DNA of 41,675 nt from a virus, in IMG/VR virus record IMGVR_UViG_3300045256_000251, positions 1 through 41,675 of that record. One strand, 5' to 3'. Shown in pieces: positions 1-41,675 of the stretch. The position numbers and the translations under genes are program-made. The first letter of the stretch is position 1. Each line of letters opens with the position of its first letter. The notes beneath the pieces were generated by a model. That model was not told the origin of the DNA and did no database searches. It saw nothing but the letters and a program-made list of their open reading frames with translations.

Positions 1-921
1 GGTGGGCGCCGTCAACTCCTCGTTGTGCGCCGCCGCGCTGCCGTCCGCGTACATCAGGTGGACCGACAGCGCGCCGGCCCAGACGCCGTGGTGCTGAAGC
101 TCCTCGATCAGCCGCTCCAGGTTGCGCACCAGCCAGGCGTAGACGCGCGCCACGCTCGACGTGGCCCCGCCTAGGCTACCCCCCCGGGAGATCATCTTGT
201 GGGGCGGCCGCTCGGTGCGGATCGGGGTGACCTGCTCGCCGTTCAGCTCCAGGTGCAGCGCCTCGCCGGCGATCGTGATGAGCGAGCGGATCAGTCGGCG
301 GTCCGCCATCGCCAGGTCCAGGCAGGTGCGGATGCCGTAGGGCTCCAGCGTCGCCGCGCGGCGGGAGGCGATGCCGCTGACCTCGGTGACCGGCGTGCGC
401 TCCAGCAGCGACCGCTCGGCCTCGCGGTCGAGCAGGGCCAGCGCCCCGAACGGCTTGGCGGTGTCGGAGATGAGCTTGGCCAGCGTCCTGCTGCGGCCTA
501 TGCCCACGGTCACCGGCACGCCGACCTCCCGAAGGATGCGGTCGCGCATCGCCACCGCCGTCGCCTGGAGCGTCAGTCCCCGGTGCGGCACGGCCCGGAA
601 GAAGAATTCATCCACGCTATAGAACTCGACCTCGGGGCTGAAGTCGCGCACCACCTCCAGCATGCGGCGGGAGAGGACTTCGTACCAGCGGAAGTCGCGC
701 TTGAGGTAGACGCCGTCGGGGCACTTCTTGACCGCGTCCCAGATCGGCTCGCCGGTCTTGACGCCGGCGGCCTTCATCTCGTAGGACTTGGCGATGACGC
801 AGGCGCCCTGGTTGCCCAACACCGCCACCGGCTTGCCCACGAGGAGTTCGTCCCGGACCCGCTCGGCCGAGACGTAGAAGCAGTCCGCGTCCGTGTGACC
901 GATCGGGTCCGCCGCACGCAT
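1..921 (-). CDS. Y-family (DinB/UmuC-type) DNA polymerase, 3' end missing
   Basis: Translesion DNA polymerase of the Y family, which copies damaged templates. The 307 codons present show the family landmarks in order. HTDADCFYVSAE near residues 9-20 carries the first catalytic Asp (D11). YSVDEFFF near 101-108 carries the second acidic pair (D104/E105). VGIGRSRTLAKLISDTAKPFG is the fingers/palm signature, a helix-hairpin-helix-like EVSGIASRRAATLEPYGI follows, and little-finger sequence comes after that. The ATG at 921 is chosen because an in-frame TGA lies just upstream (near 965) and the distance to the catalytic Asp is typical. No strong ribosome-binding site is seen. The gene runs off the left edge, so its C-terminus, including any clamp-binding peptide, is not visible. 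A LexA-like box lies 54 bases upstream, which suggests damage induction. Confidence 0.93.
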   Translation of the reverse strand, partial: MRAADPIGHTDADCFYVSAERVRDELLVGKPVAVLGNQGACVIAKSYEMKAAGVKTGEPIWDAVKKCPDGVYLKRDFRWYEVLSRRMLEVVRDFSPEVEFYSVDEFFFRAVPHRGLTLQATAVAMRDRILREVGVPVTVGIGRSRTLAKLISDTAKPFGALALLDREAERSLLERTPVTEVSGIASRRAATLEPYGIRTCLDLAMADRRLIRSLITIAGEALHLELNGEQVTPIRTERPPHKMISRGGSLGGATSSVARVYAWLVRNLERLIEELQHHGVWAGALSVHLMYADGSAAAHNEELTAPT

Positions 922-974
922 GGCTACGATGCCCAGCGCCCGCTGCTGGGAAGTGCGGGCAGATCAATCCTAAT

Positions 975-990
975 ATGTACAGAAGTACAG
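975..990. promoter_or_regulatory. LexA-like SOS box upstream of the Y-family polymerase
   Basis: The sequence ATGTACAGAAGTACAG contains a perfect inverted repeat TGTAC-N4-GTACA. It fits the enterobacterial-style TGT-N8-ACA spacing of LexA boxes. It sits in the only intergenic gap (922-1006) before the leftward Y-family polymerase gene, the classical SOS target. That a LexA-type repressor binds here is inference; LexA sites vary between phyla. Confidence 0.5.
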
Positions 991-1006
991 ATTCAAGGGG
1001 CTGCGC

Positions 1007-1666
1007 TCACTGGCTCTCATTTTCCGCGATATCGCGCGTAGGGACCCTCTTGCGCCAGTCCTGTGTCGTCGGGATCTTGAGCTTGATCCGCTTCACCGTC
1101 ACCGCTTTGACGCTGCGCCCTGTCTTCTCGGCGACCTTCTCGTCCGGCATCGTGCCCAGCAGCGCCAGCTCCTCGGCCGTCCACAGCGGCCCGACCTCCC
1201 TCAAAGCCAAGCCGGCCCGCAAGTGCTTTCCTAGGTCCAGCTCTAGCGCCGCCTGCCGCCGCTGCTCAACCTGCTCCGGCGGCAGCGGCCTGCCCCGCGT
1301 TTCCGCCGCCCCACGGGCTGACGCCTGGCGCACCAGTACGCCCGTGCCGGGGTTGTTCGTCCTGGTCACGCCCAGTGCCCTCCGCCACTTCGCGACGGCC
1401 TTGCTGCCGACGCCGAACCACCAGCGGATCGCCTTCGCGGACTCGCTGCGGACGGCCCGGGCCAGCTCCTCGGTGACGATGAAGCCTGGTCCACTACGTC
1501 CGCCGACCGGCACGCCCGTTGGCCACTGGACGCGGCCGGCACTCCAGCCGGTGACGACGCACAATGCGTCCCGGACGATGCACGTCTCGCGGTCACCTAC
1601 GCGGAGCGGCGGTGCGGCGTAGGGGCCGGCGTGCAGGCGGCACTCGTCAGGGCAGGAGACGTTCAT
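1007..1666 (-). CDS. Putative DNA-binding protein with Myb-like HTH motif
   Basis: A 219-residue protein without a named family. Two blocks stand out. Around residues 65-100, ELARAVRSESAKAIRWWFG leads into VAKWRRALGV, a helical block with tryptophans that looks like a DNA-binding helix. Near 165-200, LWTAEELALLGTMPDEKVAEKTGRS then AVTVKRIKLKIP resembles a Myb/SANT-like helix-turn-helix. I associate both blocks with small proteins of Gemmata-type planctomycetes (memory, not searched). The N-terminal 60 residues contain Cys and Trp but no clear motif. The ATG at 1666 overlaps the 3' end of the upstream gene by 20 bases, suggesting co-translation. A regulatory role is likely but the target is unknown. 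Confidence 0.75.
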   Translation of the reverse strand: MNVSCPDECRLHAGPYAAPPLRVGDRETCIVRDALCVVTGWSAGRVQWPTGVPVGGRSGPGFIVTEELARAVRSESAKAIRWWFGVGSKAVAKWRRALGVTRTNNPGTGVLVRQASARGAAETRGRPLPPEQVEQRRQAALELDLGKHLRAGLALREVGPLWTAEELALLGTMPDEKVAEKTGRSVKAVTVKRIKLKIPTTQDWRKRVPTRDIAENESQ

Positions 1667-1919
1667 CCTCGCTGCCCTCTTCTGGGCTCACGCTGCCTTC
1701 CTTGCGGCCCGGAACCGGGCCACGGGTTTGGGGATAGCCTGGACAGGTTTGTTCTGCCAACTTCTTTGTCTCGGTTAGAGGCATTCCATACATCATAGAC
1801 CGGATGACGGCAAGCACCGCCTCCTCGTCTAACCCCACATGTTTGAAGACGATCGTGAAGCCCTTGTCTCTCGACTTCCTTTCCTTCGGCTGCTTATCCT
1901 TGCCTGTTTTCCGCGCCAT
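1647..1919 (-). CDS. Small charged protein, paralog of 2183-2377
   Basis: A 90-residue protein beginning MARKTGKDKQPKERKSRDKG, preceded by an AGGGGG-type ribosome-binding site 7 bases before the ATG. After the basic N-terminus, FTIVFKHVGLDEEAVLAVIR and SMMYGMPL align with ITIFSSNRPGREAMMAAIR and YVLYGMSM of the gene at 2183-2377, so the two are diverged duplicates. The C-terminal third is low in structure. No known domain is recognised. Its position between an excisionase-like HTH gene and a Myb-like gene suggests a regulatory or accessory role. Confidence 0.7.
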   Translation of the reverse strand: MARKTGKDKQPKERKSRDKGFTIVFKHVGLDEEAVLAVIRSMMYGMPLTETKKLAEQTCPGYPQTRGPVPGRKEGSVSPEEGSEDERLLP

Positions 1920-1941
1920 CCCTACATCCCCCTTACGTTGG

Positions 1942-2145
1942 TCAGCGCACAGCATACCGTGAGCGCACCGCGTATCGAGCCTTGAACCGCTCGATGCTGT
2001 TGGCGTAGATCAGCACCTTGCGGCCGACTCTATAGCCTGGCAGCTCGCCTTGGTCGAACCGCTTGTACACGGCGCCGATCGAGCAGTGCAGCGCGTCTGC
2101 AGCGTCTTTGACCGTGAGCGTCGCTTTCTCAGCCTGGCTCGTCAT
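1942..2145 (-). CDS. Excisionase-type helix-turn-helix protein
   Basis: A 67-residue protein with the pattern of the excisionase/MerR-like single-domain HTH family: LTVKDAADALHCSIGAVYKR, FDQGELPGYRVGRKVLIYAN, SIERF. The alternation of a first helix, a recognition helix (VYKRFDQGELP) and a beta-wing with GRK is standard for members that bind DNA as directionality factors or small repressors. The ATG at 2145 follows a good GGGAGG site. The C-terminus ends in a tandem RYAVR-S-RYAVR, a small duplication. With no integrase in view, a role as transcription regulator is as likely as a role in excision. Confidence 0.85.
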   Translation of the reverse strand: MTSQAEKATLTVKDAADALHCSIGAVYKRFDQGELPGYRVGRKVLIYANSIERFKARYAVRSRYAVR

Positions 2146-2182
2146 GTCACCTCCCGCAGGTCCAGCTAATGGATCCAGATCG

Positions 2183-2377
2183 TCACTCGCCCGGGGTCGT
2201 CTTTGCTGGCTCGCCCGTCGAGCGCTGCTCGGGATCGTCCTGACATGACGGAGTTTCCGTCTCCGGGCTGCCCTCTTCCATCGACATGCCGTACAGAACA
2301 TAACGGATAGCGGCCATCATCGCCTCCCTGCCGGGCCGGTTTGAGCTGAAGATCGTGATCTCCTTCTTTCGCGCCAT
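2183..2377 (-). CDS. Small protein, paralog of 1647-1919
   Basis: A 64-residue protein starting MARKKEITIFSSNRPGREAM, with an AAGGGGG-type ribosome-binding site before the ATG at 2377. The middle (MMAAIRYVLYGMSM) matches the FTIVFK...AVIRSMMYGMPL block of 1647-1919, so this is an old tandem duplication now separated by the HTH gene. The C-terminal half is polar (ETETPSCQDDPEQRSTGEP) and probably disordered. Function unknown. It appears to be the first gene of the leftward unit that starts in the gap 2378-2593. Confidence 0.7.
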   Translation of the reverse strand: MARKKEITIFSSNRPGREAMMAAIRYVLYGMSMEEGSPETETPSCQDDPEQRSTGEPAKTTPGE

Positions 2378-2474
2378 CGGCGTACTCCCCCTTCTTCGTG
2401 ACCAGGCCAGTGCCGGACAACCTCGCCCCATGCGGTGGGCAGCGCCGGGACACTATCCCGAGGCCACCCCCAGG

Positions 2475-2507
2475 AATCAAGAGTGATTTGATACAACAGA
2501 GAGTTGT
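2475..2507. promoter_or_regulatory. Two adjacent operator-like inverted repeats
   Basis: The gap 2378-2559 holds AATCA-AGAG-TGATT (2475-2488) and ACAAC-AGAGA-GTTGT (2493-2507), two perfect 5-bp inverted repeats in an unusually AT-rich patch. On the minus strand this patch also contains TTGTAT and TTGATT hexamers of promoter type. It is the natural place for the promoter of the small-regulator unit (2377 leftward). Promoter and operator roles are inferred. Confidence 0.4.
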
Positions 2508-2559
2508 TGCGTCTTCGTTGCGGCTGCGTTGGGGCCTCGCCTGGCGAGAAGTTGGGAAA

Positions 2560-2584
2560 GGGGCCGGCCATTACGACCGGCCCC
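2560..2584 (-). terminator. Hairpin terminator after the clamp/DUF932 unit
   Basis: GGGGCCGG (2560-2567) pairs perfectly with CCGGCCCC (2577-2584) around a 9-base loop. Read leftward, the hairpin lies 10 bases past the stop codon of 2594-2848 and is followed by TTTCCC. This fits a rho-independent terminator with a short T-run. Confidence 0.7.
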
Positions 2585-2593
2585 GTGGTCCCG

Positions 2594-2848
2594 TCAGCAG
2601 CTGACATGGCAGAGCGGCCGCAGCAGCCGCCACAACCTGCCGGCGGCCCGGCGCAGGCCCCGGGCCGCCTCGATCATCTCCGGCGTGATCTCGTCGTGGT
2701 CCACGGCGTAGCTGCGCCCGCTGGGGCGCTCCACCTCGATGTCGATGCTGCCGGCTCCCTCCAGGATCTCCCGGGCGAGGGCGAGGGTGGCCTGGCCGGC
2801 GTCGGCGAAGGTGGCGTCCAGTACGTCGGTGCGGATCGTGATGCTCAT
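2594..2848 (-). CDS. Hypothetical protein
   Basis: An 84-residue protein, MSITIRTDVLDATFADAG at the start, then acidic and alpha-helical sequence and a basic, Leu/Arg-rich C-terminus ending CHVSC. The ribosome-binding site CTGGAG before the ATG is the same as that of the clamp and DUF932 genes upstream, and the gene is the last of that leftward unit, directly before a terminator. No family is recognised. The AVDHDEITPEMIEAARGLRR stretch is a typical helix, not a known motif. Confidence 0.7.
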   Translation of the reverse strand: MSITIRTDVLDATFADAGQATLALAREILEGAGSIDIEVERPSGRSYAVDHDEITPEMIEAARGLRRAAGRLWRLLRPLCHVSC

Positions 2849-2876
2849 GGTTGAGTCTCCAGGTTGTCAGTTTGGT

Positions 2877-3200
2877 TCAGGAAGGTAGCCGGCCGTGCCG
2901 GTGCAGCAGCCGGAGAGCGATCAGGTGCTTGCAGGTGCCGCGCTGGCTGTGGCCGGGGCAGTCGCAGCGGGAGCGCTTGCCGTCCAGGATGACGCGGTAG
3001 ATCGGGGCTTGGTCGGCCTTGACCAGTTTGCTCAGCAAGAAGGTGAGGCCGGTGTCGCGGGACGGCTCGACGAAGTAGCTGGATCGCTCCCGGCCGGAGC
3101 AGATCTCCAGGATGCCGAAGGGGCGCTCGGCCGTGGGCTGCGGGCCGAGCCAGCGAAGCAGCAGGCAGCGGGCGTCTGCGAGGTCGTCGGGGTCGGTCAT
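2877..3200 (-). CDS. SWIM zinc-finger protein
   Basis: A 107-residue protein whose C-terminal part, RSRCDCPGHSQRGTCKHLIA, is a SWIM-type zinc finger (CxC...CxH ligands), a module that mediates DNA or protein binding and often accompanies recombination or mobile-element proteins. The N-terminal 70 residues, with SYFVEPSRDTGLTFLLSKLV and YRVILDGKR, form the beta-strand frame that usually precedes SWIM fingers. The start follows a strong GAGGAGGGG site. It lies 9 bases downstream of the sliding-clamp-like gene, so a role in phage DNA replication or repair is plausible but inferred. Confidence 0.85.
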   Translation of the reverse strand: MTDPDDLADARCLLLRWLGPQPTAERPFGILEICSGRERSSYFVEPSRDTGLTFLLSKLVKADQAPIYRVILDGKRSRCDCPGHSQRGTCKHLIALRLLHRHGRLPS

Positions 3201-3209
3201 GGCCCCTCC

Positions 3210-3800
3210 TCACGTCGAGAGCGGCATAATCAACCCGTCGAAGGTGACGCCGCCGGCGCCCCGGGCGATGACGCCGATGGGCTTGTCCCGGCCGAAGTAG
3301 AGCACTTCCACGGCGGACGAATCGCCCGCCACGGCGCCGGCCGCCTTTAGCAGGCGCACCAGCAGGCCGGCGTCTACGCGGAAGCTCACCGGGGCCGGGC
3401 TCTTGGGCAGTACGCCGTCCACGTCCGGGAAGCGGCCGTCGAGGCAATCCAGCCGCGTGAGGCTGTCGCCGGACGCCATCAGCACCTCCGGCTTCGCCAG
3501 CCGGACCGCGAGCCGCGCCTCGCCCTTCAGCCCGCGAATCGCCTCCAGGAAGCCCCTTCGGGGCAACAGCGCCTCCAGCGCCAGGGCGTCGGGCTCGGGG
3601 AGGGACGCGGCGGCCTTGCGGTCGGCGGCCGTGGGAGCAGACGGGCCGCGAAGGATGCCAAGGACGCGGCCGTCGGTCGCCTCCAGCCGGAAGTGGGCGT
3701 CGGCCAGCTCGCGGACGCGGACGCAGTAGATCGCGTAGCGGGTGTCGCTGCCGGCCGCCAAGCTGGCTAGCGGGGCAACACACTTTGGCAAGAAGATCAT
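3210..3800 (-). CDS. Sliding-clamp-like protein (DNA polymerase III beta type), shortened
   Basis: A 196-residue protein with the sequence texture of beta clamps: FRLEATDGRVLGIL near the start of the first module, LDCLDGRFPDVDGVLPK, which is like the conserved GRFP-Y-x-x-V-P segment, VSFRVDAGLLVRLLKAAG, VEVLYFGRDKPIGVIA, and an end FDGLIMPLS that recalls the terminal MPM segment of bacterial clamps. Bacterial clamps have three modules and about 370 residues. This one has room for two, as in some phage and archaeal-style clamps that form trimers. The ATG at 3800 (CTGGAG site) is chosen over the longer arginine-rich extension. It would tether a polymerase to DNA, possibly including the Y-family enzyme in this block. 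Confidence 0.75.
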   Translation of the reverse strand: MIFLPKCVAPLASLAAGSDTRYAIYCVRVRELADAHFRLEATDGRVLGILRGPSAPTAADRKAAASLPEPDALALEALLPRRGFLEAIRGLKGEARLAVRLAKPEVLMASGDSLTRLDCLDGRFPDVDGVLPKSPAPVSFRVDAGLLVRLLKAAGAVAGDSSAVEVLYFGRDKPIGVIARGAGGVTFDGLIMPLST

Positions 3801-3859
3801 CGGTGGTATCTCCAGGTGATGACCCCGGGCGGGCGCTGCCCGGGGTGCGGGAGGGAGGG

Positions 3860-4792
3860 TCAGCCGGCCATGTCCAGGGCGGCGGTGAGGGCGCGGGCGT
3901 TGATACTGGCCGAGTCGCCGTACCACAGGGAGTTGACGCGGGAGTCAGGGCTGCGGCCGCGTTCGTGGGTGAGCCACTCGCTCACCGCGTTGTAGGCGGC
4001 CCAGTACGTCCCACGGACGGAGGGGAGGTTGTTGCCGGCGCCGGCCTCGAACAGCGACGTGATCTTCTCCAGGATGTTGCGGAGCCTTGGGCCGGGCTTC
4101 TCTGGGGCGTCCAGGACGCGGGCGACGTAGCGCTTCAGGTCCGCCTGGTTGATGTCCTTCGTGGCCAGCCGGCGGTACTGCTCCGCCGTCGCCTCGAACT
4201 TGCCGTCGATGGCGTTGACCGCCTCGCGGACGTTCTCCAGGTTGGCGACGACGCGCGAGGAGTGCCGCACCCTCAGCAGCTGGCTGTCCTTGCTGCCGTG
4301 TGCCATCGTCAGGGTGTTGTTGCACACCACGCGGATCGGGGTGAAGCCGACCCGCACCGCCAGGCTTCCGTCGTGGCTGTTGGACAGCAGCAGGTACTTG
4401 ACCACTTCATCTCCCCGTGCCACCTCCATGGGGGAGCGGTTGAGCCGGGCCAGGACCCAGACGCGGGAGCCGCCGGCCAGGCTGCCGGCCGTCTCCAGGC
4501 TGGCCTCGCCCGCCTCCAGGAACGGGGTGAACCAGGCGAACGCCTCCCTGTTCTGCAACGGCCGGTAGCGCTCGCCGACCGCACCCAGCACCTTGTTGTC
4601 GCTGTCGCGGACGACGGCGAAGGCGGGGGCGCGTTGGCCGTCCAGGGTGATGAGCGGCTTGCGTTCCACCCGCCAGTCCAGGCCGGCCAGGCGCAGGCCG
4701 TCCTCGACGGTGGGCGGGTCATTCAAGACGGTGCCCAGCCCGTGCCAGGCGGGCCTGCGGACGCTGAACATGTTCTCGACCATGTGGCTCAC
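3860..4792 (-). CDS. DUF932 (phage/plasmid-like) protein
   Basis: A 310-residue member of the DUF932/TIGR03299 phage-plasmid family. Landmarks are MFSVRRPAWHGLGTVLND at the N-terminus, AVVRDSDNKVLGAVGERYRPLQN, WVLARLNRSPMEVARGDEV, VGFTPIRVVCNNTLTMA, and RGTYWAAYNAVSEWLTHER near the C-terminus, which is the family's most conserved block. The family is common in phages and conjugative plasmids and usually sits among replication and repair genes; its biochemical function is not established. The start is GTG 4792 with a CTGGAG site, and an ATG three codons later is an alternative. It is the first gene of the leftward unit ending at the hairpin 2560-2584. Confidence 0.9.
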   Translation of the reverse strand: MSHMVENMFSVRRPAWHGLGTVLNDPPTVEDGLRLAGLDWRVERKPLITLDGQRAPAFAVVRDSDNKVLGAVGERYRPLQNREAFAWFTPFLEAGEASLETAGSLAGGSRVWVLARLNRSPMEVARGDEVVKYLLLSNSHDGSLAVRVGFTPIRVVCNNTLTMAHGSKDSQLLRVRHSSRVVANLENVREAVNAIDGKFEATAEQYRRLATKDINQADLKRYVARVLDAPEKPGPRLRNILEKITSLFEAGAGNNLPSVRGTYWAAYNAVSEWLTHERGRSPDSRVNSLWYGDSASINARALTAALDMAG

Positions 4793-4983
4793 GGTGCGTA
4801 CTCCAGGGCTGCCGCCGGACCCGGACGGCGCGGGCTGAGGTCCAGGGCGGGCCGTCCGCCCCGGCTGCTCGGTCGGGTTGTGTGTGGGGTTGGGCGAGGG
4901 AGACGAGAAAGCTATCGAACGGGTCCAATCATCCCAAATTCAGGCCGCAGGGTCAAATACCCCGGGAGGTCTGCAAGCGGGCC

Positions 4984-5274
4984 GGGAATCTTCGCCCGCG
5001 TGCGGGTCGAAGGAAGGAAGCGCCCGGGCGGGGTGTGGGCCTGCGCCAACCGCACCCCGAGGATGAGGGTGCCGGCCCCTGGCTGCGCCATCAGCTCCGG
5101 GGAATCTTCCCGAGGCATGGGGAAGTTGTGTTGTCGATCGCCTGCGCCATCCGCACGGCGAAGCTCACAAACGAGCGGCATTGCGCAATCTTGACGCGAA
5201 ATGACAGCGCCATGACAACCTGCCGGCAAGATTGAGTAGTAGCCGCGTCACTGCCGTGCCCCGGCTGCGCCAAC
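4984..5274. repeat. Iteron-like direct repeats in an 800-base non-coding region
   Basis: The region 4793-5523 has no gene I can support. It contains four same-orientation copies of the 10-mer CTGCGCCA(A/T)C at 5041, 5083, 5142 and 5265. It also has two copies of GGGAATCTTC (4984 and 5100) and a perfect 8-bp inverted pair CAATCTTG/CAAGATTG (5186-5193 and 5227-5234). Such clustering beside clamp and polymerase genes is what phage and plasmid replication origins look like. Use as an origin is an inference. Confidence 0.45.
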
Positions 5275-5523
5275 AGCAGCTGCGATGGGCCTCAACGCGC
5301 GAGACGCGAGCAGGTGTGTGCGGGATGCAGGGTATCCAGTGGTCGCCGCTGTCCGCGATGAGCTTTTCAGGGACATGCCCTTTGCGGGGCCAAGAATGAC
5401 CTCCAGGCGATCGCAGCGGTGAGACGGCCCGAGGCAGCCTCAACGGCCCGCGATCGCTCCACGGGCCGCGTGGACGCGGGAAAGGGCATGCCCGTGAACG
5501 GGCGATCAGAGGGGGAAACGCGA

Positions 5524-5560
5524 ACGGCCCGGGCAGGGAGCAAGTCCCCGTCCGGGCCGT
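5524..5560 (-). terminator. Hairpin terminator after the Ala-rich protein gene
   Basis: ACGGCCCGG (5524-5532) pairs perfectly with CCGGGCCGT (5552-5560), with a nested G-run/C-run stem in the loop. It lies 37 bases past the stop codon of the leftward gene 5597-6952. The flank GGAAACGCGAAC just before it recurs at the right end of the window (41639), in front of a similar hairpin. Confidence 0.65.
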
Positions 5561-5596
5561 AGTGGTTGGTGCGATGGGTTCGGCTTACGCGCGGTG

Positions 5597-6952
5597 TCAG
5601 GCGGCGGCGGGAACCGGCTTGCCATTGGCGCTCGGCTCACCCTTGTCCTTGCGGGTCAGCACCAGGCGCGCCGCCTGCACGGCCTTGCCCGCCTGCTCCG
5701 GCAGCTTCGCCTTGGCGTGGTCCAGGGCGAGGAACAGCGTGCGCGCCACCGCCTCCGCCGGCAGCTTGGCGTGCCCGGCCAGCAGCGCCCGCACCAGGTC
5801 GTACAGCAGCGCCTCCGGGTCGTCGTGCCCCTGAACCGCGTCCACAAGCATGCTCGCGGCGTCCTTCACGGTTGCCTTGGACACGCTCTTGAGCAGGTTC
5901 TCGCCACGGCACTCCGGGGCCGGGGGCTGCGGCTGCTCCTGCCTCCGCTCGCGGCGCTCCGCCTTCCGCTCCTGGCTGGCGCGCCGGGCCTCGGCCTCGG
6001 CCTGCTTGCGCGCCGCGTCGCGGGCCTCCTGCGCAGCCCGGGCCGCCTCGCGAGCCGCCTGTTCCTCCGCGAACCGCTTGGCGTCGGCTGCCTTGCGGGC
6101 AAACTCCGCCTCGGCCTTGGCCTGCTCCGCCTTGGCCAGCGCCTCCGCCTTGGCCGCGTCGTCGGCTGCGTCCTTGGCTTCCTGCTCCGCAGCGGCAGCG
6201 GCTACCGCCTTGGCCTTGGCCTCCGCCTCCGCCCGCTCCATCGCCTGGCGCTCGGCCTTGGCCCGCTGCACGGCCTCGCGCTGGGCCACCTCCTTGGCCT
6301 CGGACTCCCGGCGGGCCTGCTCCTCGGCCCGGCGGGCGTGGTCCTGCACTAGAGCCTTGGCCCGCTCCAGGCAGGCGGCCTTGCTCAGCCCGCCGCTGAC
6401 GCACTCGGCGAACGCGGCCAGGCACTGCTGCTCGGAGCCGGGCAGCAAGGCGTAGCCCTCCTCGGGCGTGTCCTTCTGGATCCGCTCCACCAACAGGCAC
6501 CAGGCGTCGCGGTAGTGCCCGTAGGGGACGTTGGCGGCCGGCTTGGCAAGGCCGGGTTCATCGCACAGCAGGCGGTACGCCTGGTACACGCGCACCAGCC
6601 GGTTCACGTCCACGGTGTCGCTGGCGTAGGCGGCCAGCTGGCCCTCGATGGCCTGCACGGCGGCGGCCCGCTTGTCGCCCAGGGTCAGGCGGCGGGTGAT
6701 GTAGTCGTGGGCCAGGCGGCCGGCCTCGATCAACCCCTGGCGGTAGTCGCGCTCGCCCCGGCTGTAGGCACGGACCAGGGCCTTGAGGGTGGCCTGGCAC
6801 TCCTCGCGGGCCTGCTCCTCACGGGCCTCGCCCTCCTGTTGCGCGGCCTTGGCGCGGGTCACCGCCAGGGCGGCCTGCTCGGCCGCCGCGTGTGGCTCCG
6901 GGTTGGCGGCCGGGGTGGACGCTACGGTCGGGGTGGTGATAGGATCGCTCAC
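5597..6952 (-). CDS. Ala/Lys/Glu-rich coiled-coil protein, paralog of 39856-41169
   Basis: A 451-residue protein of unknown family. The N-terminal 180 residues hold a folded-looking domain with TVDVNRLVRVYQAYRLLCDE, NVPYGHYRDAWCLLVERI and TPEEGYALLPGSEQQCLAAF. The next 170 are an almost pure Ala/Lys/Glu/Arg coiled coil of TolA-like composition. The last 90 form a second folded block (SMLVDAVQGHDDPEALLYDLVRALLAGHAKLP). The same three-part layout and the DVNRL...VPYGHY core recur at 39856-41169. The GTG at 6952 with a GAGGAG site is preferred to an upstream extension of low quality. It is a monocistronic leftward gene with its own terminator; the role is unknown, with scaffold-like or DNA-organising functions possible. 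Confidence 0.85.
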   Translation of the reverse strand: MSDPITTPTVASTPAANPEPHAAAEQAALAVTRAKAAQQEGEAREEQAREECQATLKALVRAYSRGERDYRQGLIEAGRLAHDYITRRLTLGDKRAAAVQAIEGQLAAYASDTVDVNRLVRVYQAYRLLCDEPGLAKPAANVPYGHYRDAWCLLVERIQKDTPEEGYALLPGSEQQCLAAFAECVSGGLSKAACLERAKALVQDHARRAEEQARRESEAKEVAQREAVQRAKAERQAMERAEAEAKAKAVAAAAAEQEAKDAADDAAKAEALAKAEQAKAEAEFARKAADAKRFAEEQAAREAARAAQEARDAARKQAEAEARRASQERKAERRERRQEQPQPPAPECRGENLLKSVSKATVKDAASMLVDAVQGHDDPEALLYDLVRALLAGHAKLPAEAVARTLFLALDHAKAKLPEQAGKAVQAARLVLTRKDKGEPSANGKPVPAAA

Positions 6953-7207
6953 GGTGGCACTCCTCGTTAGTGCTGCCCGGGGGCCGGGCTGCTCCAGCAG
7001 CGCCGGCCCATTCCTCCGCCCCACCCCGCACCTGGGGGAGGGCAATTAGCGGAGGGCCGAAGGGGCAATTTCATCGGCCGTGCGACCATTCTTCCCAGCA
7101 AAACCGCTCCCGTCAAACGGGATTACCGGATTTTTCCGATCCTCCTCGTCGGCATTGACGTTGCTCCGTGCGCGCGAGAGCTTTCCAGTGGCGACCTTCC
7201 GGCGACG

Positions 7208-7226
7208 AAAAGCCCGCAGGCTTTTT
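7208..7226. terminator. Bidirectional hairpin terminator
   Basis: AAAAGCC-CGCA-GGCTTTTT is a perfect 7-bp stem with a 4-base loop and A/T runs on both sides, the form of a bidirectional intrinsic terminator. It stands in the 812-base stretch 6953-7764 between the leftward Ala-rich gene and the rightward membrane ORFs. That stretch otherwise holds only regulatory-looking palindromes. Confidence 0.55.
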
Positions 7227-7513
7227 GCGGCAATCTGGGCGCGGAAAGGCGGTTGTTTCGCGCGATGCCCCCGGCCCAGTGCAGCTGCCCGGCCCCACGC
7301 GCCACCGTGGCCTGTTGCCCTGGCGTGCAGCTGCGGGGTACTACCGCCGGCGTGAGGATGCAGACGCGGTGGAGGAGATGCAGCGGCGCGGCATGCGGTG
7401 CAAGTACAGCAAGGCCGCGTGAGGGGGTATACCCGGCCCCGGGTGGCCCCCCAGTCGCACGCCGACCTGGTTCATAGTGCCGTCGTGGAGTTTTTCACGA
7501 TCCTGAAGCTACC

Positions 7514-7573
7514 CTCCACCATGCCTATCTCTGGTTCGCGTAAACGAACACAAGGAGATACCCTGTGGTGGAG
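7514..7573. other. Sixty-base nested inverted repeat
   Basis: Three nested perfect arms lie within 60 bases. The outer pair is CTCCACCA (7514-7521) with TGGTGGAG (7566-7573). The middle pair is TATCTC (7526-7531) with GAGATA (7555-7560). The inner pair is GTTCG (7534-7538) with CGAAC (7545-7549). Internal loops are 4/5 and 2/5 bases. No coding sequence spans it. It could be a structured leader RNA, a cruciform or a recombination site; which one is not decided by the sequence. Confidence 0.5.
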
Positions 7574-7653
7574 TGTGGCCCCGTGGCAGCGAATTGGAAG
7601 CCCACCTGCGAGCCGACGACTGCGGTTGCGCGCCGACCCCGTCCGAACCGGGA

Positions 7654-7696
7654 GTATAGCTATACCTCCGGTATAGGACGGGCTCGGTGGTATACC
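7654..7696. promoter_or_regulatory. Cluster of TATA-cored palindromes (operator-like)
   Basis: GTATAGCTATAC (7654-7665, perfect), GGTATAGG (7670-7677, imperfect) and GGTATACC (7689-7696, perfect) lie within 43 bases. They are 69 bases upstream of the first rightward membrane ORF. A further GGGTATACCC is at 7425-7434. Repeated GGTATACC-type sites suggest a dimeric regulator binding over a promoter; the regulator is unknown. Confidence 0.4.
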
Positions 7697-7764
7697 TGCG
7701 ATCCGCATGACTTGGGAGCGCTGTAACCCGGTCGCCCGCCCCGGCCGCTACTTGGGGTCTTGCC

Positions 7765-8019
7765 ATGCTACCCGACCCGCTTCTGCTGATCCTCGCCCTC
7801 TTCATCGCCCTCATGAGTGCAGCCATTGGTTTTATGACCTGGTACTCGTGGCGGCGTGAGAAGCACCTGAACAGGTCTGCCGTCAAGGCGGCGGCGCAGG
7901 CGGCCGGGTGTGAGCGTGAACGCATCGTTTGGTAGCTGCGGCGGGAGGCGGCCGCTGACCCAAGCGCGGCGGAGGCGGTGGGCCGCGTCGCCGACCTGAT
8001 CGCGAAAGGGGAGCACTGA
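7765..8019 (+). pseudogene. Small membrane-protein gene with one in-frame TAG
   Basis: Translation from ATG 7765 gives MLPDPLLLILALFIALMSAA and then IGFMTWYSWRREKHLNRSAV, a single transmembrane helix with a basic inner flank. It stops at a TAG (7933-7935) after 56 residues. The same frame then continues with good codon use (mostly G/C in third position) as LRREAAADPSAAEAVGRVAD, ending LIAKGEH at TGA 8017-8019. The AAAGGGGAG ribosome-binding site of the next ORF lies inside this extension, which supports an ancestral or real end at 8019. It may be a nonsense-mutated gene, a readthrough product, or a short protein with a decayed tail. Confidence 0.5.
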
Positions 8020-8021
8020 CT

Positions 8022-8294
8022 ATGAGGCGCGACCTGATCCTGGTGTCCGTTGCCGTCTGCGCGGTGCTTCTGGTCCAGTTCGTGGGCTACCTGGTCTGGC
8101 TCTGGGTGCGGGCGCTGGGCCGCGAGGCGACGCTGGTGATCTTGACCGTCTGCCTGGTCCTGCTGGCCGAGGCGATCGGCTTCCTCATCTGACTGGGACT
8201 GCGGGCCTGGGTCAGGAGGCGGCGCGAGGGCGAGAGCACCTCGACGATCGAGAGGGCGAAGAATGTGGAGGAGAAGTTTGGCGGCTGGGCTTGA
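8022..8294 (+). pseudogene. Small two-helix membrane-protein gene with one in-frame TGA
   Basis: ATG 8022 follows AAAGGGGAG with good spacing, 2 bases after the stop of the previous frame. The product MRRDLILVSVAVCAVLLVQF, VGYLVWLWVRALGREATLVI, LTVCLVLLAEAIGFLI has two hydrophobic helices and stops at TGA 8190-8192 after 56 residues. The frame continues LGLRAWVRRRREGESTSTIE, RAKNVEEKFGGWA to TGA 8292-8294, again with coding-like composition. As in the gene before it, the stop is followed by CTG. A holin-like or membrane-associated role is possible but unproven. Confidence 0.5.
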
Positions 8295-8394
8295 CCCTCC
8301 GGGTCGTTTCGCCGCCAGCTTCTTGATGTTGGAGGAGATCGACTCAACTGATGACACCTTCTGAAGCAGCGTGCGTCGCCGCGCCACTTCGCGG

Positions 8395-8853
8395 TCACAG
8401 CTCATTCCCTTCCTCGTCGTAGAACCGTTCTTTCCCTTTTCGGTCAGCCAGCGCGTAGTAGCGGTTCTCGCTGTCCCAGGTTGCCCCCCTGCGGACCAGT
8501 TCGTCGATGCGATCGGCCCTCTTCTCCAGCTCCCACCTGAGCTTCTCCTCCTCGATCTCGGCGAAGAGTATCCACATCTCCGCCTCTTCGTGGCTGGCGA
8601 ATTTCGGGATCAGCTTCTTGTGACGCTTCTCGTGGCACGCAGCACAGAGCGTCACGAGGGCATAAGCAGGGTATTCCCAGGGCTTCTTGCCCGTGACGTA
8701 GTGCTCGTGGTGGCAATGTATTTTGACGCCGGTTTTGCTGCAATCTACGCAGGTGCGGCGGTCGCGTTCATAGATTTCCGCCCGCTTCTCCTTCCATTCC
8801 GGCCTCTCAAGCTGCCTCCTGTACCACTCCTTCGTGTCCATTGCCACCCCCAT
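8395..8853 (-). CDS. HNH endonuclease
   Basis: A 152-residue HNH nuclease. TCVDCSKTGVKIHCHHEHYV supplies two zinc cysteines (C35, C38) and the catalytic H-H pair (H48/H49), and LVTLCAACHEKRH supplies the second cysteine pair (C70, C73) and the closing H78. This is the beta-beta-alpha metal fold that cuts double-stranded DNA. The C-terminal 70 residues are charged and helical. ATG 8853 has a GAGGGGG site. An internal ATG at 8841 (MDTKEWYRRQ) is an alternative and gives the more typical N-terminus. In phages such genes either assist packaging or are free-standing homing nucleases. This one is about 19 kb from the terminase, so homing or accessory use is more likely. Confidence 0.9.
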   Translation of the reverse strand: MGVAMDTKEWYRRQLERPEWKEKRAEIYERDRRTCVDCSKTGVKIHCHHEHYVTGKKPWEYPAYALVTLCAACHEKRHKKLIPKFASHEEAEMWILFAEIEEEKLRWELEKRADRIDELVRRGATWDSENRYYALADRKGKERFYDEEGNEL

Positions 8854-8886
8854 TCGCCCCCTCGCAGCTTAACGGGGGCAGTCCTA

Positions 8887-9027
8887 TCAACTCCGGCCGC
8901 GCCCGCTGACCTTGTCGCTGTCCACCCGCCCGGCGCCGTCTAGGTGACCATGGGCGGCCGGGGCCGGCGCCTTCTGTTTAGGGGCGGGCGCCCCCGCGAT
9001 GGCCGTCACGAGAACCAGCCCGAGCAT
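8887..9027 (-). CDS. Small secreted peptide
   Basis: A 46-residue peptide, MLGLVLVTAIAGAPAPKQKA then PAPAAHGHLDGAGRVDSDKV. The start has a near-perfect AAGGAGG ribosome-binding site. The first 13 residues form a short signal peptide with an A-G-A type cleavage region, leaving a small Pro/Ala-rich mature peptide. The gene overlaps the 3' end of 8978-9394 by 50 bases in another frame, typical of coupled phage genes. No family is recognised. Confidence rests on the ribosome-binding site and signal peptide. Confidence 0.5.
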   Translation of the reverse strand: MLGLVLVTAIAGAPAPKQKAPAPAAHGHLDGAGRVDSDKVSGRGRS

Positions 9028-9394
9028 CCTTGCCCTCCTTTACCGCCACCGGCGCCTGCGTCCGCCGCAGGACGCCGTTGTCCGGCTCGCCGTACAGGCG
9101 GAACCCGCCGCCGGGGTGGCGGGCCACCAGCATGTGGCCGCTCTCGCCGCCCGGCCCGAGGCGGCCCAGCATCAGCACGCCGTCCTTGTAAGACCACGCC
9201 CTCTCGTTGAACCAGACGACGCCGCCGACGTGCGTGGCGTTGGCGATAGTTTCCCGGCAGGTGCCGTCCGCCGAGAACTGGTAGAGGTCGTCGTTGATCC
9301 GCCAGCAGCCCACGAACTCCTCGGCGCGGATCGGCCTGTTGGGGCTCGGCGGCGGGGCCACCATCACGGACAGGAGCAGCATCACGGTGAGCAT
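8978..9394 (-). CDS. Secreted hypothetical protein
   Basis: A 138-residue protein with an N-terminal signal peptide (MLTVMLLLSVMVAPPP) and a small beta-rich body: EEFVGCWRINDDLYQFSADG, TCRETIANATHVGGVVWFNE, RAWSYKDGVLMLGRLG and HMLVARHPGGGFRLYGEPDN. The alternating strands with a Cys-Trp opening recall small lipocalin-like or beta-barrel exported proteins, but no family can be named. The ATG at 9394 follows GGGAGG. The gene is divergent from the sigma factor at 9541, so a shared promoter region lies in 9395-9540. Confidence 0.75.
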   Translation of the reverse strand: MLTVMLLLSVMVAPPPSPNRPIRAEEFVGCWRINDDLYQFSADGTCRETIANATHVGGVVWFNERAWSYKDGVLMLGRLGPGGESGHMLVARHPGGGFRLYGEPDNGVLRRTQAPVAVKEGKDARAGSRDGHRGGARP

Positions 9395-9540
9395 CACAAA
9401 CCTCCCAGCGCTCGCGGCCTCCGGAGCATCCTCATGCTGCCAGTGTAGCACGGCGGCCACCCTGATATTCCCCGCGCGTGGCCCGGTATAATGCCTGAGA
9501 CACAACCCCTCCCACACGTCCCATTCTGAGGAAGAACTGC

Positions 9541-10119
9541 ATGGCTGGCACGGAAGCCCCCTCGCTCCCCGCCGACGTTGCGCCCGTGGATGATGGCGCC
9601 GTCGCGATCGACGTGTCCAAGCACTTCGGCCTGGCCCACGCGGTCGCCTGGAGGTATCGGCGCTGGGCCGAGCAGCTGGGGCTCACGCTCGACGACATCA
9701 CCTCCACCGCCTACTACGGCCTGCTGCTCGGGGCTAAGAGCTACGACCCCGCGCGCGGCGTGAAGCCCAGCACGCACATGACCACCTGGGCCGTTGGCGC
9801 CGTCCGCAACTCGCTGCGCCGCTGGAGGATCCTCCACCCCCTGCCGGCCGGAGACGACGGCGAGGAGTTGGAGATCCGCGCTAAGCCCGAGCCGGACTTG
9901 GCCACGCGGCTGGAGATCGCGGACGCCGTCCGGAAGGCGCTGCCGCCGCGCGAGGCGCTCATCGTCCTGAGGCACTTCGGCTTTCTGACGGGGGAGGCCG
10001 AGACGCTGGCGGCGATCGCGGAGGACCTCGGCGTCGGCCGCGAAAGATGCCGACAGCTGCTGGAGCGGGCGACCGAGCGGCTCTCCGGCGTGAGGGCGCT
10101 CCAGCAGCTGGCCGACTGA
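9541..10119 (+). CDS. Sigma-70-family RNA polymerase sigma factor
   Basis: A 192-residue sigma factor with region 2 and region 4 only. Region 2 is HAVAWRYRRWAEQLGLTLDD, ITSTAYYGLLLGAKSYDPAR, then THMTTWAVGAVRNSLRRW, which carries the core-binding and -10-melting helices. Region 4 is LPPREALIVLRHFGF...TLAAIAEDLGVGRERCRQLLE, a helix-turn-helix for -35 recognition. The GVGRERCRQLLERA wording is like primary and sporulation-type sigmas rather than ECF sigmas. A GAGGAAG site precedes ATG 9541. It is one of the few rightward genes and would redirect host RNA polymerase to phage promoters. Confidence 0.92.
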   Translation: MAGTEAPSLPADVAPVDDGAVAIDVSKHFGLAHAVAWRYRRWAEQLGLTLDDITSTAYYGLLLGAKSYDPARGVKPSTHMTTWAVGAVRNSLRRWRILHPLPAGDDGEELEIRAKPEPDLATRLEIADAVRKALPPREALIVLRHFGFLTGEAETLAAIAEDLGVGRERCRQLLERATERLSGVRALQQLAD

Positions 10120-10201
10120 CCGCCGCCCAGCACACTCAGAAGAACTCCCAGGAGCCAACAACGGCGGCCCCGGTCAGGTGCAGCTTCTGGTTCGCCTTCG
10201 A

Positions 10202-10519
10202 CTATCTTCGCGAGACTCGGCCAACGCCAACAACACGCCCACCTTCGAGAATGTCGAACTCCGCGCCGAGGGCAAGTGCATCGTAGCAGACCTCCGGCTC
10301 GTAGACGAACCGAACCGTGGCGTAGGTGCTTCCGCCAGGTGCAAGCGGCTCGTCAGGACCATCGACGAACTCGACGCCCAACACCTCGCCATCGCCACCG
10401 CGAACCCGAAAATGCGGCCGGTAATGAGTTGGGGTGTCGGTCGAGAGGCAAATAGGAGTCCGTCGCCCGCCTTTATCGGTTGGCAATAGTTCGATCAGGA
10501 CCTCGGCGAATCCAGTCAT
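10202..10519 (-). CDS. Stand-alone EF-Tu C-terminal-domain-like protein
   Basis: A 105-residue protein that reads like the last beta-barrel of elongation factor Tu without the GTPase. FAEVLIELLPTDKGGRRTPI matches the EF-Tu segment around the E-V-Y-x-L-x-K-x-E-G-G-R-H-T-P motif. HYRPHFRV matches G-Y-R-P-Q-F, and ALGAEFDILEGGRVVGVGRV matches the final F-x-I-R-E-G-G-x-T-V-G-x-G-x-V. In EF-Tu this domain contacts tRNA and EF-Ts. Stand-alone copies are known as small conserved bacterial proteins of uncertain role. The gene converges on the sigma factor. The ATG lacks a clear ribosome-binding site, and the region before it can form alternative hairpins. Confidence 0.75.
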   Translation of the reverse strand: MTGFAEVLIELLPTDKGGRRTPICLSTDTPTHYRPHFRVRGGDGEVLGVEFVDGPDEPLAPGGSTYATVRFVYEPEVCYDALALGAEFDILEGGRVVGVGRVSRR

Positions 10520-10551
10520 CGTTTTGTAGGCGAACTTGTTATGATGCCGCT

Positions 10552-10611
10552 CTGGCGCGGCCTAGCACGGCGGATCGTTACAGGTTCTTGCCGCGCCAGC
10601 CGTAGGCTGGC
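10552..10611 (-). promoter_or_regulatory. Attenuator-like pair of mutually exclusive stems
   Basis: CTGGCGCGGC (10552-10561) is a perfect complement of GCCGCGCCAG (10590-10599). The latter overlaps GCCAGCC (10595-10601), which itself pairs perfectly with GGCTGGC (10605-10611) around GTA. Only one stem can form at a time. The element lies between the end of the structural operon (10684) and the start of the EF-Tu-like gene (10519). It could be the operon terminator, a leader attenuator for that gene, or both. Confidence 0.45.
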
Positions 10612-10683
10612 TAGGCTAACAGACCGACCCGCCGCTGTCAAAGAGTACCCAGGGAAAAACGTCCCCCTGCACTACTGACCACA

Positions 10684-12030
10684 TCACTGCCCGCCGTACA
10701 TCTGCCGCAGGAGGTCGCCCAGCGCCGTCGCCTCCCGCTGGTACTGCTGCCGCTGCCTGTCGCTGGTGAAGAACGGGACCAGGTCGCCGTAGCCGTGCCA
10801 CCAGCCGGCGCCGGGGAGGTTGATGTCCTGAGCGTGGACGACCTGCCCGCCCGGCAGCGTGACCGCCCGCGTCTCCTGCCAGCCGCCCGGGTCGCGGCGG
10901 AGGTGGTACCGGGCGCCGCCGAAGGTCGTGTCCTGCTCGCCCCGGGGCAGCAGCTTGTCCGCCCGCCTCATGAACGCCTTGGCGACTGCCTCCTTGACGC
11001 CGGCGGCGTCGAGCCCCCCGCCGCCCCGCTCGCGCAGCGTCTTGGCGAACGCCGCGTCCTGGGCGAGTTCGGGGTTGTCCATCAGCTCCTTGACCAGGGC
11101 GTCCGCCGAGAACTTCGGCGCGCCCTCCTTGGGCGGCTGGGCGCCGGGCGGCAGGAAGCCCAGCCGGGCCAGCGCCGCCTCGCGCTCGGTGATCTTGCGG
11201 TTGCGCTCCGCCGCCGTCCCTTTCGACCCGGCGTCGATCTTCACCGCCGGCTCGCCCGCCTTCGGGGGCTGCTTGCTCTGGGCGAAGTCCTTGGTCGCCT
11301 CGCCGGCCGTCTCGGCGAACGCCTTGATCTTGTCGGCCGGCGCGCCCTGCGACGCCATCCCGGCGATGCCGGCGACGATCGGCGCCTGCAAGGTCGCCTT
11401 GCCGGCCGCCTCGGCCACGTCGCGCTGCGTCTGGCCGCGCTCGCGCTCCAGCTGGAGCGCCAGGGCGTCCTGCTGCGGGCCGCGTACCTTGGCGCCGTAC
11501 TCTTGCAGCGCCGCCTCCGCGCGCTTCGTGTCGCCCTGGAACGCCTGCTCGCCCAGCCCCATCGCCTTCAGGAACGCATCGACGGGGGCCTTGGCCGCCT
11601 GGTCCACGAGCGGCGCCAGCTGGGCGTTCGCCTGCGCGGCCAGGTGCGCCTGCGCCGCCGGGGAGTGCGCCTGGTCGAAGATCCCTAGCCCGAACGGCAG
11701 CCGGGTCGCGTTCGCCGCCCGCTGCCCGTCCTCCTGGGCGCGGCGGAGCATGGCGTCGATGGCGGCGGCATCGCCGGCCTGGGCGCGCTGGAGCATCCCG
11801 GAGGTGTCGCCGGAGAGGTAGTCGTTTGTCGCCTTCTGCATGGACGGCCCCTGCTGGCGCGCCGGCGCCAGCGAGCGCCAGTCGCCCTCCGCCGGCTCGT
11901 CGCCGGGGACCACCTTGCCGGCGGCGTCGATGCGCAGGCGCTTCGGCTGCCCCTGCATCCGCACCGCCGGCTGTGCGTTTTGCAGCTGGTCCACCCACGG
12001 CGCGCCGAAAAGCGTCGGGTCCACGTACAT
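10684..12030 (-). CDS. Ala/Gln-rich putative virion protein
   Basis: A 448-residue protein of unknown family, the last gene of the structural operon. The N-terminus MYVDPTLFGAPWVDQLQNAQ is followed by long alanine-rich helices and the C-terminus contains GGARYHLRRDPGGWQETRAV and AQDINLPGAGWWHGYGDLVP before a helical end. Long Ala/Gln/Lys helices in distal genes of short-tailed phage operons are typical of internal virion (ejection) proteins; that role is inference from composition and position. ATG 12030 has a GAGGGGTGAG site. Confidence 0.75.
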   Translation of the reverse strand: MYVDPTLFGAPWVDQLQNAQPAVRMQGQPKRLRIDAAGKVVPGDEPAEGDWRSLAPARQQGPSMQKATNDYLSGDTSGMLQRAQAGDAAAIDAMLRRAQEDGQRAANATRLPFGLGIFDQAHSPAAQAHLAAQANAQLAPLVDQAAKAPVDAFLKAMGLGEQAFQGDTKRAEAALQEYGAKVRGPQQDALALQLERERGQTQRDVAEAAGKATLQAPIVAGIAGMASQGAPADKIKAFAETAGEATKDFAQSKQPPKAGEPAVKIDAGSKGTAAERNRKITEREAALARLGFLPPGAQPPKEGAPKFSADALVKELMDNPELAQDAAFAKTLRERGGGGLDAAGVKEAVAKAFMRRADKLLPRGEQDTTFGGARYHLRRDPGGWQETRAVTLPGGQVVHAQDINLPGAGWWHGYGDLVPFFTSDRQRQQYQREATALGDLLRQMYGGQ

Positions 12031-12040
12031 GACTCACCCC

Positions 12041-12820
12041 TCAGACTGCGGAGAAGATGCCGCCCAGCAGCTGGCTCAGGATGCCGGACTGGACCTTGTT
12101 CCGCTCGATCTCCTCGTTCTGACGGGAGGCGAACTGCCCCTCCCGCGCCTTCTGCGCTTCGAGCACCTGCTGCGCGTTCCCCTGGGCCGCGTTCCACCGC
12201 AGTTGCTGCTCGGCCGCCGTGTTCCCCGCCAGGTTCTGGCCGAACATCGCGTTGTTGAGCGCCATCGCCAAGGGCGACCGGGAGCCGTACCCCTTCCCCG
12301 CCATGTCCTTGCTCAGCTGCGCCTGCCTGGACGCGAGGGCGGCGTCATTCTGCGCCCGCGTCGCGTTGACCTGGTTCTGGATGTCCATCTGGCTGTAGAT
12401 CGGGGCGTCGGAGATCGTGGGCTGCTGCCCGACCTGCCCCTGCCCACGGTAGCCCGACATCCAGCTGCCAGGCCCGCCGGCCAGGAGGTTCTGCGCGAAC
12501 GGCCAGATCTGCTCCCACCGCTGCTGCTTGAGCAGGTAGGGGTACTTCGAGGCGTCCGACTGCATCTGGGCGATCCGCGCCTGGTTGGCGTACCCCTCGC
12601 GCTGGACGCCGGCGTTCACGTCCACGCCGTAGCGCTGCGCCGCCAGTTGCGCGTCCTGGAGCTGCTTCTGGGACTTGATCTGCTGCTGCTGGTTGACGTA
12701 GTCCATCCCGCTCCGGCTGGCCACGTCAGGGTCCACCTGCGTGTACGGCGTCAGCAACTTTATGCCGCCGCCGCCACTGGTCGCGTTCAAGTTCCAGGGC
12801 ATGTACCCTTGCACGGGCAT
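12041..12820 (-). CDS. Gln-rich putative internal virion protein
   Basis: A 259-residue protein, MPVQGYMPWNLNATSGGGGI at the start, then a long glutamine-rich helical stretch (MDYVNQQQQIKSQKQLQDAQ, LAAQRYGVDVNAGVQ) and a C-terminal amphipathic tail SGILSQLLGGIFSAV. Repeated NAT/NAALASRQAQLSKDMAGKGY segments suggest coiled coils. The composition and its place between two other Gln-rich genes fit a set of ejection-type proteins that enter the host with the DNA. No family is named. The ATG follows GAGGTGACCC, the operon's usual ribosome-binding site. Confidence 0.75.
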   Translation of the reverse strand: MPVQGYMPWNLNATSGGGGIKLLTPYTQVDPDVASRSGMDYVNQQQQIKSQKQLQDAQLAAQRYGVDVNAGVQREGYANQARIAQMQSDASKYPYLLKQQRWEQIWPFAQNLLAGGPGSWMSGYRGQGQVGQQPTISDAPIYSQMDIQNQVNATRAQNDAALASRQAQLSKDMAGKGYGSRSPLAMALNNAMFGQNLAGNTAAEQQLRWNAAQGNAQQVLEAQKAREGQFASRQNEEIERNKVQSGILSQLLGGIFSAV

Positions 12821-12831
12821 GGGTCACCTCG

Positions 12832-13425
12832 TTAATGAGTGGCGGTAATTCCTGGCATGAAGTTCGGCCGGGCGCCGGCGTAGCCGTAATTCTTGGCCAC
12901 CTGGTACTCCCAGTCCTGCATCGCCCGCTCGACGTTGTTCATCGCCGGCATGAACGCGGCCGGGCGGCCGTAGGCGTTGTAGATCCGCGACCGCTCCGCC
13001 TGCCGCGCCTGCTCCAGGCCCGGGTGGGCCTGCTCCAGCCAGGAGCCGAAGCTGAGCCAGTCGCTGCGATCGACGCCGGCCGGCACCGTCGGCTGCCGGC
13101 CCCCACTTTGCTGCTGTTGCTGGGCCGCCGAACCCTGCCCCTGCTCGGACGGCGCCGTGGCCTGCTGCTGGGCCGGGTTGTAGTTGGCGCCGTGGCCGGA
13201 GAAGAAGTTCGCCTGGCCACGGTAGGGGGCGAAGTAGTCCACCAGCGGACTCGGCTGTGAGGCCGCCGGCTGCTGGGCCTGCTGAGTCGCGGCCGGCTGT
13301 TGCTGCTGCCCGCCCAGGTAGTTCGCCAGGGGGCTGCGCGGGGCTGAATACATGAGGCTGCGGTTCACCCAGCCCTGCTGCTGGGCCGGATCAACCATGC
13401 CACCAGTCATCGTCGATACGGCCAT
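12832..13425 (-). CDS. Gln-rich putative virion protein
   Basis: A 197-residue protein, very rich in Gln and Ala, with runs such as GGQQQQPAATQQAQQPAAS. It opens with MAVSTMTGGMVDPAQQQGWV and ends in a folded-looking block: DRSDWLSFGSWLEQAHPGLE then NAYGRPAAFMPAMNNVERAM and a tyrosine-rich tail. Low-complexity Gln regions join short conserved segments, as in phage internal or linker proteins. No homolog is recognised. A 60-base gap before it (13426-13485) contains CTGTACATATGATAC, which may be a promoter or operator. Confidence 0.7.
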   Translation of the reverse strand: MAVSTMTGGMVDPAQQQGWVNRSLMYSAPRSPLANYLGGQQQQPAATQQAQQPAASQPSPLVDYFAPYRGQANFFSGHGANYNPAQQQATAPSEQGQGSAAQQQQQSGGRQPTVPAGVDRSDWLSFGSWLEQAHPGLEQARQAERSRIYNAYGRPAAFMPAMNNVERAMQDWEYQVAKNYGYAGARPNFMPGITATH

Positions 13426-13485
13426 TGCTCACCCCGTCCTTGGCACTGTACATATGATACCTTGCCGGCGGCGAAAAAGCCATCC

Positions 13486-14412
13486 CTACAGGCCGAAGAA
13501 ATCGCTGACCGCGTTCGCAAGGTTCGACGTGACCCAGCCACTCAACTGCGCTAATTGTTCGTCCATGCCAAGGTGCTGGATGACCACGTCGCCGTGCCCC
13601 GCGAAACGGTCCACCTGCCCCATCGTCGCCTCGTAAAGCCTGAGATTTCTGTCATCAGTCTCCCCGTTCCCCAAGGTGAGGTAGATCAGGCGCACGCGCG
13701 AGAAGATGGGTCGCATCGTGTCCCAGTTGGCCAGCTCCGCGTCAACAAGCTGGGTTTCCGGGATGGCCGTTTTGTCCGGCGTTGAGTGCGCGTACAATTG
13801 GAGGTTGCCGAAACAATTGATGATCAGCGTCTCGCCCCCGGTCCAGTTGGCCGGGTCGCCGGACGGGTAATCCACGCTAGCTTCGCCGCCGTTAGTGGGA
13901 ATCGTCTGAGAAGAGTCGTGCGGCAACAAATTACTCAATAGCGACGCTCCCATTTCTACAAGAAACGGTGATATGAGCGACACGCCGCCGCTGCTCATCC
14001 TGTCCGCGACGCCGGACAGCGCCGCCGGGATAATCCCATGGTCCAGGATGAAAAACTGGTTTAAAATCACCGTTCGCGTGGCGCGCACCACGAAGTTCTG
14101 ACGGCCGAAGTATGCCGCCGGCTTAAAGTACACCGTGTCTACGAACGGAATGGCGCTGAAGCCGATCGGTATGGTGGACCCGGTCTGGTCCAGCCCGAAG
14201 TTCGACAGGACGAACGGGTCGTAGTCCAGGAACGTGGCCATGGACCCGTGGACCGGCAGGTACTCCGCGTCGGCACTTCGGAGCGGCCTCCCGGCCCAGG
14301 AGTAATCGGTCGGGTTCTGCAATCCTACCGGGGTATCCAATCCTCCCGGGAGGCGCGTGAAGGCGCGCCGCTTGCTGGGGAGCCTCAGCGGAGAATGTTG
14401 TTTCAGAGCCAC
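13486..14412 (-). CDS. Hypothetical structural-operon protein
   Basis: A 308-residue protein with balanced, globular composition, unlike its Gln-rich neighbours. Segments include VGLQNPTDYSWAGRPLRSAD, FLDYDPFVLSNFGLDQTGST, FFILDHGIIPAALSGVADRM and VRLIYLTLGNGETDDRNLRL. No catalytic motif or known fold is evident. The GTG start at 14412 overlaps the 3' end of the upstream gene by 10 bases in another frame, with no clear ribosome-binding site, so it is probably coupled. Tail or adhesion roles are possible from position only. Confidence 0.7.
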   Translation of the reverse strand: MALKQHSPLRLPSKRRAFTRLPGGLDTPVGLQNPTDYSWAGRPLRSADAEYLPVHGSMATFLDYDPFVLSNFGLDQTGSTIPIGFSAIPFVDTVYFKPAAYFGRQNFVVRATRTVILNQFFILDHGIIPAALSGVADRMSSGGVSLISPFLVEMGASLLSNLLPHDSSQTIPTNGGEASVDYPSGDPANWTGGETLIINCFGNLQLYAHSTPDKTAIPETQLVDAELANWDTMRPIFSRVRLIYLTLGNGETDDRNLRLYEATMGQVDRFAGHGDVVIQHLGMDEQLAQLSGWVTSNLANAVSDFFGL

Positions 14413-14963
14413 ACCGGCACCATCATGAAGAAAGAGTTTCCGACCTTACCGACCATCACCCAGGTGTTTTCCTGGATCGTCTCGGCCGGGTCGATCTGGA
14501 GCTGCTTCACCACCCGCGTCTTCGGTTCCCCCGCCAGGCCACTCTCGTACACGGCCACGCTGTAGGTGTCTCCGGAGCCGGACAGGATCTTGCCGGGGAA
14601 ACAGCCGCCCCCTCCGCCGCCGCCCACCGGCTGCTGGCCGTTCGGGTCCGGTCCGGAGGTGACGTTGCCGCCGTTGTAGATGATTGTCACGACCGGGGCC
14701 GTGGTCGGCGGGACCGGCGGCAGGTCGGGGAAGTTTATCCCCGGGTCCGGCTGCCGGTTGATCTGGATGCCGCCGGTGTTGCCTGGCCCGCCGTTGTTGA
14801 TCGTGATCCCCGGGCCGCTGGTGTTGTTGTTGATCGTCACCGGGCCGTCGATCTGGAGCGGCTCGTCGTTGTTGAGGATCGCGTAGATCTCCTCCGCGAG
14901 CTCCGTGGCGTCGTTCCACCGCTCGCGCAGGAGGCGGATCGATTGCTTCGCGAAGAGTCCCAT
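14403..14963 (-). CDS. Hypothetical structural protein with Asn/Gly-rich beta region
   Basis: A 186-residue protein. The N-terminal helix MGLFAKQSIRLLRERWNDAT, ELAEEIYAILNNDEPLQI leads into alternating short strands rich in Asn, Gly and Pro (VTINNNTSGPGITINNGGPG, NTGGIQINRQP), resembling trimeric beta-helix or fibre shaft sequence. A poly-Gly stretch and a C-terminal domain with GDTYSVAVYESG and ENTWVMVGKVGNSFFMMVPV follow. A fibre-like or tail-tip role is a reasonable guess. The ATG lies 2 bases after the stop of the propeller gene. Confidence 0.7.
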   Translation of the reverse strand: MGLFAKQSIRLLRERWNDATELAEEIYAILNNDEPLQIDGPVTINNNTSGPGITINNGGPGNTGGIQINRQPDPGINFPDLPPVPPTTAPVVTIIYNGGNVTSGPDPNGQQPVGGGGGGGCFPGKILSGSGDTYSVAVYESGLAGEPKTRVVKQLQIDPAETIQENTWVMVGKVGNSFFMMVPVWL

Positions 14964-14964
14964 G

Positions 14965-16992
14965 TCACTGCGCCCCCACGGCCCCGTCGATGGTGATCTG
15001 GTAGATGATCGCCCCGTCCTCGCTCGCCACGCCCTCGAAGCCCCAGCTGAGCAGGCGGGGGCCGTCGATGTAGACCTCCTTGTGCCCGTCCATCCGCCGC
15101 TGCATCCAGCCGGAGCGGGTGGTCAGGTCGCCGGTCATCGCCTGCCGGCCGGCGACGGTGCCCAGGCCGTTGAGCTCGTCCGGCTCGTAGGTGGAGTCCC
15201 AGGCGACCGGCTCTCCGCTGCGGTCCTGGTAGAGGTAGGCGTCCAGCGTCTGCTCGGACGCGGACGGCTCGAACAGGATCTCCAGCCGGCGCGGGTTCTC
15301 CTGCTCGTCCACGGCCCAGCGGAACCAGCCCGTCCGGTAGCGCCAGCGGACGCCGCCCACCTGGTAGGTGTCGCCGGCCGCCGGCAGGGTGTTCCACGGG
15401 CGGTCCAGCCGCAGCGTAGTAGCCGTAGCCTCGACGACCCGCCGCCACTGGCCCCGCCCCTCGCCGTTGACCAGCACGACGGGCGCGCCCGCCACGTCGT
15501 CGCCGAAAGACGCGGCGTCGTCCGTCAGGCTGAGCGGGGTCCTGGCGGTGACCGCGCCGCGCACCGTGCCGCGCGCCGGGTCCGCCACGTCGAGCGACCC
15601 CTTGCCCAGCAGGTAGACCGCCCCGCCGGGGCCGCCCAGAAAGACGCGGCGCTCGCCGTTCAGCGTGCCGACGCAGCTGGCTCCGACCGGGAAGGGGAAC
15701 TCCTCCACCCACCACGCCTTCGAGCGGAGGTCCAGGCAGAGCGCGTGGCGCGGCGTGCCGGTGCCCTCCAGGGTGACGAACCAGCGGACCAGCTGCTGGG
15801 CCGGGTCGAAGACGGCGTGGAAGCGCTTGGCGGCCTCCCAGCGGACGCGGTAACGCTGCCGCACGTTGCCGGGCTCGAAGAGGTCCTGGATCGGCTGGGA
15901 CACCGGCTCCGTCTGCCGCGAGCCCGTGAACATGTGGACGCCGGCCTCGTCGAGCATGTACGCCGCGTCCTCCACCACGGCCCAGCAGCGGCCGTTGACG
16001 CAGCCCCGGTTGCAGGCGAGGAAGACGTACCCGTCGTCCAGCGGGTCCTGCTGGAACGTCAGCCGGTAGACGTGCCGCCGCTCCAGGATGTAGAGGAACG
16101 ACCCCATGGGCATCAGGCCCACGATGTCGTCGTTGTCCTCCTGCACGAAGAGGGCGTCGGCCGCCGCCCAACTTTCGGGCTTGCCCGCGCGCGAGAACTG
16201 GACCAGCCGCCGCTGCGCCACGGGCGGGCGGATGCCGTAGGCGGCGTAGGGGTCCGTCTGGGACTGGTACTCCTCCAGTAGAGTAAGTGTCTGATTGACA
16301 CTATCAACGGAGTCGATCTCGTAGCTCTTGTCGGCCCCGGCCACCCAGAGGAACCGGCCGGCGAGCGAGGCGGGCCACTCCGTCCCGATGCCGGTTACGG
16401 TCTTGCTGCCGAAGGTGACGATCACCGAGCCGTCCGAATACACCTCCTCGCCGGCCAGGAACATCCGGTCCAGGTGCGCCGCCACTACGGACTTGTCGGA
16501 GGGCGGAACGCCGTTGGTGTTGGCCAGCGGCAGCCCCTTCTCGTCGAACAGAGCCACCGCTTCCTGCGATTGCAGCAGGGCGTCCGTTTTGGCGGACGTG
16601 AAGGAGGCGGACGTGAGGTCTTCCGTGTCGATGTCCACATAGAACACGCTCGTCTGGCCGGACGTGTTGCGCAGGATCTGCCGCCGCTTCACCTTGGCCG
16701 AGGCCGGCGCCGGTACGTCCGAGTAGGCGACGTTGAGGATGTCCTCGAATATCACCGGCCCGGCCAGGGGCGAGAGGTCGGAGACGTTGCCGTAGGCGTC
16801 CACGAAGCGGGAGTAGGCGTAGTACGTCCCGGAGATGGTGCCGAGGCTGTTGCCGGTGACGGTCAGCGCCGTGGCCGGCGGCGCCAGGCCCGCCTCCTCC
16901 ATCTGCCGCGTCAGCCCGTCCCAGCGGAGGACCGGGTCGATCCCGTTCGCCGCCAGGAGGAAGCCGTCCGAGGTCGCCGCGAAGTATTCCAT
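14965..16992 (-). CDS. Beta-propeller tail/head-closure protein (P22 gp10-like), N-terminus apparently separate
   Basis: A 675-residue protein with propeller-type repeats: FAATSDGFLLAANGIDPVLR at the start, SYKTYYAYSRFV-like strands, DKSVVAAHLDRMFLAG, AQRRLVQFSRAGKPESW, IVGLMPMGSFLYILERRHVY, WAVVEDAAYMLDEAGVHMFT and ALCLDLRSKAWWVEEF. These are hallmarks of the tail-stabilisation or hub proteins that close the portal vertex of short-tailed phages. Homologs normally begin with a segment like the small protein at 18939-19118. Here that piece is encoded 2 kb upstream behind five other genes. The ATG at 16992 has its own GAGGTGAGCC site, so the split is not merely a missed start. Confidence 0.8.
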   Translation of the reverse strand: MEYFAATSDGFLLAANGIDPVLRWDGLTRQMEEAGLAPPATALTVTGNSLGTISGTYYAYSRFVDAYGNVSDLSPLAGPVIFEDILNVAYSDVPAPASAKVKRRQILRNTSGQTSVFYVDIDTEDLTSASFTSAKTDALLQSQEAVALFDEKGLPLANTNGVPPSDKSVVAAHLDRMFLAGEEVYSDGSVIVTFGSKTVTGIGTEWPASLAGRFLWVAGADKSYEIDSVDSVNQTLTLLEEYQSQTDPYAAYGIRPPVAQRRLVQFSRAGKPESWAAADALFVQEDNDDIVGLMPMGSFLYILERRHVYRLTFQQDPLDDGYVFLACNRGCVNGRCWAVVEDAAYMLDEAGVHMFTGSRQTEPVSQPIQDLFEPGNVRQRYRVRWEAAKRFHAVFDPAQQLVRWFVTLEGTGTPRHALCLDLRSKAWWVEEFPFPVGASCVGTLNGERRVFLGGPGGAVYLLGKGSLDVADPARGTVRGAVTARTPLSLTDDAASFGDDVAGAPVVLVNGEGRGQWRRVVEATATTLRLDRPWNTLPAAGDTYQVGGVRWRYRTGWFRWAVDEQENPRRLEILFEPSASEQTLDAYLYQDRSGEPVAWDSTYEPDELNGLGTVAGRQAMTGDLTTRSGWMQRRMDGHKEVYIDGPRLLSWGFEGVASEDGAIIYQITIDGAVGAQ

Positions 16993-16995
16993 GGC

Positions 16996-17208
16996 TCACC
17001 TCCGGTAGCGGTCCGTGGCCAGCGGGCCGCCGGACGAGGCGTGGCGGTCCGACAGGATGACGGTGTGCTCCGTGTCCTCGTGGGCGACGATGGCGGCGAG
17101 GTTGAGCGGGCGCGAGCGCCGCGAGCGGCCGGCGGCCGGCGGCTCGGACTTCCAGCCCAGGCCCACCGCCCGGAAGCACAGCGACGGGATCAGGTAGAAC
17201 CGGCGCAT
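16996..17208 (-). CDS. Small basic protein
   Basis: A 70-residue basic protein, MRRFYLIPSLCFRAVGLGWK at the start, then RSRRSRPLNLAAIVAHEDTE and HTVILSDRHASSGG. A GCAGGAGG ribosome-binding site precedes the ATG and the gene overlaps the stop codon region of its upstream neighbour by one base. No domain is recognised. It belongs to the group of small ORFs that lie between the two pieces of the propeller. Confidence 0.65.
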   Translation of the reverse strand: MRRFYLIPSLCFRAVGLGWKSEPPAAGRSRRSRPLNLAAIVAHEDTEHTVILSDRHASSGGPLATDRYRR

Positions 17209-17708
17209 CAGGTGCCTCCTGCCGCGCGGACGGTGTAGGTGTCGGTGAGCGACTGGCCGGCCTGGACCGTCCGCGCGGTGGCGAACGCGGCCGTGGACCA
17301 GAGGGTGCTCGCGGCCTCGCCTTTGACGCCGCTGCTAGCGACGAAGATCCCGCGCGCCGTCCGCGTCACGCTGAACGTCCACTGCACCGGCGAGGTGTTC
17401 GCGATGACCGCGCCCGCGACGGACAGCGTGGACCACTGCGGGCGGGTCGCGCCGACGTAGTCGGAGAACTCCTGCCAGCCGGCGTGGCTGGACATGGTGT
17501 CGTCGGCCGACAGCGCGCTGAAGTTGACGTTGTCGATCAGCCCCATGTACCAGGCCGTCTTCTGCGGGCCGGCCGCGAAGAAGTCCTGGAGCAACGCCGC
17601 CAGTCCGGCGGCGGTGATGCCGTTTCGGACCGTCTCCACCCAGACTACCTTCCCGTCCGGGTTGCGGCAGACCAGCCTGTGCTCGCCGAAGATTCGCAGC
17701 TTCACCAT
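17208..17708 (-). CDS. Conserved phage structural protein
   Basis: A 166-residue beta-rich protein. The sequence AWYMGLIDNVNFSALSADDT, MSSHAGWQEFSDYVGATRPQ and VQWTFSVTRTARGIFVASS follows a pattern I know from virion proteins of other short-tailed phages, where a G-L-I-(D/N)-x-x-x-F-x-A-x-x-x-x-D-T-M-x-S-H-A-G-W segment is conserved. A tail-associated or decoration role is likely, without proof. The ATG 17708 with GAGGGCTTGAG is used. Confidence 0.75.
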   Translation of the reverse strand: MVKLRIFGEHRLVCRNPDGKVVWVETVRNGITAAGLAALLQDFFAAGPQKTAWYMGLIDNVNFSALSADDTMSSHAGWQEFSDYVGATRPQWSTLSVAGAVIANTSPVQWTFSVTRTARGIFVASSGVKGEAASTLWSTAAFATARTVQAGQSLTDTYTVRAAGGT

Positions 17709-17709
17709 C

Positions 17710-18135
17710 TCAAGCCCTCGGGTTCTTCCCCTTGTAGATCCGCCCCGAGCTCCTGCCCTGCACGAGGTAACTCGCGCCGGGGCGGACGTAGCTGTAGAGC
17801 GCGTTCACCTGGCCCGAGCCGTCGCCGCCCGGGATCACCTCGAAGGTGTAGGCGCAGCAGTAGGGGGCGCCGGCGTAGAGCCAGCGGACCGTGATCGTGT
17901 GCCGCCCCTCGGTGAACGCCTCCGACAGGAAGACGCGCCCCTCGAACAGGCCGGTCGCCGCCGGCCGGTCGCGGGACGGGATCGCGTTCCCGGAAATCAC
18001 GCGGCCGCCCGGCGCGTACACCGTCATCACCGGCGCCGCCGTGGGGGCGAGCGGCTGACCGGAGGGGTCGCGCGTCAGGAGGCGGAACGTCACCTCCTGG
18101 CCAAGTTGGTAGCGACCAAGGAACACTACTGCCAC
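17710..18135 (-). CDS. Beta-sandwich phage protein, paralog of 18202-18714
   Basis: A 141-residue protein of beta-strands: FLGRYQLGQEVTFRLLTRDP, MTVYAPGGRVISG, GLFEGRVFLSEAFTEGRHTI and AYTFEVIPGGD. The same order (F-x-G/L...V-T-F/L-R-F-L-V-T-D, F/M-x-V-Y-x-P-x-G, F-E-V) occurs in the neighbour 18202-18714, so they are tandem paralogs. The GTG start at 18135 is chosen because it aligns with the paralog's N-terminus. A different frame with a better ribosome-binding site opens at 18199 and stays open through this gene. Probable virion protein of Ig- or FnIII-like fold. Confidence 0.7.
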   Translation of the reverse strand: MAVVFLGRYQLGQEVTFRLLTRDPSGQPLAPTAAPVMTVYAPGGRVISGNAIPSRDRPAATGLFEGRVFLSEAFTEGRHTITVRWLYAGAPYCCAYTFEVIPGGDGSGQVNALYSYVRPGASYLVQGRSSGRIYKGKNPRA

Positions 18136-18201
18136 CTTTCAAGTTCGGCGCGAAGACGGGCGTTTTCGGCATGCCGATGTTGTCCGACTGACGGGGCATC
18201 T

Positions 18202-18714
18202 CTAAACCACCCCGAAGCTGTGCAAATCCGCCCACGGCGTGCTAGAAATCGCGCCCTGGACGAGAACCTCAAAGATATCGCCTGCGGCATAACCATTGGC
18301 GCCCGTACAGGATAAGTCTATCTTGTACAGGCCGCTGACATTCCAGACGCCACCACTAGTATACGCGGCGTTGCCGCTCGACCCGTCGAGGCTGAACGTG
18401 TTGCCGGTGAGCACCGTCACGGTCCAGGTGCCGTTGGCCGCCGCGTTGCCGCCGACGCCGGTGATCGTCACCCGGTCGCCGGTGGCCAGGTTGTGGCTCG
18501 GGCTGGTGATGACGATCGGGCTGGCGTTGGACGCGCCGGTGATGATGCCGGTGTCCGCGAAGCCGCCGGAGCCGGATTGGCCGGACACGAAGCCGTCCGG
18601 GCCGTAGACGCGGAAGGTCGGCGGCGCGTCAAGGTTGACGGGCGTCTTCGACGAGTCGGTGACCAGGAACCGCAGCGTGAAACTGTCGGCCAGTTCGACG
18701 AAACCCTGGAACAT
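18202..18714 (-). CDS. Beta-sandwich phage protein with inserted FCCH-type domain
   Basis: A 170-residue protein. The outer parts (MFQGFVELADSFTLRFLVTD, PTFRVYGPDGFVSGQSG and GLYKIDLSCTGANGYAAGDI, FEVLVQG) match the shorter paralog at 17710-18135. Between them, near residues 55-125, is SNASPIVITSPSHNLATGDR, VTITGVGGNAAANGTWTVTV, TGNTFSLDGSSGNAAYTSGG. This block recurs in many phage proteins and is labelled ubiquitin-activating-enzyme FCCH-like in databases (from memory). It carries no enzymatic meaning here and is probably a surface or receptor-facing module of the virion. Confidence 0.75.
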   Translation of the reverse strand: MFQGFVELADSFTLRFLVTDSSKTPVNLDAPPTFRVYGPDGFVSGQSGSGGFADTGIITGASNASPIVITSPSHNLATGDRVTITGVGGNAAANGTWTVTVLTGNTFSLDGSSGNAAYTSGGVWNVSGLYKIDLSCTGANGYAAGDIFEVLVQGAISSTPWADLHSFGVV

Positions 18715-18715
18715 C

Positions 18716-18937
18716 TCAAGTCCCCTTCTTCTTGCGCTCGCGCGGCCGGCGGCGAACGAACACGTTCTCCGCCGGCGGCCGGAGCGTGACGGCCCGGGCG
18801 CCGTTCTCGACGGCGTCGGTCGGGGCTTTCGCCTCCCGGATAAACTTCTCCGGGTTCGCCTTCTGGAACCCGCCGAAGATCCGGTCGGCGGCGCCGGAGA
18901 TACAGTCGCCGCCGGGCTTTTCGTCTCCGCAGCTCAT
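18716..18937 (-). CDS. Small hypothetical protein
   Basis: A 73-residue protein, MSCGDEKPGGDCISGAADRI then FGGFQKANPEKFIREAKAPT, with a strongly basic C-terminus (RRRPRERKKKGT). It is tightly packed, one base from each neighbour. No domain is recognised. The two cysteines near the start and the basic tail are its only marked features. Confidence 0.65.
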   Translation of the reverse strand: MSCGDEKPGGDCISGAADRIFGGFQKANPEKFIREAKAPTDAVENGARAVTLRPPAENVFVRRRPRERKKKGT

Positions 18938-18938
18938 C

Positions 18939-19118
18939 TCACTCCTCCTCGAAGGTCACTTTTGAAGCGCCCGGCCGGCTGCGAAGTTGGCCGTCGTAGT
19001 TCGACGTGACGTTCTCCTGGGCGATCGCCGCGCCGGGCGGCGTGTCCAGGGAGTCCGGCCGCGTCGCCAGGCCGGGGAAGCTGCGGATCTCAACCGCCTG
19101 CTTTGCGGGCATACCCAT
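18939..19118 (-). CDS. Apparent N-terminal segment of the propeller tail protein, encoded separately
   Basis: A 59-residue protein, MGMPAKQAVEIRSFPGLATR, PDSLDTPPGAAIAQENVTSN, YDGQLRSRPGASKVTFEEE. The pattern (F-P-G-L-x-T-R-x-D, P-P-G-A-x-x-x-x-x-N-V, G-x-L-R-x-R-P-G) is what opens P22 gp10-like propeller proteins, where this strand closes the propeller. The main gene (14965-16992) lacks it and starts directly in the next blade. ATG 19118 is preceded by an excellent GAGGAGG site, so it is translated as a separate protein. A short stretch between the two pieces may be missing. Confidence 0.65.
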   Translation of the reverse strand: MGMPAKQAVEIRSFPGLATRPDSLDTPPGAAIAQENVTSNYDGQLRSRPGASKVTFEEE

Positions 19119-19119
19119 G

Positions 19120-19362
19120 TCAACTCCTCCTCTGGCAGTTGCCAATCGTTCCGGGGACAACCACGCCGAATCTAACCTCGCTGTAGTCCACGCCGTCCAC
19201 GTCAGCCGCGTAGGCGCGGCGGCCGACCTCCCCCAGCGGGCCGGCGGCGAAGGTCCTGGCCTCGTCGAGCGTCATGAGCACCATCAGCGAGCCGGGCTCA
19301 CAGTAGACGTGCTCCGTCTTGGCTATGTCCACACCACCACCCCTGTGAAGCCGGAACGACAT
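19120..19362 (-). CDS. Small hypothetical protein
   Basis: An 80-residue protein; the ATG at 19362 lies behind GAGGTGAGTG, directly after the stop of the adaptor gene. It reads MSFRLHRGGGVDIAKTEHVY, CEPGSLMVLMTLDEARTFAA, then AYAADVDGVDYSEVRFGVVV. An alternative GTG at 19332 (VDIAKTEH) has a weaker site. No family is recognised. Position between the adaptor and the propeller pieces suggests a neck or tail-assembly accessory. Confidence 0.65.
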   Translation of the reverse strand: MSFRLHRGGGVDIAKTEHVYCEPGSLMVLMTLDEARTFAAGPLGEVGRRAYAADVDGVDYSEVRFGVVVPGTIGNCQRRS

Positions 19363-19370
19363 CACTCACC

Positions 19371-20531
19371 TCACGAAACGTCCTGGCCCAACGGGAAGTC
19401 GCGCAGTCGCAGGGGCCAGATGCGGTTGTCGCCGACGCGCTCCTCCTTGAAGTTTCGCGCGTCCGCCTCGCGGGCCTGGATGAGCGCGCGCTGGTAGACC
19501 TGCTCCAACTGTTCCCGGTCGCGCTTGTTGCGGGCGTGGCCCGTTTCCAACTCCGCCTTGCGCAGCAGCGCGGTCAGCATGCTGCCGACCTCCACGTCTA
19601 CCGGGTCGGAGATCAGGTACTTGACCGCCGAGTAACTGTTGGTCCAGGGGTAGTCCACGGTAAGCGCCGTGTCGCTATCGACCGAGATCACCACCCGCTC
19701 CTCCTGCGCCGGGCTGCCGCCCCAGCGGGCGGTCGGGACGGCAGTCCTCGTCCCCAGGCGGATCACCGACCCGGCCATGAGCGAGGTGAAGGCGGTCCCC
19801 GAGCCGGCGATGGTGGTCTGGCTGGCGGTTGCGGTCACCGTGCCGGCCGAATAGGCGTCCAGCCGCAACTGCCTGGGGCGGCGCTTGTAGAGGTAGTCCA
19901 TCGAGTAGAGGTTGTCGGGCGGCGGGTAGAACCCGATCGCCAGCGTGTTCTGGAAGTTGGGGTCGCCCAGGATCGCGTAACTGAACGGCGTCGCCGTGCC
20001 GCGCCAGATCCGCTGCCGCGACAGCCAAGTGGAGGGGTGCTCCGGGTGGAGGATGCGCGACTGGGTGGCGATCTGAAGCTCGCCCATCGCCTGGAAGTTT
20101 GACGGCAGCGGGTAGGTGTCCCGGAAGATCGTGAAGGCGGTGTCGGTGCTGATGTCCGCCCCGGGGTTGCTATTGGTCGAGAGTTGGAGCCGCGTCGAGT
20201 CGATCCGCGCGTACACCTCGTAGTTGACGTTGCCGATGTCTAGCGTGCCGCTCGCCGCCCAGTCCGGCCAGAGGCCGCCGGTCAGGGTGACGAGTCGCTC
20301 GTAGGCACCGCCGGTGTGGTCGTACTGGATAGTGCCCGTGGCGTAGGGCGCCACGGTGGTGAGGCGCCCCTTGGCGTAGTAGTACGTCCAGTTGTGCGCG
20401 TTCCCCAGCTCGCGCAGCGCGTGGATCGACGCGCGGCGGGCGTCCCGCCTCGCCTCCTGGCCGGGGTTACCCCCCATCCAGTCAACCAGGTGGGTGATCA
20501 CGTCGTCCCAGGTCGTCAGTTCGACTCTCAT
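19371..20531 (-). CDS. Head-tail adaptor-like protein
   Basis: A 386-residue protein with the texture of adaptor (gp4/gp11-like) proteins that join the portal to the tail. It has an N-terminal helical half (WDDVITHLVDWMGGNPGQEA, ASIHALRELGNAHNWTYYYA), then a beta insertion (GTIQYDHTGGAYERLVTLTG, GLWPDWAASGTLDIGNVNYE, FTIFRDTYPLPSNFQAMGEL), ILGDPNFQNTLAIGFYPPPD, and a C-terminal helix (MLTALLRKAELETGHARNKR). The alternation matches proteins I know from other podophage-like genomes. It sits downstream of the portal in the operon, as expected. ATG 20531 follows the usual GAGGTGAGCC-like site. Confidence 0.75.
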   Translation of the reverse strand: MRVELTTWDDVITHLVDWMGGNPGQEARRDARRASIHALRELGNAHNWTYYYAKGRLTTVAPYATGTIQYDHTGGAYERLVTLTGGLWPDWAASGTLDIGNVNYEVYARIDSTRLQLSTNSNPGADISTDTAFTIFRDTYPLPSNFQAMGELQIATQSRILHPEHPSTWLSRQRIWRGTATPFSYAILGDPNFQNTLAIGFYPPPDNLYSMDYLYKRRPRQLRLDAYSAGTVTATASQTTIAGSGTAFTSLMAGSVIRLGTRTAVPTARWGGSPAQEERVVISVDSDTALTVDYPWTNSYSAVKYLISDPVDVEVGSMLTALLRKAELETGHARNKRDREQLEQVYQRALIQAREADARNFKEERVGDNRIWPLRLRDFPLGQDVS

Positions 20532-20554
20532 GGCTCACCTGCACCTGTAGCTCC

Positions 20555-21403
20555 CTAGCGGCACTCGTCGCGGAAGATGGGCGCCGGCGGCGAGTAGCCG
20601 CTCTCCTCAACCAACGCCGGCCGGCTGTCCCCATCGTCCGCATAGGCGGAAACCCGCGCATCCTCGTCCGCGTACCGTGGCCTGATCGGGCACTCCCCGG
20701 GAGGCCCGCTTTCGCCGGTGTGGAAGTTCCGCCCCCGCCTCACCCCGCCCGGCGACGAAAGAGCGGCCGTGGCGGACAAACGCCTTGGAACTACCGCCTG
20801 GATCACCGGATCCGGCATCGGCAGGCGCCTGGTGGCCCGCCCTTCCAGAACCGCCTCCAGCGCCCAGACCTTGACCGTCCGGTGACCGAACGGGCGGGCG
20901 GAGACGATCGCCGGCGGGTCCGGTCCTGACGGTCCTGTCCGCCACACCCCGCCGCGCGTCAGGTTGTCTGGCAGGGGCGAGCGGGAGAGCCGCCCTCTGC
21001 GGACCGCAGCATCAGACACCTCCGGCGCCATCGGGAGCTCGTGGCGCCAAGCCCGGCCCGCGTACTGGTCCGGCACGTCGCGGTTGTAGAGCCGCCGCCC
21101 GCGCAGCCACTGGACCACCGGGACGTAGTCCGGGGTCGGGTAGGAGCGGACGACGCGCCCCCCGGAGATCGCCGCGTGGCCGTAGGACGGCTCCCTGGAG
21201 AGGCGCCGCTTCGCCAGCACGGCCGGCGGCGACGGCTGGTCGTCGCCCAGGGAGCGCGAGCGCGTGACGCGGCCGGAGGCCAGGAAAGGCGTCGGGTCGC
21301 CGGAGGCGCCGCGCTGGCAGCGCCCCATAACGATCGACGTGTCCTGGGCCACGGACTGCGGCACCGGCCGCCGCTGCTGCTTCCTGGACTTGCGGTAGAA
21401 CAC
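20555..21403 (-). CDS. Arginine/proline-rich repeat protein
   Basis: A 282-residue, strongly basic protein made of loose 18-25-residue repeats with the pattern P-x-P-D...R-G-R-x-L-x-R: RSYPTPDYVPVVQWLRGRRL, YNRDVPDQYAGRAWRHELPM, AVRRGRLSRSPLPDNLTRGG, ATRRLPMPDPVIQAVVPRRL. The C-terminal 60 residues turn acidic (RYADEDARVSAYADDGDSRP). No known family. The GTG at 21403 is the start. A basic, repetitive protein in the middle of virion genes could bind DNA inside the head or decorate the tail. Neither is shown. Confidence 0.65.
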   Translation of the reverse strand: MFYRKSRKQQRRPVPQSVAQDTSIVMGRCQRGASGDPTPFLASGRVTRSRSLGDDQPSPPAVLAKRRLSREPSYGHAAISGGRVVRSYPTPDYVPVVQWLRGRRLYNRDVPDQYAGRAWRHELPMAPEVSDAAVRRGRLSRSPLPDNLTRGGVWRTGPSGPDPPAIVSARPFGHRTVKVWALEAVLEGRATRRLPMPDPVIQAVVPRRLSATAALSSPGGVRRGRNFHTGESGPPGECPIRPRYADEDARVSAYADDGDSRPALVEESGYSPPAPIFRDECR

Positions 21404-21423
21404 GGCCGCACCCCGCTATCCGC

Positions 21424-21870
21424 TCACTCGGAGCCGGCGACGCGCACCGTGGCCGACACGGACGCGCCGGCGGTCACGATGATGCCGAGCCGGCCGCCGC
21501 CGCCGATGGCGATCTCCTTGCCCAGCGGCGCCTGCCAGGTGTAGCCGGTCTGCGGGTGGACGTACTCCTCGAAGAGGATGTCGCCCAGCGTCGGCTCCGC
21601 CGAGGCGGTGTGCTGCGCCGTCGTCTGCATCGTCTCGTCCCAGTCGGCGGGGTCCTTGACGCCGGTCAGCGCCGACATCGTGCCGGCGGTCGTCTGCCGC
21701 GCGACCTGCACCAGGATCGGCGACGCCGTGTTCGACGTGCCCTGGAAGCTGATCGACCACTCATCGATCAGAACCTTGTGGTTGGACGCCGCCACGATCT
21801 GGATCAGCGTCTTGAGGGAAGTCCCGGTCGAGATGCCGGACTTCGTGAACTTGAAACGGTTGCCTGCCAT
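21424..21870 (-). CDS. Phage structural protein
   Basis: A 148-residue beta-rich protein, MAGNRFKFTKSGISTGTSLK then TLIQIVAASNHKVLIDEWSI, SFQGTSNTASPILVQVARQT, and a C-terminal GGGGRLGIIVTAGASVSATV. Proteins with this opening and the hinge P-I-x-V-x-V-x-R-Q-T occur in other phage structural operons as putative minor capsid or decoration proteins (recollection). ATG 21870 follows AGGAG. A surface decoration role is plausible. Confidence 0.75.
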   Translation of the reverse strand: MAGNRFKFTKSGISTGTSLKTLIQIVAASNHKVLIDEWSISFQGTSNTASPILVQVARQTTAGTMSALTGVKDPADWDETMQTTAQHTASAEPTLGDILFEEYVHPQTGYTWQAPLGKEIAIGGGGRLGIIVTAGASVSATVRVAGSE

Positions 21871-21926
21871 GGCAAACTCCTCTCTTCCATGAAGTACACG
21901 TTAACGCAAAGGTAACGCGCGCGAAA

Positions 21927-22763
21927 CTACCACACGTGCTCCGCCGCCGGCTCCAGGGGCGCCACCCTGGCCGCCCGCCGGTTGCGGATCAGGGCGTCGG
22001 TCGAGGCCGCCGCGACGCCGACGTTGAGCGGGCCGCCGTGGAGCATCCCGGCGTAAAGGTTGCTGGTCAGGTGCATGTACTGCTTCAGCTCGCCGGCCGT
22101 GAGGGCGCGGTTCCAAACCCCGGCGTCCAGCATGTAGCCCTGGTACCAGTCGAACGCGTCCGTGTTGAAACCCAGGTTCAGATTGAACGGCGGCGCCGTG
22201 ATCGTCCCCGTGCGGGAGGCCGTGCCGTCCAGCGACCCGTTGATGTAGCACCTGACGGTTGAGCCGTCCCAGGTGAACGCCAGGAAGCTCCACTTGCTTA
22301 GACTGACCGTGGCGGACGAGGTCGCCGTCGAAATTCCAGAGTTCGTGGTGAGGTACCCTTGCAGTTTCGCGTTGAAGGTGTGCAGGAGCACCGATCTGGC
22401 GCCGGCCGAGACGTAGTCCCCGACCAGGGAGTGGCCGCCGAATGACAGGTTGGTCGGGTAGACCCAGGCCGCCAGCGTGAGCGCCGTTCGCGGGTACCGG
22501 AAATTGTTCACCGTGAACTTGTCGTTGGTCCCCCCACGGAATGACGGGGTGAGGAGGTCGCCCGACACGCCGAGTACCTGACGGTCCCGAACCGTCGTCG
22601 ATAAGCCGCCGGTCCAGGTGCGCACGGCGTTGTAGTGCTGGATCAGGTCGATCCAGCCGCCCGGGTGCAGCGTGTCCGGCAGGCCGAGCCACCAGGCCAC
22701 GCGCCCGAGGTTGAGCGGGTGGCCAAGGTCGGCGAACAGCACCGAGCCTGGGAGGTTGAACAT
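21927..22763 (-). CDS. LamG / concanavalin A-like lectin-domain virion protein
   Basis: A 278-residue protein containing a jelly-roll LamG domain: FTVNNFRYPRTALTLAAWVY, VLLHTFNAKLQGYLTTNSGI, VSLSKWSFLAFTWDGSTVRC, YINGSLDGTASRTG, FNTDAFDWYQGYMLDAGVWN, RALTAGELKQYM. The W-x-F-L-A-F-T-W-D-G...R-x-Y-I-N-G and the closing V-W-N-R-A-L-T-x-x-E are diagnostic. In phages this module binds host surface glycans. The N-terminal 60 residues (GHPLNLGRVAWWLGLPDTLH) and the C-terminal 40 are outside the domain and may attach it to the particle. Confidence 0.85.
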   Translation of the reverse strand: MFNLPGSVLFADLGHPLNLGRVAWWLGLPDTLHPGGWIDLIQHYNAVRTWTGGLSTTVRDRQVLGVSGDLLTPSFRGGTNDKFTVNNFRYPRTALTLAAWVYPTNLSFGGHSLVGDYVSAGARSVLLHTFNAKLQGYLTTNSGISTATSSATVSLSKWSFLAFTWDGSTVRCYINGSLDGTASRTGTITAPPFNLNLGFNTDAFDWYQGYMLDAGVWNRALTAGELKQYMHLTSNLYAGMLHGGPLNVGVAAASTDALIRNRRAARVAPLEPAAEHVW

Positions 22764-22769
22764 CGGGCA

Positions 22770-23252
22770 TCACGTCCCCTGGATGTTGATCCCGGTGAAG
22801 GTCTTGGTGTGGTTGCCCTCCGTGGAGTCGAAGGCCAGCCCGGTGAGGTTCTCGACCACGATCCCCCACTTCCTGGGCAGCACGCCGCCGAACGCCCGCG
22901 CCACGGACATGGGGTGACTCTTCCACGTCAGCGCGCCGGAGGCCGGCGTCTGGATGCAGCCGATGATCCGCAGGTTCGTCGGGCTGCGCATCGTCAGGGC
23001 GGCGTCCGAGCCCGTTACGTTGTCGCCGTAGTTCGTGCCGTCCTCAGAGCCGTAGGCGTACACGTTGATAACCTGATTGTTGCCCGGCGTCCCCGTCGCC
23101 AGTTTGATCGCCAGGTACACATGCGCGTCCGTGTACTTGTTGCTGGTGTTATCGATCGCCGTACATTCGCGCGCGGCGCCGTCCCCCAAGCTGGCGAGGG
23201 AAATCGTGATCCCGGCGGAGGTCGCGTACAGCGGCTGGAACGTGCTTGACAT
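22770..23252 (-). CDS. Phage structural protein
   Basis: A 160-residue beta-rich protein, MSSTFQPLYATSAGITISLA, SLGDGAARECTAIDNTSNKY, TDAHVYLAIKLATGTPGNNQ, VINVYAYGSEDGTNYGDNVT. This wording (A-x-x-N-x-x-N-x-x-x-D-A-x-V-x-L, V-x-V-Y-A-Y-G-S-x-D-G-x-x-Y) is familiar from decoration-type proteins in other phage genomes. The ATG at 23252 overlaps the TGA of the upstream gene (TGATG), so translation is coupled. A capsid or tail surface role is inferred. Confidence 0.75.
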   Translation of the reverse strand: MSSTFQPLYATSAGITISLASLGDGAARECTAIDNTSNKYTDAHVYLAIKLATGTPGNNQVINVYAYGSEDGTNYGDNVTGSDAALTMRSPTNLRIIGCIQTPASGALTWKSHPMSVARAFGGVLPRKWGIVVENLTGLAFDSTEGNHTKTFTGINIQGT

Positions 23253-23875
23253 CACTCACTCCAGTGAGGTTTCCGCGCTTCGACGATCTGCTCGCGCAAA
23301 TCTTCCGTGTCCACATAGGCCCGCTCCGCCGGCGGCACCGCCTCCAGCGCCTGGGCCATCTCCCGCCGGACGATGTCCTCCGCCACGGCGCCGCGCTTCT
23401 GGTTCGTGTCCCGCTCGCGGGGAGTCACGCTGACGGAGCCCTCGCATCCCCAGCCGCGCGTCTCGCAGACCCGCTGCACGTCGCCGCGACCGCCGACCCA
23501 GGCTTCCGGGTCGCCCGGGAAGCGGGCGAGCCCGGCCATGTACACCTTACCCTTGGGGTCAACGCCGGCCTCACGCGCCTGCTTGTGGTAGAGGTCGCCG
23601 ACCCACTCCTCGTTCGAGAACTGGCTGCCGTTGCAGTGCCCCTCCAGGAACTCCCGGTCGGTGTTGCTCATGGGCGGCCGCTGGAGCGCCAGCATCTCGG
23701 CGAGCGCGTGCGGCGCCGCGTCCAGCCGCATGGCGTTGTAGAACGCCTGCCGGTGGGGATCGTCGCTCACCAGTGGCATGGCGCGGCCGACGCGCAGCAT
23801 AGCATGGACCATCGCCTTGTAGTCCGGGTCGCCGGCCAGACGGAACCGCTCTAGCCTGTCCGCGTAACTCGTCAT
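23252..23875 (-). CDS. Hypothetical protein in portal-adjacent block
   Basis: A 207-residue protein, helical at first (MTSYADRLERFRLAGDPDYK, AMVHAMLRVGRAMPLVSDDP) with a central CNGSQFSNEEWVGDLYHKQA and a C-terminal region with cysteines (DVQRVCETRGWGCEGSVSVT) and charged helices. The ATG at 23875 overlaps the end of the next upstream gene by 4 bases. No family is recognised. It may be a structural accessory; the K-G-K-V-Y-M-A-G-L segment hints at a small beta element. Confidence 0.7.
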   Translation of the reverse strand: MTSYADRLERFRLAGDPDYKAMVHAMLRVGRAMPLVSDDPHRQAFYNAMRLDAAPHALAEMLALQRPPMSNTDREFLEGHCNGSQFSNEEWVGDLYHKQAREAGVDPKGKVYMAGLARFPGDPEAWVGGRGDVQRVCETRGWGCEGSVSVTPRERDTNQKRGAVAEDIVRREMAQALEAVPPAERAYVDTEDLREQIVEARKPHWSE

Positions 23876-24894
23876 TGCTCGCCCTCCGTGACGGGCTGAC
23901 CGTTGGGCCAGAGCCGCTTCGCCAGGCCGAGCCCCAGCCCGGCCGTCGCCGCGCCGCCCAGCGCGTGCGGGGCGTAGCCGACCGCCCGGTACAGGTTCGC
24001 GGCCGCCGGGCTGAACTCCCCGACCACCGAGGCGTAGTGGCCACGGTCGATCGGGTTGCCCAGCGGGTTGTTGAACAGGAACCGCCCCGCCCCGCGCAGC
24101 TGCTCCTTCAACCCCCTGTTCTCGTAGGTGAACGCCTGAAGCTCGTCGAGCAGCGTCGCCAGCCCGGACCTTGTCGCCCCTATGTTCTGGCCGTCGCCGT
24201 AGGCGTTGGCCGCCAGTCGGCTGAGGAAGGGCAGCCCTTCGGTGTTCCCCTGCTTGACGGCCTGGTCCACCAGGCCGTGCAAAACCTCGTGCCGCACCGT
24301 CCTGGGGTCGGCGCCGGGAACGAACGCCGCCACGTTGTCCCTCCAGCGGTACATCCCCTGGAGCCCGCTCGGCGCCTCCTCCATCATCCGCGAGGCGGTG
24401 CTGAGGAGGGCGTCGTCGCCGGCCACAGGCATCCCGCCGCCGGCGCCGCCCATGATCTTGCTGATCTCCGAGGCGTGCGGGTCCACCTCGATCACGTCGA
24501 AGCCGCGCCGCTTGCCCAGCATCCGGCCGACGCCGGCGGACGGCTGCCCCTTAGCCTGGGCGGCGTAGCGGTCCAGCCTGGCCGCCGGCTGCGACCGGCC
24601 TAACAGGCGACCCGCCCCCAGCGGGCCGGCGTAGGTCAGCGGGTTGGTCAGCGCGTCCACCGCCATCCCGGCCAGGTAGTTGCCCCAGTTGTCGTCCTCG
24701 CCGGCCAGCCCGTACTGCCGCAGCAGGTCGCGGCCGGACACCTTCCGCGACGGGTCGAGCAGGCCGATCGTCTCGGCGCCGGGCAGCAGGTTGGCCAGCT
24801 GGTCGGGGCGGCCGGCGAGCAGACCGCGAACCGCAGCGCCGGGGCGGTCCAGGGCGTCGCCGACGAAGCCCAGCGCGTCCAGGAGCATACTCAC
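23872..24894 (-). CDS. Putative virion protein with HExxH metallopeptidase-type motif
   Basis: A 340-residue protein immediately after the portal gene (4-base overlap). The N-terminal third (LLDPSRKVSGRDLLRQYGLA, GEDDNWGNYLAGMAVDALTN) resembles phage internal or ejection proteins with polyvalent domains. At residues 201-210, RHEVLHGLVD gives an HEVLH zinc-binding motif (H202, E203, H206) preceded by FVPGADPRTV, the context of metallopeptidases. A third ligand is not obvious; E247 or H281 are candidates. A virion-associated peptidase acting on capsid, scaffold or host protein is possible. Confidence 0.7.
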   Translation of the reverse strand: MSMLLDALGFVGDALDRPGAAVRGLLAGRPDQLANLLPGAETIGLLDPSRKVSGRDLLRQYGLAGEDDNWGNYLAGMAVDALTNPLTYAGPLGAGRLLGRSQPAARLDRYAAQAKGQPSAGVGRMLGKRRGFDVIEVDPHASEISKIMGGAGGGMPVAGDDALLSTASRMMEEAPSGLQGMYRWRDNVAAFVPGADPRTVRHEVLHGLVDQAVKQGNTEGLPFLSRLAANAYGDGQNIGATRSGLATLLDELQAFTYENRGLKEQLRGAGRFLFNNPLGNPIDRGHYASVVGEFSPAAANLYRAVGYAPHALGGAATAGLGLGLAKRLWPNGQPVTEGEQ

Positions 24895-26864
24895 GGCTGG
24901 CCCCCTTTCTTGGGCGGCCGCCCGCCCTTGCCGTTTTCCTCACCAGGCGGCCGGCCGGGCGGGGGAGGCGGTGGAGGCGGGGGAGGCGGCTGAAGCATGT
25001 ACTTGCTCGCGTCCAGGTCGATCGACTTGGCCCAGTCCTCGACGAGCGAGTTGATCGGGTTCACGTCGCCCGTCATCTGGGCGTACTGCATCAGCGGCTG
25101 GAATAGTTGCTGGATCGCCTGCTGCATGTTCTCCGCCTCCTGAGCCCGGTTCGGCTTGCGGGCGCTGTTCGCCTCGATGCGGTACTCCAGCTGGTAGAGG
25201 ACGCCGGCCGGGTCGCTGGGCACCAGCAACTGCTCCCACATCTGGGCGCCGAGCGGGCCGAGCACCCGGACCACGTCGTCGCCCGTCAGGTGCCAGCGGG
25301 CGGCGAACGCCTCCTTGCGCGCCACGTCCGTCATCGCGTCCTCGACGCAGTTCGCCATGTCGTCGGGGCGGACGTTGATCGCGTCGCTCTTGATCTGCGC
25401 CTCCTGGGCGGAGCGCATCTGGCGGGCGCTCATGCCGTACATCAACTCCGTCAGGCCGACGCGCTGCTCGAAGGCGTGGGTCACCCGCTCGATCACGTTG
25501 TAAAGCTCCGGGTTGAACCCGGGGTGCTGCAAGAACTGGACGACCTGGTTGATCGGACCCAGCGCCTGCTCCAGCGTGATGACCGTGAAGTCAGAGCCGT
25601 GCTTGATGATCTCCTTCAACTCCTCGCCGGCGCTCTTGGCGATCGCCACGAAGTCCCGCGCCGACACCCGCACCTTCGCCGCGAGGAAGCTGTAGGCCCA
25701 GTTGAGGAACTTCAGCTCGCCCAGCCCCGGCTTCAGGTGACTCATGGGCCACAGCTTGCCCGGCCGCCAGTGGAAGGAAAAGAAGCTGACGGGCCAGGCG
25801 TTGTCCGCCCAGTACGGCGTCTCCCACCCCGTCTGCTGCTGGACCAGCGGGAGCGCCTGCCGGAGCAGCTGCTCCTGCCCCTCGTCGAACAGGTCGCACA
25901 GGGGCGGCGGGATGTTGAGCGGGTAGTTGGGGCAGCTCTCGGCGACCACCAGGTAGACGTAGTCCCCCAACATGTCGAACTTCTTCCGCCACTGCTCGGG
26001 GATGCTGACCAGCCGGCCGCCCATCCCCATCTTGCTGTAGACTTCCCAGTAGACGATCAGGTCCGCCGTCCGCCCTTGCTTCCGCTTGTACTCCTGCTCC
26101 GGGTCGGTGGCGACGGCAGCCTGCTGGGTGCTGCTCTCCAGGCCGGGCGACGCCCGCAGCTTCTCGACGGGGATGTTGAACTCCCGCGCCACCTCCCACG
26201 CCGGGCGGCAGCGGCGGCGGGCGATCCACTTCACGTCGGAGATCTTCGCCGCGTCGGGGTCCATGAGGAGGTTGTCCACGGAGTCGTGGAAGCTCCCCAC
26301 CCACGTCTGCGTCGCCCCCGGCGGCCGGTGCCGCTGCGTCCACAGGACGCCCATCCCCTTAATGAGCGCCTCCGTGATCGTCCACCGGGAGTTGTTCTTC
26401 AGGTCCAGCGGCGTCGGGGTGTAGTTGAGGTACTTCTCCAGAAGCTCCGCCCGCGCCTTGTCGATCTCGGCCCCCTGCTGCACCAGCATCATGTCCTGCT
26501 GGAGCCGCTGCCGCGCGACCGGGTCCGCCTGGACATTCGGGTACATCGACATCGGCGGCTGCACGACCTGGCGCGGGTTCACCTTGCGGACGGGATTCCT
26601 GTGGTATAACGCCGGGCCGAACAGCTGCACCAACTCCGCCGTCTTGTTGATGGTGATGCGCACGCTGGGCGCGCGCATCTCCATCTCGTCCACGTCGAAG
26701 CCGCCGCTGTTCGGGCCGCGCGGCTTGTACAGCCAGTCGTAAGGGCCGTCGAAGAAGCGCATGCACTCCTGGGCGTCGTCGTCGAACTCCGCCTTCTTGT
26801 GCTCGTAGGCGAGCTGGAGCAGCTTGAGCCACTGCCCGACAACAGGTCTGAGTGCGTCCGCCAT
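24891..26864 (-). CDS. Portal protein
   Basis: A 657-residue portal, the dodecameric ring at the packaging vertex. Its size, the opening WLKLLQLAYEHKKAEFDDDA with MRFFDGPYDWLY, the long central stem region (VLWTQRHRPPGATQTWVGSF, DNLLMDPDAAKISDVKWIAR, RRCRPAWEVAREFNIP) and the C-terminal helices (VIERVTHAFEQRVGLTELMY, GMSARQMRSAQEAQIKSDAI) match portal proteins of the long P22-like class, which can end in a barrel. The C-terminus carries a run of 11 prolines and a basic GRPPKKGGQP tail, an unusual low-complexity end. The ATG at 26864 starts it. TerL, scaffold and capsid genes lie upstream in the same operon. Confidence 0.93.
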   Translation of the reverse strand: MADALRPVVGQWLKLLQLAYEHKKAEFDDDAQECMRFFDGPYDWLYKPRGPNSGGFDVDEMEMRAPSVRITINKTAELVQLFGPALYHRNPVRKVNPRQVVQPPMSMYPNVQADPVARQRLQQDMMLVQQGAEIDKARAELLEKYLNYTPTPLDLKNNSRWTITEALIKGMGVLWTQRHRPPGATQTWVGSFHDSVDNLLMDPDAAKISDVKWIARRRCRPAWEVAREFNIPVEKLRASPGLESSTQQAAVATDPEQEYKRKQGRTADLIVYWEVYSKMGMGGRLVSIPEQWRKKFDMLGDYVYLVVAESCPNYPLNIPPPLCDLFDEGQEQLLRQALPLVQQQTGWETPYWADNAWPVSFFSFHWRPGKLWPMSHLKPGLGELKFLNWAYSFLAAKVRVSARDFVAIAKSAGEELKEIIKHGSDFTVITLEQALGPINQVVQFLQHPGFNPELYNVIERVTHAFEQRVGLTELMYGMSARQMRSAQEAQIKSDAINVRPDDMANCVEDAMTDVARKEAFAARWHLTGDDVVRVLGPLGAQMWEQLLVPSDPAGVLYQLEYRIEANSARKPNRAQEAENMQQAIQQLFQPLMQYAQMTGDVNPINSLVEDWAKSIDLDASKYMLQPPPPPPPPPPPGRPPGEENGKGGRPPKKGGQP

Positions 26865-26881
26865 CCCTGGCTACTCCGGCT

Positions 26882-27115
26882 TCAACCCTTCGGTTTCTCA
26901 TCGCTGGCAATCGCGGCGTTCGCCAAGAAGGCGTTCGCCGAGAAGACGGCCCGCCCCAGGCCGGGCGGACAAAGCGTGAGAAGGCGACGCGCGAGGTCGT
27001 GGGTCCGGGAGCGGATCGCCCCGTACCGCCCGGCCCGCGCCAGCCCCCCGGTCAGTTTGTGACGCGCGAAGTCGTTGGCGATCCGCTTCACGTCTTCCGG
27101 CCGTGGCGTGCACAT
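26882..27115 (-). CDS. Small hypothetical protein
   Basis: A 77-residue basic protein, MCTPRPEDVKRIANDFARHK, LTGGLARAGRYGAIRSRTHD, LARRLLTLCPPGLGRAVFSA, NAFLANAAIASDEKPKG. The ATG overlaps the stop of the upstream gene (TGATG). It carries only helical, arginine-rich features and no recognisable domain. It lies between the terminase and portal, where small packaging accessories are common. Confidence 0.7.
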   Translation of the reverse strand: MCTPRPEDVKRIANDFARHKLTGGLARAGRYGAIRSRTHDLARRLLTLCPPGLGRAVFSANAFLANAAIASDEKPKG

Positions 27116-27405
27116 CACTTCCCTCCGAGTTCCTTGAACAACTTCTCCAGCCGCTTCGTCCGCTCCGTGTGGTCCCAGCCGCCGGAGTCCCGCGTCTCCA
27201 GCCTGCGGCACGCGGGGTCGTCGATGTGATGGACGCCGTCCTCGATCCGGAACGTCTTGATGTCCGGCCCCATGACGTTCAGCGTCAGGGCGTGCTCGCC
27301 GGCCGCCGTCACGACGGCCGGGTGCGGCGACGCCGCCTTGTCGCCGTCCGGGTACCACCACACCACCTCACCGATTTCAGCCTTCGCCATTTCAGCCTTC
27401 GCCAT
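27115..27405 (-). CDS. Small hypothetical protein with tandem-repeat start region
   Basis: A 96-residue protein, MAKAEMAKAEIGEVVWWYPD, GDKAASPHPAVVTAAGEHAL, TLNVMGPDIKTFRIEDGVHH, a compact beta-barrel-like (SH3-like) body with a helical C-terminus. The first ten residues are a perfect duplication, MAKAE-MAKAE, from a 15-bp tandem repeat (27374-27388, 27389-27403, partial copy to 27412) that includes two start codons and the stop of the upstream gene. The GGGAGG site suits the upstream ATG at 27405. Function unknown. Confidence 0.75.
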   Translation of the reverse strand: MAKAEMAKAEIGEVVWWYPDGDKAASPHPAVVTAAGEHALTLNVMGPDIKTFRIEDGVHHIDDPACRRLETRDSGGWDHTERTKRLEKLFKELGGK

Positions 27406-27412
27406 TTCAGCC
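27374..27412. repeat. 15-bp tandem repeat over a start codon
   Basis: The unit ATTTCAGCCTTCGCC (plus-strand reading) occurs twice in full and once in part. It covers the stop of 27407-27832 and both possible start codons of 27115-27405. Gain or loss of a unit keeps the reading frame but changes the protein start and ribosome-binding-site distance. Confidence 0.7.
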
Positions 27413-27832
27413 TCCCGCAGCAGCCACGGTCAGGTAATTCGCCTTCTTGCTGTACCAGTCCAGCCACATCCGCTCCGACTCCTCCGGCGAGGACAACTCG
27501 TCGCAGTCGATCAGCGTGTGCAGGTGCCTGGCGATCGCCTCCCAGCGGAGGCGGAAGCCGTCGTCCGGCGTCTGGTAGAACACCTGCTCCGCCCCGTCGG
27601 CGTCCTCGGGGGCGCAGGCCAGCTTCCACAACTGGGCGGCCACGTCGCGCAGCCGCGCGCCCTCCATCCCCTGCATCTTCGCCGGGCCGCGCGACGCCAG
27701 CGCCAGCCAGGGCAGTTGATGCTCGTAGGCCAGCCCCTCCCACGGCTCCGGCTCGCGGCCGCACAACTGATCGTTCAGCCTGTGCAGCGACTGGGCGGTT
27801 TCGGCCACGGACAGTTCAACGTCGTTCAGCAT
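27407..27832 (-). CDS. Hypothetical protein next to the terminase
   Basis: A 141-residue protein. SLHRLNDQLCGREPEPWEGL, AYEHQLPWLALASRGPAKMQ, GMEGARLRDVAAQLWKLACA and RLRWEAIARHLHTLIDCDEL give a tryptophan-containing helical fold. Its ATG overlaps the stop of the terminase gene by one base. No family is recognised. As a small helical protein sharing a junction with TerL it could be a packaging accessory, without evidence beyond location. Confidence 0.7.
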   Translation of the reverse strand: MLNDVELSVAETAQSLHRLNDQLCGREPEPWEGLAYEHQLPWLALASRGPAKMQGMEGARLRDVAAQLWKLACAPEDADGAEQVFYQTPDDGFRLRWEAIARHLHTLIDCDELSSPEESERMWLDWYSKKANYLTVAAAGG

Positions 27833-29643
27833 CAGTACAACCTCCCGCCAGGGCCAAGGTGAATGACGTGCGGCCCGTCCCGGTCTTTCTTCCGCTGCAT
27901 CTTCAGCCGGAAGGACTCCAGGGGGCCGCCCACCGGCCGCTTCTCCTCCTTGCGCGGCACGAACTTCGGGTCGTGCAGCGCCATGTAACGGAGGTCGTCC
28001 ATCATGTGGTTGTCCTTCCGCTGGTCAGGCGCCTCCTGCACGACACCCGCCACCCGCTTCCTGTGGTAGCGCTTGATCTCGTAGAGGAAGTTGGGCAGTT
28101 TCTGCTCCATAACCCGCAGCCTGGCCTTGCCGTTCTCCCTCACCCGCAGAAGCCCCTGCACCGCCAGGACGCCGGCCATCACGTCGTCGTTCGCCAGGAT
28201 GAAGCCGTGGCCGGTGGCGAGACTCTTGACCTTGTTCTGCTGGAGCGCCTCCGAATACTGCTGCATCACCGTCTTGCCGGCGGCCACCTGCGTCGTCAGC
28301 GCCATGTTCGGGTCCATGACGAACGCCTGGAAAACCTGCCCCTCGCAGGCCCGCCGCATCGCCTCGCCGAACAGGGCCGCGTTCGTCTCGCGCAGGTACA
28401 GCTCGTCGTAGAGCAGGACGATGTCCTCCTCGTCCCTGGGCGGGACCGCGACGAACAGCACGGCGCAGACGCGGTGGCCCGGGTCAACGTAGGCGTACCG
28501 CGTCCAGTGCTTCGGCACCTCCTTGAGCGGGTGGCCGTGGATGAGCATGTTGAAGGTCGGGTAGACCTTGTAGCTCGTGATCGCGTACTCCCCGCCGACG
28601 CGGACCCGCGCCTCCTCGTCCGTCAGGTCCGCCGCGAACTCCCTCCGGGCCTCGTCGGAGATGTGCTTGTTCTCCGAGAGGAGGACGACGAACTCGCTGA
28701 TGCGCCGCTTGCCCTCCGGCTTATCTACGCGCTCCTTCTCCGCCCGCTCGTGCAACTCGTACAACTGGTCGGTGCCGGCCTGCGGCGTCGCCGACCAGAT
28801 CCCCCGACCCTTGCGGTCCACGATGCGGGCCGCCATCTCCGGGTACCAGGCCGGGTCGATGATCTCCTCGTCGAACCAGAAGCCGTCGATCGGGCTCCCC
28901 TGCGGCGGCTTGCCCAGCGAGGAGAAGAAGTACAACTCCCACCCGTTGGTAAGGCGAATGACGTTGGGGACGTTCTCCTTCTTGTTCTCCCAGCCGACCT
29001 CCGCCACGAACCGCTTGGGGATCAGCGGCTGCGCCGGCCTGGCCTCGCCCTCCCGCGCCGCGTCCTCCGGAGTCCAGGGGCGGAAGGCGCGCCACCGGCC
29101 GGAGTGCCGGTCGCGGATAATCTTGAAGGCGTTCGGCCGGAACAGCTTCGCGTACATCACCTTGCCGAGGTGCTTCTGGTCCTTGCCGACGAGGAACCAG
29201 CAGCCGTCCCGGACGGGGTACTTGCCGTAGGGGTCTTGCCCGGTTACCGCCCTGGCGACTTCGACCGCCGCCGTGAGGGTCTTGCCGCTTCGATTACTAC
29301 CTCTAAGGATGCGATACGGGGAGTTACACGCAAGGAACCGCTCCTGCTCGGGCAGCGGCTCAAACAGGTTGAGCGCCTCGACGCGGCGCTTCGCCAGTTC
29401 GTTCACCAGGGTCCGCGTCCGCTGGAGGGTGAACGCCGAGACGTAGCCCTTGCCGTACAGGTCCGCCTCGTCGAGCGTGACGCGGTCCGCGTCCACCGAG
29501 ACGCCCGGGTCGGGGTCCGTTGGCAGGCGGGCCGGCGGCACGACCTTCGGCTGCGGCCGGTTGCGCGGCGCCCGGTCAGGGTCCGGCAGGCTCTCCAGGG
29601 TTTGCTCCGGCCCCTTCCGCCGGGCCGGCCTCTTCTTCGCCAT
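27832..29643 (-). CDS. Terminase large subunit
   Basis: A 603-residue packaging ATPase-nuclease. The ATPase half has the Walker A variant GSNRSGKT (115-122) and Walker B GFWFDEEI (D258/E259/E260). The coupling motif SATP is seen at 284-287. The RNase H-like nuclease half provides the three acidic sites expected of terminases: YAYVDPGH (D387), FVMDPNMA (D444) and HMMDDLRYMA (D549/D550). It cuts the concatemer and drives DNA into the prohead. The first 60 residues form a basic, proline-rich extension. The ATG at 29643 lies inside the end of the upstream small gene (68-base overlap), as for a TerS-TerL pair. Confidence 0.97.
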   Translation of the reverse strand: MAKKRPARRKGPEQTLESLPDPDRAPRNRPQPKVVPPARLPTDPDPGVSVDADRVTLDEADLYGKGYVSAFTLQRTRTLVNELAKRRVEALNLFEPLPEQERFLACNSPYRILRGSNRSGKTLTAAVEVARAVTGQDPYGKYPVRDGCWFLVGKDQKHLGKVMYAKLFRPNAFKIIRDRHSGRWRAFRPWTPEDAAREGEARPAQPLIPKRFVAEVGWENKKENVPNVIRLTNGWELYFFSSLGKPPQGSPIDGFWFDEEIIDPAWYPEMAARIVDRKGRGIWSATPQAGTDQLYELHERAEKERVDKPEGKRRISEFVVLLSENKHISDEARREFAADLTDEEARVRVGGEYAITSYKVYPTFNMLIHGHPLKEVPKHWTRYAYVDPGHRVCAVLFVAVPPRDEEDIVLLYDELYLRETNAALFGEAMRRACEGQVFQAFVMDPNMALTTQVAAGKTVMQQYSEALQQNKVKSLATGHGFILANDDVMAGVLAVQGLLRVRENGKARLRVMEQKLPNFLYEIKRYHRKRVAGVVQEAPDQRKDNHMMDDLRYMALHDPKFVPRKEEKRPVGGPLESFRLKMQRKKDRDGPHVIHLGPGGRLY

Positions 29644-29956
29644 CAGGCATCTGCTCCATCAGACGCTTCAGCTCCGACTCCAGGTCCGCGTCGTTGACCA
29701 GGTCGATCTCCTCGCTGCCGCCCATCGCCTGGTTGGCGATATTCAGCATGCGGAGGACGCTGTCCAGGATCCGCTGCCGGATGATGCTCCCCGGCTTCGC
29801 GTTCAGGTACTCCTCCAGCAGCATCTTCGCCAGCGCCAGCGCCCCGCCCGCCGCCGCCATGAAGTGGGATACCAGTTCGGCCACCTGCGGTATCTGCACT
29901 CCTGCCCCCGCGAGGGCGCGCCGGACGGAGGCGGGGATCTTCTTGGGCTTGGGCAC
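29576..29956 (-). CDS. Putative terminase small subunit
   Basis: A 126-residue protein directly upstream of TerL and overlapping it by 68 bases. MPKPKKIPASVRRALAGAGV, QIPQVAELVSHFMAAAGGAL, ALAKMLLEEYLNAKPGSIIR, QRILDSVLRMLNIANQAMGG gives a basic N-terminus, central helices for oligomerisation and an acidic tail, the usual plan of small terminases that recognise the packaging site. The P-G-S-x-x-R-Q-R-I-L-D segment resembles other phage TerS-like proteins I know. Assignment rests on position, size and this pattern. Confidence 0.6.
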   Translation of the reverse strand: MPKPKKIPASVRRALAGAGVQIPQVAELVSHFMAAAGGALALAKMLLEEYLNAKPGSIIRQRILDSVLRMLNIANQAMGGSEEIDLVNDADLESELKRLMEQMPDGEEEAGPAEGAGANPGEPAGP

Positions 29957-29968
29957 GTCCTAACCCCC

Positions 29969-30736
29969 TCAGCTCGGCGCGGCGGTTTGCGGCGGGGCGG
30001 GAGGCTCCGGGCCGAACCGCTTCGTCTTCCGCCCCTTCCAGTTGTGCCCCATCGGCGCCGGCTCGCTCTCCAGGTGGAGGACGACGACTTCCGGCAGCAG
30101 GATACGCCTCCGCCGGTCCCAGTGCATGGCGAACTTGATGTCGGAGTGGCCGGCGTCGGAGTTGCAGTCCGGGTAGTCCTTCCACCGCATGCCCGAGTGG
30201 ATGCCCTCCTTGTTGTGCCACATTTGGAAGAAGCCGATCGGCACGTACCCGTGCTTGCCGCGAATCACCCTGGTGCCGACCGACTTGCCCTCGGGGAAGT
30301 TGCAGCACAGGTGGTAGCCGTGCTGCGCGTGCAGATAACCCCGGCGCTGGAACTCCTGCCACTCCTCCCAGGACCGCACGTTCACGCGGTCGCAGCCGTA
30401 GATGCACTCCCTGTCCAGGCCGGCGACCGTGAGCATTCGCCGGAACTGCGGCGGAAGCACAATGTCCGCGTCGAGGTGTAGCACCCAGGCGTCCGTGTTG
30501 ATGTAGTTGAGCCCCAGGGAGATTCCGCGCCCCTTGTTGAACTTCCCTTCGCTGTAGAACTCGCCGGTGGTGATACAGCCAAGGTTCCACCGGCGGCACA
30601 ACTCGATGGTTTCCTTATCATCCGGGGTCGTAATGATGGTCCAGTGGTCAAAATGCTGGTGGTTCCACCTCACGGTTTCCGCCAGGAAATCCGCGTAGTG
30701 GACGCAGACCGTGACAGCCTCGACCGCGATCGTCAT
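29969..30736 (-). CDS. GT-A type glycosyltransferase
   Basis: A 255-residue glycosyltransferase: VTVCVHYADFLAETVRWNHQ, HFDHWTIITTPDDKETIELC at the nucleotide-sugar binding N-terminus, then AWVLHLDADIVLPPQFRRML with the DxD metal site (D89-A-D91). Further downstream GYHLCCNFPEGKSVGTRVIR and SDIKFAMHWDRRRRILLPEV resemble acceptor-side elements of small glycosyltransferases. In phages such enzymes modify phage DNA bases, the virion or host surface glycans. ATG 30736 follows GGTGACCC. A second DxD enzyme lies at 33922-34704. Confidence 0.85.
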   Translation of the reverse strand: MTIAVEAVTVCVHYADFLAETVRWNHQHFDHWTIITTPDDKETIELCRRWNLGCITTGEFYSEGKFNKGRGISLGLNYINTDAWVLHLDADIVLPPQFRRMLTVAGLDRECIYGCDRVNVRSWEEWQEFQRRGYLHAQHGYHLCCNFPEGKSVGTRVIRGKHGYVPIGFFQMWHNKEGIHSGMRWKDYPDCNSDAGHSDIKFAMHWDRRRRILLPEVVVLHLESEPAPMGHNWKGRKTKRFGPEPPAPPQTAAPS

Positions 30737-30739
30737 GGG

Positions 30740-31015
30740 TCACCTGTCGCAACAGCAGCATTTTCGGCCGGCGTCCGCCTTCGCCGGCGCGGCGATACAC
30801 ACACACGGCCAGCCTTTCAGGCAGCCGCATTGGCAGCCGGGCAGACCCGTGATCGGGCAGACCGGCGTCGCCCCTTCCTTGCGGGCGCGGCGGCCGCACG
30901 CCGGTGATTCCATCACCCCTTCGCTGCCGGCCAGCACCAGGCACAGCGCGGCGGCGATCAACAGAATCAGCCACATCACCATCGGCCGGTAGAAGAAGGC
31001 GCCTCGCCCATCCAT
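30740..31015 (-). CDS. Cysteine-rich membrane-anchored protein
   Basis: A 91-residue protein with one transmembrane helix (MVMWLILLIAAALCLVLAGS, residues 12-31) after a short N-terminus, followed by a cysteine-dense domain: ACGRRARKEGATPVCPITGL, PGCQCGCLKGWPCVCIAAPA, RKCCCCDR. Eleven cysteines follow the helix in 60 residues, closing in CCCC. Metal binding or disulfide cross-linking outside the membrane is likely. The ATG 31015 has a GAGGAGATGACCC context. It may belong to a lysis or superinfection-exclusion function. Confidence 0.75.
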   Translation of the reverse strand: MDGRGAFFYRPMVMWLILLIAAALCLVLAGSEGVMESPACGRRARKEGATPVCPITGLPGCQCGCLKGWPCVCIAAPAKADAGRKCCCCDR

Positions 31016-31026
31016 GGGTCATCTCC

Positions 31027-31128
31027 TTAATTCCACACGCCGCACCCGCAAGCCACGAACACGACCAGCAGGAAGGCCACGATCAGGATGGTCGCGGCGT
31101 TGGCGGCGTCAGAGATCTCGTCGGCCAC
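31027..31128 (-). CDS. Very small single-helix membrane protein
   Basis: A 33-residue protein, VADEISDAANAATILIVAFL then LVVFVACGCGVWN, starting at GTG 31128 with a GAGGTGACCC site, the operon's common ribosome-binding sequence. One helix of about 15 hydrophobic residues is followed by a Cys-Gly-Cys end. It fits between two other small genes with tight spacing. A spanin-like, holin-like or exclusion function is possible. Confidence 0.55.
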   Translation of the reverse strand: MADEISDAANAATILIVAFLLVVFVACGCGVWN

Positions 31129-31131
31129 GGG

Positions 31132-31209
31132 TCACCTCAAGAAGCAAACGGCCGGCGTGCAACCTGGCGCCGCCCCGCCCACGGCATCGCCCGGCGCCCA
31201 ACCGCCCAT
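31132..31209 (-). CDS. Very small hypothetical protein
   Basis: A 25-residue reading frame, MGGWAPGDAVGGAAPGCTPA then VCFLR, with a strong GGGAGGTGAAT ribosome-binding site before ATG 31209. It exactly fills the gap between the exonuclease and the small membrane protein; its stop leads into that gene's ribosome-binding site. The site and spacing support translation; function unknown. Confidence 0.45.
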   Translation of the reverse strand: MGGWAPGDAVGGAAPGCTPAVCFLR

Positions 31210-31211
31210 AT

Positions 31212-31772
31212 TCACCTCCCGGAGCCGTACTGGTTGAAGCCGCCGGACAAATCCTTGAGCTTGTCCACGACGGTTTCCAGGATGACCACGTCCTGGATGC
31301 AGTGTTCGACGATGTAGTCCATCGCCTCGCGGTCCCCGTCGAAGGCCGCCCGGCACCAGATCTGCGCGTCCACCTCCGTCTTGGTGTTGACGCCCAGCAG
31401 GCTGGAGATCTGGTCGAGCGAGTTGTAGCTCATCCGCAGGTTGTTGCGGGCCAGCTCGACGGGGTCCACCATCACCTTCGGCTTCGGCAGCGGCGGGATG
31501 CCGGCGCGGAGCAGGCGCGTGTTGATGTACGGCAGGTCGAACTTCTTCCCGTTGTGCGCCACCCAGATCGGGTGCTTTGACAATTCCCTGGCCACCGCCG
31601 CCGCTATGGCGGAGTCGTCCGAGCGCCTCGTCTTCCAGGTCTTGCACAGCTTGTCGTGACGGAAGACGATCGGGTCGTTGCCGTCCTGCTTGATCACCGC
31701 GCAGAGGATGATCCCGAAGTTAGCGGCGAAGTTGAACGTTTCGATGTCTACGCAGATCGAAGACAACGCCAT
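31212..31772 (-). CDS. RNase H-fold 3'-5' exonuclease (DEDD type)
   Basis: A 186-residue DEDD exonuclease of the kind found in DNA polymerase B proofreading domains. Exo I is SSICVDIETF (D9, E11). Exo II is WVAHNGKKFDLPYINTRLL (N74 and D79 in the N-x-x-x-F-D form). Exo III is VEHCIQDVVILE (H157...D161), with His at the position usually held by Tyr. The central SLDQISSLLGVNTKTEV is the family's typical connection. It would degrade DNA or RNA 3' ends in repair, recombination or proofreading in trans. No polymerase B domain follows, so it stands alone, in the middle of late genes. Confidence 0.85.
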   Translation of the reverse strand: MALSSICVDIETFNFAANFGIILCAVIKQDGNDPIVFRHDKLCKTWKTRRSDDSAIAAAVARELSKHPIWVAHNGKKFDLPYINTRLLRAGIPPLPKPKVMVDPVELARNNLRMSYNSLDQISSLLGVNTKTEVDAQIWCRAAFDGDREAMDYIVEHCIQDVVILETVVDKLKDLSGGFNQYGSGR

Positions 31773-31783
31773 TGCGGCCTCCT

Positions 31784-32065
31784 TTACTTGGCGCCGATGA
31801 TCTCATCCGCCAGCTGGCGGAACGTCGCGAGCGCCTTCTTGTCGGCGTCGGTCACGGCGAACTGGCCGGAGCGCGCCCGCAGCACCCACTCGACGGCGTC
31901 GGTCAGGGCGGAGGCGACCGCCGGCACGTCCACGGCGGGCTTGGCCCCCGGCGCGACGCTCGTGTCCGGCACAATCACCGGCACCTTGACGCCGAAGCGG
32001 TGCAGGAGGGCCGGCACCACGACGCCGAGCACGAAGCTGATGATTTGCGGCAGGTACGCTTCCAC
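31784..32065 (-). CDS. Small membrane protein, holin candidate
   Basis: A 93-residue protein from GTG 32065 (GAGGAGAAGTGAAC precedes it). EAYLPQIISFVLGVVVPALL is one N-terminal transmembrane helix, then HRFGVKVPVIVPDTSVAPGA and a helical soluble tail ending ATFRQLADEIIGAK. One helix, small size and neighbours that look like lysis genes are consistent with a class III holin or a phage membrane anchor. The start is 2 bases past the stop of the upstream gene, so the genes are coupled. Confidence 0.65.
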   Translation of the reverse strand: MEAYLPQIISFVLGVVVPALLHRFGVKVPVIVPDTSVAPGAKPAVDVPAVASALTDAVEWVLRARSGQFAVTDADKKALATFRQLADEIIGAK

Positions 32066-32067
32066 GT

Positions 32068-32859
32068 TCACTTCTCCTCTTTCTTGAGCGCCATGAAGAG
32101 CCCGAAGGCGCCGATCGCCCAGGCGACCGTGGGCACCTTGGACAGGTCGATGGGCGACGCGCCGCCGTCGGGCCTCACGTCGGGACGCCGCATGTCCGGG
32201 TCGCGGTACGGGTCGTAGTATGGGTCCGCCTTCCGCAGCGCCGCCGCGAGCCCCTCGGCCCCGTCCTGGTAGTCGCCCTGCCGGTGGAGCACGGTGCCGT
32301 CCGGCAGCTGAAGGTAGACCGTCGTGCCGGGGCCGGCGCTGAAGCCGGAGACGGCCCAGTGCGAAGGCTCGTAGGACTGCACCGTCAGCTTGTCCGCCCA
32401 CCCTGTCAGCGCCGGGTGGGTGGCCAGGTCCATAATCACCTCGCGCCGGGCCGCCTCGTCGCCGATCACCGTCAGGCGCAGCCTGTTGGCGTCGTCCGGG
32501 ATATCCTTACCGGTCACCAGGCTGAGCGCCTGGTCGCGCGAAATCTCGCGGCCACGGCGGTAGAACCTCTGCTTGGAGGCGTCCAGCTTCGCGCGGTCCA
32601 CGCCGTAATTCTGCTCGGCGGGCGGCGCGGTCCGGCGAGCCTCCAGCGGCTTTCCGGTGGCCTTGTCTACCCAGCGCCAGCGGTAAGCGCCCTCGACGTT
32701 CCAGTACCAGCCGTCGTCGTCCGGACCCTTGTTGGTGCCGGGCGGCGCGGTAACCTCCGGCCCCGGCACGCGGCAGGAGTCGCCGCCGCACTGCGCGAGC
32801 GCGGCGGGACCGGCCCAAACCAACGCCGCCGTCACGGCGGCGAGAATCAGCGTTCGCAT
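32068..32859 (-). CDS. Secreted protein with C-terminal membrane helix
   Basis: A 263-residue protein: signal peptide MRTLILAAVTAALVWAGPAA (cleavage near ALA-Q), a cysteine pair (CGGDSC), WYWNVEGAYRWRWVDKATGK, LEARRTAPPAEQNYGVDRAK, and near the end VPTVAWAIGAFGLFMALKK, a short membrane helix. The middle has the L-R-L-T-V-I-G-D-E-A... and TVYLQLPDGTVLHRQGDYQD strand patterns. No family is known. The exported, bitopic topology next to the cysteine-peptidase-like protein suggests a role in lysis or surface modification. ATG 32859 is chosen as the signal-peptide start. Confidence 0.75.
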   Translation of the reverse strand: MRTLILAAVTAALVWAGPAALAQCGGDSCRVPGPEVTAPPGTNKGPDDDGWYWNVEGAYRWRWVDKATGKPLEARRTAPPAEQNYGVDRAKLDASKQRFYRRGREISRDQALSLVTGKDIPDDANRLRLTVIGDEAARREVIMDLATHPALTGWADKLTVQSYEPSHWAVSGFSAGPGTTVYLQLPDGTVLHRQGDYQDGAEGLAAALRKADPYYDPYRDPDMRRPDVRPDGGASPIDLSKVPTVAWAIGAFGLFMALKKEEK

Positions 32860-32869
32860 CGTCGTGACC

Positions 32870-33664
32870 TCACGTCCTGTTCCTGGGCATCGGGGGCGGG
32901 GGCGGCGCGAGCAGGATGACGGCCCACTCAAGGATGCCGGCGCGCCGGGCCTCCTCGGGGGTCATCCACTCGTACTTGTCCTCGCCGGGGTAGTTGTTAT
33001 CCAGCACGCAGAACCACCTGTCGTCCGCGTGCGGCAGCGAAACCATGTGCGCGATCCGCCCGCCGCCGTACCGCCCGGTCGGGCTGCGGGAGTACGTCAC
33101 CCCGGGCATGCGGCCGGACGCGCAGGCGCGCTTGAGCAGCTCCGGGTCCACGCGCTCCGCCTGGATGTAGTCCGGCACCGGCATGCCGCGCTCCTCGCAG
33201 ATCATCTTGATCATCTGGTCAACCTTCTGCGGGTAGCCGCCGCCCGGGTGCCTGGTCATCCAGTCGCGGAAGCCGACCAGCTGCGGCACGTTCTGCCACC
33301 TGGCCGCGTGGTCGATGCTCGTGAAGACGCAGAGCCCGGCGCCGTCTCTGCCGCCCTTGTTCTTCAGGTGCTCCGACCCGGGCAGGTCGCAGTCGATCTC
33401 CGTGCCGTCCGGGCTGACGTTGCCGCCCACCTGCGCGCCGACCGGCGCGGCCCTGTTCTCCCCCCACGGGCGGCGCGGCGGCTTAGGCTCCGGTTCCGGC
33501 GGCTTAGGCGCTGGCTTCGGCGCGGGCCTTGGCGCCGGCTTCGGCCTTGGCGCTGGGCAGTTCGGCCCGGGGCAGACCGGCTCCTTCGGCGCCTGCCGCG
33601 CGGAGTCGTAGACCATGAACCCGGCGAGGGCGAGGGCCAGCAGGCCGACGTTCTGGGACTTCAT
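32870..33664 (-). CDS. Membrane-anchored cysteine-peptidase-like protein, candidate endolysin
   Basis: A 264-residue protein with three parts. MKSQNVGLLALALAGFMVYD is an N-terminal signal anchor. Residues 29-67 form a Pro/Lys-rich spacer (PRPKPAPRPAPKPAPKPPEP), typical of proteins that reach across a periplasm or wall. The C-terminal domain, GAGLCVFTSIDHAARWQNVP then GGGRIAHMVSLPHADDRWFC, VLDNNYPGEDKYEWM, shows a papain/C39-like Cys-His-Asp arrangement (C112, H206, D222 with N223). Neighbouring small membrane genes make a lysis cassette likely. The substrate, peptide cross-bridge or protein, is unknown. The stop of 33664-33918 and this ATG overlap. Confidence 0.7.
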   Translation of the reverse strand: MKSQNVGLLALALAGFMVYDSARQAPKEPVCPGPNCPAPRPKPAPRPAPKPAPKPPEPEPKPPRRPWGENRAAPVGAQVGGNVSPDGTEIDCDLPGSEHLKNKGGRDGAGLCVFTSIDHAARWQNVPQLVGFRDWMTRHPGGGYPQKVDQMIKMICEERGMPVPDYIQAERVDPELLKRACASGRMPGVTYSRSPTGRYGGGRIAHMVSLPHADDRWFCVLDNNYPGEDKYEWMTPEEARRAGILEWAVILLAPPPPPMPRNRT

Positions 33665-33918
33665 CAGTTGACCCTCCGCACGACGGAAAAGAGGACGGCG
33701 ATCAGCAGGCCGACCAGGAGGCCGGAGACGAAGGTTTCGGCGATCGTCTTCTCGTTGACGCGCTCCAGCCCGCCGTCGATGCGCACCAGCATCTTGCCGA
33801 CGGTCTGATCGACGCGGTCCATCGCCTTGTCGAAGCGGTCCATCGCCTTCTCGTGCGGCTCGACCAGGACGTGCGATTTCACGTTGAAGCCTCGCGGCTC
33901 GGCCTTCAGCGACTCCAC
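33664..33918 (-). CDS. Coiled-coil protein with C-terminal membrane helix
   Basis: An 84-residue protein. MESLKAEPRGFNVKSHVLVE is followed by an acidic-basic coiled coil (HEKAMDRFDKAMDRVDQTVG, KMLVRIDGGLERVNEKTIAE) and a C-terminal transmembrane helix FVSGLLVGLLIAVLFSVVRR. The plan (short soluble coiled coil, C-terminal anchor) is that of XhlA-like phage lysis accessories and other tail-anchored small proteins. It overlaps the cysteine-peptidase gene start, which supports joint action in lysis. Confidence 0.7.
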   Translation of the reverse strand: MESLKAEPRGFNVKSHVLVEPHEKAMDRFDKAMDRVDQTVGKMLVRIDGGLERVNEKTIAETFVSGLLVGLLIAVLFSVVRRVN

Positions 33919-33921
33919 AGG

Positions 33922-34704
33922 TCACCTCCCCGGGCGGACATCGATCAGTTTCTCGTCGGACCGGACCGCGCGGCCCTTCGCCTTCTTCGCCCGCAGCTGA
34001 AGCGCGTCGGCCGTGAGGATCTCCGGCTTGCCGACGACCTTCCATTTGCGGTGCCCGGCCCAGGAGTCCCAGTTGCAGTAGACCGGGACGCCCTCCAGGC
34101 TGGCGTTGCGGGTGAAGTACACGTCTTCCGTGGTGTCCTTTTTGGTGCAGTATTCGTCCGAATACTCATAATCGAACCACGGGATCGGGACCTTCGCCAG
34201 CGCCTCCGTGTGGAACAGCATGAGCCCCGTTGGCAGCGCCGCCACCTCCTCCATCCCGGCCCGCTCGAACGCCTCCTCGCGCGTGTACTGGTCCAGCCGG
34301 AAGTCCGTCTCCCCGGGGTGGTCCGACTGGCGGTTCCGCCAGCGGAAGACGTAGACGTTCTCGTTGGGCGGCGGCCCGCAGTAGGGGGCGGCGACGATCG
34401 CCGGCCCCCCGTGCCCCAGGAGGAACTCGAAGCTGGAATCCCAGAACGGCTTCGTCGCCTGGTAGTCCCCGATCGTGTCCGAGTCCATCATGAGGACGAA
34501 GTCCGCCCCGAGCAGCTGGGCCTGGCGGCACGCCTTGTTCCGCGTCATCGAAATGGGCGTGTCGTCCTCGTCCGCGCAGTGGACTTCGCCGATCCGCCTG
34601 TCCGCCTTCAGCTTCAGGATCAGCCTCGTGTACCACCGCGAAGCCTTGGTGTGCTCCAGCCCGCCGTAGGGGAACGTGGCCACGAGGATCGAATACTTCG
34701 GCAT
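33922..34704 (-). CDS. Second GT-A type glycosyltransferase
   Basis: A 260-residue glycosyltransferase-like protein. The N-terminus MPKYSILVATFPYGGLEHTK starts the nucleotide-binding fold, ISMTRNKACRQAQLLGADFV is like the N-x-A-x-x-x-A segment of the family, and LMMDSDTIGD carries the DxD site (D74-S-D76). Then IVAAPYCGPPPNENVYVFRW, LPTGLMLFHTEALAKVPIPW and TTEDVYFTRNASLEGVPVYC, whose E-D-V-x-F motif is usual for the catalytic end of GT-A enzymes. It belongs to a different subgroup from 29969-30736, so two sugar-transfer steps may be encoded. ATG 34704. Confidence 0.8.
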   Translation of the reverse strand: MPKYSILVATFPYGGLEHTKASRWYTRLILKLKADRRIGEVHCADEDDTPISMTRNKACRQAQLLGADFVLMMDSDTIGDYQATKPFWDSSFEFLLGHGGPAIVAAPYCGPPPNENVYVFRWRNRQSDHPGETDFRLDQYTREEAFERAGMEEVAALPTGLMLFHTEALAKVPIPWFDYEYSDEYCTKKDTTEDVYFTRNASLEGVPVYCNWDSWAGHRKWKVVGKPEILTADALQLRAKKAKGRAVRSDEKLIDVRPGR

Positions 34705-34718
34705 GAGCCCTCCCAAGC

Positions 34719-35057
34719 TCACGAGTCCAGGATGTAGGTGATAGTCCCCGACAGGTTGGTGACCGTGGCGAGCGTCACGTTGAACGCCTCGCCGGCGTTC
34801 GTCTCGAACCATACGGCCGGGTTGTACGGCATGACCAGCGGCGTGCCGCCGAGGATATTCATGTCGCCGGTGAGGTCGTTGGAGGCCGACTGGAACTTGA
34901 CCGTGCCGGACGTGGTCGCCGCGAGCGACAGGGCCAGCACGCGGATCTTCTTGCCGGCGGCGGCGGCGATCAGCGCGCCGCTGGCCGACACGTCCACCTT
35001 CTGGCGGAGGAGCGTCAGCGGCGTTTTCGGGTCCGTGCCCAGCAGGTACTCGGCCAT
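34719..35057 (-). CDS. Small structural protein (decoration-like)
   Basis: A 112-residue beta-rich protein, MAEYLLGTDPKTPLTLLRQK, VDVSASGALIAAAAGKKIRV, LALSLAATTSGTVKFQSASN, DLTGDMNILGGTPLVMPYNP. The pattern K-I-R-V-L-x-L-x-L-x-x-x-x-x-x-T-V-K-F-x-S is common in virion surface proteins of tailed phages. ATG 35057 follows GGCGGAGGCGGCG. It is the first gene downstream of a 266-base non-coding gap and close to the capsid genes. A capsid decoration role is likely. Confidence 0.7.
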   Translation of the reverse strand: MAEYLLGTDPKTPLTLLRQKVDVSASGALIAAAAGKKIRVLALSLAATTSGTVKFQSASNDLTGDMNILGGTPLVMPYNPAVWFETNAGEAFNVTLATVTNLSGTITYILDS

Positions 35058-35323
35058 CGCCGCCTCCGCCTGTGTTCGGGCTCTGTTCCGGGACGCCGCC
35101 CTCGGCGTCCCGGCGTGGGGCCGAACGGCCGACCTCCCCACCCCGCACGCCCTTCCGGCGCTCAGAGCCCAACTCCGGGTTGGGTATTTCCGTCGGGTCG
35201 CAGGCCGACGGGCCGAACGTCGCTCGCGGTGGTTATGAGCCGCCGCCGGGCGCCGGCCCGCCTGTGCTTGGCGCCGGGTGGCGTCCGCTTTCGCGGCCGC
35301 ACCCGGCGCGCGGGAGGTAGATC
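35058..35323. other. Structured non-coding gap between capsid genes
   Basis: This 266-base gap has no gene I can support. It contains a perfect 10-bp hairpin CGGGACGCCG-CCCT-CGGCGTCCCG (35089-35112), a second CCCAAC-TCCGG-GTTGGG, and GC-rich arms around GGCGCCGG and CCGGCGCC at 35247-35300. Read leftward, it could end transcription from the capsid operon in part or form an RNA that tunes expression of the next gene. Confidence 0.4.
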
Positions 35324-35968
35324 TCACCACATGCCGACGTCCACCAGGATGTCGGTGTTGGTGTTGCCCGTGGTCGCGGCGCTGAGCGCGCGCCCGAGCT
35401 GGTTCGCGGCGTTGTTGACGACGGACGTGTAGTCACCCGTCTGCGTGGACGCAGTGATGTTGCGGTTCTGCGGGCGGCCGGCCGTGGTGCCGGTGGACGC
35501 GGCCGCCGTCGCGGCGACCAGCGGGTTGCCCACCGCGATGTCGCCGTTGAAGTCCGCCCCCGCCACGGGGGTCGTCATCATCGACGGGCCTTCCGTGACG
35601 ATGTAGAAGTACCCGTTGGCCGGCACGCCGGTGGACGGCAGGAACTCGTCGGCGACGCCCGCCCAGTCCTCCGCCGTCACGTTGGTGTGGGCGATGACGC
35701 AGGAGCCGAAGTTGCCGGCCGTCAGGTCGTACTTCGTCAGCCGCTTGGGCAGGATCGCCGCCGTGCCGGTGTTCTTCACCAGGCGGAGCTTGATAATCTT
35801 GCCGGAGCGCTGCGGCTTCGCGCCGCCGACCGCGTTCCAGTCCACGTCCTCGATCTCGTAGGTGCGGCCCACCTGAGCCCCGAGGCTGAGCGAGGGGTTT
35901 ACCAGGTTGGCCGAGTCGTCCGTCTGGTACTCGCCCCGCGCGAACGGGAGGCTTTCGTACTTAGGCAT
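35324..35968 (-). CDS. Putative capsid decoration protein
   Basis: A 214-residue protein directly downstream of the major capsid gene (13-base gap). MPKYESLPFARGEYQTDDSA, NLVNPSLSLGAQVGRTYEIE, DVDWNAVGGAKPQRSGKIIK, LRLVKNTGTAAILPKRLTKY, and a Thr/Ala-rich C-terminus ending in VNNAANQLGRALSAATTGNT. Strand-rich N-terminus and flexible tail are typical of minor capsid or cement proteins. No catalytic motif. ATG 35968 follows GGAGG. Confidence 0.75.
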   Translation of the reverse strand: MPKYESLPFARGEYQTDDSANLVNPSLSLGAQVGRTYEIEDVDWNAVGGAKPQRSGKIIKLRLVKNTGTAAILPKRLTKYDLTAGNFGSCVIAHTNVTAEDWAGVADEFLPSTGVPANGYFYIVTEGPSMMTTPVAGADFNGDIAVGNPLVAATAAASTGTTAGRPQNRNITASTQTGDYTSVVNNAANQLGRALSAATTGNTNTDILVDVGMW

Positions 35969-35981
35969 GGTCGAACCCTCC

Positions 35982-37070
35982 TTAGTTCTTCCACTTGGTG
36001 AAGTTGCGCGGGGACGAAGTCCGCAGGTTCCCGAAGAAGTCGATCGAGAACCGCCAGGTCTGCGTGGCCGGGTCGAAGTCCGGGCCTTCGGGCACGAACA
36101 GTTGGCCCTGGAGCGAGCACAGCTCCATGCACTCCAGGCACAGGCCGTAGCCGAGGTTGGTCGGCACGCCGTACTCGTAGGTGACCTCGCAGCCCTCGAA
36201 GTTCACGAAGTCCTTGAAGCCGAGCGACCAGAGGCCGAGGTCCTCGCCGCGCGTGACGACGAGGCGCTCGTTCGTCTCCAGCTTCTCCTCGAACAGGCGG
36301 TACAGCTCGTTCTCCAGGAACACCGTGTCCATCATCCCCTTGCGGGACTTGTTCCGGCGGCCCTTGATGATCCCGAACCGCAGCGCCTCGCGGCACTGGT
36401 TGGCCCAGTTGTGCGTGGCCGCGCTGAAGCTCGTCGAGGTGTACTTGACGATCAGCGGCGTCCAGAAGTCGTAGTGGGCGTCCCCCGTGCCGCTCGGCCA
36501 GTTGACGTTGGACGACACCGTGCTCCAGTTGCCGCCGTAGTTGCCCAGCGCGGTGCTCAGGCCGGCGTAGCTGTCCGACGGGACGTAGACGTAGCCGGCC
36601 GCCGCCTCGGAGCCGGTGTCGCCGAGGAACGACTCCAGGCCGTGGATGCGCTTGCTGTTGCCGGTCGCGTTCCCGTCAACGTACAGTTCGTCCCCGAACT
36701 GATCTTCCATGTCCTCCATGAGGTTGGTGGCGATCTCGGAGTACACCTTGACGATCGCCTCGGTGTTCTTGTTGATCAGCCGCTCGCGCTTGGTCATCGC
36801 GTCGGTCGCGGCGTACCCGCGCCAGTCCAGCTGGGCCGTCTTCCAGCGGTCCCGCCTGGTGAACGTCAGGGTGTCCATGTCGGCGTAGCCGGTCATGGGA
36901 ACCCGCTTGAACCGCACCTTCCAATCCAGCAGGTCGCCGCTGTGGTTGAAGGTGATGCGCCCCCGCTGCTTCAGCAGCGCGAGCATCTTCCGGTTGCGGA
37001 GGACGTTAACCTCCTGCTCCCGGATGAACTTGTGGATCGTAGTGTTTACGATCCGACTCCACTCGGCCAT
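35982..37070 (-). CDS. Major capsid protein (HK97-type fold expected)
   Basis: A 362-residue coat protein. The N-terminal helices MAEWSRIVNTTIHKFIREQE, VNVLRNRKMLALLKQRGRIT, a middle AQLDWRGYAATDAMTKRERL, INKNTEAIVKVYSEIATNLM and C-terminal MMDTVFLENELYRLFEEKLE, TNERLVVTRGEDLGLWSLG show the long spine-helix and A-domain texture of phage coat proteins. Scaffold upstream and a decoration protein downstream support the call. The ATG follows GAGGCTGAGCC. Fold assignment is from sequence pattern and context, not from structure. Confidence 0.88.
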   Translation of the reverse strand: MAEWSRIVNTTIHKFIREQEVNVLRNRKMLALLKQRGRITFNHSGDLLDWKVRFKRVPMTGYADMDTLTFTRRDRWKTAQLDWRGYAATDAMTKRERLINKNTEAIVKVYSEIATNLMEDMEDQFGDELYVDGNATGNSKRIHGLESFLGDTGSEAAAGYVYVPSDSYAGLSTALGNYGGNWSTVSSNVNWPSGTGDAHYDFWTPLIVKYTSTSFSAATHNWANQCREALRFGIIKGRRNKSRKGMMDTVFLENELYRLFEEKLETNERLVVTRGEDLGLWSLGFKDFVNFEGCEVTYEYGVPTNLGYGLCLECMELCSLQGQLFVPEGPDFDPATQTWRFSIDFFGNLRTSSPRNFTKWKN

Positions 37071-37101
37071 GGCTCAGCCTCCCCGTCTGTGGGTCAACCG
37101 G

Positions 37102-38223
37102 TCAGACTAGTTGCTGGCCGGGCTGAATCCCGGCCGCCGCGAACTCGCGCATCAGCAGCTCCTGCAAGCCCCGCTGGGTCGGCCCGGACGGCGACTGGTA
37201 GGACCCGTTCGAGTTGCCCGGCGGCTGCTGCACCTGCGGCTGCTGCCGCTGCTGCGCCGCCTGCTGGAGGAACTGCTGCGCGGCGGGGTTCCGCCCCGGC
37301 GCGGCGTCGGGCGGAGGCGCCTGGGCCTGCCCTGCCCGCGCGAGGAGGAAGTCCCGCTGCACCAGCCCCATCGCGTAGCGCTGCTGGCTGGCGGTGTCCT
37401 GGAGGCCGAGACGCTCGGCCTCGAAGACGTACTGCGCGAACTGGCGGCCCAACGAGGAGAGCGCTGGGCGCCCGGTCCTGGGGTCCAGGACCGCCCGCCC
37501 GGACTGGTCCTTCTCGTGGAGCCAGTCCGAGTTCTGCTCGATGAACGTCTGGGCGGCGGTCTGCTCCTGGTACTGGCCCAGGTGCTGCTGCACCATCCGC
37601 CCCGCCACCTCCTGAATCACCTGCTCGATGCCCGGCCGGATGGCGGCGATCGGGTCGCGGGCGAACTTGTCGAAGAAGCCCTTCTGGTGCTCGGCCCAGG
37701 CGAGGTACTTGTTGATGATCGCCGGGTCGTTGCCTGGCAGGACGCGGTACTGGCCCTGCTCGTCCCGGTAGATCTTGCTAGCCCAGGACGGGTCGTACTC
37801 CGGCGCGTTCCACCACTGCTGCTGCTGGGCCTGCTGCGCCTGCCTCTGCCGCTGCTGCTCGGCCAGCCACTGCTGGAACTGGCCGGCGTGCTGCATGTAC
37901 TGCTGGACGTAGGGCTGGTACTGCGCCAGCTCCTGCGCCTGCCGCGCGACCTCGGCCAGGTGGTTGAGGACCGCGTGGTCGTCCTGGTAATGATTACGCA
38001 GGTCCAGGCCGCGCTCGGCCAGGTAGTCGCGGACCGACTGTTCCTGGGCTGCCTGGGAGGCGCCAGGCGTTGGCCCCGGCGCACCCACCCCCGCGCCACT
38101 CACCGGCGGAGGACTCGTCTGGGCCTGCTGCGGCGCCGGGCTTTCCGGCGGCGTCTGCGCCTGGAAGGTCGGGGGCGTCCCTGCCCCCTGGTTGCCCGAT
38201 CCTTGGGTCTGTTCCGGCATCAT
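37102..38223 (-). CDS. Capsid scaffolding protein
   Basis: A 373-residue, Gln/Pro/Ala-rich protein immediately upstream of the major capsid gene. MPEQTQGSGNQGAGTPPTFQ begins a disordered N-terminus, the centre has long Gln-rich helices (AQYQPYVQQYMQHAGQFQQW, LAEQQRQRQAQQAQQQQWWN), and IEQVIQEVAGRMVQQHLGQY is a coiled coil. The C-terminus GLQELLMREFAAAGIQPG resembles the coat-binding helix of scaffolds. Scaffolds guide prohead assembly and leave before packaging. Start at the ATG-ATG pair near 38223 (AAGGGGTGG site). It is the first gene of the late operon behind the promoter 38266-38294. Confidence 0.82.
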   Translation of the reverse strand: MMPEQTQGSGNQGAGTPPTFQAQTPPESPAPQQAQTSPPPVSGAGVGAPGPTPGASQAAQEQSVRDYLAERGLDLRNHYQDDHAVLNHLAEVARQAQELAQYQPYVQQYMQHAGQFQQWLAEQQRQRQAQQAQQQQWWNAPEYDPSWASKIYRDEQGQYRVLPGNDPAIINKYLAWAEHQKGFFDKFARDPIAAIRPGIEQVIQEVAGRMVQQHLGQYQEQTAAQTFIEQNSDWLHEKDQSGRAVLDPRTGRPALSSLGRQFAQYVFEAERLGLQDTASQQRYAMGLVQRDFLLARAGQAQAPPPDAAPGRNPAAQQFLQQAAQQRQQPQVQQPPGNSNGSYQSPSGPTQRGLQELLMREFAAAGIQPGQQLV

Positions 38224-38265
38224 CCACCCCTTGACTCTTCCCGCTTTTTCCACCCCGCATCTGGC

Positions 38266-38294
38266 ATTGTGTACACTTAGTAACGCGGCGTCAA
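38266..38294 (-). promoter_or_regulatory. Sigma-70-like promoter of the late operon
   Basis: Read leftward: TTGACG (38294-38289), a 17-bp spacer, then CACAAT (38271-38266), 43 bases upstream of the scaffold start. The -35 matches five of six consensus bases and the -10 four of six, with ideal spacing. A perfect palindrome GTGTACAC (38269-38276) overlaps the -10 and is a likely repressor site. Confidence 0.6.
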
Positions 38295-38351
38295 CGGGAA
38301 AACAACAAAAATGCGACTTATTCGTGTTGCCTTCTCGTCAGCGGCCGGTTA

Positions 38352-38712
38352 CTATGCGGGAGACATAGGGCCAGGTTGCCCGAACTCGGCCAGCCTTCCC
38401 GAGGAGCCCGTCAGCGCGGAGCTAGGGCGCGGAGGCGCAGACCCAGGAAACCGGAGGGTCGGTGGCGGTGGAAGACGCCCGAGAGTTCCGGTCCGGCGGC
38501 GCGGGTAAGGTGACGACGAACGGCCCGCGTGCAGGGAGGTCTAGCTGCATCGGGGCGTAGCGAACCCCACGTCCCCCGCCGGCGCAGTGACGGGTGAAAG
38601 GGTCGTAACTGCGTCAACAAAACCACCGGCCCCAACGCACACTCCGAGCCATACGGATCGAACGTGCGGACCCCGGGACTCAGCCGGCTTTTCGCCGCGT
38701 TGGCCCGGGGTC
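38352..38712 (+). ncRNA. Candidate structured non-coding RNA
   Basis: Within a 1.4-kb gene-free region, eight perfect inverted repeats follow one another without crossing: CTATG/CATAG (38352-38368), GACCC/GGGTC (38440-38460), CGCGGG/CCCGCG (38500-38529), TGCAG/CTGCA (38530-38549), GGGG/CCCC (38552-38568), TGACG/CGTCA (38588-38616), CGCAC/GTGCG (38636-38668) and GACCCCGGG/CCCGGGGTC (38669-38712). The last two abut and could stack. Short GNRA-like and GAAA stretches lie in loops and joins. Strand is set to plus because of G-rich, A-rich loop character on that strand; it is not certain. No known RNA family was recognised. Confidence 0.45.
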
Positions 38713-38937
38713 GATGCGCCTCCAACCACCGGCTCGAACTTGGGGTGGATGAGTCGAAGGACAACGCGACGCCGAAGCGCTGGTTGATGTCCCATGCCAG
38801 GCAGAACATCACAGATGGAAGCATTGAGGTTAACGGCTCGCTCATTGTTCGGCAGCGCCATTTCTTAATCATCAATCGGTGGAACAAGAAAGACAGGTAC
38901 ACCAGTTATCACGACGCCGTACATAGGGCCGTACTCC

Positions 38938-39062
38938 AACACGGGGTATAGCCCTGTGTTCGTTTATGCGCACGCGGGGTGCGCAACGTCTTGGTAATGC
39001 AAAGTTAACGCCGACAACGTGACGCAAACGACGACGCCGCAACGGCATCCTGTTTCAGGATG
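38938..39062. other. Three further hairpins in the gene-free region
   Basis: An imperfect AACACGGG-GTATAG-CCC(T)GTGTT (38938-38962), a perfect TGCGCAC-GCGGG-GTGCGCA (38967-38985) and a perfect CATCCTG-TTT-CAGGATG (39046-39062) stand in series. The last is followed rightward by GGGGAAAAAA. One or more may end the RNA proposed at 38352-38712. No gene is supported between them. Confidence 0.4.
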
Positions 39063-39199
39063 GGGAAAAAACCCGGGAGGGGTATATGAACACTGGTGGC
39101 GCACGTTCGGGGGGCCATGGGGTAGGGTCGTCGGCGCAAATCGTGTGCCTGCAACATGTTCGGCATTCCTCCACCGAGCTGGAAGGTTCGCTTGTCTAT

Positions 39200-39218
39200 G
39201 TCAGACAAAATGTCTGAC
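39200..39218. promoter_or_regulatory. Perfect 8-bp operator-like palindrome
   Basis: GTCAGACA-AAA-TGTCTGAC is a perfect inverted repeat with a 3-base centre, in an AT-richer, pyrimidine-rich stretch (39200-39280). Its length and spacing suit a dimeric repressor. On RNA it could also be a small hairpin followed by CTTCCCCCC. Confidence 0.45.
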
Positions 39219-39282
39219 CTTCCCCCCTCTCCCTATCCCCTACACCTAACTGCACTTACGTCCACTAGTCCATAGTGTACGG

Positions 39283-39327
39283 GTGACACGTGACACTAGC
39301 TTGGCCGCGTTAGCGTACACCGTACAC
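39283..39327. repeat. Two short tandem repeats, operator/iteron-like
   Basis: GTGACAC is repeated twice without gap (39283-39296) and CGTACAC twice without gap (39314-39327). GTGTAC also occurs at 39275-39280. Such back-to-back 7-mers are common in phage control regions. They lie between the operator-like palindrome at 39200 and the first rightward gene. Confidence 0.45.
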
Positions 39328-39385
39328 CAACACACGACGCTTGCGCGCGGAGCAACGCCGATGCCAACGGCGCGGCCGGCGCGAA

Positions 39386-39399
39386 AGTCTCATGAGACT
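39386..39399. promoter_or_regulatory. Perfect 14-bp palindrome
   Basis: AGTCTCATGAGACT is fully self-complementary with no spacer. It is 227 bases upstream of the first rightward gene (39626). Possible regulator site. Confidence 0.35.
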
Positions 39400-39625
39400 C
39401 CGGCCCATCTCGCGGGATTTCAGCACTTCGCCGATCCTCTTTCGCTGACGCCTCAACGCCTCGCCACTGGGATCTATCGCGCGCACGCGAGGAAGTTGCG
39501 GTTCAGGTGTCATCGCGACAAGATTTTGTTGCAAGCCGGTTGACTTCGCGTTGTTCGCGAGGAAAGATGGGTGTGGGCAAGGATGCCCGGCGACGAAAAC
39601 CCTTTCCCGCCTGGGAGTAGCGACC

Positions 39626-39799
39626 ATGAGTCAGCACGACGACCCACACGCCGAGCGGCGCCTCTGCCGCCCGGCCCCCACCCCCGGCGACAACGCGGAG
39701 TGGCCCCGCCCCGACTGCTCCGCCGCCCGCGACAACTTCGTCCTGCCGGGGGCGGCGACCGAGGCCGAAACGGCGGCCCCTCCCGCCGTACAGGGGTAG
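39626..39799 (+). CDS. Small hypothetical protein
   Basis: A 57-residue protein, MSQHDDPHAERRLCRPAPTP, GDNAEWPRPDCSAARDNFVL, PGAATEAETAAPPAVQG. The start context GGGAGTAGCGACCATGAG is nearly the same as that of the next gene (GGAGTAGCATCATGAG), which argues that both are real and co-expressed. No domain is recognised. It is the first gene of the short rightward unit at the right end. Confidence 0.6.
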   Translation: MSQHDDPHAERRLCRPAPTPGDNAEWPRPDCSAARDNFVLPGAATEAETAAPPAVQG

Positions 39800-39855
39800 T
39801 GCCCCTGCTGACGAGGCCAGATGACCTCACGCACAACCAAGTCCGGAGTAGCATC

Positions 39856-41169
39856 ATGAGCAGCAGCAACGGCGTGGCGGCGGCGGGGCGGAACGGCGTG
39901 GCGGCGGGCGACGCGGCCACCGAGCAGCACGCGGAGGAGCGGCGGGCGGACGCCGCAGCGCGGCGGGCCGCAGACGACGCCGAGCGGGAGGCGGCCGACG
40001 CGGCGGAGGCGGAGGGTGAGCGGGTGGCGGGCCTGAACAAGCAGGCGGCGGCGGAGCTGAAGCAGGGCACCAGGGAGTACGCCAGGGGCGAGGAGGCGGC
40101 CCGCCAGGGCAAACTGCTGGCCGGCAAGCACTACCACGCCTACATCCGGCTCCGGCTGGCGGCCGGGCTGAAGGACCGCAGCGTCGCGGTCAAGGCGGTG
40201 GAGGCGCAGGTGCTGCCGCTGGCCAGCGAGGACGTGGACGTGAACCGGCTCATCAGGTGCTACCACGCCCACCGCCTGCTGGTGGAGGATCGCGGGCTCA
40301 AGCTGGACGTGCCGTACGGGCACTACACGGACGCCTACTCCCTGCTCCTGGAGCAGCACCAGTTCGGCACCCCGGCGGAGACGTACACCCTGCTCCCGGG
40401 CCTGGAGCGTAAGTGCCTGGACTTGTTCGACGCCGCCGTTAAGGCCGGCGAGTCCCGCAAGGGCACCGTGGAGCAGTGCCAGGCGCTGGTGCGGGAGCGC
40501 GCTGCGGCCCTGGAGGCGGAGCGTAAGGCCAAGGCCGCTGCGGCCAAGGCGGAGGCGGACGCCAAGGCCACGGCGGAGCGGGAAGCCAAGGCGGCCAAGG
40601 ACGCGGCGGACGCGGAGGCGAAGGCCAAGGAGCAGGCGGCCAAGGACGCCGAGCGGGAGGCGGCCAAGGGCGACGACGCGGACGCCAAGGCCAAGGCGGC
40701 GGCGGCCAAGGCGGCGGCCAAGGCGGCGGCGGAGGAGGCCCGCGAGGCGGCCGACAGGAGGCGGTTCGAGCAGGAGCTGGCGGCCCGCGAGGCGGCGCGG
40801 GCCAAGCAGGAAGCCCGCGAGGCGGACAGGCGGCAGGCGGAGGCGGAGGCGAAGCGGCGGCGGCTGGAGCGGAGGCGGCTGGAGCGGAGGGCCGACAAGG
40901 GCGACAAGCCGGCCCGGCGCGCGGCCCCCGTGGAGGCCGGCGGCCCGGTCATCAACCCCGCCGCATGGGCGGACAAGCACCCAGAAGACGTGGCCGAGAT
41001 GCTGGCCGGGCTGGTGGCCAAGCACAAGTCGCCCGACAGGGTGTGGGCGCACCTGGTGGACATACTGGCCGCGATGCCGGGCAAGACGTTCAGCGGCCAG
41101 ACCGGCGCCAGCGTCTGCGCCGCTCAGGACGCCCTGCGGCCCCAGGAGAAGGGCCGGGCGGCCGCCTGA
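39856..41169 (+). CDS. Ala/Lys/Glu-rich coiled-coil protein, paralog of 5597-6952
   Basis: A 437-residue protein with the same plan as 5597-6952: an N-terminal Ala-rich helix, a folded core (EDVDVNRLIRCYHAHRLLVE, LDVPYGHYTDAYSLLLEQHQ, TYTLLPGLERKCLDLFDAAV), about 170 residues of Ala/Lys/Glu/Arg coiled coil, and a C-terminal block (AWADKHPEDVAEMLAGLVAK, HKSPDRVWAHLVDILAAMPG). The two differ widely outside the core. They face away from the replication and structural blocks at the two ends of the window. ATG 39856 (MSSSNGVAAAG) is chosen for its ribosome-binding site. No family is known. A perfect terminator follows. Confidence 0.85.
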   Translation: MSSSNGVAAAGRNGVAAGDAATEQHAEERRADAAARRAADDAEREAADAAEAEGERVAGLNKQAAAELKQGTREYARGEEAARQGKLLAGKHYHAYIRLRLAAGLKDRSVAVKAVEAQVLPLASEDVDVNRLIRCYHAHRLLVEDRGLKLDVPYGHYTDAYSLLLEQHQFGTPAETYTLLPGLERKCLDLFDAAVKAGESRKGTVEQCQALVRERAAALEAERKAKAAAAKAEADAKATAEREAKAAKDAADAEAKAKEQAAKDAEREAAKGDDADAKAKAAAAKAAAKAAAEEAREAADRRRFEQELAAREAARAKQEAREADRRQAEAEAKRRRLERRRLERRADKGDKPARRAAPVEAGGPVINPAAWADKHPEDVAEMLAGLVAKHKSPDRVWAHLVDILAAMPGKTFSGQTGASVCAAQDALRPQEKGRAAA

Positions 41170-41352
41170 GATCCGCATCGGCCGCCCGGCGGCGTCGTGC
41201 GGGCCGGCGCCGGCCCCCGTCGCCCTGCGGACGCCAGGAGTACGCCCGCGAGCGACGCCGTCGGCGGAGCACGGCCTGCCCGCCGCCGCAGCGAAGATCG
41301 CCGTCTGACCCGCCCAGCGCAACCCCAGCGGTCTTCCAAGCAGCAACCCGAT

Positions 41353-41379
41353 CGACCCGCCGGACGTTCCGGCGGGTCG
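41353..41379 (+). terminator. Rho-independent terminator
   Basis: CGACCCGCCGGA-CGT-TCCGGCGGGTCG is a perfect 12-bp stem with a 3-base loop followed by CTCCTTTTC. It lies 184 bases after the stop of 39856-41169 and 42 bases before the next start. The 41170-41352 stretch holds no supported gene. Confidence 0.85.
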
Positions 41380-41420
41380 CTCCTTTTCGCGCCCCAGGTT
41401 CCCCGCAGGAGATCCGACCC

Positions 41421-41624
41421 GTGCGACCCGACGCCGCGACCCGCGCCGCCATCGCCGAAGTTGACCGCGAGCTGGCCCGCGCCGCCGACCAGTTGAGCAC
41501 GTGCCTCTCGGCGTCCGCGACCGAGCGCCGCCGCGCGGAGGAGCGTATGGCGCGTTACCGCGCCGCCGCAGACAACGCGGTCCTGTACGCCCTCCGGGCC
41601 GCCCTCCCGCGCCTGCGTTCGTGA
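41421..41624 (+). CDS. Small helical protein
   Basis: A 67-residue protein from GTG 41421, preceded by GCAGGAGATCCGACCC. VRPDAATRAAIAEVDRELAR, AADQLSTCLSASATERRRAE, ERMARYRAAADNAVLYALRA forms one or two amphipathic helices, likely a coiled coil. No family is recognised. It sits after the terminator at 41353 and is followed by a second hairpin. Confidence 0.6.
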   Translation: MRPDAATRAAIAEVDRELARAADQLSTCLSASATERRRAEERMARYRAAADNAVLYALRAALPRLRS

Positions 41625-41638
41625 CAGGGCAAGCGCGC

Positions 41639-41675
41639 GGAAACGCGAAAGGCCCGGCGGGGGAGTGATCCCCCG
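41639..41675 (+). terminator. Hairpin terminator, cut by the window edge
   Basis: GGAAACGCGAAAGGCCCGG followed by CGGGGGAGTGATCCCCG gives the left arm and apical stem of a hairpin whose right arm lies beyond the edge. The first 19 bases match 5514-5532 with one mismatch, where a complete hairpin of the same design follows. Confidence 0.55.

Follow-up and report, generated by a model that had tools for sequence, protein, structure and literature searches.

Among the structured RNAs described in phages, the closest counterparts of the locus analysed here are GOLLD and ROOL, which are encoded by phages and prophages at an independent non-coding locus and whose function is unknown (PMC12286853). 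The RNA described here occupies the same niche and is comparable in kind, but its sequence is unrelated to theirs. It is encoded in a 41,675-base record of a virus of bacteria (the window, meaning this whole stretch of DNA), in a gene-poor stretch where positions 38352–38712 had been flagged as a possible large structured RNA. Judged from its homologs, an RNA family almost certainly exists. This adds a compensation-supported family to the small set of orphan structured phage RNAs, and one that spans planctomycete genomes and phages with few or no proteins in common.

The flagged interval is gene-free, as the original prediction had proposed, lying between a scaffold-like gene on one strand and a gene on the other (Table 1). 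The proposed shift in composition relative to the flanking genes is also real, in both strand bias and GC content. The RNA would be read from the plus strand, away from the capsid operon. A consensus scan found no promoter before it on that strand, and hairpin E is not followed by a U-run. The lack of an ordinary promoter consensus may be explained by the sigma-70 family factor (TIGR02937) that the window phage encodes (9541–10119, plus strand). Upstream of the RNA copy in one relative (L003, ~4800–4850, minus strand), a sigma-70-like TTGACT-17-TTCAAT can be seen by eye; it is not in the consensus-scan listing. Elsewhere in the window, positions 3860–4792 (minus strand) encode a TIGR03299 phage/plasmid-like protein (E 6.5e-81).

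What is the evidence that this interval encodes a structured RNA? The original prediction pointed to a run of perfect inverted repeats, and the pairs it named are present, but neither their number nor their arm length exceeds that of shuffles of this 70% GC stretch. There are nine serial perfect hairpins with an arm of at least 5, versus 7.7 ± 1.3 in shuffled sequence (51 of 200 shuffles are as good), and the longest perfect arm, of 9, is equalled in 33 of 200 shuffles. The energy excess proposed as a check is likewise absent, with the minimum free energy (MFE) at the shuffle mean (z −0.33 for the plus strand, −0.47 for the minus strand and −0.58 when the calculation was repeated). For GC-rich members of the family, folding energy is uninformative. 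None of 200 shuffles folds as well as the L280 member (z −3.56), and the remaining members have MFE z-scores between 0.2 and −1.9. Support for a structured RNA therefore comes from homologs and compensatory changes, not from inverted repeats or energy.

Six relatives of the RNA were found, giving at least seven members with the window: the window itself, four further virus genomes whose genes are partly unrelated, and two planctomycete bacterial genomes. Relatives of the major capsid gene, gathered from IMG/VR, were the first source of homologs. One of these (L003, capsid 79% identical) has the RNA at the same intergenic position, with collinear blocks at 38363–38391, 38503–38526 and 38574–38628. 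Another (L010, capsid 58%) has, in the same place, a hairpin whose stem is entirely different but whose loop has 15 letters in common with the window, GGTGACGACGAACGG. A scan for this 15-mer added L280 and L221, among the matches listed; further family members probably exist beyond those matches. The loop is accompanied in L280 by hairpin C, the CAAAACC tail and the 3′ hairpin, and in L221 by the 3′ hairpin. The phage that carries L280 (G002) has no protein detectably in common with the other RNA-bearing phages. R1, a covariance model whose only inputs were the window and L280, recovers L003 (57.2 bits, E 7e-9) and finds L341 (42.6 bits), in a genome from the phylum to which a Gemmataceae MAG belongs (Planctomycetota). 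A second model, built from four members (R2), finds L346 (62.6 bits, E 2e-12) in another genome, from the class of the same MAG. L010 and L221 score 27–31 bits, a range that a false positive within coding sequence also reaches (L353, 31.2 bits); they were accepted because the 3′ E motif is present and, for L010, also because of its genome position.

L353 itself, a match in the phylum of a deltaproteobacterial MAG (G012; 331 genomes), was rejected because it lies inside a coding frame, and the motif lookalikes L270, L311 and L319/L320 appear to sit inside genes. No match was found among 247 Acidobacteriota genomes with R1 or among 289 Verrucomicrobia genomes with R2. Other major-capsid relatives (L004–L009, L011–L013 and others) gave no convincing model match, and blastn against cultured phages and plasmids gave no convincing match. 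Pattern scans with CAAAACCACCG, AAGGTG...CTGCG, TAAGGTG...CGAACGG, CATAGNNCCAGGTTG and CAGTGNCG...CAAAACC returned only copies already known. Overlapping searches of 392, 170, 398 and 95 planctomycete genomes yielded two distinct carriers, a count that is a lower bound because the filters were strict. This rarity among the planctomycete genomes searched is more in keeping with a mobile element than with a housekeeping RNA of the host. From the two planctomycete genomes we infer that the window phage infects a planctomycete. A close capsid relative, L009, has a different, strongly structured RNA of ~420 nt in the same genomic place (4315–4735, minus strand; z −3.53, reached by 0 of 100 shuffles), closed by ACAACCGAG/CUCGGUUGU and with an end hairpin followed by a T run. 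It matches neither Rfam nor the window-family model, and may be a second RNA family, unrelated or highly diverged.

Table 1. Features of the structured RNA and its surroundings, in window coordinates.
Feature	Position	Strand	Remarks
Major capsid gene	35982–37070		phrog_9953
Scaffold-like gene	37102 to ~38220 (start)	−	Borders gene-poor stretch; upstream of major capsid gene
Structured RNA	38352–38720 (approximate limits)	+	Collinear homology with six relatives; covariance model
Hairpin A	38368–38381	+	GGGC-CAGGTT-GCCC; two members only
Hairpin B	38499–38530	+	Arms 38499–38505 / 38524–38530; loop 38506–38523
Helix D	38538–38540 with 38622–38624	+	GGU, proposed pairing; joins two distant strands
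Hairpin C	38583–38613	+	CGCAGU-GAC ... GUC-GUA(bulge)-ACUGCG
Conserved tail	38618–38624	+	CAAAACC; in window, L003, L280, L341, L346; ACC is the 3′ strand of helix D
Hairpin F	38636–38668	+	Inverted repeat CGCAC 38636–38640 / GTGCG 38664–38668; weakly conserved
Terminal hairpin E	38669–38712	+	Inverted repeat GACCCCGGG 38669–38677 / CCCGGGGTC 38704–38712
3′ motif	38707–38719	+	GGGGTCGATGCGC; end of hairpin E
Next gene past RNA	Start 39627 or 39856	+	

The conserved elements span ~370 nt in the window and ~230–280 nt in L280; the 5′ limit can be placed from few members. In the predicted structure, the supported helices are B, C, the terminal hairpin E and the short D, with A in two members only. 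The original proposal of a structured RNA is supported for the plus strand, but several of the stems originally listed are incidental. The most conserved element is the 18-nt loop of hairpin B, TAAGGTGACGACGAACGG in the window and GGUGACGACGAACGG family-wide. This loop is nearly fixed while its stem varies freely: GCGCGGG/CCCGCGU in the window, CGGGG/CCCCG in L003, CCCCGG/CCGGGG in L010, GAUCAGG/CCUGGUC in L280, CCGGA/UCUGG in L341 and CUGGG/CCCAG in L346; the stem is weak in L221. Hairpin C follows the consensus CGNNGU..ACNNCG with the CAAAACC tail, and its outer stem is CGCAGU/ACUGCG in three members, CGGAGU/ACUCCG in L341 and CGGUGU/ACACCG in L346. Hairpin A is GCCC-CAGGTT-GGGC in L003, with two compensatory changes and the loop kept. 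Helix D is nearly invariant, so its covariation support is weak; in L280 the 3′ arm of B shares bases with the 5′ strand of D, such that D and B may exclude each other there. Equivalents of hairpin E, of 10–12 bp, occur in L010, L221, L280, L341 and L346. The motif at its end, GGGGUCGRUGCGC (R is A or G), is exact in the window, L010, L221, L280 and L341, and partial in L003 and L346. For hairpin F, hairpins of similar size were seen in L003 and L346, by eye only.

In an alignment of the seven sequences, which was fitted to the model and so favours structure, 95.7% of pair cells are paired, versus 31–48% in register-shifted controls in which partners were slid. Compensatory changes on both sides affect 7 of 16 pairs with seven sequences and 10 of 19 pairs with six, both counted in model-fitted alignments. 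The covariation score is 0.378 versus 0.125 in shuffles, with none of 500 shuffles as good, and the figures for pairing and compensatory pairs were likewise reached by none of the 500. The covariation that the original prediction had named as a check is therefore present in the seven-sequence alignment. No reading frame is open across all seven members. A model-free comparison agrees: 6 of 108 distinct occurrences of GGTGACGACGAACGG among those listed have the 3′ E motif 80–230 nt downstream, and a stem of at least 5 pairs at the fixed position accompanies the 15-mer in 5 of these 6 versus 1 of the other 102 listed. G-U pairs in the plus sense favour the plus strand. Sequence comparison shows that the family has at least three supported helices (B, C and E) and occurs both in two planctomycetes and in phages that have no recognisable proteins in common.

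How might such an RNA act? A stand-alone phage RNA acting in trans is the most likely reading, and a reasonably probable one. It would be a non-coding RNA of ~360 nt on the plus strand, made as an independent transcript with a strong GC hairpin at its end, and with the invariant B loop and the CAAAACC tail forming a recognition or tertiary-contact site. It could work in trans on a factor common to hosts (ribosomal, RNA-polymerase or RNA-decay) or, alternatively, self-assemble, which has been proposed for GOLLD and ROOL. Either a host target in common or self-assembly is suggested because the RNA is conserved across unrelated carrier phages that have no recognisable common protein to serve as a dedicated partner. 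Action in trans is preferred because the genes that follow the RNA differ, their distances vary widely (~60 to ~900 nt) and the carrier phages share few or no proteins. L346 is near Rad52-like and HNH/AP2 genes, a mobile-element-like setting, and L341 adjoins a weak DUF1580 match. The RNA might instead be a cis-acting leader of the same-strand downstream gene, for example a riboswitch, an attenuator or a thermosensor-like element. A start codon lies ~60–75 nt past hairpin E in L280 and L346, an ORF lies within ~200 nt of the RNA in L003, and hairpin E looks like a terminator stem. However, the next gene is ~900 nt away in the window (39627) and ~800–900 nt away in L010, neither a U-run nor an alternative anti-terminator is conserved, and RNA-bearing phages of different lineages have no detectable common protein, meaning that the downstream genes are not homologous. 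A leader is rather unlikely. The copies in the window, L003 and L010 are directly upstream of scaffold-like and capsid genes, pointing away from them, which would fit a role at the portal or in the capsid for a packaging or structural RNA of the phi29 pRNA type. This is improbable given that the L280 copy has DNA-metabolism genes (helicase, exonuclease VIII) on one side and small membrane-protein genes on the other, that two copies are in contigs of bacterial genomes, that the terminase belongs to the ordinary large-subunit family (phrog_2), and that the related phage of L009 lacks the family. We give a similarly low chance to a DNA-level element (an origin, a recombination site or a packaging site) whose palindromes merely look RNA-like. 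Such an element would fit an intergenic module boundary with GC-rich inverted repeats, but conservation is highest in a loop, substitutions in the stems compensate each other, plus-sense G-U pairs are present, and the position differs among phages. The window itself shows no excess of folding energy or of inverted repeats, which could even mean that there is no structured RNA, only a low-complexity GC coincidence. The homologs contradict this reading, which is exceedingly improbable: the models recovered sequences that had not gone into them (E 7e-9 and 2e-12), and the loop occurs together with the stem and the 3′ motif.

A more specific alternative to a stand-alone RNA comes from one phage. 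Downstream of the L280 RNA, on the same strand, G002 encodes csf1 (TIGR03114, E 2e-9), csf2 (TIGR03115, E 7e-6; PDB 7jhy, E 3e-4), csf3 (TIGR03116, E 2e-5) and a cysH-like gene, which is the gene set of type IV-B Cas systems. The matches are below curated cut-offs, indicating a divergent version. In this operon (L329:2871–6271, minus strand), a 171-aa protein occupies the place of cas11. The RNA could therefore be the guide or scaffold of a type IV-B-like Cas complex, with Csf proteins of the phage or host loading it in place of a crRNA. The natural RNA of type IV-B complexes is not known, and a purified type IV-B complex contained heterogeneous non-CRISPR RNA (PMC7937560). On the other hand, several genes separate the RNA from csf1, a lone co-occurrence can be due to chance, and profile searches for csf1 and csf2 found neither in the window (G000) nor in G001, G003, G008 and G004. 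Association with type IV-B as a family-wide rule was rejected on the basis of these five records, and a guide function is very unlikely. A bolder version, to which we give still less credence, is that the RNA might be the missing natural partner of type IV-B-like complexes, loaded into Csf filaments by phages or hosts, with the B loop as a recognition handle and with phages that lack csf genes engaging or decoying the complexes of their hosts. The operon beside the RNA in this one phage provides a sharp hypothesis to exclude. As a comparison, the likeness to a type IV-B ribonucleoprotein is limited to one member lying upstream of csf1, csf2, csf3 and cysH, whereas no repeat-spacer form was seen in the RNA, and neither csf1 nor csf2 was found in the other five phage records searched.

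The family is absent from Rfam and probably represents a kind of viral RNA not described before. At the gathering level, the window had no Rfam match and loci L002–L013 had only tRNAs; a relaxed search (E up to 10) returned only noise around the window RNA, as did relaxed thresholds for L280 and L341. The original prediction had been unable to match the RNA to GOLLD, ROOL or an intron, and the empty Rfam result for the window agrees. Among titles and abstracts of openly licensed papers on orphan phage RNAs and planctomycete structured RNAs, none was recognised as describing the family. With the covariance model, diagnostic motifs and coordinates for all seven members, the family can now be searched for.

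How does the family compare with other known systems? Group I and group II introns give no Rfam match, and the RNA is intergenic. Neither ARAGORN nor Rfam identifies the RNA as a tRNA or tmRNA, and a resemblance to RNase P seen by eye was dropped because there is no Rfam signal. HEARO and OMEGA RNAs (partners of IscB and TnpB) are similar in being structured RNAs of mobile elements; they give no Rfam match here, and no IscB or TnpB gene was called beside the RNA. A small window protein that matches the HNH part of the IscB model (8395–8853, minus strand; E 3e-8) is encoded 30 kb from the RNA. The phi29 pRNA is also a compact phage-encoded RNA, and some members of the window family lie beside morphogenesis genes as it does. 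However, there is no Rfam match to phi29-type pRNA, members of the window family are also found in bacterial genomes and at sites not beside morphogenesis genes, and the large terminase is ordinary. A homo-oligomeric RNA cage is one mark of GOLLD and ROOL. Like them, the window RNA has a non-coding locus of its own in a phage. It differs from them in having no Rfam match and in length: GOLLD and ROOL are ~600–900 nt and often lie near tRNA islands, whereas the window family is ~230–370 nt, with a single tRNA-Met gene (35196–35266, minus strand, amid capsid-module genes) ~3 kb from the RNA in the window. The window family is further set apart from GOLLD and ROOL by its own conserved loop and 3′ hairpin.
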